From Bacteroidia bacterium (GTDB taxonomy: Bacteria > Bacteroidota > Bacteroidia > B-17B0 > Aurantibacillaceae), in the NCBI GenBank assembly GCA_025451115.1, contig JANWKZ010000090.1:1-43732 (forward strand): a stretch of DNA of 43,732 nucleotides. The letters run 5' to 3'. The notes beneath the pieces were generated by a model, which saw only the letters and a program-made list of their open reading frames with translations, made no database searches and was not told where the DNA came from. Numbering within the stretch: the first letter of the stretch is position 1; every line of letters starts with the position of its first letter. The position numbers and the translations under genes are program-made. Of the stretch, positions 1 through 43,732 are shown piece after piece.

Positions 1-2
1 AC

Positions 3-2567
3 ATAAAAAATACCATTACTTTCTTTAACGGAGATATTGTAATAGCCTGTGGCAACAATACATTATATCGTCTCAACGGAACTGTGTTTGAAGTCATGAA
101 ATCGCCGGTCTTTCCAAGAGTATATTGCATTCAAAACATAAACGGTTCCTCTTTATTTGTAGGAACTGCCAAAGGACTCTGGCGCTTTGATGGAAAAAAC
201 TGGCTTAGCATGCCGGGGTTCGAGAATACAGGCATGTCGCAATTATATGTTTCGCCCCGTTCTGAGTTGTTAATTGACGCAGATTACAAACTCTATTGGC
301 TAAAAGACACCCGACAAACCCAGATCGATATTCCTTTTCCGCTTCAGCCACTGAATGAATATAAAATTGCTTTTGATGAGTTGGGAAGAATGGTGCTCCT
401 GACAGATAACGGTCTGCGCACCCTAACGGAAAACGGGTTCACTTACACCACCACCGAAGATGGCTTATCTGCCAACGCGATCAACTCCTTCTTTATCGAC
501 GGGGATAAGAATATTTGGGTGGGCACTAATAACGGAGGCTTAAATCGCCTAAAACCCAAGCTTTTTAAAACCTTCTCGAAAGAAGACGGGATGTTTGAAG
601 ACGGAGCCACTGCGCTTACAGAATCAAAAACAGGAAGTATTTATATCGGTAATAATTGCAAGGGCACCAGCGAGTTCGTAAACGGGGAATTCAGTTATAA
701 GCTGCGGCAATTAAACAACGACGTATGTACCTGGTCTTTAATGGAAGATCCGGAAGGACAATTGTGGGTTGGAACCTATGGTGGCGGAGTTTCTATTTAC
801 CGTAACAACGGAGAGATCGATAATTATAAAATGCAGGATGGCCTTGCTGACAATGTGATCTTTTCCATCTTTCATGATTCGAAGGATACTACGTGGATAG
901 GCACTTCTAATGGACTGAGCTATTTTTCGGGTAAAAAAATAGGGGTGCTCGACCCTGCATTTCACCACAAAATTACCCATATCTCAGAGATCATGGGACA
1001 GGGGCTTTGGCTATGTACAGATGTTGGACTGGCCCGCGTAAAAAATGGTCGTATCGCGCTTGCTGGGAAAGAAATGCACATGAAAGAAGGTGCCGTAAGA
1101 TATTTGTACGAAGACGCTGATCATACTTTGTGGATAGGCACCAGCGGAAATGGATTGGTTCGCGTCAAAAACAACACAACTTTTTATTATTCTTCGTATA
1201 CCAACCAATTGGATAAAAATGTCTGGAGTATTGTAGAAGACAGCCTTGGCAATTTCTGGATGCCTTCCAACACGGGCATGTATGTGGTAAGTAAAAATGA
1301 GCTGAATGATTTTGCCGAAAACAAGACAAGGGCCCTCAACCTAGTGTACCTTGGAAAAGAAGATGGATTGAAAAGCGTTGAGTTCAATGGCGGGTTTCAG
1401 CCTTCTGCCGTCAAAACACGGGAAGGAAAATTCTGGTTCCCAACTGTAAGAGGCGCTGTTATGGCTGATCCCCGTGCCCTGGCCGGTTTAAACCAACATA
1501 GTGAAGTGGTCATTGAGAAACTGGCTTTAAATGATTCGCTGATAGATGTAAGAGACACGCTGGCCATAACTCCCGGAGTACAAAGTATCGGCGTGTTCTT
1601 TACCGCGCCGTGTTTTATAAATTCATCCAAACTCACCTTTCAATACAAAACAGAGGGTCTCGACAAAGACTGGAACACGTTGGGAACATCGCGTGAATTG
1701 AAACTGACCAATATTCCCGACGGTATTCACACAGTTAAGATCAGGGTAGCCGGAAGTAAGAACGGCAAAGAGGCCACGCTGGTTATTTTTAAACCCATTC
1801 CGTTCTGGAAACAAACCACATTCATAGTACTTGCCATATTTGCTTTTTTACTCTTACTTTTTATTATTGTATTTACGGTCATTGGCCTTATTCGAAAACG
1901 TGAAAAAAGAAAAACGGAACTTAGCAGACAATACGCCAATATTGAGCTCCGGGCGCTTCAATCTCAACTCAATCCGCATTTTATTTTTAATTGCCTGAAC
2001 TCTATACAGCATTTTATCCTGGTTAACGACGAGGCTTCGGCCAGCCGGTATCTTGCCAAATTCTCCCAGTTGATGCGCATGTTCCTCGAACATTCAAAAT
2101 CAAATCTCGTATCCTTGCAACAGGAGTGCGACCTGCTGAGATTATATGTTGAAATAGAAATGCTACGTTTTAAAAGTGGTTTTGATTTCAGATTGGAGAT
2201 CGAGGAAGGTCTTGACGTTTACAACATCCAGGTTCCAAGTATGCTTTTTCAACCCTACGTAGAGAATGCCATTAAACACGGTCTTTTGAACCTCGACCGG
2301 CGTGGAAAACTGTTGATCTCTTTTTCGATAACAGACAGCGAACTTGTTGGTATTATTGACGACGACGGAGTTGGACGAATGAAAGCGAAGGAAATGGAGT
2401 CGGATGTACACAAACAACATACCTCGCGTGGTATGGAGATCGTCGAAGAATTGGTAGCGGTTATCAATTTCATTGAGAACACAAACATAACCGTAACAAT
2501 TACCGATAAGACCGATGAAGAAAAAAGGCCTTGTGGAACACGAATAATCATTAAAATACCAATATAG
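3..2567 (+). CDS. Reg_prop/Y_Y_Y two-component sensor histidine kinase (5' partial)
   Basis: This is a membrane sensor kinase of the hybrid-propeller type without its own receiver. The reading frame is open from base 3 with no stop, so the gene begins outside the window; the GTG at 84 is not a credible start. The visible part has repeated Reg_prop propeller blades (motifs such as IWVGTNNGGLNRL, LWVGTYGGGVSIY, LWIGTSGNGLVRV), then a Y_Y_Y-like beta domain, one transmembrane segment (about bases 1815-1890), and a LytS-type His_kinase core. The core has the phospho-acceptor motif LNPHFIFNCLNS (His codon at 1977) and the N-box FQPYVENAIKHG. It lacks the classical HisKA dimer, as expected for LytS/YehU kinases. 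The LytTR regulator begins 1 base after its stop, so the two are co-transcribed partners. The ligand is unknown. Confidence 0.93.
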   Translation: MKNTITFFNGDIVIACGNNTLYRLNGTVFEVMKSPVFPRVYCIQNINGSSLFVGTAKGLWRFDGKNWLSMPGFENTGMSQLYVSPRSELLIDADYKLYWLKDTRQTQIDIPFPLQPLNEYKIAFDELGRMVLLTDNGLRTLTENGFTYTTTEDGLSANAINSFFIDGDKNIWVGTNNGGLNRLKPKLFKTFSKEDGMFEDGATALTESKTGSIYIGNNCKGTSEFVNGEFSYKLRQLNNDVCTWSLMEDPEGQLWVGTYGGGVSIYRNNGEIDNYKMQDGLADNVIFSIFHDSKDTTWIGTSNGLSYFSGKKIGVLDPAFHHKITHISEIMGQGLWLCTDVGLARVKNGRIALAGKEMHMKEGAVRYLYEDADHTLWIGTSGNGLVRVKNNTTFYYSSYTNQLDKNVWSIVEDSLGNFWMPSNTGMYVVSKNELNDFAENKTRALNLVYLGKEDGLKSVEFNGGFQPSAVKTREGKFWFPTVRGAVMADPRALAGLNQHSEVVIEKLALNDSLIDVRDTLAITPGVQSIGVFFTAPCFINSSKLTFQYKTEGLDKDWNTLGTSRELKLTNIPDGIHTVKIRVAGSKNGKEATLVIFKPIPFWKQTTFIVLAIFAFLLLLFIIVFTVIGLIRKREKRKTELSRQYANIELRALQSQLNPHFIFNCLNSIQHFILVNDEASASRYLAKFSQLMRMFLEHSKSNLVSLQQECDLLRLYVEIEMLRFKSGFDFRLEIEEGLDVYNIQVPSMLFQPYVENAIKHGLLNLDRRGKLLISFSITDSELVGIIDDDGVGRMKAKEMESDVHKQHTSRGMEIVEELVAVINFIENTNITVTITDKTDEEKRPCGTRIIIKIPI

Positions 2568-2568
2568 C

Positions 2569-3321
2569 ATGATAACAGCCGTGATCGTTGATGATGAGGA
2601 ACTGGGACGGAATGTTTTAAAGAACCTGATCAAAAAATACATTCCTTCCGTACAAGTAGTGGGAGAAGCCGCTTCCGTTAAAGAAGCGAAAAAAGTGATT
2701 GCAGACGCTATCCCTTCCCTGGTTTTTCTGGATATTGAAATGCCGGGTGGATCCGGGTTCGATCTTCTTGAACAAATAGAAGATCCACCTTTTTCGGTAA
2801 TATTTACTTCGGCCTATAATCAATACGCTGTTAAGGCATTTAAATACAGCGCCGTTGATTACCTTTTAAAACCGATCCATATCGATGAATTGACCGCGGC
2901 AGTAAAGAAACTTTCTACTCCGGATACAAAAAAAGATATGCGGGCGGCATTGCAACATTTTATGGAAAGTCTCAACCAGGGCGGAGTTTCCAAGAGTAAT
3001 AAGGTGGCCCTTCCAACACTTGACGGACTCATCTTTATAGACATTTCAAATATCATCCGTTGTGAAGCAGACGGAAAATATACCTACTGCTATGTTTCAA
3101 ACGGAAAAAAACACCACTCAACACGCAGCCTGCTTGATTTCGAGGATCAACTTAGCAATCGCGGATTTTGCCGTATTCATCACGCGCACCTGGTCAACCT
3201 CGACCACATAAAAAATTACGTAAAAGGAGTGGGGGGTTATGTGGTGATGTCGAACGGAGATACAGTGGTTGTCTCCAAAAGAAAAAAAGAAGAGTTCATT
3301 AAGCGTTCCAAAAAGATCTGA
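2569..3321 (+). CDS. LytTR-family response regulator
   Basis: This is a 250-residue response regulator, the likely partner of the kinase immediately upstream. The receiver has the acidic pair D8-D9, phospho-acceptor D55 (FLDIEMPG) and K101 (LLKPIHID). A linker leads to a C-terminal LytTR DNA-binding domain (about 145-250) with the typical start LPTLDGLIFIDISNIIRCEADGKY and the segment FCRIHHAHLVNLDHIKNY. The ATG lies one base after the kinase stop, indicating translational coupling. Its stop abuts the stop of the convergent SGNH gene with no base between, and I see no terminator there. Targets cannot be told from the sequence. Confidence 0.95.
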   Translation: MITAVIVDDEELGRNVLKNLIKKYIPSVQVVGEAASVKEAKKVIADAIPSLVFLDIEMPGGSGFDLLEQIEDPPFSVIFTSAYNQYAVKAFKYSAVDYLLKPIHIDELTAAVKKLSTPDTKKDMRAALQHFMESLNQGGVSKSNKVALPTLDGLIFIDISNIIRCEADGKYTYCYVSNGKKHHSTRSLLDFEDQLSNRGFCRIHHAHLVNLDHIKNYVKGVGGYVVMSNGDTVVVSKRKKEEFIKRSKKI

Positions 3322-4521
3322 TCACTTGGGGTAATTGTACTTATAGCTGCGCATCATCGCATCGAACATCAGATCGGCAAAGATGTGATATCCCCTTGCG
3401 CTAAAATGAACTTTATCACGTCGCGCATAACCGGCCTTATACCACTTCAAAATACTTTTGTATCCTCCCATTACGCCATACATGTCCCACATAGCCGCGT
3501 TATGTTTATGCATTAATTTCTGGATACAATATTCTACCGTATTGCTTTTTTTGTTGGGTTTACGTCGTTTTACATAATTGTCTGTGATGGTTGTAAAAAG
3601 GATCGCGCAACCCGGAGAGGCGGTTTTAACCCACGACACCAATGAGTCATAATGCGCGATGTATTCATCAGCCGAGAAATCTTTGTCCTGCACATCGTTC
3701 ACGCCTAACGAAAAAATAACAAGATCGGGTTTCAATACCGTCATTTGCTGTGTAAATTTTGAACAACGCAGTACAGATTGGGTAGAGGCCCCGTTAGCTC
3801 CCAGCGCGGCGTAATAAACGCCGGGCCTTAGCGTATTCCTTACATCAAATCCGTACAGCACAAAATCTCTCTGTAGCGTATCCTTCCGGAGCATAGAAAA
3901 GGAGATCGAGTCGATCAGTTTATCGAACGTGAACTCAGAATAACCCGCTTCCGGAAAATCTTTTCTCGAGCTGTTAATTTGACTTGCTGACGAAAAAACA
4001 AAACTGCCATTAAAATTATGAAACACCTTGATCGAATTGAAGGTGTGATGATGGCGACAGGAGTCTATTTTTATTCCGAAGCTATTGGCACTGTCGTTGC
4101 TGGTGGCTGTGATTCCCGCGATCCCGAAATCACCGCATAATTCGCGCACGGTGGCGCTGCGGCAGCGCTTCCACTTTCCATCCGAAAAACTTTTATAGTA
4201 CGGGGGAGAATTGGTCTTTACCATCTTGTAAGGAAAAGCAAAGAAGCCACTGCCATCTGTTTTTTTAAGCGACTGAAACCGGGTAGTGAGCTGATCGCCC
4301 CAGAAGCCTCCCTGAACGTGGCTTCCTCCCACATGCGCGATAGATATTTCCTTTTCTTTTCCCTGGAGGTAATTATTTAGTTTTTTATAAAAGGCCAACA
4401 TATCGCTGCTGTCCTTCCCATGGAAGATCACATTCTGCTGGTAGTTTACAAACGGGTATTTTTTTTCCTGGGCACAAACCAACTGCACACACGCACACAA
4501 AACAAACAACAGGTTCCTCAT
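3322..4521 (-). CDS. SGNH/GDSL-type hydrolase-like exported protein
   Basis: This 399-residue protein has a signal peptide (MRNLLFVLCACVQLVCAQ). It carries SGNH landmarks: block I GGSHVQGG with candidate nucleophile S67, block III SLGVNDVQ with the Gly-Asn pair, and block V RDKVHFSARG giving candidate D369 and H372. Such proteins in the Bacteroidota are usually periplasmic esterases or O-acyl transferases acting on glycans, often beside MBOAT acyltransferases; no MBOAT gene is in view. Its start overlaps the stop of the upstream paralogue by 4 bases (ATGA), so the two form an operon. The substrate is unknown. Confidence 0.85.
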   Translation of the reverse strand: MRNLLFVLCACVQLVCAQEKKYPFVNYQQNVIFHGKDSSDMLAFYKKLNNYLQGKEKEISIAHVGGSHVQGGFWGDQLTTRFQSLKKTDGSGFFAFPYKMVKTNSPPYYKSFSDGKWKRCRSATVRELCGDFGIAGITATSNDSANSFGIKIDSCRHHHTFNSIKVFHNFNGSFVFSSASQINSSRKDFPEAGYSEFTFDKLIDSISFSMLRKDTLQRDFVLYGFDVRNTLRPGVYYAALGANGASTQSVLRCSKFTQQMTVLKPDLVIFSLGVNDVQDKDFSADEYIAHYDSLVSWVKTASPGCAILFTTITDNYVKRRKPNKKSNTVEYCIQKLMHKHNAAMWDMYGVMGGYKSILKWYKAGYARRDKVHFSARGYHIFADLMFDAMMRSYKYNYPK

Positions 4522-6014
4522 ACTTTCGCTTTCCTCTTCTTTTGAATAAATAAATTATAATCGTTCATGATAGCGCTGTACAATAGCACAGCTATCTTGC
4601 GTGCCCCTGCCGGACTAAAGTGTATATAATCCGTGGCGGCTATCCCTTGGTCAACCCAACTGAGCATGCTGTTCTTTCCTCCCATGCAATCATACATATC
4701 GAAAAAGGCGCTATTGGTTTCAAAGGCTGCGTTGCGAATGGCATCCCGTAGATCTTCCAATAAAGGATAGGTAACATAATTCTCGCCTTGTTTGATGCTC
4801 ATATCAGAAGGGCCGATCACCAGAATACTTACGCCGGGCACGAGTTTCTTGAGTGAATTGATCTGCGCACGCATATACGAACCAAAGTTCTCGCACATTT
4901 TTTTATCCTTAATGTAAGGCAACGAATTACCTCCGAATTGCAAGATGATCATTTTTGTATTCAGGTAATCGTAGAACAATTTCAGGTGTGATAAGTTCAA
5001 CTGGTTAAAGAACGTGCCCGAACTGCCGCGTAACCCAAAGTTATCTATCATTACGCCACCACCATTCTCAAGCGAGAGTCCGTAAATGTCGGGGCTGTCC
5101 TTTCCTTCAAATTTCAGTTCAAAGGTATTGGGTGCCTGAGTTAATGGAAATTGCATGATGTTGAAATTTCCTTTCTCGGCCAGCGTATCGCTTTTCTTCA
5201 AAACACCATTCTCATAAAATTCTACTTTCACTTTCTGTTTAGGAGCGCCGTAGAACATTTTTATTTTGTTGTACGATGAAACAGAAGTGCCCGCGCTTTG
5301 GTAGGTTTTAATTTTTAGCCAGGCCGATTTGTCGGTTGCAGTATCTTTAAACCCGGCATAACGACAAAATCCGGCGGCGATGCCAAAGTTCTTATGCGGC
5401 ACACGTTTGTCAGTAGCTGCGAAATTGGTAAAACGGTCCCAGTTATCGCTCCAGCTCTGGCGTATGGCTACACTCTGCGCTACGGGCATCGCTGCAATGA
5501 GACCCGGACCCCTACCCCCAAAATTATTTTGAAGTTTTTGCCGTAAATAATCAGTTATGCGGTCGCCTTCTATCTGCGAGTCACCATAATGAAGGATACG
5601 AATTGCCTTTTCTCCCTCTTGCGAACCTGCCAGGGCTTCAAAAAAATTATCGAGCGCGCCGCGCGCCGAATCTTTAAACTGAAGGCTGGTGATGAGCTTG
5701 ATGGCGGGGTCATTCACTTCAATGTATTGTATCTCTTTCTTCGTTGCAGAGTCATTTGCGGAAACGGCATGTGAAGTGTCTTTCAATTGCTTCTTATCGG
5801 TAAGCTTATCTTCCGCGTCGGCCAACGCAAGGATCGCCGAAATATCTTTTTTCTCAGGCTTCTTTGTATTAAAATAAGAGGCCAGTGTGGGGAAAGAGAT
5901 CTTTTGTCCCGCGATCTCAAAACCTTCTTCGGGAAAAACATAGGCAATGCCCGCCAGCGAAACAAAGATGCAGAGCAGGAACAAAAGTATATACAGGGGC
6001 TTAAACGCCTTCAT
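4518..6014 (-). CDS. SGNH/GDSL-type hydrolase-like protein, membrane anchored
   Basis: This 498-residue protein has an N-terminal hydrophobic segment (about 7-26, probably an uncleaved anchor), a Lys/Asp-rich linker to about 110, and an SGNH-like domain. Block I is HYGDSQIEGD (candidate nucleophile S146), block III is FGGNSLP (Asn kept, the usual Asp replaced by Ser) and block V is TDYIHFSPAG (candidate D462, H465). Its C-terminal half aligns with the downstream gene by eye (DMYDCMGGKNSMLSW against DMYGVMGGYKSILKW), so the pair looks like an old tandem duplication. It probably acts in the periplasm on an acylated glycan. This is inferred from family precedent only. Confidence 0.83.
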   Translation of the reverse strand: MKAFKPLYILLFLLCIFVSLAGIAYVFPEEGFEIAGQKISFPTLASYFNTKKPEKKDISAILALADAEDKLTDKKQLKDTSHAVSANDSATKKEIQYIEVNDPAIKLITSLQFKDSARGALDNFFEALAGSQEGEKAIRILHYGDSQIEGDRITDYLRQKLQNNFGGRGPGLIAAMPVAQSVAIRQSWSDNWDRFTNFAATDKRVPHKNFGIAAGFCRYAGFKDTATDKSAWLKIKTYQSAGTSVSSYNKIKMFYGAPKQKVKVEFYENGVLKKSDTLAEKGNFNIMQFPLTQAPNTFELKFEGKDSPDIYGLSLENGGGVMIDNFGLRGSSGTFFNQLNLSHLKLFYDYLNTKMIILQFGGNSLPYIKDKKMCENFGSYMRAQINSLKKLVPGVSILVIGPSDMSIKQGENYVTYPLLEDLRDAIRNAAFETNSAFFDMYDCMGGKNSMLSWVDQGIAATDYIHFSPAGARKIAVLLYSAIMNDYNLFIQKKRKAKV

Positions 6015-6101
6015 TTACAAGTAGTAATAATACGGGATTTAGAAGGGCCTTATTTCAGGCCAAAAGAAACTTTTTCACAGTAGGGTTTTCACAAGTCGGC
6101 C

Positions 6102-6437
6102 TTATTCGGCCAGCCTCTTTTTCAGATCGAGCAGGTAAGTTTTTACCCGCTGAAGTTTCTCAATGGCTTCCAGGTTCTTGTTCTGCTCGTCAACGGGCTT
6201 TTGCTTGAGTTTTTCTTTAGCTCCCTGTAGAGTGAACCCCTTTTCTTTCACCAGGTGATAGATCACCCGAAGGTTCTCAATGTCTTTCTTGGTATAAAGG
6301 CGATTACCTTTTGTGCTTTTGCGTGGTTTTAAAACTTCGAATTCCTTTTCCCAAAAGCGAATAAGGGAGGCGTTCACTTTGAACATGGCCGCTACCTCGC
6401 TGATGGTGAAAAACAGTTTATCCGGAGTTTCTTCCAT
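6102..6437 (-). CDS. MerR-family transcriptional regulator
   Basis: This is a 111-residue regulator. The winged helix-turn-helix occupies about residues 8-75 (FFTISEVAAMFKVNASLIRFWEKEF, then the wing KGNRLYTKKDIENLRVIYHLV), followed by a short helical tail that should form the dimer coiled coil. There is no effector domain and no metal-binding cysteine cluster, so it belongs to the minimal MerR proteins common in Bacteroidota. The promoter TATCTTTG lies 4 bases before the ATG, and a 21-bp perfect inverted repeat lies just upstream of it. That suggests autoregulation in the usual MerR manner. Its inducer and other targets are unknown. Confidence 0.92.
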   Translation of the reverse strand: MEETPDKLFFTISEVAAMFKVNASLIRFWEKEFEVLKPRKSTKGNRLYTKKDIENLRVIYHLVKEKGFTLQGAKEKLKQKPVDEQNKNLEAIEKLQRVKTYLLDLKKRLAE

Positions 6438-6441
6438 GTAT

Positions 6442-6449
6442 CAAAGATA
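6442..6449 (-). promoter_or_regulatory. TAnnTTTG promoter element of the merR gene
   Basis: On the reverse strand this reads TATCTTTG, an exact match to the Bacteroidota -7 consensus TAnnTTTG. Only four bases separate it from the ATG at 6437, so the transcript would have almost no leader. Confidence 0.6.
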
Positions 6450-6454
6450 GAGTT

Positions 6455-6475
6455 TGTTTAACCCCTTGTTAAACA
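6455..6475. promoter_or_regulatory. Perfect inverted repeat, candidate MerR operator
   Basis: TGTTTAAC and GTTAAACA form 8-bp perfect arms around a 5-base spacer. The palindrome begins 5 bases upstream of the merR -7 element, inside the region where the -33/-7 spacer should lie. MerR proteins bind dyads in that spacer, so an autoregulatory site is likely. The assignment to this protein is inferred from position alone. Confidence 0.55.
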
Positions 6476-6488
6476 GACTTCTAACAAG

Positions 6489-7346
6489 TTATGAACGGAG
6501 GGCCTCCACCAGCTTTGCAGCTTCCATAGCTTCTTTTACATCATGAACTCTCAAAATATTAGCTCCATTAAGTAGCGCGAGGGTATTCAATACGGTAGTT
6601 CCATTCAGGGCCTTGGCCGACTTTATCCCCAATATCTTATTGACCATTGATTTTCGGGAGATGCCTACCAGTATGGGATATTTCAGTTTTTGAAGGCTTT
6701 CTAATTCATTAAGCAAGGCAAAATTATGCTCTACAGTTTTTCCAAAACCGAAGCCGGGGTCCATAATTAGCTGTTTTATTCCGGCCCTGGCAGCTTCCTT
6801 AGATCGTTCTTTCAGGAAGGTCAATACCTCCTTAACGACATCTTTGTATTTGGGTTTGTGCTGCATAATTTGCGGTGTACCCTTGATATGCATAAGCACA
6901 TAGGGCAGTTTTGTGCGGGCCACTACGCCAAACATTTCCTTATCGAAAGTGCCGCCCGAAATATCGTTTATGATATCGGCACCTTCTTCGGCAGCAGCCA
7001 AAGCCACACTGCTTCTATATGTATCTACGGAGATAAATATCTCCGGATAGGTATTTCTTATCAGCCTTAATGCCGGTAATAATCTTCTTAACTCCTCATC
7101 CTCGTTGATCTCTTTAGAACCCGGGCGGGTAGACATAGCTCCGAGATCGAGGATAGAGGCTCCTTCCTCCAGGTATTTGTCGGTTCTCTGAAGCATCTCA
7201 TCGTGCGAGTTTAAAGTGCCCCCGTCATAGAACGAATCGGGCGTTAAGTTAACGATCCCCATCACTACAGGTTGCTTAAGGGCAAGCGTTTTGCCATTGG
7301 CACGCAGCTTATATTTCGACTTAAAATTTGTACCTTGTGGGCTCAT
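6489..7346 (-). CDS. folP: Dihydropteroate synthase
   Basis: This 285-residue enzyme condenses 6-hydroxymethyl-dihydropterin pyrophosphate with p-aminobenzoate in folate synthesis; it is the sulfonamide target. Both family signatures are visible: VVMGIVNLTPDSFYDGG near residue 27 and EEGASILDLGAMSTRPGS near residue 55. The later TIM-barrel motifs DINDISGG, DPGFGFGK and GISRKS are also present. Length fits the family. The start ATG is only 13 bases from the start of the divergent DUF1599 gene, so the two promoters must overlap the opposite coding regions. Confidence 0.97.
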   Translation of the reverse strand: MSPQGTNFKSKYKLRANGKTLALKQPVVMGIVNLTPDSFYDGGTLNSHDEMLQRTDKYLEEGASILDLGAMSTRPGSKEINEDEELRRLLPALRLIRNTYPEIFISVDTYRSSVALAAAEEGADIINDISGGTFDKEMFGVVARTKLPYVLMHIKGTPQIMQHKPKYKDVVKEVLTFLKERSKEAARAGIKQLIMDPGFGFGKTVEHNFALLNELESLQKLKYPILVGISRKSMVNKILGIKSAKALNGTTVLNTLALLNGANILRVHDVKEAMEAAKLVEALRS

Positions 7347-7359
7347 TTGTAAAGTGTAT

Positions 7360-7917
7360 ATGAGTACTTCTCAGCAATACGATTCGGTCATTAAACAATG
7401 CAAAGATATTTTTTTAAAGAAGATGCACGACTATGGCACCGCCTGGCGTGTGTTGCGTAGTTCTTCGCTTACCGACCAGATCTTTATTAAGGCCCAGCGG
7501 ATACGCAGTATTGAGCAAAAAGGTTCGCAAAAGGTGGAAGAGGACATTTCTTCTGAATACATTGGTATCATCAATTATTGTATTATCTCCTTGATACAGG
7601 AGACGTTAAAGGACGATGCGCGGATGGAATTGCCCGCCGACGAAGTGTCTGTGCTTTTTGATAAACACATCAAAGAAACCAAATCCTTGATGGAAAATAA
7701 GAACCACGATTATGGCGAAGCCTGGAGGGATATGCGCGTGAGTTCTCTTACGGATCTTATTTTGATGAAAATACTTCGCGTGAAACAAATTGAGGATATG
7801 GATGGCAAAACACTTATCTCTGAGGGCGTTGATGCTAATTACATGGACATGATCAATTACGCGGTCTTTGCGCTTATTAAATTGAAAGAGCAGAACGGGG
7901 AATTGAAAAAAGCCTGA
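7360..7917 (+). CDS. DUF1599 (nucleotide-modification-associated) protein, duplicated domain
   Basis: This 185-residue protein is placed in the DUF1599 family by motif. The frame is open further upstream to 7291, but that part overlaps folP in antisense; the ATG at 7360 (MSTSQQYD) is preferred. The protein is an internal duplication: HDYGTAWRVLRSSSLTDQ near residue 25 recurs as HDYGEAWRDMRVSSLTDL near residue 115. Each copy is followed by a basic helix (KAQRIRSIE and KILRVKQIE) and a later YIGIINYCI / YMDMINYAV segment. Both copies keep the same charged residues, so both are probably functional. The molecular function is not known to me. The DinB-like gene follows after 2 bases, so they are co-transcribed. 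Confidence 0.85.
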   Translation: MSTSQQYDSVIKQCKDIFLKKMHDYGTAWRVLRSSSLTDQIFIKAQRIRSIEQKGSQKVEEDISSEYIGIINYCIISLIQETLKDDARMELPADEVSVLFDKHIKETKSLMENKNHDYGEAWRDMRVSSLTDLILMKILRVKQIEDMDGKTLISEGVDANYMDMINYAVFALIKLKEQNGELKKA

Positions 7918-7919
7918 TC

Positions 7920-8441
7920 TTGAAAAAATCCGATCTTAAAGAAATGCCCAAATACTTCGACAGGTACATCAACCGGGTTGAAGACATCGATCTTATTGAA
8001 GCGCTCGAAAAATATGGTTCCTCTTTCCTGGAAGCGGAAAAGGAAAATTTTGAAGCCTTAGGCGATAAAATTTACGCGCCCGGCAAATGGACCATCAAAG
8101 ATCTCTTACAGCACATGATAGATGCCGAACGCATTTTCGCTTATCGTGCTTTACGCTTTTCCCGAAATGACAAAACCGAATTGCCCGGTTTTGATGAAGA
8201 TCGCTATGCAGCCAACGTTTCTACCAAGAGTCGAACTATTACGGATCTCCTGGAAGAATTTAAAACTGTAAGAACAGCAACTATTCAATTATTCAGAACT
8301 TTTGATGCTACATTCATGCATCGCGAAGGAATTGCTTCCGGGAATAAAATGTCGGTTTTGGCCATTGGCTTCACTATGTGTGGCCATACCATTCATCATC
8401 TGGGTGTAATAAAAGAAAGATATTACCCCCTGCTGAAATAA
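7920..8441 (+). CDS. DinB/YfiT-like putative metal-dependent protein
   Basis: This is a four-helix DinB-like protein of 173 residues. The expected metal ligands are visible: H65 in LLQHMIDAERIF, and H156/H160 in CGHTIHHLGVIKERY, the HxxxH motif that closes the DinB triad. Members include thiol-dependent transferases, but many are uncharacterised. The called start is TTG at 7920; an ATG at 7944 (MPKYFDRY) is an alternative and would lose eight residues without harming the fold. It follows the DUF1599 gene by 2 bases and ends in a hairpin terminator. Confidence 0.9.
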   Translation: MKKSDLKEMPKYFDRYINRVEDIDLIEALEKYGSSFLEAEKENFEALGDKIYAPGKWTIKDLLQHMIDAERIFAYRALRFSRNDKTELPGFDEDRYAANVSTKSRTITDLLEEFKTVRTATIQLFRTFDATFMHREGIASGNKMSVLAIGFTMCGHTIHHLGVIKERYYPLLK

Positions 8442-8443
8442 AA

Positions 8444-8467
8444 AAACCCCGCCTTGCGGCGAGGTTT
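8444..8467. terminator. Intrinsic terminator, probably bidirectional
   Basis: AACCCCGCC and GGCGAGGTT pair across a TTGC loop with one C-A mismatch. The stem is flanked by an A run on the left and TTTAT on the right. It lies between the convergent DinB-like gene and the coiled-coil lipoprotein gene and could serve both. Confidence 0.75.
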
Positions 8468-8500
8468 ATACCTGGGACTTCTAAAAGTTAAAAAAACAAC

Positions 8501-9400
8501 TTACTTAACTTCAACAACCAAATATTTAGAAGCTGCCCAGAATTTTTCGGGGTCGGTAATGGTCAGGTAGTCGGTGTTCCCATCGTCTCCCTCTTTGTGC
8601 CATTCATACGACCCCACCGGATGATTGGTAACCAGTTTGGCCTTGCGGCTGTTCACAGGTATGCTTGTAACCTGCCTGGTATCAATTTCGGTAAAATATT
8701 CTTTTTCAAAGTCATCTTTTAATTCTTTTGTGGCGCCAAGGCCCAGAACACCGCCCTTTTTCTCAACCACGTTGTGATCTTTCAACTCCCTGTAACTTCC
8801 CATGGCGTAAAATGCCGTGTGCAGTTCATTGTCGAGTCTTTTAGCATTATCAGCAACGTAGTGGTTAGCGGTCTTTAATTCATCCACGATCTGGTTCAGG
8901 TAATTGATCGTACTGGTTTGGTCAGACATAAGCTGTTGCAATCCCAGTACTTCCTGTTCCCTATCGGCAATGAATTTTTTCATTTCTTCTGATTCCTTGC
9001 TCCATTTTTGTTTTTGCGAGCGTAGGGAGGCCAGCTGACCATTCAGCTTTTTGATCTTCTCCTTATTTTGTTCAAGTAAAGAGCTGATCTCTTTAATGGT
9101 TCGGAGAATTTCTTCTTTCTTTGAGAATCTCTCTCCGTTGTTGTTAGCCAGTAATCCCTGGTTCTCCCTGATCGATCGCAGGTTATTATCGATCTCATTT
9201 ATGGTTTGATAGAGCGTATCTTCTGTTGCATTCTTCGCTGCCACCATTTTTTCGTATTCGTCCTGCGTAACGAGTTCGGTAGTATTATCGGTGCTTACAG
9301 CTACTGTTTCAGGTTCCTTGTCGCGGTTGCAACTTACGATCCCAATGAAGGCCACTCCTAATGCTAACATGCTCATTTTTATTTTTCCTGCGGTTTTCAT
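8501..9400 (-). CDS. Coiled-coil lipoprotein
   Basis: This 299-residue protein begins with a lipoprotein signal peptide whose lipobox ends at C24 (FIGIVSC). A long heptad-rich region (about 45-190) follows, including KKEEILRTIKEISSLLEQN and QEVLGLQQLMSDQTSTINYLNQ, and predicts an extended coiled coil. A small C-terminal domain (about 190-299) ends with YLTITDPEKFWAASKYLVVEVK. I recognise no enzyme motif. It is probably an envelope structural or adhesin-like lipoprotein. It is the last gene of a three-gene reverse-strand cluster of exported proteins, 22 bases after the preceding gene. Confidence 0.8.
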   Translation of the reverse strand: MKTAGKIKMSMLALGVAFIGIVSCNRDKEPETVAVSTDNTTELVTQDEYEKMVAAKNATEDTLYQTINEIDNNLRSIRENQGLLANNNGERFSKKEEILRTIKEISSLLEQNKEKIKKLNGQLASLRSQKQKWSKESEEMKKFIADREQEVLGLQQLMSDQTSTINYLNQIVDELKTANHYVADNAKRLDNELHTAFYAMGSYRELKDHNVVEKKGGVLGLGATKELKDDFEKEYFTEIDTRQVTSIPVNSRKAKLVTNHPVGSYEWHKEGDDGNTDYLTITDPEKFWAASKYLVVEVK

Positions 9401-9422
9401 TTTATATAGGTTTGGTTAAATT

Positions 9423-10040
9423 TTACTGTTCGTTCGTAACGGGTATATATTGTATCCCTTTAAGGCTGATCGAAGGCGTTAAAATATAAGTGCCATCTTC
9501 AGAACTTACAGATTGCATGGTATTAAATTTCAGGTCTACCAACGCTTTTTGTTCTTTGCTGATAATGGTCTTAGCTCCAATAACTACAATGCGGTTTGAT
9601 TGCGAAACTACAAGCGGGTGCGATCGTCCGTCCTGGGTGATCACGCTGTTGTGGTATCCCAGAGTCAATCTTACACGCACTATTTGACCCGAGGCTATTT
9701 GATTATTCAGGTCGGCAAGAATGGCAAGCGGTCCATTTGTGTATTTCAACATATTATACACTTTTGGGGTAACGGCAATGCCGGTCCAGTTACCTAACTT
9801 CATTCCATCCATATATTGCACCTCAACGCCTGTTATTTCTATGTTCACCATTTTTGCTGATTCCATAGGCGAGGCCGCCATCCGAATGGCAAGACTTCCG
9901 GGTTCAACTTTATCCGGGGCGGCTCCTTCGGGGGTGGCGTCTTTTGTCATTGACATGTCTTCTTTTTTGCAACTTGTTGCCAGGGTCATAAAGGCTGCGG
10001 CTACAGCTACTATTCCGATCTTGATCTTACTTGTGTTCAT
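9423..10040 (-). CDS. DUF4382-like lipoprotein
   Basis: This 205-residue lipoprotein has its lipobox at C24 (MTLATSC) followed by a Lys/Asp-rich tether. The single domain starts at about 50 with GSLAIRMAASPMESAKMVNIEITGVEVQ, a pattern typical of DUF4382 proteins, and ends in the beta-rich segment TYILTPSISLKGIQYIP. The molecular role of the family is not established. It lies 39 bases after the upstream exported protein and 22 bases before the coiled-coil lipoprotein, suggesting one transcript. Confidence 0.82.
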   Translation of the reverse strand: MNTSKIKIGIVAVAAAFMTLATSCKKEDMSMTKDATPEGAAPDKVEPGSLAIRMAASPMESAKMVNIEITGVEVQYMDGMKLGNWTGIAVTPKVYNMLKYTNGPLAILADLNNQIASGQIVRVRLTLGYHNSVITQDGRSHPLVVSQSNRIVVIGAKTIISKEQKALVDLKFNTMQSVSSEDGTYILTPSISLKGIQYIPVTNEQ

Positions 10041-10079
10041 GGTTTTAATTTTTAAAGGGTTTATACTGATTCTTTGTTT

Positions 10080-10784
10080 TTAAAATGTCACTTTTATTCC
10101 CAGGCCCGGGTCGAAAGACGTGAAAAGCACGCCCGCACTGTTTACCTCAACAAAAGGTTTGATATCAAAACTAATGGCGACGGGAACTGATGGAATTTTA
10201 TATTCAGCTCCTGCCACGCCATCGATACCAATGCCGATGCCGGGATAATTGTAGCGGTAGGTATAATACCTGTTGCCTTCACGATATACATAATAAAGTC
10301 GTCCTGTAGTAACGGAGAAGTGACCTCCAAAACCAAAATACCAGTTGAGGCCCCTAACATCGCCAAAAGGAACGTACTTTTCATAAAGTCCGGTAAGTCC
10401 TACGGCGTTTGGCCAGATACCAAGTATTGCTTCCATCGCGTTGTTGGAAGTAAAGAAATGTTTAAAGGTTACGCCGGATGTTTGCCCTGCACGTAACCCA
10501 ATAGCGTTTCGGTAATCTTCGAACCCGTTATCAGATAATGTATGTACGGGTTCTTTTTTTGAAATTTTATTGTTTTGAGGCTCCGTTTTTTTAACGGGAA
10601 CCGTATTTGCTGCTTTAGATGTCTTAGGAGTTACGGTCGTTTTTGCAGGTAGCGAAGTTGCATACTTAACCGATGTTTTAGGACTGGTGCCCTTTCCTGT
10701 TTGATTAACCTTTGTCTGGCCGCACAGGCTTACCGCGAGCACAAGGCTCACACACGTGGTAATTACTTTGGTTGTTGTTTTCAT
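10080..10784 (-). CDS. Exported protein, probable small outer-membrane barrel
   Basis: This 234-residue protein has a signal peptide (MKTTTKVITTCVSLVLAVSLCGQ) and a Lys/Thr/Pro-rich linker (about 25-85). The C-terminal domain (about 88-234) is glycine- and aromatic-rich with alternating hydrophobic strands (GLNWYFGFGGHFSV, YNYPGIGIGIDGVAGAEYKI, VAISFDIKPFVEV). It ends in FDPGLGIKVTF, a terminal Phe as in outer-membrane barrels. I call it barrel-like but do not assign a family. It appears to be the first gene of the three-gene exported cluster. Confidence 0.72.
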   Translation of the reverse strand: MKTTTKVITTCVSLVLAVSLCGQTKVNQTGKGTSPKTSVKYATSLPAKTTVTPKTSKAANTVPVKKTEPQNNKISKKEPVHTLSDNGFEDYRNAIGLRAGQTSGVTFKHFFTSNNAMEAILGIWPNAVGLTGLYEKYVPFGDVRGLNWYFGFGGHFSVTTGRLYYVYREGNRYYTYRYNYPGIGIGIDGVAGAEYKIPSVPVAISFDIKPFVEVNSAGVLFTSFDPGLGIKVTF

Positions 10785-11011
10785 TTTTTGTTTTTTTAAG
10801 CAAGCAGTTGTTTTTGCTTCGGCTTGCCATAAACGAAAACAGTGCCCAAGTTGTTACTTCGCTGAATAACAGTTAGTTTAAAAAAATATGATGATACGAT
10901 TGCTTCCCGTTTTGAACAGTGTGTTTTAGGAATCGGGAAAACGTCTCTTTAAATAAGAAAAATATACAAGATGAAAACCCTTCTTGGGCGATACCAAAAA
11001 ACACAAAATAA

Positions 11012-11042
11012 AAAAGGCCGGTCTGATAAAGACCGGCCTTTT
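11012..11042 (-). terminator. Strong intrinsic terminator after acyl-CoA dehydrogenase
   Basis: AAAAGGCCGGTC and GACCGGCCTTTT form a perfect 12-bp stem with a 7-base loop. On the reverse strand the stem is followed by a U-rich tract, and it lies 20 bases beyond the stop of the reverse-strand acyl-CoA dehydrogenase. The rest of the gap up to 10785 shows nothing else I can support. Confidence 0.85.
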
Positions 11043-11061
11043 ACACTTTTATTCTTATTTC

Positions 11062-12237
11062 TTACTTTAACAATTCGCGAGCGATAACCAATTTCTGGAT
11101 CTCACTGGTTCCTTCTCCGATGGTGCACAGCTTGGAATCGCGGTAATATTTCTCGGCCGGGAAATCTTTGGTGTACCCGTATCCGCCGAAGATCTGCACC
11201 GCTTCCGTTGAAACACGAACAGACACTTCAGAAGCGTAGTATTTTGCAAAAGCGCTTTCCTTCGTAACTTTCTGTCCGCGGTTCTTCATATCAGCCGCCT
11301 GGAAGGTCAGTAATTCCGCCGCTTCAACCTCTGTAGCCATGTCGGCTATTTTGAATGCGATACCCTGGAAATGTGAAATAGGTTTGCCGAACTGCTGGCG
11401 TTCCTTGGAATATTTAACAGCTGCTTCCAAAGCTCCTTTTGCAATTCCCAATGATAACGCAGCAATTGAAATACGTCCTCCGTCCAAAACTTTCATCGCC
11501 TGGATGAAGCCATCTCCTTCTTTTCCGAGCATTTGGCTTTTGTGTACGCGACAATCCGTGAAGATCAATTCCGCGGTTTCGCTGGCGCGCATGCCCAATT
11601 TATTTTCTTTTTTTCCGGGCTTAAATCCGGGCGTTCCTTTTTCGATCACAAAGGTGGTCATACCGTGACTATCTCCTTTTTCTCCTGTACGCACAATTAC
11701 AACGGCTACATCACCACTGATAGCGTGCGTGATGAAATTCTTGCTGCCGTTGATCACGTAATGGTCGCCATCTTTTTTTGCTACGGTATTCATTCCTCCC
11801 GCGTCAGAGCCGGTACCTGTTTCTGTAAGGCCCCATGCACCGATCCACTCAGCAGTTGCGAGCTTAGGTAGATATTTTTTCTTTTGTTCTTCGTTACCAA
11901 ATTGCAGGATATGTCCGGTACAAAGTGAGTTGTGTGCTGCGGTAGAAAGACCGATGGATCCGCAGATCTTAGCGATCTCGGAAATAACGGTTACATACTC
12001 CATGTAACCAAAACCTGATCCGCCGTATTCGGTAGGAACCAGTACCCCCATTAAGCCTAACTCTCCTAGTTTCTTGAATACTTCAACGGGGAAGTGCTGT
12101 GATTCATCCCACTCCATCATTTTGGGAAGGATATTATCTTTTCCGAATTTACGGATCATGTCGGCGATCATCACCTGGTTCTCGCTAAGCGCGAAGTTCA
12201 TGCCTGTGGCCTGTTCTGCTAATACTGAATGAGACAT
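11062..12237 (-). CDS. Acyl-CoA dehydrogenase
   Basis: This FAD enzyme oxidises an acyl-CoA to the enoyl-CoA, passing electrons to ETF, in fatty-acid or branched-chain amino-acid breakdown. It is 391 residues. Signatures are [16 protein letters not shown] (first family motif), the FAD/adenine region [20 protein letters not shown], and the C-terminal [18 protein letters not shown], whose Glu is the usual catalytic base of short- and medium-chain members. The called start overlaps apt by 19 bases. The ATG 36 bases downstream (MNFALSENQ, at 12201) removes the overlap and gives 379 residues, a common family length, so it is a good alternative. Chain-length specificity cannot be read by eye. Confidence 0.95.
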
Positions 12238-12749
12238 TGTATGTTATTTGTATGATTTAGTAATCGTTGTTTTCCATTTAAGAATCCGAGCTCTACCACA
12301 AAGGTAAAGCTTGTTACGTTAGCCCCGCACTTTTTTACAAGAGCGGCGGCGGCCTCCGCCGTTCCCCCGGTAGCCAGCAGATCGTCGTGTATAACCACAT
12401 TCCAGCCTTTTTGCAAGGCATCCTCATGCATTTCTATCCTGGCGGTTCCGTATTCCAGGCTATACTCCTGGCTTATGGTCTTATAGGGCAATTTGCCGGC
12501 TTTGCGTACCATCACAAAGGGCACTCTCAGCTTTTGGGACATCAACATGCCGAACAGGAAACCCCTGCTTTCTATTCCAATAATGGCATCAGGCTTTTTC
12601 TCCTGTAAAGGCTTACAGAAGGCGTCTGTAATATCGTTGCAAAGATCGGGTTGCAAAAAAATGGGTGTGATATCCTTAAAAAGGATGCCCGGTTTCGGGA
12701 AATCGGGGATATCCCTGATCACAGATCTTATTTGCTCATGCAGCGGCAT
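12219..12749 (-). CDS. apt: Adenine phosphoribosyltransferase
   Basis: This 176-residue salvage enzyme makes AMP from adenine and PRPP. It starts with the characteristic IRDIPDFPKPGILFKDITPIF, has the flexible-loop region PDAIIGIESRGFLFG, and the PRPP-binding motif VVIHDDLLATGGTAEAA near residue 120. The length is normal. A promoter-like TAAATTTG lies 11 bases before the ATG. It is upstream of and overlaps acyl-CoA dehydrogenase, so both are probably on one transcript that ends at the strong hairpin at 11012-11042. Confidence 0.96.
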   Translation of the reverse strand: MPLHEQIRSVIRDIPDFPKPGILFKDITPIFLQPDLCNDITDAFCKPLQEKKPDAIIGIESRGFLFGMLMSQKLRVPFVMVRKAGKLPYKTISQEYSLEYGTARIEMHEDALQKGWNVVIHDDLLATGGTAEAAAALVKKCGANVTSFTFVVELGFLNGKQRLLNHTNNIQCLIQY

Positions 12750-12760
12750 TCGAAGGATAG

Positions 12761-12768
12761 CAAATTTA
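12761..12768 (-). promoter_or_regulatory. TAnnTTTG promoter element of apt
   Basis: On the reverse strand this reads TAAATTTG, an exact match to the Bacteroidota -7 consensus, 11 bases before the apt ATG. The predicted leader is about five bases. Confidence 0.5.
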
Positions 12769-12844
12769 ATCTTTTTGACTGATTATGGAAATTTTCAACC
12801 CCTATTTTACATAGTGAAAAACAGGGAATTTGTCGGGAATATTC

Positions 12845-13396
12845 CTATTTCGGGGGGAGTGGATCATTCGTTCCTTCCAGTTGATCGGAAAGGGCCAACT
12901 TCAGATCATCAAGAAGCCCGGCATTATCGTGGTTCTTCTCAATGCCTGCGTTCAGTTTATCGATAACGCCTTGCAGCTCTTCTTTCGGAATAGTTTCGCG
13001 GTTCGTGTCAAGAACCGTGATCGCCTCGAGCGAAACGAGGGGGTTTGTATGAAGGGTGTATTCTAAGAAGAAATTATGATGCCCCTTAAAATCGAGCCCA
13101 CTCTCCCAGCAGGCTGCCAGCAGAACTGCCTTTTTATCGTTGTTTTGGGTGTTTTTTACAGCTTCCACCAGGTAATCAACCGCGTTTTCCTTCTTAAGCA
13201 GGTCCAGGGCGCTATCCTTATCCTCGGGATTACCCGAATCCAGCAGGTTGAGAAGCGTTTTCACAAAATTCTCCTCTTTCAAGGGCGACTTTCCATCTTC
13301 CGTGCCAACAGTAACGGTATTGTATTCCTCCTCGTTTAAATACTTTTCCGCTGCCTCTTCGGGATTTGGTTTCTCTTCGGGGTTTTCTTTGTTCAT
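12845..13396 (-). CDS. Small HEAT-like repeat protein
   Basis: This is a 183-residue acidic cytoplasmic protein with no signal peptide. The frame stays open to 13555, but the upstream part would overlap lpxK; the ATG at 13396 (MNKENPEEKPNPEEA) is the sensible start. After a Glu/Pro/Asn-rich head (1-40) it consists of paired helices resembling HEAT/armadillo repeats (NFVKTLLNLLDSGNPEDKDS, AVDYLVEAVKNTQNNDKKAV, NPLVSLEAITVLDTNRETIP). I do not recognise a named family. It is divergent from lpxK with a 69-base gap. A protein-binding scaffold is a guess. Confidence 0.75.
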   Translation of the reverse strand: MNKENPEEKPNPEEAAEKYLNEEEYNTVTVGTEDGKSPLKEENFVKTLLNLLDSGNPEDKDSALDLLKKENAVDYLVEAVKNTQNNDKKAVLLAACWESGLDFKGHHNFFLEYTLHTNPLVSLEAITVLDTNRETIPKEELQGVIDKLNAGIEKNHDNAGLLDDLKLALSDQLEGTNDPLPPK

Positions 13397-13465
13397 GGCG
13401 TTATTATTATTGAGAAAAGAACGCCTAAAATTAAAATAATTTTTTATGTTTATGGGATATTTATT

Positions 13466-14548
13466 TTGAAAGAATTCCTGCGCATAATCCTTTGGCCCTT
13501 CTCGCTGGTCTATGGTTTTATAACCTGGCTGCGTAATTTTTTGTATGATTCCCATTTTTTAAAGCCCACTTCGTTCGACGTGGTCAAAACCATCTGCATC
13601 GGCAACCTTTGCGCGGGCGGGGCCGGAAAAACACCGCATACCGAATATATCCTCAAATTACTGGGAAGCGATTACAATACCGCGGCACTGAGCCGCGGTT
13701 ATGGACGCAAGACCAACGGTTATTACGAAGTACTTGAGAACTCGATCCCTGAGAACAGCGGCGACGAGCCGCTGCAGATCAAAAATAAATTCCCGAAAAC
13801 CTTTGTGGCGGTAAACGAGAACAGGGTGAAAGGAGTGCGAAGGATCCTCGAACAAAGATCAGATACCGACGTTATTGTGCTCGACGACGCATTCCAGCAC
13901 CGCAAGATAAAATGCGGGCTCACCCTATTGCTTACTGAATACGACAATCCATATTACCAGGATGTCTTGCTTCCGGCCGGCCGCTTGCGCGAAAATGCCA
14001 AGGGATACCTGCGCGCCGATATTATCATTGTTACAAAAACCCCCGAACACGCCAACGCCATCGATCTGAAAGGAGTAATGAAAGAGATCAATCCGCGGCC
14101 TTACCAAAATATGTTCTTCTCTTATTTAAGATACGGCGCGCTTTATAATGTGAACGATCGAAGCGATATCATTAACGGCCCCCAGAAATTATTCAGGTAT
14201 AAGATCTTACTTATTACCGGCATTGCTAACCCGGGAACCATTTTAACATATGTGAAAGAATATGCCGATGAGGTAAGGCATAAGAAATACGCCGACCACC
14301 ACAATTTCACGCCGGCAGATATTGCCGACATCATAAATAGCTTTAAGAGCCTGGAGGGCGACAATAAGATCATCATTACCACAGAAAAAGATGCGATGCG
14401 TTTACATTCTTATAGTGCTCAATTAAAAGAGTTGCCTATTTTTGTGCTCCCTATTGAAGTGGACTTTAAGAACAAGGCGGAAGAATTCAACGAAAAAATA
14501 CTGAGTTATGTTAACAGAAATAAGATCTACCACAGAAAATATACGTAA
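13466..14548 (+). CDS. lpxK: Tetraacyldisaccharide 4'-kinase
   Basis: This inner-membrane enzyme phosphorylates the lipid A precursor at the 4' position. It is 360 residues, with an N-terminal membrane-associated helix ([21 protein letters not shown]). The P-loop is [18 protein letters not shown] near residue 50, followed by [13 protein letters not shown] and the acidic [13 protein letters not shown], both typical of LpxK. The start is TTG at 13466; no in-frame ATG lies near. It overlaps the downstream phosphorylase gene by 41 bases. Its presence shows a lipid A outer membrane. Confidence 0.96.
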
Positions 14549-15320
14549 ACAAACGAATAATTTTGAGCCTGAGGTGGGCATTATTCTCGGCACAGGTCTG
14601 GGTGGTTTGGTAAAAGAGATACAGGTAGAACACACCCTTCCATATGATAAGATTCCGAACTTTTCTGTGAGCACCGTTGAAGGTCACAGTGGAAAACTGA
14701 TCTTTGGTACGCTGGGCGGTAAAAAAGTGGTGGCCATGCAGGGTCGTTTTCATTACTATGAAGGCTATACCATGCAACAGGTTACTTTCCCCGTACGCGT
14801 GATGAAATTGCTGGGGATAAAAACGCTTTTTGTTTCTAATGCCAGCGGGGGAATGAATCCCGATTTTGAGATCGGGGAGATCATGATCATCAACGATCAT
14901 ATCAATCTTTTTCCTAATCCACTCATCGGAAAAAATATCGCTGAGCTGGGCCCGCGTTTTCCGGATATGAGCGTGCCCTATGATAAAAAACTAATTAACA
15001 AAGCGCATGAGATCGCTTTGCGTCATAACATCAAAGTTTCAGAAGGTGTTTACGTGGGGCTCACCGGTCCTACTTTAGAAACTCCGGCCGAATATAAATA
15101 TGTGCGTGTTATTGGTGGCGACGCGGTAGGAATGAGCACCGTTCCGGAAGTGATCGTGGCGCGTCATATGGGATTACCTTGCTTTGCGATCAGTATTTGT
15201 ACCGACCTGGGTGTTCCCGGAAAAATTGTGGAGACCACGCACGAAGATGTACAGCGTGTTGCTTCCATCCAGGAGCCAAAGATGACGCTCATTATGAAAA
15301 CACTTATTGGGGAGATGTAA
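14508..15320 (+). CDS. Purine-nucleoside phosphorylase, trimeric class
   Basis: This 270-residue enzyme cleaves inosine or guanosine with phosphate to base and ribose-1-phosphate. Diagnostic segments are [12 protein letters not shown], the phosphate-site [30 protein letters not shown], and the base-binding region [30 protein letters not shown], with Glu and Asn/Asp positions of the class I trimeric enzymes. The 41-base overlap with lpxK means tight coupling despite unrelated function. With apt it forms part of purine salvage. Confidence 0.95.
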
Positions 15321-15366
15321 AAAAAACGGCCCCGCTCCCGATAGCTATCGGGACTGCAGAGCCGTT
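15319..15366 (-). terminator. Terminator of the PadR-PspC operon with nested palindrome
   Basis: The outer arms AACGGC (15325-15330) and GCCGTT (15361-15366) enclose a perfect 16-base palindrome CCCGATAGCTATCGGG (15337-15352). Read on the reverse strand, the structure is followed by eight U (15326-15319), so it terminates the reverse-strand operon. The U tract overlaps the stop codon of the convergent phosphorylase gene. Confidence 0.8.
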
Positions 15367-15397
15367 CCTTCACCTTAATTGTCCAACTGCACTTATC

Positions 15398-16180
15398 CTA
15401 CTTCATCTTCTTTATATAGTCTGCCCACGCTTCCAACAATTCTTTTTCGGTTGTTTTTAAAGCGCCCAGTACTTCTGTCTTTGTTTTATATTTCAGGAGT
15501 TCCTTCAGTTTTTCCCTTCCGTATTTTGAATCAATGTGCATCACAATTGAGCCCGATAAACCATATTTTAATTTTCCTTTCCAGAAGTCGTCGAGTTGCG
15601 AAGGGGCGGTTTTATTTTCTATAGCTTTCTTTATCTCGGCCAGGCGTTCCGTATCGCATTGACCGGAGGCGAAGGTGGCAAATCCCTCTACAAACCAATC
15701 CAATCCCTGCGTCTCGGCAAAATCAGGACTAGGGTTTTTCTGCGCATGATAGATGTGGAAAAGCTCGTGCGTGATCAGCTTCTTTGTTTTGTCCTTGTTC
15801 CCATAATCGTGCTCACAGGCTTCGGTTTTCCATTTAAGAGGAGAAAGAAGATCAAGCTTGCCGGCAATGCCACTGGCCACCATCCAACATTCCGATCTAA
15901 GATCGGGCATTTTCCAATCGTTCTGCCATTGGGTATCTAATGCCTTCCTGTCCGGGTGAACATATACATCGAACTCTTTACTGAAATTGTCCTTAGAGAA
16001 GAATTTCACAGAGCGGATCCCATCATCCATGTATTGTACATAGCGCTTTTTCTCAGATTCATCGTCGCCCTGGTAGTACAATTTATACCCCTTATGGATC
16101 TCTTGCATCCACTCCTCCGTAAGAGACATGGATCCGAGTAATGCCAATGGAACGAATAGTATTAGCGCTTTCTTCCACAT
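15398..16180 (-). CDS. Exported HExxH (gluzincin-like) metallopeptidase
   Basis: This 260-residue protein has an N-terminal hydrophobic signal or anchor (about 4-20). It carries a zinc-peptidase core: H138-E139-L-F-H142 (LITHELFHIYHA) and, 23 residues on, DWFVEGFATFASGQ. The Glu at about 165 is the expected third ligand, as in gluzincins such as the basic secretory and M1-like groups. It is short and has no other domain. It is the last gene of the PadR-PspC operon, one base after the serine hydrolase gene, so it probably works in the envelope with those partners. The substrate is unknown. Confidence 0.82.
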   Translation of the reverse strand: MWKKALILFVPLALLGSMSLTEEWMQEIHKGYKLYYQGDDESEKKRYVQYMDDGIRSVKFFSKDNFSKEFDVYVHPDRKALDTQWQNDWKMPDLRSECWMVASGIAGKLDLLSPLKWKTEACEHDYGNKDKTKKLITHELFHIYHAQKNPSPDFAETQGLDWFVEGFATFASGQCDTERLAEIKKAIENKTAPSQLDDFWKGKLKYGLSGSIVMHIDSKYGREKLKELLKYKTKTEVLGALKTTEKELLEAWADYIKKMK

Positions 16181-16181
16181 T

Positions 16182-17531
16182 TTATTTTAGCTTTTTAGCG
16201 GGCATGTGTTGGCCGCCCTGGTGAAGCGTAAGTGTGGTTATATTTCCTTTTTTGTCTTTCGTGAATTCCATCTGCGCATCAACGGCCTTTGAAAAATACA
16301 TATACTCAGATTCCGGGTATAATTCAAGACGTGGTTGATTTGTAGCCTGGGCGTATATTCTCCCTTCCTCGGTACTAATCGTCATTACAAAACCGGGCAT
16401 TAATTCATAATCGCCTTTTAATTTTTCATAGGCTTTTTTATCAATTGTGGCGATCTTTCGTTCAACCGGGGTCTCGTACTTCGTTCCGAACATGATTGCG
16501 CGCAGTGTCTTGTTAGCGTTAAAGAACTTCTGGCTATCAACGTTCTTCAAAACTACAATGCACATATCATCATCGGGAAAACGATTCATTACGGTTGCGA
16601 AACCCTGGATGCCGCCGGTATGGAAGATCCACTTGTGCCCGGCATAATTATCTATCATCCATCCGTAAGCATACTTATCGAGGAAAGGCGTTGTGATCTT
16701 TTCCATTGATGCTTTACTCACAAGCTTCTCCGTATACAAAGCGCGGTCCCATAGATACATATCTTCTACGGTAGAATATAAGGCGCCGGCACCGGAAGGA
16801 ATACTCATATCAATATACTGCGCGTTCACGAGTTTCTCTCCTTCTTCGCTATATCCCAGGGCCACATGCTGAAGCACTTCGCCGTTATCATAGAGCCCTG
16901 TATTTTTCATTCCCAGCGGATCGAAGATGTTCTCTTTCATGAACACTCCATATTTTTTTCCGGACGCTTTTTCAATGATATAACTAAGTAAAAGATACCC
17001 CGAGTTGCTGTATTGATGTTTAGATCCCGGGTTAAAATCCAGCGGTTTAGTCTTAAAATAGCTGATCTCTTTGTCCAGGGTCATCGGCAGTGTCATGATC
17101 GAATCGAAGACCGGCAGACTTGTAAAATCCTTTATTCCGGAAGTGTGCGTAACCAAATGATGGATCGTGATGCTATCTCCTTTTGGATAATCCGGGATAT
17201 ACTTACTGAGCTTATCATCTACGCTGAGCGTGCCTTTTTCCTGCAACATCATAATGGCCATCGCTGTGAACTGTTTAGAGACCGAGGCTAACTTGAATTT
17301 AGTGGTTGCTGTGTTAGGTACGTTGTCGCTGTAATTAGCCATTCCGTATCCCTTACTCAGTAACACTTTGCCTCCTTTGGCTACCAGCACAGAGCCGGTG
17401 AACATGTTTTTGTTGGCGTACGACTGCAAAAGTGAATCTGCCTTTGCAGCTTTTTGTTCGTCGGTTTGCGCACTTAGGGTGGTCCCGGTCACGCTGCCCA
17501 GCAGCGCGAGGGAAATAAATAGTTTTTTCAT
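16182..17531 (-). CDS. Beta-lactamase-family serine hydrolase, exported
   Basis: This 449-residue protein has a signal peptide (MKKLFISLALLGSVTGTTLSAQ). The class C / DD-peptidase fold (about 30-355) shows the catalytic tetrad S83-V-S-K86 (ASVSKQFTAM), the tyrosine motif QYSNSGYLLL, and HTGGIQG as the third motif. A C-terminal lipocalin-like beta domain (about 365-449) follows, as in many Bacteroidota esterase-like members. Likely activities are an esterase or a peptidase on D-amino-acid compounds rather than antibiotic resistance. It lies 11 bases after pspC and 1 base before the peptidase gene. Confidence 0.93.
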   Translation of the reverse strand: MKKLFISLALLGSVTGTTLSAQTDEQKAAKADSLLQSYANKNMFTGSVLVAKGGKVLLSKGYGMANYSDNVPNTATTKFKLASVSKQFTAMAIMMLQEKGTLSVDDKLSKYIPDYPKGDSITIHHLVTHTSGIKDFTSLPVFDSIMTLPMTLDKEISYFKTKPLDFNPGSKHQYSNSGYLLLSYIIEKASGKKYGVFMKENIFDPLGMKNTGLYDNGEVLQHVALGYSEEGEKLVNAQYIDMSIPSGAGALYSTVEDMYLWDRALYTEKLVSKASMEKITTPFLDKYAYGWMIDNYAGHKWIFHTGGIQGFATVMNRFPDDDMCIVVLKNVDSQKFFNANKTLRAIMFGTKYETPVERKIATIDKKAYEKLKGDYELMPGFVMTISTEEGRIYAQATNQPRLELYPESEYMYFSKAVDAQMEFTKDKKGNITTLTLHQGGQHMPAKKLK

Positions 17532-17542
17532 GATCTGGTTGT

Positions 17543-19318
17543 TTACTTTTCTCCTTTATCGCCCTTCTCGCCTTTTTCTTCTTTAGCATCTATTTTGATG
17601 CCGTCATGGTTGATCTTCACATGAGCGTCCTTCGACTTTACTTCGATCCCATTCTCGTCGATCTTCACTTTTGCATCGGGATCTTCGATGTGAACTTCTT
17701 CCATGTTAGGATGTATTATAACCGGGTGTTTGAACTCATTTTTAGGGCAGGTACGGCAAGTAAGGCCATTGTCGGTCATTACCCAGTATTTGTTCACCAT
17801 TTCCTGGTCGAAGATCTCGTTAGTGTTGTCAACATCGTAGAGCAGGTACTTCAGCGTATTATCAAGATAGATCACTTTATTGCGTGGCATTTTGATAAGT
17901 ACCTCAACTTCCTGCTGGCGGAATTTATCCGAACCGGGGAACGAGTAGTATTTATCCAGAACCAATACAGAATCTGTTTGCTGAAGTTTATAATTCACAT
18001 TCTTCGCGCGTTTGGCTGCTTCTGTTTTTTCGTTGCCGCGGGCCTTCTTTACGATGAATACATACAAGCTGTCGTTCTCAGAAGGTATGATCCTAACGTT
18101 TGGTTTTGCCCACCAGATAGAGGCCTTGCCTTGTTTATTGATCAGCCAGCGGTCGCCATCCATGCTAAAATTGATATCCGCATCTACTTTATTGTAATTT
18201 GAATTGGCTCTTACGTAAAGTGTGTCACTCGCTGGCATAGACACATCCGATTGTTGTTTTAATGAAGCCTCTTCCGAGAACTGGCTCGCAAATTTTGCTG
18301 CAATGGTAAATGAGAGGCACAAGCCGATCACCCAGGCAATGCCTGCCCCAATATTGATCCAGCGGTTGTGATATTTAATATTAAGCAACATTTTGGTGCC
18401 TTTGTAAATGATCATCACCAAAGGAACGCCCACCGCAAGTACGAGCGCAAACTTAGCCCAGAACACCGGGAAATCAGGGTCTGCAAATGAATTGATGAAC
18501 TCGCCGCTGGTTACATTGTCTATCTGACCGAAACCAAGTAATAACGAACTAAGTCCCACCATCATGATAATACCGAAGAAAACCAGGAATACTCCTATAA
18601 GACGACCCAGAATATTGAAAATGGTACCGAAGATCTGGCGAAGCAGGTCTACGAACTTCCCGGTGTTGTCGCGGTTAGAGAACTGGCTCTTTACGTTCGT
18701 TCCAAAATCACGGGCCTTGCTTTTTACGTTCTCTGCTTCGTCCTTGATAGTCTTACTAATGGTATTGATGTCTACGGGTTCGCCGCGCATCTCGAGTTTT
18801 TCGGCTGTGGTCTTCGCTTCGGGTATGATCACCCAAAGGATGATATAAAGTATAAGCCCGGTACCAAATCCAAAGAACATGATCACTAATCCGAGACGGA
18901 TCCAAAGCGGATCGATGTCGAAATAGTTTCCTATACCCGAGCACACACCGCCAAGTATCTTACTGTCTGGATCGCGGAACACGCGACGACGCTTGTTGCC
19001 GTAATACCCTTGGGCAGTATGGGTCTCTTCTTTTTTACTTTCCTGTGAAGAACTTGCTTCGGCAAAATCTTCGGGTTGACCCATCACCGAGATGGCGTCG
19101 TTGATATCGACCATCACCAACACCTGTTTACCGGCGTGTATCTTGGCTTTTAAAAGTTCGGCCAGGCGCGCTTCGATATCGGCTACGATCTCCTCGCAGC
19201 CCTCTTCGTTACGAAAATGGCTTTTGATCTTATTCAAATAACTTTTAAGCGACTCGTAGGCATCCTCTTCGATGTTGAAAACGATACCGCTTATGTTTAT
19301 GGATAATGTCTTGTTCAT
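17543..19318 (-). CDS. PspC-domain membrane protein
   Basis: This 591-residue inner-membrane protein has a cytoplasmic N-terminal part (1-110) of the kind seen before PspC in Bacteroidota. The PspC domain (about 113-172) reads DSKILGGVCSGIGNYF then DPLWIRLGLVIMFFGFGTGL. Three more hydrophobic regions follow at about 230-265, 290-315 and 325-345, and then a large beta-rich C-terminal domain ending in collagen-like EKGEKGDKGEK. PspC proteins respond to envelope stress in proteobacteria; in Bacteroidota the family is often paired with PadR, as here (19 bases downstream of padR). The C-terminal domain may bind or sense an envelope ligand, by inference. Confidence 0.92.
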   Translation of the reverse strand: MNKTLSINISGIVFNIEEDAYESLKSYLNKIKSHFRNEEGCEEIVADIEARLAELLKAKIHAGKQVLVMVDINDAISVMGQPEDFAEASSSQESKKEETHTAQGYYGNKRRRVFRDPDSKILGGVCSGIGNYFDIDPLWIRLGLVIMFFGFGTGLILYIILWVIIPEAKTTAEKLEMRGEPVDINTISKTIKDEAENVKSKARDFGTNVKSQFSNRDNTGKFVDLLRQIFGTIFNILGRLIGVFLVFFGIIMMVGLSSLLLGFGQIDNVTSGEFINSFADPDFPVFWAKFALVLAVGVPLVMIIYKGTKMLLNIKYHNRWINIGAGIAWVIGLCLSFTIAAKFASQFSEEASLKQQSDVSMPASDTLYVRANSNYNKVDADINFSMDGDRWLINKQGKASIWWAKPNVRIIPSENDSLYVFIVKKARGNEKTEAAKRAKNVNYKLQQTDSVLVLDKYYSFPGSDKFRQQEVEVLIKMPRNKVIYLDNTLKYLLYDVDNTNEIFDQEMVNKYWVMTDNGLTCRTCPKNEFKHPVIIHPNMEEVHIEDPDAKVKIDENGIEVKSKDAHVKINHDGIKIDAKEEKGEKGDKGEK

Positions 19319-19337
19319 GACTTGTTGTTTTAATGTT

Positions 19338-19679
19338 TTATTTCTGTGTGGTTGATTGATTAATGGTTTTGTTTACCGCGTCTACCAGCTCATGCCAGGA
19401 TTGCTGAAGTTCTTTTAGGAATTTCTCTCCTTCTTCGGTGAGCCTGTAGTATTTACGTGGGGGACCTGAAGTAGATTCTTCCCAGCGATAGCTCAGGAGC
19501 CCGGTGTTCTTGAGGCGTGTAAGCAGCGGATATAAAGTTCCCTCCACCACAACCAGTTTTGTTTCTTTCAGCTTATCGATGATCTCGGTTGGATAGGCAT
19601 CCCCGTTGAGGAGGATCGAAAGGATGCAAAGCTCCAACACTCCCTTTCTCATCTGCGCTTTTGTGTTCTCTGTATTCAT
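19338..19679 (-). CDS. PadR-family transcriptional regulator
   Basis: This 113-residue winged-helix repressor starts with the PadR pattern MRKGVLELCILSILLNGDAYPTEIIDKL. The wing carries LYPLLTRLKNTGLLSYRWEESTSGPPRKYYRLTEEG, nearly a consensus for the family. A short C-terminal helix (FLKELQQSWHELVDAV) should mediate dimerisation. It precedes pspC by 19 bases. It probably represses its own operon; the candidate operator lies over the promoter upstream of the first gene. Confidence 0.95.
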   Translation of the reverse strand: MNTENTKAQMRKGVLELCILSILLNGDAYPTEIIDKLKETKLVVVEGTLYPLLTRLKNTGLLSYRWEESTSGPPRKYYRLTEEGEKFLKELQQSWHELVDAVNKTINQSTTQK

Positions 19680-19702
19680 GAGTATTTATTTTTTATCCAG
19701 GT

Positions 19703-19726
19703 TCCCGCCTCCGGAGGACGGCGGGA
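19703..19726. repeat. Intercistronic hairpin between the small exported gene and padR
   Basis: TCCCGCC and GGCGGGA form a 7-bp perfect stem around a GC-rich loop that can itself pair partly (TCCGGAGGA). No U tract follows on either strand, so it looks like an mRNA-processing or attenuation structure rather than a terminator. It lies in the 56-base gap of an otherwise tight operon. Confidence 0.5.
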
Positions 19727-19735
19727 CTGAAAATT

Positions 19736-20089
19736 TTAGTACACGTTAAAATTTATCTCCACGTTATATGCGCCGGCCTTCAATTCGGGCAAAGCGATCT
19801 TTTTGAACTGGCTCTCGAGGTTTTGTTTTAGGACCGCGTTAGGCGTATTTGCCACAACGGCCTGCACATTTCCTTTTGTGTCGAGCTCGAAAGCCACTTT
19901 TACCTTTTGTGCGAAGCCCGGGTTCTTTAATTCTTCGGGTAAAGAAACCGCGCGGGTGATCTTTTGACGGACTGTGCTTGCGGTAGTTTCACCTTTTGGG
20001 GTGCCGGCCGCCGCGGTTGCTGTTAAAAAGCCTAAGCTTAATAAGCCGGCCAGGAACAGGGTTTTTACTTTGTTGATGGTTGTTTTCAT
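19736..20089 (-). CDS. Small exported protein, first gene of PadR operon
   Basis: This 117-residue protein has a signal peptide (KVKTLFLAGLLSLGFLTATAAA). The mature part (about 30-117) contains KVKVAFELDTKGNVQAVVANTPNAVLKQNLESQFKKI and ends YNVEINFNVY. The pattern, with a basic strand, 'DTKGNV' and terminal strand, resembles the TonB C-terminal fold seen in small periplasmic proteins, but I cannot assign a family. It has its own TATCTTTG promoter and is followed by padR after a hairpin. It may be a periplasmic partner or readout of the PspC system, by inference from position. Confidence 0.75.
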   Translation of the reverse strand: MKTTINKVKTLFLAGLLSLGFLTATAAAGTPKGETTASTVRQKITRAVSLPEELKNPGFAQKVKVAFELDTKGNVQAVVANTPNAVLKQNLESQFKKIALPELKAGAYNVEINFNVY

Positions 20090-20174
20090 TTTCTTCTTTT
20101 TTTGTGACGGATGCCTTTTTGTTTGATCCGCCTTGTTATTTTCAGTAATTTGTATTAGCAGCTAATCTGTGATA

Positions 20175-20182
20175 CAAAGATA
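20175..20182 (-). promoter_or_regulatory. TAnnTTTG promoter element of the PadR operon
   Basis: On the reverse strand this reads TATCTTTG, an exact consensus match. The predicted leader before the ATG at 20089 is about 80 bases. The 29-bp palindrome lies 9 bases upstream of the element. Confidence 0.6.
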
Positions 20183-20191
20183 AGGGCTTTA

Positions 20192-20220
20192 TTTAGTATT
20201 ATGCAAGACATAGTACTAAA
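20192..20220. promoter_or_regulatory. 29-bp palindrome, candidate PadR operator
   Basis: TTTAGTATTATG and CATAGTACTAAA are 12-base arms with one mismatch around a CAAGA spacer. The site covers the expected -33 region of the reverse-strand promoter at 20175-20182. PadR proteins bind palindromes over their own promoters, so this is the likely autorepression site. The forward TerC promoter lies about 60 bases away. Confidence 0.6.
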
Positions 20221-20281
20221 ATAGTTTATATCATATTGATAATCAATTAGAAAAATTTTATCTTTGGCTTCATTAAAATCG

Positions 20282-20289
20282 TAATTTTG
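20282..20289 (+). promoter_or_regulatory. TAnnTTTG promoter element of terC
   Basis: TAATTTTG matches the Bacteroidota -7 consensus exactly and lies 19 bases before the TerC ATG. Confidence 0.55.
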
Positions 20290-20308
20290 TAAAAAATCGC
20301 CCTGTTTC

Positions 20309-21064
20309 ATGGACTATTCCGACCTCATTTCCCACTTATTTTCAGTAGAAGGTCTTATTAGCTTGCTTACGCTCTCCCTCTTAGAGATCGTATTGGGCAT
20401 CGACAATATCATTTTCATTGCTATTGTTGCAGATAAGCTACCTAATAACCAAAAGGGACAGGCGCGTACTACGGGTCTTATCCTGGCTGTTTTTATCCGT
20501 GTGGCCCTGCTTTTTACATTAAGCTATCTATCTAACAATAACGACGCACTTTTTCATATTGCAGATAAGCCGATATCTCTGCGTGATATTATCTTTTTTG
20601 CCGGTGGTATATTCCTTTTATACAAGACATGGGGAGAGATCATGGAAAAGATAAGAGGCGAAGGTGGAGATGGTCACTCACCAAAAGTGAAGAAGGTAAG
20701 CGTAGGCAGTATCATCACGCAGATCGTTCTGATCGATATCGTTTTTTCTTTCGACTCTATCCTTACAGCCGTAGTTGTTTCCAAGAACATTCTTATTATG
20801 GGTAGCGCCGTGATCATTGCCATGCTTATTATGGTGATCTTCTCCGGCGCCGTGGCCGAATTCATTAACCGGAATCCGCGTATCAAAATGCTGGCGCTTG
20901 CCTTCCTTTTAGTAATAAGCTTACTCCTGCTTTTCGAATCGATCCACGTATTTACGCACATCGAAATACCAAAAAGCTATATTTACTGCGCGCTGGGCTT
21001 CTCGCTGTTTGTAGAGATCCTGAACATGTGGGAAAAGAAACGGGGCGCCCGCAAAAAGGAATAA
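20309..21064 (+). CDS. TerC-family integral membrane protein
   Basis: This 251-residue polytopic membrane protein of the TerC/Alx family has about seven to eight hydrophobic segments. Signatures are LEIVLGIDNIIFIAIVADKLP near residue 25, with the acidic Glu and Asp in the membrane, and IVLIDIVFSFDSILTAV near residue 148 (second acidic repeat). The family has been linked to metal-ion export, notably manganese, and to tellurite resistance; the ion here is not known. It is monocistronic. Its stop is 2 bases from that of convergent rsmG with no clear terminator. Confidence 0.93.
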   Translation: MDYSDLISHLFSVEGLISLLTLSLLEIVLGIDNIIFIAIVADKLPNNQKGQARTTGLILAVFIRVALLFTLSYLSNNNDALFHIADKPISLRDIIFFAGGIFLLYKTWGEIMEKIRGEGGDGHSPKVKKVSVGSIITQIVLIDIVFSFDSILTAVVVSKNILIMGSAVIIAMLIMVIFSGAVAEFINRNPRIKMLALAFLLVISLLLLFESIHVFTHIEIPKSYIYCALGFSLFVEILNMWEKKRGARKKE

Positions 21065-21066
21065 TA

Positions 21067-21699
21067 TCAGGCCGGAAGATAAACCACCTTCTTGGTCTCA
21101 AAGAATTCTTCTTTAAAGAAATGCTTTAGCTCAAAAACGGTCACGTCCTTCTTAAAGGGCTTCAACTCTTCTTCCAGGTCGCCGCCTTTTAAATACAGAA
21201 TTCCATTTTCAAGCTCATTGAAAATGGTTTGAGGAGCGAACTTATTCTCTACCCATTTCACAAAAGCGCTCAATTCGGTTACGGCTCGACTTACAACGAA
21301 ATCATATTTCGTACGCAGTTCTTCCGCGCGTATCTGCTGGGCATTTACATTTTTCAACTCCAGGGCCGTGGCAACCTCTCTCACCACAGTTATTTTTTTC
21401 CCGATAGAATCCACCAGGTGAAATTTACATTCGGGAAACATAATTGCGAGTGGAATGCCCGGAAAGCCTCCGCCGGTACCTACATCCATGATCTTTGTGC
21501 CGGGTTTAAAATGGCACACCTTGGCAATTCCCAGCGAATGTAGAACATGATGCACGTACAATGAATCAATATCCTTCCTTGAAACCACATTGATCTTTTC
21601 GTTCCAATCCTTATACAGATCGAACAGCTGGGTAAACTGCTTTTTCTGCAATTCACTCAAGTTAGGGAAATAAGAAAAGATGATCTCTACTCCTTGCAT
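21067..21699 (-). CDS. rsmG: 16S rRNA m7G527 methyltransferase
   Basis: This 210-residue SAM-dependent enzyme (GidB) methylates G527 in the 530 loop of 16S rRNA. The SAM motif IMDVGTGGGFPGIPLAIMFP is near residue 70, followed by FHLVDSIGKKITVVREV and the later VVSRAVTELSAFV. Length is normal. Its ATG overlaps the stop of the upstream sigma factor by one base (TAATG), so it is translationally coupled in the GT2-sigma-rsmG operon. Confidence 0.96.
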   Translation of the reverse strand: MQGVEIIFSYFPNLSELQKKQFTQLFDLYKDWNEKINVVSRKDIDSLYVHHVLHSLGIAKVCHFKPGTKIMDVGTGGGFPGIPLAIMFPECKFHLVDSIGKKITVVREVATALELKNVNAQQIRAEELRTKYDFVVSRAVTELSAFVKWVENKFAPQTIFNELENGILYLKGGDLEEELKPFKKDVTVFELKHFFKEEFFETKKVVYLPA

Positions 21700-22313
21700 T
21701 AGTCTGACTTACGGGAGAGCACCTGCATGAGTAGCTCGCGGGCGCGGAACAAACGTGTTTTGATAGTGGCCACCGGAAGATCGAGGCGTTTAGATATCTC
21801 TTCCACACTCATTTGCTCCATGTAGAACAATTCAACGATCTCTTTATAGCGTGGTTTCAGTTTATCAATGATCTCGTGTACCTTATCGGCATCCTGCTTT
21901 TTTATGATTGTTTCTTCAGGAGTTAAGCTGTGTCCTTTAATAGTTTGGTTCAATTCCTCTCCCCCATCGCGGTCAACCGGGCGATCGAGCGAAGTGAGGT
22001 TCTCCATTTTTTTCTTACGCAGGTAATCGATGGCGTTGTTCGAGGCTATCTTAAAGAGCCAGGTACTAAAAGCGTATTGCGGCGAATATTGCTGCAGGTT
22101 CTTGAAAGCTTTTCCGAAAGCTTCGATGGTCAGATCCTCGGCATCATCCTTATTCATCACCATGCGGTTGAGCATGAAGAAGACCGGCTCCCAATAACGT
22201 TTCATCAGCTCTGCAAAAGCTTTCTGGTCGCCATTCTGCAACGCACGCTCTACCAGCTTTATGTCGTATAAAGCCTTGAACGAAAAATGACTGTTATCTT
22301 CTAGTTCTTCCAT
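21699..22313 (-). CDS. ECF-type RNA polymerase sigma factor
   Basis: This 204-residue sigma-70-family factor has region 2 (about 15-95, with DAEDLTIEAFGKAFKNLQQY and FSTWLFKIASNNAIDYLRKKKM) and region 4 (about 140-200, KPRYKEIVELFYMEQMSVEEISKRLDLPVATIKTRLFRARELL). Region 3 is absent, as in ECF factors. No anti-sigma gene follows; downstream is rsmG and upstream is a glycosyltransferase overlapping by 13 bases. Its regulation is therefore not visible here. Confidence 0.95.
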   Translation of the reverse strand: MEELEDNSHFSFKALYDIKLVERALQNGDQKAFAELMKRYWEPVFFMLNRMVMNKDDAEDLTIEAFGKAFKNLQQYSPQYAFSTWLFKIASNNAIDYLRKKKMENLTSLDRPVDRDGGEELNQTIKGHSLTPEETIIKKQDADKVHEIIDKLKPRYKEIVELFYMEQMSVEEISKRLDLPVATIKTRLFRARELLMQVLSRKSD

Positions 22314-23434
22314 TTTGCCGACTTGAATAGCGACCGGTTAAGGTGCCATGCGGGGTATAAGAATAGCAATAAAAATTCAAACAACAAAAAACCGATGCTA
22401 ATATCCTTTTCGTCGAGCTTTTCGCCCCCTTTATACAGGGTTATAAACTGGACAATATTCTTCACCATGAAACAAGAACCCGTTACAAGTATCCAGTCAA
22501 TTCGGGTAAATGCCACTATGGCCAGCGCCCAGAAAAGGTAATTGGCCGCGTGCAAAAAAATAAGGCGATTCTTTGAAGAGCTGGTGTAAAGTCCGCTCGT
22601 ACTTAAATGTCGTGCTTTTTGGCGGTTCCAGTCGTTCCAGGTTTTGGAGGGAACAGAATAGGTAAAGCTATCTTTCGCGATAACCACGGCTGTATTGGTT
22701 GCGGTGGCCGCCTGGTTCACAAAAAGATCGTCGTCGCCCGAAGTAATGTGGTAATGCGTTGCAAAGCCTTTGTTCTTAAAAAAAAGATCCTTTTTATACG
22801 AAAGATTCCGACCCACGCCCATGTAGGCCTTGTTGGAAATTCCGGCCGATAAATACTGCATGCCTATCATGAAGGTATCGAAGCGGATCAGTTTGTTCAG
22901 GAAACTCTTTTCCTTTTTATAAGGGCCATAGCCAATTACGATCTCCCTTCCTGCATCATAGCCCTGCATCATTTCCTGTATCCAATGACTAGTGTTAGGA
23001 TAGCAATCGCCATCGGTGAACAAAATGTGTTCGTACTTTGTTCCCTTGATCCCCACCATTAGCGCGAACTTTTTCCCGTGCTTGTAGTATTCATCTTCTT
23101 TTATGAGAATGGTTTTTAGGTTCGGAAATATTTTGCCATACTCGCGTAAAACATCTTCCGTATTATCCCAGCTGCAGTCGTTCACCACGATCACTTCAAA
23201 TTCGGGGTATTCCTGCGAAAGTATCTTAGGGAGATACTCGGTAAGATTATCGGCCTCGTTCTTGGCACAGATCACCACTGAGACCGGCGGAAGGGCGCCG
23301 TTGTTCTTAGCGGGGGTTTTGTAGAAAGCCACCTTACCATAAACAAAGAGATAAACGCAGATCTGGTACGCCGAAACGAGCGCAAAAAGGGCCACCACCC
23401 AGAAGGAAATACTATGCAGGTTAATTTCAGGCAT
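22301..23434 (-). CDS. Family 2 glycosyltransferase, membrane bound
   Basis: This 377-residue GT-A enzyme has an N-terminal transmembrane helix (ISFWVVALFALVSAYQICVYLFVYG). The catalytic domain has PVSVVICAKNEADNLTEYLP (nucleotide-binding strand), the metal-binding DGDC, the acceptor-side SGDDDLF, and KARHLSTS in place of the QxxRW. Two C-terminal membrane segments follow. It probably extends an envelope glycan or glycolipid. The frame is open to 23461, but I choose the ATG at 23434 because a TAACTTTG promoter lies only 5 bases upstream of it, inside the longer reading. It overlaps the sigma gene by 13 bases. Confidence 0.92.
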   Translation of the reverse strand: MPEINLHSISFWVVALFALVSAYQICVYLFVYGKVAFYKTPAKNNGALPPVSVVICAKNEADNLTEYLPKILSQEYPEFEVIVVNDCSWDNTEDVLREYGKIFPNLKTILIKEDEYYKHGKKFALMVGIKGTKYEHILFTDGDCYPNTSHWIQEMMQGYDAGREIVIGYGPYKKEKSFLNKLIRFDTFMIGMQYLSAGISNKAYMGVGRNLSYKKDLFFKNKGFATHYHITSGDDDLFVNQAATATNTAVVIAKDSFTYSVPSKTWNDWNRQKARHLSTSGLYTSSSKNRLIFLHAANYLFWALAIVAFTRIDWILVTGSCFMVKNIVQFITLYKGGEKLDEKDISIGFLLFEFLLLFLYPAWHLNRSLFKSAKWKN

Positions 23435-23439
23435 TTCCA

Positions 23440-23447
23440 CAAAGTTA
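23440..23447 (-). promoter_or_regulatory. TAnnTTTG promoter element of the GT2-sigma-rsmG operon
   Basis: On the reverse strand this reads TAACTTTG, an exact consensus match, five bases before the ATG at 23434. It decides in favour of that start and implies an almost leaderless transcript. Confidence 0.55.
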
Positions 23448-23473
23448 CACGGGGCGAACAAGGCTAATTGTGT

Positions 23474-23481
23474 TACCTTTG
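23474..23481 (+). promoter_or_regulatory. TAnnTTTG promoter element of the HAD-tgt operon
   Basis: TACCTTTG matches the consensus exactly and lies 25 bases before the ATG of the HAD gene. With the reverse element at 23440-23447 it forms a compact divergent promoter pair. Confidence 0.55.
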
Positions 23482-23506
23482 CAAGAATTAAACAAAGTAA
23501 TTAACA

Positions 23507-24163
23507 ATGCCAAAAGCCTTCATTTTTGATATGGACGGGGTGATCATCGACTCCGAGCCACTCTGGAGAAGGGCTATGGTGAAAGTGTTCAATACAGATG
23601 GGCTTCCGGTGAGCGAAATTGACTGTGCACAAACCACCGGCATGCGCCTGGATGAGGTAATTAAGATCTGGAACAAGAAACATCCGTTTACGAACAACGA
23701 GCTGAAAGTAGAGCGGAACATTGTGGATGAACTTTGCATTCTGATACGGAAAGAAGGCAGACCCATGCCGGGTTTTATGAAGACCGTTGAACTTTTGAAG
23801 CAGGAAGGAAAAAAGATCGGGCTGGCTACGTCTTCTTCAAACCAGTTGGTGAATTGTGTAATGGAAACCCTGAACGTACAATCCTACTTTCATCATGCCC
23901 AATCGGCCGAGGGACTTTTGTACGGGAAGCCGCACCCGGAGGTTTTTTTGTTGTCGGCAAAGGTGCTGGATGTTGCTCCTAACCAATGTGTGGTAATAGA
24001 AGACTCGGTGAATGGTATTATTTCGGCGAAGGCTGCAGGCATGAAAGTGATAGCGGTACCCGAAACACATAATTGGGGAAACCCTAAATTTACCATTGCC
24101 GATCTTATTCTAAATTCGCTGGAAGAGTTCACACCACAAACCATTGACCGATTCAAGCCTTGA
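23507..24163 (+). CDS. HAD-superfamily phosphatase (phosphoglycolate/2-deoxyglucose-6-P type)
   Basis: This 218-residue HAD subfamily IA hydrolase has motif I FIFDMDGVIIDSEPLW with nucleophile D8 and D10, motif II GLATSSSNQL, Lys in GKPHPEVFL, and motif III/IV VIEDSVNGIISAKAAGM. A helical cap occupies about 17-85. The closest recognised pattern is the beta-phosphoglucomutase / 2-deoxyglucose-6-phosphatase group; sugar phosphates are likely substrates. Its stop overlaps the TTG start of tgt by 4 bases (TTGA). Confidence 0.93.
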   Translation: MPKAFIFDMDGVIIDSEPLWRRAMVKVFNTDGLPVSEIDCAQTTGMRLDEVIKIWNKKHPFTNNELKVERNIVDELCILIRKEGRPMPGFMKTVELLKQEGKKIGLATSSSNQLVNCVMETLNVQSYFHHAQSAEGLLYGKPHPEVFLLSAKVLDVAPNQCVVIEDSVNGIISAKAAGMKVIAVPETHNWGNPKFTIADLILNSLEEFTPQTIDRFKP

Positions 24164-25290
24164 AATTCACATTACAACATACAGATCCATCTTCCGGTGC
24201 GCGCGCCGGTGTTATTGAAACCGCTCACGGACAAATTGAAACCCCGATTTTCATGCCTGTGGGAACTGCGGGGACCGTTAAGGCGGTTCATCAACGTGAG
24301 TTGAAAGAAGATGTTCACGCGCAGATCATTTTAGGGAACACGTATCATTTGTATTTGCGTCCCGGGATCGATGTTTTAGAAAAGGCGGGTGGCCTGCACA
24401 AGTTCAATGGGTGGGATAAGCCAATTCTTACAGATAGCGGCGGTTACCAGGTATTCTCATTGGCACAACAAAGAAAGATCACAGAAGAAGGCGCTCTTTT
24501 TAAATCGCATATTGATGGGTCTTCTCACATGTTCACCCCTGAGCATGTGATGGACATTGAGCGGAGCATTGGCGCTGATTTTATGATGGCCTTTGATGAG
24601 TGTACTCCCTATCCTTGTGAAGAAAAGTATGCAAAAGATTCAATGCACATGACGCATCGCTGGCTGGATCGCTGTATTGCACGATTTAATTCAACTCCGG
24701 ATAAGTACGGTTACGAGCAAACGCTTTTGCCCATTGTGCAGGGAAGTGTTTACAAAGACCTGAGGAAACAGTCGGCCGAATACATTGCTTCACGTAATCT
24801 GAAAGGAAATGCTATCGGCGGCCTTTCTGTTGGTGAACCTGCGGAGATGATGTATGAGATGACGGATCTCGTTTGCCGGATTCTTCCTGCCGACAAGCCC
24901 CGTTACCTGATGGGCGTTGGAACACCTGTTAATATTTTAGAGTGTATTGCATTGGGCATTGATATGTTCGACTGTGTAATGCCCACCCGGAACGCGAGAC
25001 ACGGACTGCTGTTCACCGCAAACGGCATCATCAATATTAAGAACGAAAAATGGAAGAGCGATTTTTCGGTGATTGACCCGGAAAGCGATTGCTTTGCTGA
25101 TAAACAATATACAAAAGCTTACCTGCGCCACTTGATGCATTGCGAAGAGATCCTGGGAGCCCAGATCGCAAGTCTTCACAATCTGCACTTCTATTTGTGG
25201 CTAGTGGGCGAAGCGAGAAAAAAGATCGCCGAAGGAAGTTTCGCTTCCTGGAAGAATGTAATGGTGCAGAAACTTGCCCAGAGGTTGTAA
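24160..25290 (+). CDS. tgt: Queuine tRNA-ribosyltransferase
   Basis: This 376-residue enzyme exchanges G34 of GUN-anticodon tRNAs for preQ1 in queuosine synthesis. It shows FMPVGTAGTVKAV, ILTDSGGYQVFSLAQQRKI (catalytic Asp), GGLSVGEPAEMMYEMT, and MGVGTPVNILECIALGIDMFDCVMPTRNARHG with the second catalytic Asp. The start is TTG at 24160, overlapping the HAD stop. The zinc site is unusual: where the E. coli enzyme has CxCxxC, this protein has S309-D-C311-F-A-D314, so only one cysteine of three remains, with H340 (SLHNLHFY) kept. The remaining core is intact. Confidence 0.96.
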   Translation: MKFTLQHTDPSSGARAGVIETAHGQIETPIFMPVGTAGTVKAVHQRELKEDVHAQIILGNTYHLYLRPGIDVLEKAGGLHKFNGWDKPILTDSGGYQVFSLAQQRKITEEGALFKSHIDGSSHMFTPEHVMDIERSIGADFMMAFDECTPYPCEEKYAKDSMHMTHRWLDRCIARFNSTPDKYGYEQTLLPIVQGSVYKDLRKQSAEYIASRNLKGNAIGGLSVGEPAEMMYEMTDLVCRILPADKPRYLMGVGTPVNILECIALGIDMFDCVMPTRNARHGLLFTANGIINIKNEKWKSDFSVIDPESDCFADKQYTKAYLRHLMHCEEILGAQIASLHNLHFYLWLVGEARKKIAEGSFASWKNVMVQKLAQRL

Positions 25291-25901
25291 TGAGGGTTGT
25301 TCTTGTTTTCATACTTTTTTTCTTTACTTCATTCTCAGTTTTGTCGCAAACCAAAAAGTTTTCTTCACTGAGTAAATACGAGAAGCGCTGGGCTTTTTTT
25401 CATCCTTTCGTCGCACTCAAAATAAAAAAACACCAAACAGTAATGTACGCGATCTGCGAAGAAGTGAAAAAGGAAAATTTACTGGATCAATATACCAATG
25501 GCGGAAAACTGGATGCTTTCAGGCACATTTTTGCCATGACCTATTTCACAAAATTCGTGAAAGTAAAAAAGCTACGTAAGCTCGGAAAGGCGCACGAGAA
25601 AGGAAATTACCTGAACTTTAAAAAAGGCATTTTAGAAGACGGCGAGCTGGCCGATTCTGTTTCTTCGCTGATGGATCTGGCTAATAATGAAGCGGGATTT
25701 ATTCTTAGTCAGAAATTCCGTGCGCTTCCGGTAGAAAAAATAAAACTGGAGATAATTTCTTACATCATACAGGGAGGAGCTATCATTATTAAACGCAACG
25801 AAAAAGGAGAATACATTACCTGCGGTGGAAAAGTCATTGGTACTGAAGAAAAAAAAGGCACCTGGAGTGTTTCCAAGTGCCTGGTGGGATCCGGCTCTTA
25901 A
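25290..25901 (+). CDS. Exported protein with DUF6973-like motif
   Basis: This 203-residue protein starts with a signal peptide (MRVVLVFILFFFTSFSVLSQ). The frame is open upstream inside tgt, but the ATG at 25290 overlaps the tgt stop by one base (TAATG) and begins the signal peptide, so it is the real start. The core contains NGGKLDAFRHIFAMTYFTKF and LADSVSSLMDLANNEAGFIL, resembling the Asn-Gly...Asp-Ala-x-Arg-His pattern of DUF6973 proteins. The Asp, Arg and His could form an active site, but no activity is known to me. It is the third gene of the HAD-tgt operon. Confidence 0.75.
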   Translation: MRVVLVFILFFFTSFSVLSQTKKFSSLSKYEKRWAFFHPFVALKIKKHQTVMYAICEEVKKENLLDQYTNGGKLDAFRHIFAMTYFTKFVKVKKLRKLGKAHEKGNYLNFKKGILEDGELADSVSSLMDLANNEAGFILSQKFRALPVEKIKLEIISYIIQGGAIIIKRNEKGEYITCGGKVIGTEEKKGTWSVSKCLVGSGS

Positions 25902-25945
25902 TGTTTAACCTCCTGAAGGTATTCCCTCAGAAAAACAAACGGCCC

Positions 25946-26314
25946 CTATAGAATCGCCCCGCTCAACATTTTTCGGTAAACCGAGGGGTTGTAACCCGTA
26001 ATTTTTCGGAAACACCGGTTAAAATGGCTGGGGTCTGAAAAGCCACAAAAATGCGCTACCTGGTACAGTGTGTATTTATTCTCCTTCAGCATCTGGGTAG
26101 CCTTCTGGATCTTTACCTGGCTCACGTAATAATGCAGCGATACATTGAAATACTTAGGAAATTGCCTCGAAAGGTGCACCGGGTGTATTCCCGCTTCCTT
26201 CGAAAGCTCGTTCAGACTTAGTTTCTTGTTATACCGCTCCTGAATGATCAGGCGTATCTTCTCTACCCACGCGGGCAATTTGGTCTTTGCCGCTTCTTCC
26301 GAATTCCAGGTCAT
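25946..26314 (-). CDS. Compact AraC-type transcriptional regulator
   Basis: This 122-residue protein consists almost only of the AraC/XylS DNA-binding domain. Both helix-turn-helix units are present: KLSLNELSKEAGIHPVHLSRQF and YTLYQVAHFCGFSDPSHFNRCFRKITGYNPSVYRK, the latter the standard family signature. The leading KLPAWVEKIRLIIQERYNK resembles the linker that in longer relatives follows a cupin-like sensor, so this may be a truncated derivative. Upstream codons hit a TAA within 30 bases, so no N-terminal domain is hidden there. It converges with the DUF6973-like gene. Confidence 0.88.
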   Translation of the reverse strand: MTWNSEEAAKTKLPAWVEKIRLIIQERYNKKLSLNELSKEAGIHPVHLSRQFPKYFNVSLHYYVSQVKIQKATQMLKENKYTLYQVAHFCGFSDPSHFNRCFRKITGYNPSVYRKMLSGAIL

Positions 26315-26379
26315 GTTGCTTGCTTTTGTAGTATAACGCTTATCGGTAACAGAAAGTTACAGGGGCATCAAAATAATTT

Positions 26380-26406
26380 AAAAAGGCGCCCTAGGGGCGC
26401 CTTTTC
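26380..26406 (-). terminator. Intrinsic terminator of the T9SS protein gene
   Basis: AAAAGGCGCCC and GGGCGCCTTTT form a perfect 11-bp stem around a TAG triloop. It is followed on the reverse strand by a U-rich tract, 17 bases past the stop of the T9SS gene, and isolates that gene from the AraC gene downstream. Confidence 0.85.
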
Positions 26407-26423
26407 ATGGGTTTGCTTTACTC

Positions 26424-27410
26424 TTATTTAACAATTACTTTCCTTACTTCCGATTGTTTTCCCTGCGTTAAGTGCACAAAATACACGCCCTGACCAAGGC
26501 TTTTCAGCGAAAGGGTCTTATTTACCTGGTCATTTACATTATTCTCGGTCTCCGTTAGCACCGTCTTGCCTTCGGCATTATAAACCTTGATCTGTAAGGG
26601 TTCTTTGCTTACCGACTTATAAGTAATAGTGCACGCATCTTCGGTTGGGTTTGGGGCCATATTCAGGCTCTCGAAAGTTTTACCGTTGGCGATGGCCTTA
26701 GAAGCATCGGCAGGCAATTGCTTTTTCTCTGCCTCAGAAAGTTTTTTTACTTCCATCTTGCTAAACACATACACCTTTACTTCTTTGCTTTCCTTGCCAT
26801 TCTTGCTTTCGTGATTTTTAATGATCACTTGCCTTGCTTCTCCTTTTCCACCTTCAACACCGTGTTCTTTCAGGATCTTTTCCAGTTCTTCATCCATTTT
26901 CTCTCCGGGCTTCAGGTGTTTTACAACCACCTGCGCATCGCCTTCTTTTCCCTGGCTGTCGGTGGTAATTACATTTCCTTCTCCGTCCATCACAATAACA
27001 TGCGCATCGCCATTCTTGCCGCTTTTTGAAACGACCTTCATTTTTTTCTTTTCCCCGCTTTTTTTACCGTTGCTGCCGTTCTCATCGTCAATGGCAATTA
27101 CTTTGGTATAAGAATACTCATACCCTTCGCCAGGCATAGAGTCTATCTCAATAACGATAGAGGCTGCTCCGGGAGGTACAGGAGGAACAGGAGGCACGGG
27201 GGGAACCGGAAGCAATTCCTCTCCAAATCCTAAAGCATTAATTTTCTCCTGCAATTCGGCGTCGGTCGCGGCAGTAACACAAGTATCTATCTTGGTTACT
27301 TTGCCATTTTCCTCTTTTTCCATCTTGATGCAGGCTTTTTTCATTTTAGTTGTTTGCGCTCCAAGAGCTATGGTAGCTATGATGAAGGCGCCTGTGAGTA
27401 TGTTTTTCAT
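26424..27410 (-). CDS. Secreted protein with T9SS type A sorting domain and Pro-Pro-Val repeat
   Basis: This 328-residue exported protein has a signal peptide (MKNILTGAFIIATIALGAQ). A repeat PVPPVPPVPPVPP lies at about 68-80. A Gly/Lys/Glu-rich, charged, low-complexity middle region (about 85-240) follows, with beta-like stretches such as DAHVIVMDGEGNVITT and EARQVIIKN. The last 75 residues are a T9SS type A sorting domain (MAPNPTEDACTITYKS through QGVYFVHLTQGKQSEVRKVIVK). It is therefore probably exported across the outer membrane and attached to the surface. Its promoter carries four GTTAAA-type half-sites upstream, matching the site upstream of the neighbouring kinase gene. It has its own terminator. 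Confidence 0.9.
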   Translation of the reverse strand: MKNILTGAFIIATIALGAQTTKMKKACIKMEKEENGKVTKIDTCVTAATDAELQEKINALGFGEELLPVPPVPPVPPVPPGAASIVIEIDSMPGEGYEYSYTKVIAIDDENGSNGKKSGEKKKMKVVSKSGKNGDAHVIVMDGEGNVITTDSQGKEGDAQVVVKHLKPGEKMDEELEKILKEHGVEGGKGEARQVIIKNHESKNGKESKEVKVYVFSKMEVKKLSEAEKKQLPADASKAIANGKTFESLNMAPNPTEDACTITYKSVSKEPLQIKVYNAEGKTVLTETENNVNDQVNKTLSLKSLGQGVYFVHLTQGKQSEVRKVIVK

Positions 27411-27433
27411 TTTTTTGATTGTTTTTATTGAAA

Positions 27434-27441
27434 CAAAAGTA
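27434..27441 (-). promoter_or_regulatory. TAnnTTTG promoter element of the T9SS gene
   Basis: On the reverse strand this reads TACTTTTG, an exact consensus match, 23 bases before the ATG. The first GTTAAA half-site lies 22 bases upstream of it, where an activator would sit. Confidence 0.6.
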
Positions 27442-27463
27442 GGTCGCCTACCCTTCGGCTTTG

Positions 27464-27501
27464 GTTAAAGGGCGGTTAAAACGTGTTAATGAAAAGTTAA
27501 A
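27464..27501. promoter_or_regulatory. Four GTTAAA/GTTAAT direct half-sites, candidate OmpR-type RR box
   Basis: GTTAAA at 27464 and 27475, GTTAAT at 27485 and GTTAAA at 27496 give steps of 11, 10 and 11 bases, about one helical turn each. Tandem half-sites with this period are typical of OmpR/PhoB-family regulators. The last two half-sites belong to a 22-nt sequence repeated exactly at 28601-28622. Confidence 0.65.
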
Positions 27502-27502
27502 G
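27481..27502 (+). repeat. Exact 22-nt direct repeat, left copy
   Basis: This 22-nt stretch, beginning ACGTGTTAATG and ending AAGTTAAAG, is identical to 28601-28622. The copies are 1,120 bases apart and flank the C5-epimerase gene. It contains two of the candidate RR half-sites. Confidence 0.95.
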
Positions 27503-27515
27503 TCAGGATGGGCGT

Positions 27516-28538
27516 CTATTTCCGCATAATATCCTCACGGAATTTACGCGACATGTGCTCAAAAAGCGTGTCGCCCGTAATTAATGCAAGCGTGTGCAAT
27601 TGTTTTACGTGAATTGTATGATAGATGGTATCAAAATTGGCAACGTGCTTCAGGCAATATTTACTAATAGTACCTTCCATACGGTACCGTCCAATGTTCT
27701 TTTTGATAGTTGTGAGTCCGCCCAAAACCAGTTTTTTTATTTCCGGGTTGCTACTTACAAGGTAATACTCGTATAATCCCAAAATAGCAAAAACCTTTCC
27801 GTTTAGGGTATAGCCGGGATACTCCTGCGGGTACTCCTCAAACCAGATGTTTTGGGTAGAATCTATACAGCTTATCCACACATTCTTATGATCGCTTGAC
27901 GCGGGCTTTAAAAAATAGAATGAGTTTGCTATACGGCGCATATCATCCAGGTATTTTTTGTCTTTGGTGATCTTATAAAGCCGGGTGGCCGCCGATAAAG
28001 CAACTCCCTGGGTGAACCCGGAGAACCAGGGCGGAACCATCTGTTGATTTTTATAGCCGTGCAGTTTGAATGAATAATTATTCGGAAAAAGAAGTGCCGA
28101 GTCGATCTGTACACCATTCTTGATCAGAACATCATAATATTTAAGAACCCGTTTTAAATATAGCTCATTCCCTGTGGTTTTGTAATCGTAAATATTAGAT
28201 AAAACTCGCTCCGTATAAACCCCGGGATGAAAGTCGTAAGACTTTCCTTCGTAATTAAAAATCGGAAATGAGTCTTTTGAAAAATGCAGATTGGGGGTTA
28301 ACTCCAGGTGTTGATTAAGCATGAGGCTTGAATCCGGTATGGAATTGAGAGTAAATTCGTCGTAAACAAACTTCTCTCCCATGCATTTATCCGCTTTTGT
28401 AGAATCAAATTTAAAAATGAAAGGATCAGCTACTTCCTTTTTGGCAGGGATGATCTTTGGAGCTTTTTGTTTAAATATTAAAAATACAAGCGCAAGGCTT
28501 ATGAGTGGGATAATGATATAAAGACCTTTTCTGTCCAT
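27516..28538 (-). CDS. D-glucuronyl C5-epimerase-like protein, membrane anchored
   Basis: This 340-residue protein has one N-terminal transmembrane helix (YIIIPLISLALVFLIF, about 7-22) and a periplasmic alpha/alpha-toroid domain. It has the C5-epimerase C-terminal pattern: FHPGVYTERVLSNIYDY near 103, VPPWFSGFTQGVALSAATRLYKIT near 168-191, WFEEYPQEYPGYTLNGKVFAILGLYEYY near 232, and a late tyrosine/histidine motif IYHTIHVKQLHTLA. In the family these residues act on uronic acids in heparan-type or bacterial glycans. No glycan cluster surrounds it. It lies between exact 22-nt repeats and between genes of the neighbouring two-component circuit. Confidence 0.85.
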   Translation of the reverse strand: MDRKGLYIIIPLISLALVFLIFKQKAPKIIPAKKEVADPFIFKFDSTKADKCMGEKFVYDEFTLNSIPDSSLMLNQHLELTPNLHFSKDSFPIFNYEGKSYDFHPGVYTERVLSNIYDYKTTGNELYLKRVLKYYDVLIKNGVQIDSALLFPNNYSFKLHGYKNQQMVPPWFSGFTQGVALSAATRLYKITKDKKYLDDMRRIANSFYFLKPASSDHKNVWISCIDSTQNIWFEEYPQEYPGYTLNGKVFAILGLYEYYLVSSNPEIKKLVLGGLTTIKKNIGRYRMEGTISKYCLKHVANFDTIYHTIHVKQLHTLALITGDTLFEHMSRKFREDIMRK

Positions 28539-28600
28539 GGCTAATAAACCCTAAATTTACCTGATTTTAGAGAAAAAGCAAGCGGGAAGCAACAAGGAGC

Positions 28601-28622
28601 ACGTGTTAATGAAAAGTTAAAG
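28601..28622 (+). repeat. Exact 22-nt direct repeat, right copy
   Basis: Identical to 27481-27502. It lies in the 121-base divergent gap between the epimerase gene and the kinase gene. Confidence 0.95.
28605..28621. promoter_or_regulatory. Two GTTAAT/GTTAAA half-sites upstream of the kinase promoter
   Basis: GTTAAT at 28605 and GTTAAA at 28616 are 11 bases apart. They end 26 bases before the TAACTTTG element of the kinase operon, a class II-like activator position. This suggests that the RR encoded at 30242-30937 regulates its own operon. Confidence 0.6.
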
Positions 28623-28647
28623 CCATTTTTTTAAAAGAGTTATGCCT

Positions 28648-28655
28648 TAACTTTG
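28648..28655 (+). promoter_or_regulatory. TAnnTTTG promoter element of the kinase-RR operon
   Basis: TAACTTTG matches the consensus exactly and ends 4 bases before the GTG start at 28660, so the message would be leaderless or nearly so. Confidence 0.6.
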
Positions 28656-28659
28656 CCCT

Positions 28660-30255
28660 GTGAAGAATCGCACCCTTATACTCATTACCGTCCTTTTCGG
28701 GCTTCTGCTTATAGGCATTATCGTGATCCAGCTTGGCTGGGCCGCCCGCATCGCCGAGCTTAACAGAAAGGCTTTCGAAGACGCAGTTTATAAGTCGCTG
28801 GCGGCTGTGGTGAAACAAGTAGAAGAAAAAGAAAATTTCGTTTTTATTAAAAGGCAGGTTGAAACGGATACGCTTCTAAAAAAGACCAAAAAATTACTTA
28901 AACAAAATCACTCCTCCCCCAAAAAACTGCGCACACAGGTTTCTAATCTTCCCGGTCATGTACAGATCATGGTAAATTCGGATAATGGCAAGGAAACCAA
29001 GACGGTGATCAAGATCGAGAAGAATGGGAAAGGCGAAAAATACGTTTAAAACAGTGTATATGTAGGCGCCGCTTCGATCGACTCTCTAGGAACTCCTGCA
29101 GTTATAGTTACACCTCCTGTTCCACCGGTTCCACCCATGATCGAAACGATCGAGGCACTCGACGACAAAAAGGAGAGCGTGGAGATCATCATGGAAAAGA
29201 TGTTGAGCCTGCGCGACCCCGACTCAGTTTCCATAGATCCAAAGGAGATCGAGAAAATGATCGAGACACAACTTAAACAAAATGATCTGCCACAAAAATT
29301 CTCGTTCGCTCTTTTAGCAAAAGATCCGAAAAAATCTTACGTACATCCCGCAGAAGAGGGCCTTACTTATAACTTCTACAGGATCAATCTTTATCCCAAC
29401 GATATCTTTGGTCGGGAAGTTACATTGGCTCTTATGTTACCTATACAGGATAATAGAACGATTGTCGATGATCTCTGGGGTCCCATGGGACTATCCCTGG
29501 TATTTACATTGGCTATTTTAGTTCTTTTCATTTACAGTTTACGTATGCTGGTACGTCACCGCAAAATGCTGGCTATGAAAAATGACTTTATCAACCACAT
29601 GTCGCACGAGTTCAAAACGCCTCTTGCAGGAATTTCCTTAGGAGCAGATATTTTAATGAGTAAGGGTGGACAAGTAGATCCGGACCAGGTAATGAAGGTG
29701 GCCGGTACGATCAAAAAACAAAGTTTGCGCTTAAGCAAAGAGGTTAACGAGGTATTGCAGAACGCGCTGATGGAGGAAAATATCAGTAAACCACATTCGC
29801 TGTTCAATATTGTGGATACTATAAAAGGGCAACTGGAACTCTTGCAACCGCACATCGAAAGCGCTAAGGCCAACATACATGCAAATTTCTCTTCCGACAA
29901 GATATTGGTTAACGGAGACGAATCGCAGTGGCAGAAGGTATTCTCGAACCTGGTTGATAACGCGCTCAAATTCGCCAAGGAACAGCCCGAAATAACGGTT
30001 TCTGCAAAAAGCGTCGGTAACAAAGTAATACTGAGTGTAACCGACAATGGTGTAGGAATCGCTTCGAAAGACCTGCCTCATGTCTTTGATAAATTCTTTC
30101 GCTCAGATTACTATAAACAATCTAATATTAAAGGCTTCGGGCTTGGATTGAGTTTTGTGAAGAGTGTTGTGGAGGCACATAAAGGAATTATAAAAGCAGA
30201 ATCAGAATTAAACGCCGGAACTAAGATCACGATAGAAATCAATGCCGAAAGCTGA
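28660..30255 (+). pseudogene. Sensor histidine kinase interrupted by an in-frame TAA
   Basis: One reading frame of 532 codons encodes a complete HisKA-type kinase except for a TAA at 29047-29049. The part before the stop (129 residues) has a transmembrane helix (TLILITVLFGLLLIGIIVIQLGW) and the start of the periplasmic sensor. After the stop the frame stays open for 29 codons, including TPPVPPVPP, up to an ATG at 29137. From there 372 residues hold the rest of the sensor, transmembrane helix 2 (about 117-136 of the fragment), the H-box SHEFKTPL (H157 of the fragment), the N-box NLVDNALKFA and G-boxes DNGVGIA and GFGLGLSFV. It could be a recent nonsense mutation, a sequencing error, or two products with restart at 29137. 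The RR gene overlaps its end by 14 bases. Confidence 0.85.
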
Positions 30256-30937
30256 AAGAAAAATATTGTTGGCCGAAGACGACCTCAGCCTGGGCGAGCT
30301 GCTGAAGAATTATTTAGAGATGAATGATCTTGAGGTTGACTGGTACAAGAACGGCATTGAGGCTTTCAAGGGATTTTCAAAGAACAAATATGATCTGTGT
30401 CTCCTGGATGTAATGATGCCGGAGATGAACGGTTTTGAGCTAGCAAATGAAATAAAACAGATAAACGACAATGTTCCTTTTCTGTTCCTTACAGCAAAAT
30501 CACTCCGGGAAGACATTTTAACCGGCTACAAATGTGGGGCTGATGATTATATTCTGAAACCTTTTGATTCTGAATTATTGATCTTCAAAATAAATGCTAT
30601 TCTTAAACGGGCTTCCAATGCACCTCAACCGCCTTTAAGTGAAGAGTTCAAAATTGGTAAATACACCTTGCTTGCTAATTTGCGACTGCTGAAAGGTCCA
30701 AGGGGCGAGCAAAAGCTATCGCCTAAAGAAACGGATCTTTTAGGTTTACTGTGTCAGTATAAAAACAATGTGTTGCCCCGTGATCTGGCGCTGAAAAATA
30801 TCTGGGGCAATGACGATTATTTTAATGGCCGAAGTATGGACGTTTACATTACTAAGATCCGAAAATACCTAAAGGAGGACCCCTCCATCGAGATCATTAA
30901 CCTGCACGGAAAAGGATATCGTTTTAACGTGTCCTGA
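30242..30937 (+). CDS. OmpR-family response regulator
   Basis: This 231-residue regulator has receiver residues D13-D14, phospho-acceptor D56 (LLDVMMPEMNGF) and K106 (YILKPFDS). The C-terminal winged helix (about 135-231) has LSPKETDLLGLLCQYKNNVLPRD and the recognition region GRSMDVYITKIRKYLKEDPSIEIINLHGKGYRF. It is the cognate partner of the kinase that overlaps it by 14 bases. OmpR-family dimers bind head-to-tail half-sites about 11 bases apart; such sites lie upstream of the kinase and the T9SS gene, making those the likely targets. It ends at a strong terminator. Confidence 0.96.
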   Translation: MPKAERKILLAEDDLSLGELLKNYLEMNDLEVDWYKNGIEAFKGFSKNKYDLCLLDVMMPEMNGFELANEIKQINDNVPFLFLTAKSLREDILTGYKCGADDYILKPFDSELLIFKINAILKRASNAPQPPLSEEFKIGKYTLLANLRLLKGPRGEQKLSPKETDLLGLLCQYKNNVLPRDLALKNIWGNDDYFNGRSMDVYITKIRKYLKEDPSIEIINLHGKGYRFNVS

Positions 30938-30945
30938 TAGAAATA

Positions 30946-30985
30946 AAAAACCCTGAAGTCAACTGTGTTGTACTTCAGGGTTTTT
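30946..30985. terminator. Strong bidirectional terminator
   Basis: AAAAACCCTGAAGT and ACTTCAGGGTTTTT form a perfect 14-bp stem, extended inside by CAAC/GTTG with one bulged T. It serves the RR operon on the forward strand and probably the large T9SS gene on the reverse strand. Confidence 0.88.
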
Positions 30986-31001
30986 CTTTTGATTTTATTT
31001 C

Positions 31002-34000
31002 CTAGTTCTTAACGATACGTTTGATAGCTATGCTGTTATTACTGGTGACCTGCACCATATAGCTTCCACTTACAAAAGAACTCATGTCGATCGTATGAGA
31101 AGTAACCCCTTCTATTGTTGCGCTGTATAATTCCTGGCCCAGCATAGAAACAACTTTGATAGTGGTTTTTCCGCTTCCAGTGTTGAGACTGATGTTCAGA
31201 TCACCGGTGGTAGGATTCGGATACATCGCGAACATATTGTCGTTGTTGTTCTTGATGCCGATCGTGCGGTTGTTGCTGATATTTGATTTCGATTTAATGA
31301 TCGCTCCCTGGATACCGTTAGATTGTCTTGCAGTTGATGTACAAGAAATATTCCAGGCAGTCTCTACACGCCAGTCGGCGGTAGCCTGGAAGGTAGCGTA
31401 GTTAGGGTCGTTCAGCACGTTCTGCGTTCCCGCTGTGGTTCCAACCTGCACCCAGTTGCCGTTAGCGAAGTCGTCGCGCCACAAGATGTAGTTGTTCACG
31501 GGGTTTGGCATGTTCTGGATCGTGTAAGTGTTCCATGTAAATGTTCCGCCGCTGTGGCTAATGAAGATCGTATTGTGGAATCCGCTCTTCGGACCTTCAT
31601 TTCCGCAAGTATCAACTGCGGCGATCTTGTAGCGCTTGGTTGTTACATTTGGATCTGCCATGAGTGTATCATAATCATGATACTCGCTCAGTGAGTCGTA
31701 AGACACGGCTGCAATCAGCGTGTAATTATTAGAAATATCTTCGCGGTAAATATTGAAATACGCAATCTCGTTGGTGAGGCCTGCTTTTTCCCAAACGAGG
31801 ATATTGTGTGTTGAGAAAGTATCCACAGTTACCATACACAGGTTAACAGCGGGAGGTGCCTTTAAGGTGATAGACACGGTATCTTTATTAGAACAGTTGT
31901 TGGCGTCTGTACCCGTAACCTGGTAAGCCATAGTTGTGGTTGGGATAAAGGGCACGCCATTAGTAACTCCATTGTTCCACGAATAAGAGGTTGCTCCGCT
32001 TCCGTTCAGACTTACTGAAGTTCCGGGACAGATCAATTGATCGGCCCCACCATTCACCACCGGTAAAGCAAGTACGTTCACATAAATAGAATCCGGGGCG
32101 CTTGTTCCGCAATAGTTCATTTGCTGCAGCATTACGTACCCGGAAGTGCCGGCAACATCTACAGAAACGCTATTAGGTTGAGCGGTAGTGTTTACCGTCA
32201 ATCCCGATGTGGATGTCCAGTTATATCCGGTGATCGTAGTATTAGATGTAACGCTGTAAAGATTTCCTTGTGTTTGCGCACAAACACTGGTTGATCCACT
32301 GATCATGATCGGGGCCGGCCCATAGCATAATTTTTGCATTTCTATATCAGAGCCCGTTTCATCCGCAAAATACCCGGTAACATATACATCTCCGTTACCA
32401 TCTATGCGAATGTCTCTTGTTCCTCCGTACGAATTATCACCATAATTGGTCCAGATATTGGTTCGTACATTATTCAATTCATTTCCTAAAGTATCTAACT
32501 CAATCGCTCCTATCTCGCCATAATAATCCAAAGCTACGAGGATGGTAGAACGACTGGTCTTTGCTAATTTCATCGGATGCTCGCAGCAACCATACACGAA
32601 ATCACGATGCCAAAGTTCTACTCCACTGTTATCATAACAAAAAACCCGGTTAGAATATGCAGAACTGGAATCGAAGAAACAGGTAATGAACGTACGCCCA
32701 CCAGGCAGTGTCATCACGTCTGGGCCAACTTCCGTTACGCTATCCGGAAAAGAAGACCACAATAGGTTTCCATTTGAATCATACTTTGCTACCATAGCAA
32801 TTGCTGAATCTCCGTGACCTACAATAGCAACGTCCTGGTTAGAATCAACATTCACAGCAATCGCGGTATCGTTTCCGTTATTCGGGCTGTTAAATGTACG
32901 CGACCATTGCAGGTTTCCGTTTGCATCATATTTTGCAAGCAGCATATCGCTCTCGCCGTTTGGTTTGGTCGTATAACCCGCCGCGTATAATGTGTTGCCA
33001 TTCTTTGATCCCACATCCAGATATCCGTCTTTTTGATTGCCCGAGCCACTCAGTTTTTTGCTCCATAAAAGCGTCCCGGAAGAATTAAATTTAACAAGCA
33101 CGGCGTCCTGCCCGGTGCCGTTGTTATACTGATAACCTGCAGCGTACCCATTATTGAAATTGTCGGTAAACACATCTTTTACTTCGTCCTTACCGCCCAC
33201 ATTTGTTCCTTGTAATACAAGGTCCCATAGTTTTAACCCGTTTCCGTCAACCTTGATGATCCACATATCCGGGTTATTGCTGCTTGTTTCAGTATATCCG
33301 CCCGCATAATAATGCCCTGAGGAGTTTATGTCAACAACATTAAGATAATCATTAAATCCTCCCACGCCGGGGAATACAGATTGCCATTGTTCGTTACCGG
33401 TAGCGTCATACTTCACCATAAAACCATCCTGTTGCGTCAAAGTACTTTTGGTTCCACCTGCAACAGCCGGTAAATTAGAAGCGTCGGTTACCATAGAAGA
33501 AGCGTAGTCGCTGCCGTTAATAACACCGTTATAAATATTGCTGTAAATAAACGCTCCCAGCGTGTCGAGTTTGGCATAGTAATAATCATTTCCGGTTACC
33601 GTTTTAAAAATGTTTCCGGTAAGGATCATATCCTGTGTGGTAGGATCTACATCTATGGCAGTTGAATAATCGTTATCGGTTACATCGTGATCGTACTGAT
33701 AGATCTGTGAAATGCTGGTCAAAGCAAGGTCAGTCTTATAAAGCACCATCATGTTATCATTATTGAAACTGGTGCGGGTACCCGAAATATAAAGTTGGTT
33801 GGTTGTAGGATGTATTTTAATGTGCGGCTGTAGATAGGATACATAGTTATACTGGTAGGTAGTTCCGTTCGAAGTTAGAAAAGTCCCCCCTGATGTATAT
33901 TTTCGCACAGAGTATTTTGTCATTGGCGTGTGGCTGTCATAAAGAACGTAAACGTTTCCGGAGGCGTCCTGCTCTAAACCACACCCTTTGTCATCCGAGT

Positions 34001-34853
34001 TCATTTCATTATGTATATCAGTCCAGCTCACGACTCCGCCGGGTCCGGATTTGTAGGTGATCACATCGTGCTGATTGAAAGACCCTACATCTACAGCGCC
34101 TGTTACATAACTTGCATTAGTGGTTTTGTCTACCATGAAGTCAACTACCTCTCCTTTTGTAGTGCTGTAGATATTATGCCAAACCTGGGTTGGATTGGTT
34201 CCAACAGTATCAAATTTTGCAACTGAAAGGAAGCGATCGCCTGATCCGTTGGTAGCGTTAAGCGCCATCAGCAGATTACCCGCATGATCCATTTTCAAAT
34301 GAACAGGTCTTCCTCCAAAACCATAAAACCCCGTATAAGTCTTTGTCCATATTTTTGTCCCGTTGGCCAGAATTTTATCTATATAAATAGTTGTCTGCGG
34401 GTAGTCTGTTCCGGTTACGTACACATCGCCATTCGAATCGACAACAAAATCCGCTCCGTGATAGGAAGAGGAAGTTGTGGTCCATGCCGTGCCACCGTTC
34501 AACCCGATCTTTCTTATATCGCCTCCCCAAAAATACCCCACATAATAATTCCCTGAGGGGCCTTTTTCGATCCCAAGCGGTCCATTACTTGAGTAACCCT
34601 CAAGTTTGTTGGTCCACAGATCGTTTCCGTTGGCATCATAAGTAGCTACTATAACTTTATTATTGGACACGCCCGCGATACCGATCATTCCATTAGCATC
34701 CACATGCGTATAGAACGGTTTATCGTCTGAATTGGTAATGGCTGCATTATTCGATCGGGTTAGCCAGTTCTGCACCATGGTTTGGGCCTGCCCTAAAGCG
34801 GGGGCCAGGGCCAGCGAAAAAAGAATTGAGCGGGAGTAGTTTTTAAAATTCAT
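31002..34853 (-). CDS. Giant secreted beta-propeller protein with T9SS type A sorting domain
   Basis: This is a 1283-residue surface protein. The frame is open to 34913, but the ATG at 34853 (MNFKNYSRSILFSLALAPALGQAQ) begins a clean signal peptide and is preferred. About 25-750 is a long series of SBBP/PQQ-like propeller blades (DANGNDLWTNKLEGYSSNG, DSNGDVYVTGTDYP, DASGNVYVLYD). An Ig/PKD-like region follows with CPGTSVSLNGSGATSYSWNNG, then a fibronectin-type region (about 955-1180). The C-terminal T9SS sorting domain runs from MYPNPTTGDLNISL to SIAIKRIVKN. The last ~270 residues closely resemble the end of the protein at 37633-41307. It is probably a surface-attached adhesin or repeat protein. 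Confidence 0.93.
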   Translation of the reverse strand: MNFKNYSRSILFSLALAPALGQAQTMVQNWLTRSNNAAITNSDDKPFYTHVDANGMIGIAGVSNNKVIVATYDANGNDLWTNKLEGYSSNGPLGIEKGPSGNYYVGYFWGGDIRKIGLNGGTAWTTTSSSYHGADFVVDSNGDVYVTGTDYPQTTIYIDKILANGTKIWTKTYTGFYGFGGRPVHLKMDHAGNLLMALNATNGSGDRFLSVAKFDTVGTNPTQVWHNIYSTTKGEVVDFMVDKTTNASYVTGAVDVGSFNQHDVITYKSGPGGVVSWTDIHNEMNSDDKGCGLEQDASGNVYVLYDSHTPMTKYSVRKYTSGGTFLTSNGTTYQYNYVSYLQPHIKIHPTTNQLYISGTRTSFNNDNMMVLYKTDLALTSISQIYQYDHDVTDNDYSTAIDVDPTTQDMILTGNIFKTVTGNDYYYAKLDTLGAFIYSNIYNGVINGSDYASSMVTDASNLPAVAGGTKSTLTQQDGFMVKYDATGNEQWQSVFPGVGGFNDYLNVVDINSSGHYYAGGYTETSSNNPDMWIIKVDGNGLKLWDLVLQGTNVGGKDEVKDVFTDNFNNGYAAGYQYNNGTGQDAVLVKFNSSGTLLWSKKLSGSGNQKDGYLDVGSKNGNTLYAAGYTTKPNGESDMLLAKYDANGNLQWSRTFNSPNNGNDTAIAVNVDSNQDVAIVGHGDSAIAMVAKYDSNGNLLWSSFPDSVTEVGPDVMTLPGGRTFITCFFDSSSAYSNRVFCYDNSGVELWHRDFVYGCCEHPMKLAKTSRSTILVALDYYGEIGAIELDTLGNELNNVRTNIWTNYGDNSYGGTRDIRIDGNGDVYVTGYFADETGSDIEMQKLCYGPAPIMISGSTSVCAQTQGNLYSVTSNTTITGYNWTSTSGLTVNTTAQPNSVSVDVAGTSGYVMLQQMNYCGTSAPDSIYVNVLALPVVNGGADQLICPGTSVSLNGSGATSYSWNNGVTNGVPFIPTTTMAYQVTGTDANNCSNKDTVSITLKAPPAVNLCMVTVDTFSTHNILVWEKAGLTNEIAYFNIYREDISNNYTLIAAVSYDSLSEYHDYDTLMADPNVTTKRYKIAAVDTCGNEGPKSGFHNTIFISHSGGTFTWNTYTIQNMPNPVNNYILWRDDFANGNWVQVGTTAGTQNVLNDPNYATFQATADWRVETAWNISCTSTARQSNGIQGAIIKSKSNISNNRTIGIKNNNDNMFAMYPNPTTGDLNISLNTGSGKTTIKVVSMLGQELYSATIEGVTSHTIDMSSFVSGSYMVQVTSNNSIAIKRIVKN

Positions 34854-34978
34854 AGGATAGATATTTGGTGTTGTTTCTGTTTTTATAATAGCTTTGAATT
34901 CAAAATTGAGCAATAAATATATGAAATTCTCGGGATATTATTTCACGCTCCTTATCCCCGGATGAACGTAGATTTTCT

Positions 34979-36820
34979 ATGGATTATCGTTTAACTATAA
35001 GATGGGCTTTAGTTGTCCCTTTTTGGGTCCTTTCTGGGCTCTTAACCCCTCTTTTTGCTCAGGAAAAAGAAAAACTCGATAGTCTTAACCTGGTTATCAA
35101 TTCATCAGGGCCCGATTCGGCCAAAATAAGCGCACTTATCGAGCTGAGCCGGATCTATACAGGGATTGATGATGATAAAGCCTTTTTGTTAGCCAAAACC
35201 TCTATCCAAAAAAGCACAGAGGCAGGAAGTTCTAAATGGCTTGGTTTTGCACTCAACCGGATGGGCACTTTATATGATGTTAAAGGCAAGCCCGATTCGG
35301 CCACTGCCTGCTTTATAAAGGCGCTCACGCTTTTCGAGGAGATCCGAAATCTTTCAGGACTGGCGGCGGTCTACCAAAATATTGGGGTGATGCATTATTA
35401 TCAGAAGGATTTTGATAAGGCTTTTGAAAATTACCAAAAAGCGCTTACGCTGAGATCTAAAACCGGTGAAGTAAATTACGTTGCGCAACTATACAATAAT
35501 ATGGGGGGCGTAATGCGCCGTAAGAAAGAGTACGACTCGGCCATTGTATATTATCAACGCGCGCTGGAAATAAAAAGGGGGCTTAAAGACAAACAATCCC
35601 TGGCTTCCAGCCTGATGAACATCAGTGTGGCGTACCAATACAAGCGCGATTTTAATTCCGCTATAGATTATATGAATCGTGCCATTGCGCTCTGTAAGGA
35701 AACGGGGAATGATTACGATCTTTCTTCGTGCCATATCGGGCTCGGAGAAATATACCTGAAGATGCGAAAAACCAAGGAGGCGAAAGAGCAGACTGCCCTT
35801 GCGCTCGCGCTTGCTCAAAAACTTAAATCGAATGAACTTTTATTGAACATCTATGAAGAAATGGCGCTTTGCGACACCCTGGCCGGCGATCATAAAAGCG
35901 CATTCCTGAATTATGTAGACGCGATGTATTATAAGGATCAGGTGTACAGCGAGGAAAAGACAAAAGCCATAACCCGGCTCCAGACCTTTTATGAGACCGA
36001 GAAAAAAGATAAGGAGATCCGGTTGTTAAACATTGATAATGAAGCCAAGGATCGCGAGAAAAAATTTCTTGTTATCATCCTCAGCCTGTCACTGGTTCTG
36101 CTTGCCATTGCGCTATGGGCTTTTTTTAACAAGCAAAAACACAACCGGGTACTTACGCTACAGAAAAAGGAAATAGAGAATAAAACGGGACAACTGAAAG
36201 CACAGGCTGCGCAGATCGCCCGTCTCAGTAGTCAAATGAACCCGCATTTTTTATTCAATGCGTTGAACTCACTACAAAAATTCGTGCTGAACAAAGATGA
36301 AACGAGCACGCTGTCTTATATCGGAGACCTGAGTAAGCTTATGCGTGCTACTCTCAACAATTCAACAAAGGAATATATTTCGATCGCCGAAGAGATCGCA
36401 TATCTCGAACTGTATCTGTCTTTTGAACAGAAATTATTGGGCGCTGAATTTTCTTTTAAGATCGAAAATGCCGGACTGGATCTACTCTTGCCTCCTATGC
36501 TCATTCAGCCATTGGCAGAGAACGCCGTGAAGCACGGGCTTGCACCCAAACAGGGAAAGAAATATCTGCTGATATTTTTTGAAAAAGAAAACGAATTCCT
36601 GAAAATAACCGTTAGGGATAATGGTGTGGGGCGAAGTCGCGGTGCAGATAAGCCCGGTCATCATTCGGTTGCGCTTGGTGTTGTGCAGGAAAGGATCCAT
36701 GCCGAATTCACGAAACAAGGTTTTTCCGATACTGTACCGTCGCACATTCATATCCATGACCTTACAGATCCTACGGGCACCGAGGTAACACTTCACCTTC
36801 CGCTGCTTGATGAATTTTAG
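34979..36820 (+). CDS. TPR-containing LytS-type sensor histidine kinase
   Basis: This 613-residue kinase has an N-terminal signal peptide (LVVPFWVLSGLLTPLFAQ). Seven or so tetratricopeptide repeats (about 60-320, such as ALNRMGTLYDVKGKPDSATACFIKAL and LYNNMGGVMRRKKEYDSAIVYY) lie in the periplasm. A transmembrane helix is at about 361-383, with a coiled-coil linker (LTLQKKEIENKTGQLKAQAA). The His_kinase core starts with SSQMNPHFLFNALNSLQKF, phospho-acceptor H423, and has the N-box PLAENAVKHGL and DNGVGRS. The LytTR gene follows after 14 bases. It is divergent from one T9SS gene and converges with another. The TPR part probably senses an envelope partner, by inference. Confidence 0.95.
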   Translation: MDYRLTIRWALVVPFWVLSGLLTPLFAQEKEKLDSLNLVINSSGPDSAKISALIELSRIYTGIDDDKAFLLAKTSIQKSTEAGSSKWLGFALNRMGTLYDVKGKPDSATACFIKALTLFEEIRNLSGLAAVYQNIGVMHYYQKDFDKAFENYQKALTLRSKTGEVNYVAQLYNNMGGVMRRKKEYDSAIVYYQRALEIKRGLKDKQSLASSLMNISVAYQYKRDFNSAIDYMNRAIALCKETGNDYDLSSCHIGLGEIYLKMRKTKEAKEQTALALALAQKLKSNELLLNIYEEMALCDTLAGDHKSAFLNYVDAMYYKDQVYSEEKTKAITRLQTFYETEKKDKEIRLLNIDNEAKDREKKFLVIILSLSLVLLAIALWAFFNKQKHNRVLTLQKKEIENKTGQLKAQAAQIARLSSQMNPHFLFNALNSLQKFVLNKDETSTLSYIGDLSKLMRATLNNSTKEYISIAEEIAYLELYLSFEQKLLGAEFSFKIENAGLDLLLPPMLIQPLAENAVKHGLAPKQGKKYLLIFFEKENEFLKITVRDNGVGRSRGADKPGHHSVALGVVQERIHAEFTKQGFSDTVPSHIHIHDLTDPTGTEVTLHLPLLDEF

Positions 36821-36834
36821 CCTATATTTGGCTC

Positions 36835-37581
36835 ATGATAAATGCTATTATCATAGAGGACGATAAAAACAACATTGAGGTGTTACGTGCTCTCTTAGAA
36901 AAATTTTGTCCCGAAGTTTCTGTTACGGGTAGCGCCCTAACGGCCGGAGATGGCGTACAATTGATAAAGGCCAATCAGCCCGACCTGATCTTCCTGGATG
37001 TTGAGTTAGGCAATGAGACCGGGTTCGACGTTATAAAGAACTTTCCCTCTGCTGCTTTCAAAATAATCTTTACAACGGCGCACGAGCAATACGCTTTTAA
37101 GGCGATAAAGGCTTCGTGTATAGAGTACCTGCTTAAACCGGTTAATTATAGAGAATTGCAGGAGGCGGTTAAAAAGTTCGCTTCCCAGAAAAATCTTTCC
37201 GTTAATCAGAAAAAAATAGAGGTGCTGCTTGATAACCTGGGGAATACCAACAGCGCTTTCAATAAGCTGGCTATTCCTACCTCTGATGGGTATGCTTTTC
37301 TTAATGCCAGCGAGATCATGTACTGCCAGGCCGACCTCAACTATACGTTAATACATACTTCCAAGAACGAGCGCCTGGTATCCTCTAAAAACCTGAAGGA
37401 GTTCGAAGAGTTGCTGAGTGCCCCCGTTTTCTTCCGTTGTCATAAGTCGTATATCATCAACCTCAACTACATTAAAAAATTCAACCGGGCCGATAGCGTG
37501 GTTTACATGACCAACGAAACCGCTATTGATATTGCGGTGAGAAAAAAGGAAGAGTTCTTAAAACTATTTGAGAAATTCTAA
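36835..37581 (+). CDS. LytTR-family response regulator
   Basis: This 248-residue regulator pairs with the TPR kinase. The receiver has the acidic pair E8-D9-D10, phospho-acceptor D55 (LIFLDVELGNETGF) and K101 (YLLKPVNYRE). The C-terminal LytTR domain (about 145-248) has LAIPTSDGYAFLNASEIMYCQADLNYT and FFRCHKSYIINLNYIKKF. It resembles the regulator at 2569-3321 throughout, so the two systems are paralogous. It lies between two T9SS adhesin genes, which are plausible targets, though I could not find a convincing LytTR repeat. Confidence 0.95.
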   Translation: MINAIIIEDDKNNIEVLRALLEKFCPEVSVTGSALTAGDGVQLIKANQPDLIFLDVELGNETGFDVIKNFPSAAFKIIFTTAHEQYAFKAIKASCIEYLLKPVNYRELQEAVKKFASQKNLSVNQKKIEVLLDNLGNTNSAFNKLAIPTSDGYAFLNASEIMYCQADLNYTLIHTSKNERLVSSKNLKEFEELLSAPVFFRCHKSYIINLNYIKKFNRADSVVYMTNETAIDIAVRKKEEFLKLFEKF

Positions 37582-37585
37582 AACA

Positions 37586-37612
37586 AAAAAGCAGCCCCGG
37601 GGGCTGCTTTTT
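37586..37612. terminator. Bidirectional intrinsic terminator
   Basis: AAAAAGCAGCCCC and GGGGCTGCTTTTT form a perfect 13-bp stem with a minimal loop. It lies between the convergent LytTR gene and the large T9SS gene and has U tracts in both directions. Confidence 0.88.
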
Positions 37613-37632
37613 CTTAGGTAAAATAATTCCTT

Positions 37633-40600
37633 TTATTGTTTGATCACGCGCTGCGTCAATAAGCCGTTCGAAGTGATCACCTGAACCACATAAGTTCCGG
37701 CTTCGTACGAACTAAGGTCGAGTGTGTGACGACCATTTGCATTGCTAAAGTTCTCGCTGAAGATCTCCTGACCTAACAGTGAAGTTACTTTCACTGTGGT
37801 CTTACCTTGAGTACCCGACAGGTTGAGTGTGAAAATGCCGCTGGTTGGGTTAGGATACAGGTTAAGTTTGCCGGCCAGGCTGTTTGTGATGCCGGTAGTT
37901 TGCCTGTTATTAGAGATGTTTGATTTTGATTTTACGATCGCGGCCTGTGTGCCGTTTCCGCCACCAATACGAAGTGTAGGATCGCAGGAAATACCCCACA
38001 CGGTCTCTACACGCCAGTTGGCCACACTTGCATAGTTGGTGTAATAGATATCGTTGATCACTTGCTGCGTTCCGGCCGTGGAGGCGCGCAAGGCCCAATC
38101 TCCATTATTCATCGAGTCAACCCACAATTCGTAATTGTTAACGGGGTTTGGTCCATTCTCGATGGTATAAAGCTGTGCCCAGGTAAATTGGCCCAATCCA
38201 TTATCTGTAATGTAGATCGTGTTGTGATAATTGCTCAGAACGCTTTCATTCCCGCAGCTGTCAATTGACGAAATTTTGTAGCGCTTGGTTGTTACATTTG
38301 GGTTCGCAACCGAATCGTAATCGTGGAACTCGCTGAGGGAGTTATAGTGAACGGTTCCGATCTGCGTATAAACATTTGTTACGTCTTCGCGATAGATACG
38401 GAAGCTATCTGCGTGCAGGATCGGCGATTTATCCCACATAACTATATTATGCGTGCTCGAATCATCAACCGTTACCATACAGATCTGCGGACCTTCCGGA
38501 GTGTTGATCTCGATGGTTGTACTGTTCGAAGCGCCGTTTCCGCAACCATTAGATCCAAAAACAGATACGGTGTTGGTTCCACCCGTTACACCGCTTCCAA
38601 TGCTGATCATAATAGAATCCTTACCGTTACCGCCCGAGATGCTGGTTCCTGAAGGAATGGTCCAGTTATACGTATTTGCATTACCGATAACCGGAACTGT
38701 GAACAGGATGTTTCCGGGGTTCGGACAAATGTTTACCGACATCATGCCTGATACGGGCTGAGCCGCTACAGGTAATGGATTAACTGTGATAGGAAGAATT
38801 ACTACATCTCCGTTACCGCAAGTGTTAGTTCCCATAACTGAAATGGTGCCACTCATGGCGCCCATAGGAATGTTCATTGTATAAGAAGCTGTTCCAACGG
38901 TTTGAGTTCCGCCAAGATCGGTCCATGTATAATTGGTCGCATTCGCGTAACCGCCGATACCGTAAACTTCATTGGATGTACCTTCACAAACCGATGTATT
39001 TCCGGAAATAACACTCCCCATTGAGGCCGGCAGTGGGCTAACCGTAATGGATAAGGTAGAAGCGCTGCTTGTTCCGCAGGAGTTGCTTGCTGTTACCTGG
39101 ATGTTTCCGCTTGTAGCGTTCGTACTATAAGAAGTTGCAATTGAAGTTGGGCCCGGATAAGAATCAATTATAATGCCGGTTGGTGTTGACCAGGCATAAC
39201 CGGTAGCATCTGTAACCGAGCTGATAGAATAATTATATTGTCCGGCAGCAGCCTGGCAAATAGGTCCGGCATTCCCGGAAATTGCACCAGGAGTGGCAGG
39301 TGCACCAATAACGGTAAGCGTTTGAGTTGAAGTATAATCAAGGCTTGTAGTGTTACTGTGTATTTTCAGGTACACTGTATAGGTTCCGGTTGTAGTATAC
39401 GTGTAGCTCGGGTTCTGTACGTTTGAAGTATGTGGTCCCACCGATCCTGTGTATTCAAAATCCCAGAGCCAGGTGTCGGCACTGACAGAAAGATCCTGAA
39501 AATTGATCGACGTATTCACACATACTTTATTCGAAGAAACATCACTGCTTGGACCATACTGGAAATTAGATACCGGCGTACAGGCCACATTATTGAAATC
39601 CGCAGTCAAAACCAACGTGTCCTTTTTAGAAGGACAAACACTTCCTGCGCGCGTAACAGTCCATAAAAGTTTATAGGTATTAGGAGTTGGAGAGCCATTC
39701 AAAGGGTTTATAGAAGTTTGGTTTGATGTGGTGTTTCCGATCACGGCTGAAGGACCGGGCAGCCAACTCCATACACCGCCATCAGGACCAACGGGCGCGG
39801 TTGCATTTGTAAAATAAGCGTTTGTGCAAACCACAGGCGCATCAGGACCTGCATATGGATTGGCAGGTTGTTGGTCTACAGTGATCGATCTTGTATTAGA
39901 AGTTCCGTTTCCGCAACCGTTGGTGTTGGTAGGTGTTACGGTAAGAGTTCCTGAAGTAGTAAGTGAAGTTGTATTGACTGTGATATTGTTTGTTCCGCCT
40001 CCAACTGTTACTGTAAAACCCGCAGGCATCGCCCAGGTATAAGCCGTAGCATATGCTACAGGAGCAATACTGTAAGACTGAAGTCCGCCACCGGCGCAGA
40101 TCGGCGAGTTTCCGCTGATAGCACCTGCCGCCGCAGGTTTTGGCAATACAGTTACCGTGAAGGTGCGGCTGAATGTATTGTTCACGGTCCAGCCATCGTT
40201 AGCTGTAACAGTGAGGATCGATGTCCCTGATTGGCCCGCAGCCGGGTAATAATAGAATGTGCCGGTTGTATTTGGGCTTGCGTAACTTATTGTTAGATTC
40301 CCGTTAGGGATCAACGTGGTGTTGCTGGAGGAATAAGAAAAAGAAATGTTCTGGTTCTCATTCGTTGATCCGTCGCCTATGCCCGACAGCGGAACGCTTT
40401 GCCACGAAACATCCTGGCAGACCGTGTAGTTAGAGATGGCATTAAGCGTTGGAGGAACGTTGGTTGTGTTAAAAGTATATGTTCCGCAGGAAGTGTAGTT
40501 CTTTGTATTGTAATCGAAAGTGCTCCAGGTTGGATAGGTTCCGTTGGTATACTCATAATCATAAACACGATAGGTTGTTGCCCCGACGAGCCCGGTTACG

Positions 40601-41307
40601 GCTACACTTGTTCCGGAGTTATTATACATTCCGTAGTACGAGTTCCCGAAGTTGTTTCCGGCGCCATAGGTTGTTGAAAATGAATAATAATACCCATCCT
40701 GAGGGTAACTACCCGGAGAAGTACTATTCGGCCCCATGAAGATATAACGCCCGCTTCCGCCACCCGGAGCGAAATTTATGGTGGCTCCTGAATTAGTTAT
40801 GGATGTGACTGAAGTAATTGAGCTGCATGAACTGGGTTGTGCTTCAAGGGTTGAGAATCCCTCGTTGTTGCCCGATGTACTGGTATTATAATAATACGTT
40901 GTACTAAAAATAGTACAGGAATTATATTCGTAAACATACGCGTAGTAGAGTGTATTGGGCTGGAGCCCGGATACATACACCGAGGTTCCGGTTCCATCAT
41001 ACACCACAAAGGTTGAGCCTCCCAGGTTAGAGCCATTTCCATAAGTGCCCGACGCAGCATAATTAGTCCCGGTAGAACTGGGCGGGCCATAATAACTTGT
41101 GCTTGAAGGACGGATGGTAACAAGACAATAATCTCCGCTTCCGCGATTCCATGAGATCGTGGCGCCTGTTCCGCCTGATGATTTATAAGTAACCTGAACG
41201 TTAGAAGCCTGCACGCTGGGTGCAAAGCACTGAGCTTTTATCTGCGTTGAGAAAAAAAGGCTGCAGAACACTGCAAGCGCGGCTATTAGTAAATTTCTTT
41301 TACGCAT
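37633..41307 (-). CDS. Giant secreted PKD/FnIII protein with T9SS type A sorting domain
   Basis: This is a 1224-residue surface protein. The frame is open to 41352, but the ATG at 41307 (MRKRNLLIAALAVFCSLFFSTQIKAQ) starts a signal peptide and is preferred. Two fibronectin-like units occupy about 30-285. Several PKD-like units begin with motifs such as GAISGNSPICAGG, GAISGNAGPICQ, VISGNTSVCEGT and end near SVCG/SNTCG. One canonical PKD unit has CVNTSINFQDLSVSADTWLWDF. A C-terminal region of ~270 residues matches that of the protein at 31002-34853 (CMVTVDDSSTHNIVMWDKS; FHDYDSVANPNVTTKRYKI). The T9SS domain runs from LYPNPTSGIFTLNL to QRVIKQ. It is probably a surface adhesin. Confidence 0.93.
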   Translation of the reverse strand: MRKRNLLIAALAVFCSLFFSTQIKAQCFAPSVQASNVQVTYKSSGGTGATISWNRGSGDYCLVTIRPSSTSYYGPPSSTGTNYAASGTYGNGSNLGGSTFVVYDGTGTSVYVSGLQPNTLYYAYVYEYNSCTIFSTTYYYNTSTSGNNEGFSTLEAQPSSCSSITSVTSITNSGATINFAPGGGSGRYIFMGPNSTSPGSYPQDGYYYSFSTTYGAGNNFGNSYYGMYNNSGTSVAVTGLVGATTYRVYDYEYTNGTYPTWSTFDYNTKNYTSCGTYTFNTTNVPPTLNAISNYTVCQDVSWQSVPLSGIGDGSTNENQNISFSYSSSNTTLIPNGNLTISYASPNTTGTFYYYPAAGQSGTSILTVTANDGWTVNNTFSRTFTVTVLPKPAAAGAISGNSPICAGGGLQSYSIAPVAYATAYTWAMPAGFTVTVGGGTNNITVNTTSLTTSGTLTVTPTNTNGCGNGTSNTRSITVDQQPANPYAGPDAPVVCTNAYFTNATAPVGPDGGVWSWLPGPSAVIGNTTSNQTSINPLNGSPTPNTYKLLWTVTRAGSVCPSKKDTLVLTADFNNVACTPVSNFQYGPSSDVSSNKVCVNTSINFQDLSVSADTWLWDFEYTGSVGPHTSNVQNPSYTYTTTGTYTVYLKIHSNTTSLDYTSTQTLTVIGAPATPGAISGNAGPICQAAAGQYNYSISSVTDATGYAWSTPTGIIIDSYPGPTSIATSYSTNATSGNIQVTASNSCGTSSASTLSITVSPLPASMGSVISGNTSVCEGTSNEVYGIGGYANATNYTWTDLGGTQTVGTASYTMNIPMGAMSGTISVMGTNTCGNGDVVILPITVNPLPVAAQPVSGMMSVNICPNPGNILFTVPVIGNANTYNWTIPSGTSISGGNGKDSIMISIGSGVTGGTNTVSVFGSNGCGNGASNSTTIEINTPEGPQICMVTVDDSSTHNIVMWDKSPILHADSFRIYREDVTNVYTQIGTVHYNSLSEFHDYDSVANPNVTTKRYKISSIDSCGNESVLSNYHNTIYITDNGLGQFTWAQLYTIENGPNPVNNYELWVDSMNNGDWALRASTAGTQQVINDIYYTNYASVANWRVETVWGISCDPTLRIGGGNGTQAAIVKSKSNISNNRQTTGITNSLAGKLNLYPNPTSGIFTLNLSGTQGKTTVKVTSLLGQEIFSENFSNANGRHTLDLSSYEAGTYVVQVITSNGLLTQRVIKQ

Positions 41308-41371
41308 GATATAATGATTTGAGTTATTAAATGCGCGAATCTTCGATTTCATGAGAATGAATTTTGAACAA

Positions 41372-41379
41372 CAAATGTA
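41372..41379 (-). promoter_or_regulatory. TAnnTTTG promoter element of the large T9SS gene
   Basis: On the reverse strand this reads TACATTTG, an exact consensus match. It lies 64 bases before the ATG at 41307, so this gene has a normal leader. Confidence 0.5.
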
Positions 41380-41675
41380 TTGAATTTTGATAGAACGAAA
41401 AGCATATTTCTCCCTTTTACGTGTAAAGACGTAGAATAACCTGAAAAGGTTGCTTCTGTCTGTTTTTGAGTCTCTTGTATGGTCTAAAACAGTTTTAATA
41501 CCCGCTGATTTTATAACAAAATTAGGCCTTGATCCGACCTCCTGTTTTTAGAGTTCTATTGCGCGGGAGTCTCAGGGTTTCTACCTTTTAAACTTCGTGC
41601 TGATTTTCAGCCCTTTAGTGTTTTTGGGCTGAGCTCATTTAAAAATAACGGCCTGCCTAAAGCTCTAAAAAATAG
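41380..41675. other. Intergenic stretch without gene, weak hairpin only
   Basis: The gap between the large T9SS gene and glyS (41308-41688) is about 380 bases and AT-rich. Apart from the promoter elements at 41372-41379 and 41676-41683, I see one hairpin with arms TCAGCCC (41607-41613) and GGGCTGA (41626-41632). It has no U tract and no candidate riboswitch or T-box around it. Confidence 0.5.
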
Positions 41676-41683
41676 TACTTTTG
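41676..41683 (+). promoter_or_regulatory. TAnnTTTG promoter element of glyS
   Basis: TACTTTTG is an exact consensus match. It ends five bases before the glyS ATG, again implying an almost leaderless message. Confidence 0.55.
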
Positions 41684-41688
41684 CGCCC

Positions 41689-43230
41689 ATGACTCAACCT
41701 GAAGACCTCTTTAAGAACCTCATCTCGCACGCCAAGGAATACGGATTTATTTTCCAGAGCAGTGAAATTTACGACGGATTAAGTGCTGTTTACGATTATG
41801 GCCAGAACGGGGCCCTGCTTAAAAACAATATTCGCCAATACTGGTGGCAGAGCATGGTGCAGTTGCACGAGAACATTGTGGGCATTGATGCCGCCATTTT
41901 CATGCATCCCACCACCTGGAAAGCAAGTGGCCACGTGGATGCTTTCAGCGATCCGCTGATCGATAATAAAGACAGCAAGAAGCGTTACCGCGCCGATGTT
42001 TTAATTGAGGAGCACGTAGCCAAGATCGAGGGAAAGATTGAAAAAGAAGTTGAGAAAGCGGCCAAACGTTTCGAGAATTTCGATGAGAAAATGTTCCGCA
42101 GCACCAATGCGCGTGTTTTAGAATACCAGAAAAAAATTGATGATATAAACGCGCGTTTCAAAAACGCGCTTGAAAAGAACGACCTCGCCGAGGTGAAACA
42201 AATCATCGTTGACTGCGAGATCGTTTGTCCGGTTAGCGGAAGCAAGAACTGGACCGATGTGCGTCAATTCAATTTGATGTTCTCTACACAATTGGGCTCG
42301 GTGAGCGAAGAGGCCAGCACAATTTATTTACGCCCGGAAACCGCACAGGGAATTTTTGTGAATTTCCTCAATGTGCAAAAGACCGGTCGCATGAAAATTC
42401 CATTCGGAATTGCGCAAACCGGGAAAGCATTTCGTAACGAGATCGTGGCACGTCAATTTATTTTCCGCATGCGGGAATTCGAACAGATGGAGATGCAGTT
42501 CTTCATTCGGCCCGGAACGCAAAAAGAGTGGTACGACAAATGGAAAGAAACACGTTTAAGCTGGCACAAGGCGCTTGGTATCAGTGAAAAAAAATATCGT
42601 TTCCACGATCACATTAAATTAGCGCACTACGCTGATGCGGCCTGTGATATTGAATTTGAATTTCCGTTTGGCTTCAAAGAACTTGAAGGAATTCACAGCA
42701 GAAGTGATTTTGATCTTAAACAACACGAACAATTTAGCGGAAGGAAGCAACAGTATTTTGATCCTGAGCTGAACCAAAGTTATATTCCTTATGTGATCGA
42801 AACTTCTATTGGTTTAGACCGCATGTTCCTCGCTATTATGGCTTCCTCATTGAAAGAAGAAAAACTAGAGGATGGTTCAGAGCGCGTGGTTCTTTCTCTT
42901 CCACCTCAACTTGCTCCTATAAAAGCGGCTATTTTTCCATTGGTGAAAAAAGACGGCCTGCCTGAGATCGCCGAAAAAATAATCAATGATCTTAAATTCG
43001 ATTACAACGTTACTTACGACGAAAAAGATACGGTTGGAAAACGCTACCGCAGGCAGGATGCCATCGGAACGCCCTACTGTATCACGGTAGATCATGAATC
43101 GCTAACAGACCATTGCGTAACCATTCGCGACCGCGACACCATGAAGCAGGAGCGCGTAGCTATCGATAAGCTGAAAAGCATTATTGAGCAGAAGGTAAGT
43201 CTCACTTCTTTACTTAAGAAAATAGCCTGA
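41689..43230 (+). CDS. glyS: Glycyl-tRNA synthetase, homodimeric class II type
   Basis: This 513-residue enzyme charges tRNA-Gly. It is the single-chain alpha2 form, unlike the alpha2beta2 GlyQS of many bacteria. Motifs are YGFIFQSSEIYDGLSAVYDYG at the start, the eukaryote-like YLRPETAQGIF (substrate loop), GIAQTGKAFRNEI and FRMREFEQMEMQFF (motif 2), IETSIGLDRMFLAIM (motif 3), and a C-terminal anticodon-binding domain from about 405 (LPPQLAPIKAAIFPLV). The promoter lies 5 bases before the ATG. An inserted helical region (about 105-190) includes EKIEKEVEKAAKRFENF. Confidence 0.97.
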   Translation: MTQPEDLFKNLISHAKEYGFIFQSSEIYDGLSAVYDYGQNGALLKNNIRQYWWQSMVQLHENIVGIDAAIFMHPTTWKASGHVDAFSDPLIDNKDSKKRYRADVLIEEHVAKIEGKIEKEVEKAAKRFENFDEKMFRSTNARVLEYQKKIDDINARFKNALEKNDLAEVKQIIVDCEIVCPVSGSKNWTDVRQFNLMFSTQLGSVSEEASTIYLRPETAQGIFVNFLNVQKTGRMKIPFGIAQTGKAFRNEIVARQFIFRMREFEQMEMQFFIRPGTQKEWYDKWKETRLSWHKALGISEKKYRFHDHIKLAHYADAACDIEFEFPFGFKELEGIHSRSDFDLKQHEQFSGRKQQYFDPELNQSYIPYVIETSIGLDRMFLAIMASSLKEEKLEDGSERVVLSLPPQLAPIKAAIFPLVKKDGLPEIAEKIINDLKFDYNVTYDEKDTVGKRYRRQDAIGTPYCITVDHESLTDHCVTIRDRDTMKQERVAIDKLKSIIEQKVSLTSLLKKIA

Positions 43231-43245
43231 TTTACAGCTATCTTG

Positions 43246-43267
43246 TACGTGAAAACACGTAATTTTT
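43246..43267 (+). terminator. Weak terminator after glyS
   Basis: TACGTG and CACGTA pair across an AAAA loop and are followed by ATTTTTG, 15 bases past the glyS stop. The stem is short, so it is only a probable terminator. Confidence 0.5.
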
Positions 43268-43362
43268 GTCATTCCGGGAGAGATTCGGGGTTTTAGACTT
43301 TTTCCCTTTGCCAGCTTGCCTGTTTTGTCTATTTTTACCTCTCAAAATTTTAATCAAGCTAC

Positions 43363-43732
43363 ATGAAAAAATTACTATTCCTCATTCTTTTAGGTGGATT
43401 ATTTATTTCGGGTAAAGCCCAGGTACTTAATCCTGCTTTTTGTCAAACCAACGGAACCGTTGAGTCGGTTGCTATTGACTCGGCAAACAATACAGTTTAC
43501 ATCGGCGGAAACTTCTCGCAGGTTTGCGGAACTCCCCGCTCAAGGCTCGCTGCCATGAATCTTACAACCGGCGCGCTACTGCCCTGGAATCCGGGTGCTA
43601 ACAGCGATGTAACCATCTTGTATGTGCATGACAAAGCGCTTTACGCCGGTGGTTTTTTTACTACCATTGCCGGGCAGTCCCGTAATAGGGTGGCGAAGTT
43701 CCACATCCCTTCCGGAACCATCGCAAGCTGGA
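43363..43732 (+). CDS. Secreted propeller-like protein (3' partial)
   Basis: The frame opens with ATG at 43363 and runs past the window edge, giving 123 residues. It begins with a signal peptide (MKKLLFLILLGGLFISGKAQ). The mature part shows propeller-like repeats: SVAIDSANNTVYIGGNFSQV, RLAAMNLTTGALLPWNPGAN and LYAGGFFTTIAGQSRNRVAKF. Such repeats occur in Bacteroidota surface proteins that usually end in a T9SS domain, which would be beyond the window. It has no gene partner in view. Confidence 0.8.
   Translation, partial: MKKLLFLILLGGLFISGKAQVLNPAFCQTNGTVESVAIDSANNTVYIGGNFSQVCGTPRSRLAAMNLTTGALLPWNPGANSDVTILYVHDKALYAGGFFTTIAGQSRNRVAKFHIPSGTIASW

What the first reader, a model, noticed from the sequence alone, without database searches (positions are those of the whole stretch)
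20175..20220. 29-bp palindrome over the promoter of the PadR-PspC operon
Arms TTTAGTATTATG and CATAGTACTAAA differ from perfect symmetry at one position and begin 9 bases upstream of an exact TATCTTTG element. PadR is the second gene of the operon. The site position fits direct repression by blocking the -33 contact.
Basis: partly seen in the sequence, partly recalled or inferred. Interest (0 to 1): 0.55.

Follow-up and report, generated by a model that had tools for sequence, protein, structure and literature searches.

The report
Conserved PadR operator in Bacteroidota
A short mirrored DNA sequence sits on the promoter of a membrane-stress gene cluster and is very probably the docking site of that cluster's own repressor; the same site recurs, at nearly the same distance from the promoter, across a whole group of bacteria, including one whose repressor was known but whose docking site had not been found.

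Summary
Confirmed and strengthened. The 29-bp palindrome is exactly at 20192-20220; its centre lies on the -33 TTG, and TATCTTTG starts 24 bp from the centre. Alone it is only modestly unlikely (72 of 4000 shuffles of the intergenic region have one as good). Conservation decides. The core GTACTATGTnTTGCATAGTAC lies upstream of padR-pspC in 61 of 67 loci of the window's family and 51 of 54 further GTDB loci; TAnnTTTG starts at exactly +24 in 59 of 61 and 42 of 51. A composite operator-promoter pattern hits 177 of 395 Bacteroidia genomes, reversed control 2, and tracks padR (172 of 177). In Elizabethkingia (identity inferred), the orthologous PadR, Vsr1, is a reported autorepressor whose binding site its authors could not find (PMC10812688); the same site lies there in 4 of 4 genomes. 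PspC carries an N-terminal HAAS domain, so this is the cis-element of a HAAS-PadR-PspC circuit. In some lineages the site also precedes unlinked small secreted-protein genes. Direct PadR binding and HAAS-driven release are inferred.

The parts
20192..20220 (.). 29-bp palindromic operator, predicted PadR site; reads TTTAGTACTATGTCTTGCATAATACTAAA on the minus strand
   Evidence: conserved core and promoter distance
20204..20206 (-). TTG at the centre of the operator, predicted -33 contact
   Evidence: position relative to the -7 box; T15 53 of 54, T16 54 of 54, G17 48 of 54; the -33 role itself is recalled knowledge of Bacteroidota promoters
20175..20182 (-). TATCTTTG, -7 element (TAnnTTTG) of the secreted protein-padR-pspC operon
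   Evidence: composite match 20175-20215
19736..20089 (-). 117-aa protein, probably secreted (by eye), weak AgmX/PglI C-terminal-like match; first gene
19338..19679 (-). PadR-family regulator, 113 aa
   Evidence: closest solved structure 5h20, E 2.6e-41
17543..19318 (-). 591-aa membrane protein: HAAS (27-88), PspC, LiaI/LiaF-TM, Toast-rack
20309..21064 (+). TerC-family membrane protein, divergent gene
   Evidence: its own TATCTTTG at 20259-20266 read

Best explanation
The palindrome is the operator of the PadR protein encoded in the same operon. A PadR dimer bound there covers the -33 element and keeps sigma-A RNA polymerase off the promoter of the secreted protein-padR-pspC operon, so PadR represses its own operon. 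The operator-promoter geometry is a unit conserved across Bacteroidia. Most likely the HAAS domain at the cytoplasmic N-terminus of PspC senses or relays membrane stress and loosens PadR from DNA, derepressing the operon. Shown: sequence, geometry, conservation, linkage to padR, HAAS domain. Reported for an ortholog: loss of PadR derepresses the operon. Inferred: direct binding, steric blocking of -33, HAAS-mediated release.
For: Core upstream of padR in 61 of 67 family loci and 51 of 54 other loci, TAnnTTTG at exactly 24 in 59 of 61 and 42 of 51; three shuffled palindromes reach the same threshold in 0, 1 and 3 of 54 and 3, 3 and 10 of 67. Composite pattern in 177 of 395 genomes against 2 for the reversed control; 172 of the 177 carry a padR ortholog. 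The site follows padR when the first gene differs or is missing. Elizabethkingia: site in 4 of 4 genomes where loss of the ortholog raised vsr1 and ORF551 224- and 100-fold (PMC10812688). Precedent of the same domain content: Listeria LltR, PadR-DUF1700-DUF4097 operon, about 150-fold derepressed in an lltR mutant (PMC6624303, passages). HAAS in 20 of 25 PspC N-termini.
Against: No binding data. 103 of 275 padR genomes lack a pattern match; only 20 of those were read (20 of 20 had a variant site, two of them with TAnnTTTG at 28). In one search, 6 of 67 family and 3 of 54 other loci had no core. The spacing is not the ATGT-N8-10-ACAT described for PadR operators. In wild-type E. anophelis vancomycin itself raised vsr1 only about 2-fold and ORF551 not at all, so the inducing signal is unknown. 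The window's own HAAS match is below Pfam's cut-off (22.8 of 27 bits), and a fold search of that domain found nothing.
Confidence: 0.88

Rival explanations
1. PadR binds the site but its main or additional role is on the divergent terC promoter (dual regulation or activation), the site being an upstream element of terC.
For: The site lies between the two promoters; in 49 terC-linked family sites the terC-side TAnnTTTG clusters at 76-78 bp (20 entries) and 85-87 bp (21 entries) from the operator centre, about one helical turn apart.
Against: The site stays with padR where terC is not the neighbour, keeps a nearly fixed distance only to the padR-side promoter, and in the window the terC box is at about 53 bp; only derepression on loss is reported, for an ortholog (PMC10812688).
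Confidence: 0.07
2. The palindrome is bound by another, unlinked transcription factor that controls the padR-pspC operon.
For: No binding assay exists; in some genomes sites precede genes other than padR.
Against: 172 of 177 genomes with the composite pattern have this padR ortholog, most genomes have one site, and it lies at the padR operon whatever the first gene is; loss of the ortholog alone derepresses the operon (PMC10812688).
Confidence: 0.04
3. Chance repeat, terminator or RNA hairpin.
For: By itself the repeat appears in 72 of 4000 shuffles.
Against: It lies upstream of both predicted start sites, is AT-rich, no terminator-like site was found there, and the sequence itself, not only its symmetry, is conserved at a nearly fixed promoter distance.
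Confidence: 0.01

Closest known systems
Elizabethkingia anophelis vsr1-ORF551 (PMC10812688; abstract, passages and section 2.4 read)
   Same: Orthologous PadR (69% identical over 104 aa) followed by a PspC-domain membrane protein; reported negative autoregulation; same operator with TAnnTTTG at 24 found here
   Different: No secreted first gene before padR in the stretch read; the paper reports no PadR site; species identity of the loci is inferred from a primer match
HAAS-PadR-like wHTH dyad (Ravi et al. 2024, PMC11237479; passages read)
   Different: No operator in the passages read; its mechanism is a proposal
Listeria LltR operon (PMC6624303; passages read)
   Same: PadR autorepressor in an operon with DUF1700 (HAAS) and DUF4097 (Toastrack) proteins
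   Different: HAAS and Toastrack are on separate proteins; Firmicute promoter; no operator sequence in the passages read
Operators of LmrR and bcPadR1 (PMC3506622) and LftR (PMC6457526); passages read
   Same: Palindromic sites in promoters bound by small PadR dimers; bcPadR1 and LftR bind their own promoter regions
   Different: Canonical ATGT/ACAT separated by 8-10 nt; here ATGT-N3-(G/A)CAT inside a longer GTACTATG..CATAGTAC palindrome

Membership tests
PadR family, small (PadR-2) subfamily | PadR winged-helix domain over the cut-off, protein of about 100-115 aa | tested here: met
   PF03551 69.9 bits against a cut-off of 27, 113 aa
PadR family, small (PadR-2) subfamily | EGT(L/I)YPxLxRLE and G(P/R)RKYYx(L/I)TxxG motifs (PMC3506622) | tested here: met
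   EGTLYPLLTRLK (last residue K, not E) and GPPRKYYRLTEEG in the protein; the YGYE motif is not met (AYPTEI)
Canonical PadR operator | ATGT/ACAT inverted motif separated by 8-10 nt | tested here: not met
   54-site matrix shows ATGT-N3-(G/A)CAT
HAAS-PadR dyad | HAAS domain encoded next to a stand-alone PadR | tested here: met
   PF22564 in 20 of 25 PspC N-termini at E<=0.01, best 1.2e-8; the window's own 1.2e-4, below Pfam's cut-off
HAAS-PadR dyad | conserved GxP motif in the third helix | tested here: met
   GQP at 80-82 of the window protein; G80 invariant in 25, P not invariant
HAAS-PadR dyad | HAAS relays a membrane signal to PadR | not testable with these tools
   proposal of PMC11237479
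Bacteroidota sigma-A promoter | TAnnTTTG -7 box | tested here: met
   TATCTTTG at 20175-20182; at +24 in 59 of 61 family sites
PadR autorepressor with its operator | sequence-specific binding and derepression on loss | not testable with these tools
   only derepression on loss is reported, for an ortholog (PMC10812688)

The most novel reading that the evidence does not exclude
The site is the DNA half of a class-wide Bacteroidota envelope-stress circuit without phosphorelay: a membrane PspC sensor, through its HAAS domain, directly pulls PadR off one operator class that controls its own operon and, in several lineages, unlinked genes for small secreted proteins. The window's 117-aa secreted first gene would be such a target fused into the padR operon.
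Probability: 0.45. Interest if true: 0.75.

Novelty: new variant of a known kind. Interest (0 to 1): 0.6.

Why it matters
It gives a DNA target to the proposed HAAS-PadR stress switch and to Elizabethkingia Vsr1, whose authors report finding no PadR site. A class-wide operator with a nearly invariant promoter distance makes the regulon searchable in hundreds of genomes and the mechanism testable with one gel shift and one reporter.

Tried and rejected
Chance repeat, terminator and RNA hairpin: rejected by conservation of sequence and promoter distance.

A second operator at window 33201-33229 (10.9 bits): inside a 1303-aa ORF, rejected as chance.

Structural support for HAAS: AlphaFold model of the PspC N-terminus (pLDDT 78.5) gave no PDB hit at E<=0.001; uninformative.

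A second operator in the promoter region: in 8 family loci, all of genus g10, a half-site lies at a fixed place about 51 bp (centre to centre) downstream of the first operator; not in the window.

Laying the whole genome in the Python box to scan it with the matrix: not available; only pattern searches of it were made.

Rows dropped: six of the 60 fetched class regions (L262, L264, L295, L296, L303 as doubtful, L304 without a composite hit) before building the matrix; loci with under 150 nt upstream. In one search the six family loci with at least 150 nt upstream and no clear site are L018, L032, L052, L060, L066, L068; for the genomes of three of them (G037, G038, G026) a site appears elsewhere, on another contig or just outside the stretch I read.

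Full report
Observation. As a bare repeat it is weakly significant (72 of 4000 shuffles).

Anatomy. Leftward from the promoter lie a 117-aa probably secreted protein, PadR (PF03551, 1.9e-19), and a 591-aa protein with PspC, LiaI/LiaF-TM and Toast-rack domains. TerC is divergent. The palindrome centre is at 20206, where TTG (20204-20206, minus strand) would be the -33 element (recalled Bacteroidota promoter layout); the -7 box begins 24 bp away. In Flavobacterium psychrophilum the -7 box is at -12 to -5 (PMC9723704, passages), which puts the centre near -36.

Conservation in the window's family. PspC was found in 79 of 87 genomes. I read the upstream regions I could fetch; of 67 with at least 150 nt upstream of padR, 61 have the core (at least 12 of 16) and 59 of those have TAnnTTTG at exactly +24. 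In six other genomes of the window's own genus the PspC gene was found without the secreted gene or terC as neighbours in the stretch read; five of these stretches hold padR, and there the site stands directly before padR, 69-139 nt from its start, in 5 of 5. The site with at most 3 mismatches occurs in 63 of 87 genomes, once in nearly all of them, and in none of the 8 without a pspC match; low completeness of some of these genomes weakens the last point.

Conservation in Bacteroidia. Among 80 named GTDB loci found by PadR sequence alone (Flavobacterium, Tenacibaculum, Lutibacter, Polaribacter, Marinilabiliaceae and many MAGs), the 54 loci L161-L214, mostly outside the family, gave 51 with the core, 42 with TAnnTTTG at 24 and 4 at 23; three shuffled palindromes reach the threshold in 0, 1 and 3 of 54. 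A composite pattern with operator, 14 free bases and TAnnTTTG hit 177 of 395 Bacteroidia genomes; the reversed control hit 2. Cross-tabulated with padR orthologs at E<=1e-25 in the same 395 genomes: both 172, padR only 103, pattern only 5, neither 115 (Fisher 2.6e-31, without correction for relatedness). The 103 are not true absences as far as checked: 20 read, 20 with a core of at least 12 of 16 upstream of padR; TAnnTTTG at 24 in 10, 23 in 3, 22 in 5, 28 in 2. So the pattern threshold, not absence, explains those 20. Of the five pattern-only genomes, G142 has a broken padR frame right downstream, G459 has sites at secreted-protein genes, G175 has small membrane-protein genes like those that precede padR elsewhere, and G160 and G348 may be chance.

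Independent ranking. A matrix from 54 sites of other families places the window site first by 26 bits over the next non-overlapping site. The 54 sites were themselves found with a pattern, so only the outer positions (for example A4 46 of 54, G5 45 of 54) and the padR adjacency are independent of it.

What lies downstream. Of 59 fetched class regions with the composite (multi-site genomes over-represented on purpose), 39 have a padR ortholog in the stretch read, 15 start with a small gene whose product looks secreted (81-226 aa), and 5 show neither and may be chance (counted by hand). In f23, 5 of 6 sampled genomes have two sites, one at padR and one at a secreted-protein gene; in f68, 3 of 4 sampled genomes have two sites, all at such genes. 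Signal peptides were judged by eye. This suggests that the window's first gene is one case of a wider target theme.

Experimental anchor. In Elizabethkingia anophelis, vancomycin-selected mutants with a broken PadR gene (vsr1) show vsr1 and ORF551 raised 224- and 100-fold (R26VS1) and 272- and 80-fold (R26VS2); ORF551 has a phage-shock-protein domain, and the authors state that no PadR site was found upstream (PMC10812688: abstract, passages, section 2.4). I located the locus by the published forward primer in 4 of 320 genomes of one family, all of one genus; the protein is 112 aa with RKYY at 75-78 and overlaps the next ORF by 8 bp (the paper says 7), and the second primer matches with one mismatch. 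The operator starts 120 nt before the padR start codon with TAnnTTTG at exactly 24 in 4 of 4. Seven loci of genus g31 of the same family (L346-L352) have it too. The species name is an inference.

Mechanism. PspC begins with a HAAS domain: PF22564 in 20 of 25 members, best 1.2e-8, the window protein 1.2e-4, below the cut-off. Ravi et al. 2024 propose that HAAS relays membrane signals to a partner PadR, with release or reconfiguration (PMC11237479, passages), and Listeria LltR is an autorepressor in an operon of the same domain content (PMC6624303, passages). I therefore propose autorepression at -33 with HAAS-mediated relief. Binding, blocking and relief are not shown here. Against a simple vancomycin response: in wild-type E. 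anophelis vancomycin raised vsr1 only about 2-fold and ORF551 not at all (Table 3).

Novelty. Paper searches (open-licence PMC only) turned up no listing that describes this operator; of the papers listed I read passages of eight. A later review mentions vsr1 without a site in its one passage (PMC13111459). PadR autorepression is known; the operator, its nearly fixed -33 geometry, its spread and the wider targets appear new, hence a new variant of a known kind.

Noticed in passing
L016, L020, L023, L028, L031, L036, L042, L056 (genus g10), about 51 bp downstream of the first operator centre: A second half-site (GCATAGTAC-like) at a fixed place about five helical turns from the first operator in 8 family loci; absent in the window.
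   Followed up: partly
window 20206-20266 and family loci: The terC-side TAnnTTTG clusters at 76-78 and 85-87 bp from the operator centre in 49 terC-linked family sites, about one helical turn apart; in the window it is about 53 bp.
   Followed up: partly
window 19338-20089 against L003-L007: The window PadR is 90% identical to that of another genus (L009) but only 67-75% to its own genus, whose loci lack the secreted gene and terC as neighbours, while PspC is closest within the genus.
   Followed up: no
window 15398-17531 (-): A beta-lactamase-family serine hydrolase gene and a gene with a weak peptidase-MA match follow pspC by 12 and 2 bp and may belong to the same operon.
   Followed up: no
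window 19704-19725 and 19735-19746: A GC-rich inverted repeat between the secreted gene and padR (CCCGCC..GGCGGG), and a lone half-site-like TTTTAGTACACG at the end of the secreted gene; seen by eye.
   Followed up: no
L251, L254 (family f23): The second operator there precedes a small secreted-protein gene followed by what looks like an ABC transporter ATP-binding gene and a membrane protein (named by eye).
   Followed up: no
window 11011-11043, 26379-26407, 37585-37613: Long GC-rich inverted repeats that look like terminators.
   Followed up: no

Follow-up and report, generated by a model that had tools for sequence, protein, structure and literature searches.

In a 43,732-nucleotide contig of a Bacteroidia bacterium (the window; contig 90 of a 2.75 Mb assembly, 73.6% complete), GTTAA half-sites lie upstream of both an exported-protein gene and a sensor kinase-response regulator operon. 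This raises the question of whether one regulator serves the two, and through what kind of operator. Our analysis indicates that the half-sites belong to a conserved four-box array which is probably the bidirectional operator of the adjacent RprY-like response regulator (RR), controlling both the kinase-RR operon and, in the other direction, the gene for the exported partner.

The window locus and its half-sites

The region carries, from left to right, genes for a T9SS-sorted exported protein (- strand), a C5-epimerase-domain protein (-), a sensor histidine kinase (+) and an RR (+). The 328-residue exported protein (26424-27410), whose gene the initial annotation had already assigned to the T9SS, carries the N-terminal motif IKMEKEENGKVTKIDT and the C-terminal sorting domain of T9SS type A cargo (profile searches, Por_Secre_tail 8e-16; TIGR04183 55 bits against a cut-off of 23). 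In a structure prediction this C-terminal domain is modelled at a pLDDT of about 90, the whole-protein mean being 58, and orthologues of the gene occupy the same position in the loci of relatives. The kinase (28660-30255) has HisKA and HATPase_c domains and an in-frame TAA at 29047-29049, codon 130, within the periplasmic linker. The parts on either side remain in frame and the matching region of the sister gene (L047) is read through, so that the stop reflects a recent loss or else an error of assembly. The RR (30242-30937) is of the OmpR/PhoB family, as had been proposed, with Response_reg (PF00072, 4e-27, 95 bits) and Trans_reg_C (PF00486, 2e-16, 61 bits) both above cut-off. The operon consists of kinase and RR only, with the partner gene divergent.

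The complete array, GTTAA-N6-GTTAA-N5-GTTAA-N6-GTTAA (27464-27500, +), has boxes at 27464, 27475, 27485 and 27496, i.e. in steps of 11, 10 and 11, and a second set has two boxes (28605-28609 and 28616-28620, step 11), both just as originally reported upstream of the T9SS and kinase promoters. These are not chance frequencies: the window has three copies of GTTAA-N6-GTTAA, where dinucleotide shuffles predict 0.15 and none of 100 yielded as many, and across the 2.75 Mb genome the four-box array matches exactly at one place, the runner-up sites carrying three mismatches. Each promoter has an exact TAnnTTTG -7 element, TACTTTTG for the T9SS-protein gene (27434-27441, -), 22 nt from box 1, and TAACTTTG for the kinase (28648-28655, +), 27 nt past the last box. 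The spacing first given as 22-26 bases is therefore right at its lower figure and short by one at its upper. The kinase GTG start lies 4 nt beyond TAACTTTG.

Between the two sets lies the epimerase-type gene (27516-28538, -), encoding 340 residues with an N-terminal hydrophobic segment and a C5-epim_C domain (PF06662, 9e-33). It sits in the middle of the operator region, flanked by a 25-nt direct repeat that contains boxes 3-4 (27481-27505 and 28601-28625, both +, 24/25 identical). A search of the six other genus genomes, three of them incomplete assemblies, gave no homologue, and the gene is absent from the corresponding region of the sister genome L047, the closest relative (RR 72% identical), which has an uninterrupted operator, GTTAAGGTGTGGTTAAAACACGTTAATGAAAAGTTAA, and no intervening gene. 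The simplest history suggested by these sequences is insertion of the gene into the operator with duplication of about 25 nt. A search for a phage origin of the insert gave no match. Judged from this anatomy, the two box sets make up a single divergent operator that the inserted gene has split, with half of it duplicated. The initial annotation was right that both genes share the boxes and described two separate sets because of this split. The whole array remains beside the T9SS promoter, at 22 nt, and boxes 3-4 stand beside the kinase promoter, at 27 nt. Since boxes 3-4 were apparently duplicated along with the insertion, each promoter retained a box at its normal distance, and as both distances are canonical both promoters may still respond.

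Conservation of the array in the family and the phylum

All 61 family genomes searched contain RR relatives, and of the 20 neighbourhoods taken 12 have a T9SS-type gene directly divergent from kinase and RR. All 12 carry the exact, uninterrupted 11/10/11 array in a single intergenic region. The opposite orientation of the two promoters, initially seen as a complication, is thus the normal geometry, as one array always serves two divergent promoters. The array is absent from the eight remaining neighbourhoods, which are RprXY-type loci, most having GTTAA boxes close upstream of the kinase, usually as a step-10 pair. Scanning the 61 genomes with up to one mismatch gave 23 array matches and none for the reversed pattern, mostly at the T9SS-gene/kinase-RR type of locus; the loci are phylogenetically related and these counts are consequently not independent.

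The conservation upstream of orthologues seen in the family extends to array-linked kinases well beyond it. Scanning GTDB contigs blindly, with nothing but the array's 20 fixed bases as query, we found at least 118 places, and most of the 80 GTDB records listed are Bacteroidota. Among the matches listed, a kinase-like ORF starts just downstream in the same orientation at 73 of the 118 places, in most cases with an RR behind it where the contig extends far enough, and usually with an exported-protein gene diverging, which makes such a gene the recurrent partner across the phylum. The surface protein, initially inferred to be the main output of the circuit, may have that role. The promoter elements are similarly fixed: of 83 unique kinase loci, 63 have TAnnTTTG on the kinase side at 26-28 nt past the array and 74 have it on the divergent side at 21-23 nt ahead of the array, when shuffling gives a chance of about 4% per locus of meeting the element anywhere up to 70 nt away on the kinase side. 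Exact arrays occur in only 6 of 395 sampled phylum genomes; widespread as it is, the array is therefore not general. Within the terms used, we found no description of it in Bacteroidota in the open-access literature.

Two classes can be told apart among the divergent ORFs, 48 encoding larger proteins and 21 small ones. An IKxxxxNGKxxxxDT-type motif, its pattern drawn up after inspection of the sequences, is present near the N terminus of 38 of the larger partners (1.7% in shuffled sequences), and 23 have a T9SS-like C-terminal signature. The small partners are Cys/Lys-rich in 20 of 21 cases and accompany shorter kinases (about 425 residues) and a separate RR clade. This second system type, with the same array and a divergent exported Cys/Lys-rich protein of 75-116 residues, is seen at L093, L107, L140, L166 and L201, among others. 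In the RR tree array-linked type I, array-linked type II and array-free RprY-type regulators form separate clades. In 24 type I loci, about half, a gap of 4 nt separates the kinase start from the -7 element; this is the commonest gap and that of the window, and a leaderless kinase mRNA is therefore predicted. A homology between partner and kinase sensor was also considered but not adopted, the faint likeness of IKIEKNGKGEKYV to IKMEKEENGKVTK being one by eye only.

Arrays are also found in other settings. Among the matches listed, 17 other places are upstream of an apparent Do-family (DegP/HtrA-type) protease gene, most of them between it and dapF (L102, L110, L111, L131, L160, L173 and others, in Polaribacter, Tenacibaculum and similar records). 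The Do-family identity was confirmed for two examples, and at the three such loci checked for promoter elements (L216-L218) TAnnTTTG lies 27-28 nt after the array. In one genus (L240, L242, L243) a second four-box array, conserved in three genomes and without the canonical -7 spacing, is upstream of a short ORF for an exported product of about 105 residues. Two genomes (G335, G343) of a single genus that is not of the window's class contain four further arrays (L219-L222), three of them with TAnnTTTG at 22 nt on the divergent side; by eye, no kinase gene was recognised alongside.

Proposed control and competing explanations

In the control we propose, RR dimers would bind box pairs 1-2 and 3-4, on one helix face, between the divergent promoters. 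The most likely outcome is activation, because the boxes stand close to the -33 regions, with the -7 elements downstream of them. RR control of both promoters would entail autoregulation and co-expression of the exported product with its sensor. The stop at codon 130 of the kinase frame in this assembly speaks against the proposal. The recognition helix, RSMDVYITKLRKY, is strongly conserved across 68 array-linked RRs.

An identical helix is present in the paralogous RprY-type system of the window genome, so that cross-binding is possible, and this gives rise to the main rival explanation, that the paralogous RprY is what chiefly occupies the array, or that both RRs do, the array then being a node common to a wider GTTAA regulon and not a private operator. 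The identity of the helices in array-linked RRs and RprY-type paralogues speaks for this, as do the GTTAA boxes of the paralogous RprXY-type operons, mostly a step-10 pair at about -59/-49 of the kinase, and the degP genes. In array-bearing genomes degP has a conserved step-10 pair (8/8), with TAnnTTTG 28 nt away in seven; but the pair is also present in 11 of 13 genomes without a four-box match, and cannot be credited to the array-linked RR, whose target we had considered degP to be. Kept with or without the four-box system, the degP pair fits an RprY-type regulon. Nevertheless the 11/10/11 layout marks the array-linked kinase operons and none of the eight paralogous ones, and the separation of the RR clades likewise argues against this rival; we therefore regard predominant or shared use by RprY as rather unlikely. 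Pairs upstream of degP (L245-L252, L298-L308) have the form GTTAA-N5-GTTAA, often GTTAAGTATTGTTAA, in many cases with TAnnTTTG about 28 nt on; the Do-protease match of the window's own genome is at a contig edge, its upstream region beyond the contig. OmpH/Skp was rejected as a target: its own-genome step-10 pair has TAnnTTTG about 41 nt on, not 28, and the OmpH genes of relatives have no box pair upstream.

The sign and the target of control could also differ from our proposal. Were the RR to repress both divergent genes until a signal relieved it, a shared divergent operator would be equally apt, being a common repressor layout too, and P. gingivalis RprY is placed in a repressor-acting group in PMC6032018. 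We judge this improbable: the boxes are clear of both the -7 elements and the start sites, the closest of them standing 22 and 27 nt upstream of the -7s, beside the -33 region, and PMC5083920 describes SaeR boxes at saeP1 that mediate activation. It is just as improbable that the right-hand set (28605-28620) today serves mostly to drive the epimerase-type gene of the insert (-), which would have been recruited into the regulon. Although this set is 67 nt upstream of that gene's start, much like the usual divergent partner, TAnnTTTG is missing at 21-23 nt on this side, where the only candidate, TAAATTTA at 28552-28559, is 45 nt off and was rejected for its non-canonical distance, while the kinase -7 at 27 nt has canonical kinase geometry. 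That the boxes are merely chance AT-rich repeats with no regulatory role has a vanishingly small probability. The simple two-box pattern does occur near the rate of its reversed control in genus genomes, and we abandoned a genome-wide two-box regulon, own-genome matches being few and mixed and those in relatives near control. The significance is carried by the four-box layout and its conservation; the uniqueness of the array, its conservation and the fixed promoter-element spacing (63/83 and 74/83 loci) contradict an origin by chance.

Relation to known systems

The predicted arrangement is that of an autoregulated two-component system sharing its operator with a divergent exported-protein gene. 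In E. coli the divergent exported-protein gene cpxP and the autoregulated cpxRA share one control region, a layout that the window recalls. The CpxR box is GTAAA-N5-GTAAA, whereas the half-sites here are GTTAA throughout, and no CpxP/Spy-type Pfam domain matched the window's divergent protein or 10 relatives. The closest named RR family by profile is that of RprXY from Bacteroides and Porphyromonas, yet the window RR scores below the cut-off of the RprY equivalog (NF051850, 283.8 against 370 bits), and the paralogous RprXY-type operons of the genus, though they have GTTAA boxes too, mostly have two at step 10 and no four-box array. A keyword search of RprY papers found no binding consensus.

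The binding-site likeness is instead to Sae of S. aureus. The OmpR/PhoB-type SaeR, of the same structural RR family, binds GTTAAN6GTTAA, and these direct repeats are doubled at saeP1 and coa (PMC5083920). The array has the half-site and the 11-nt step of the SaeR box, to which pairs 1-2 and 3-4 conform without mismatch, and window boxes 3-4 are identical to the fnbA site given there for S. aureus, GTTAATGAAAAGTTAA (PMC5083920). The autoinduced promoter of saePQRS is further described as yielding a lipoprotein and a membrane accessory protein along with the two-component system (PMC5083920). Sae differs in belonging to Firmicutes, in lacking a conserved four-box array and in having its accessory genes within the operon, in contrast to the divergent partner here; no SaeP/SaeQ-like gene is part of the window operon. 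SaeR was not among the 60 PDB matches listed.

Taken more widely, the loci could represent a family of two-component systems, spread across the Bacteroidota, that sense the envelope or the cell surface. In it a SaeR-like four-box operator would co-express the sensor and a divergent exported partner, T9SS-anchored or a Cys-rich peptide depending on the lineage, and this partner would feed back on the periplasmic domain of the kinase. We offer this tentatively, as a possibility that we hold somewhat less probable than its contrary. We know of few regulator binding sites in Bacteroidota. The 20-base signature finds kinase, regulator and exported partner phylum-wide, giving a handle on what the sensors control and a way of transferring binding-site knowledge between genomes. 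The window itself, with an operator split by an inserted gene and a box kept at working distance from both promoters, presents a clear case of regulatory rewiring by insertion.
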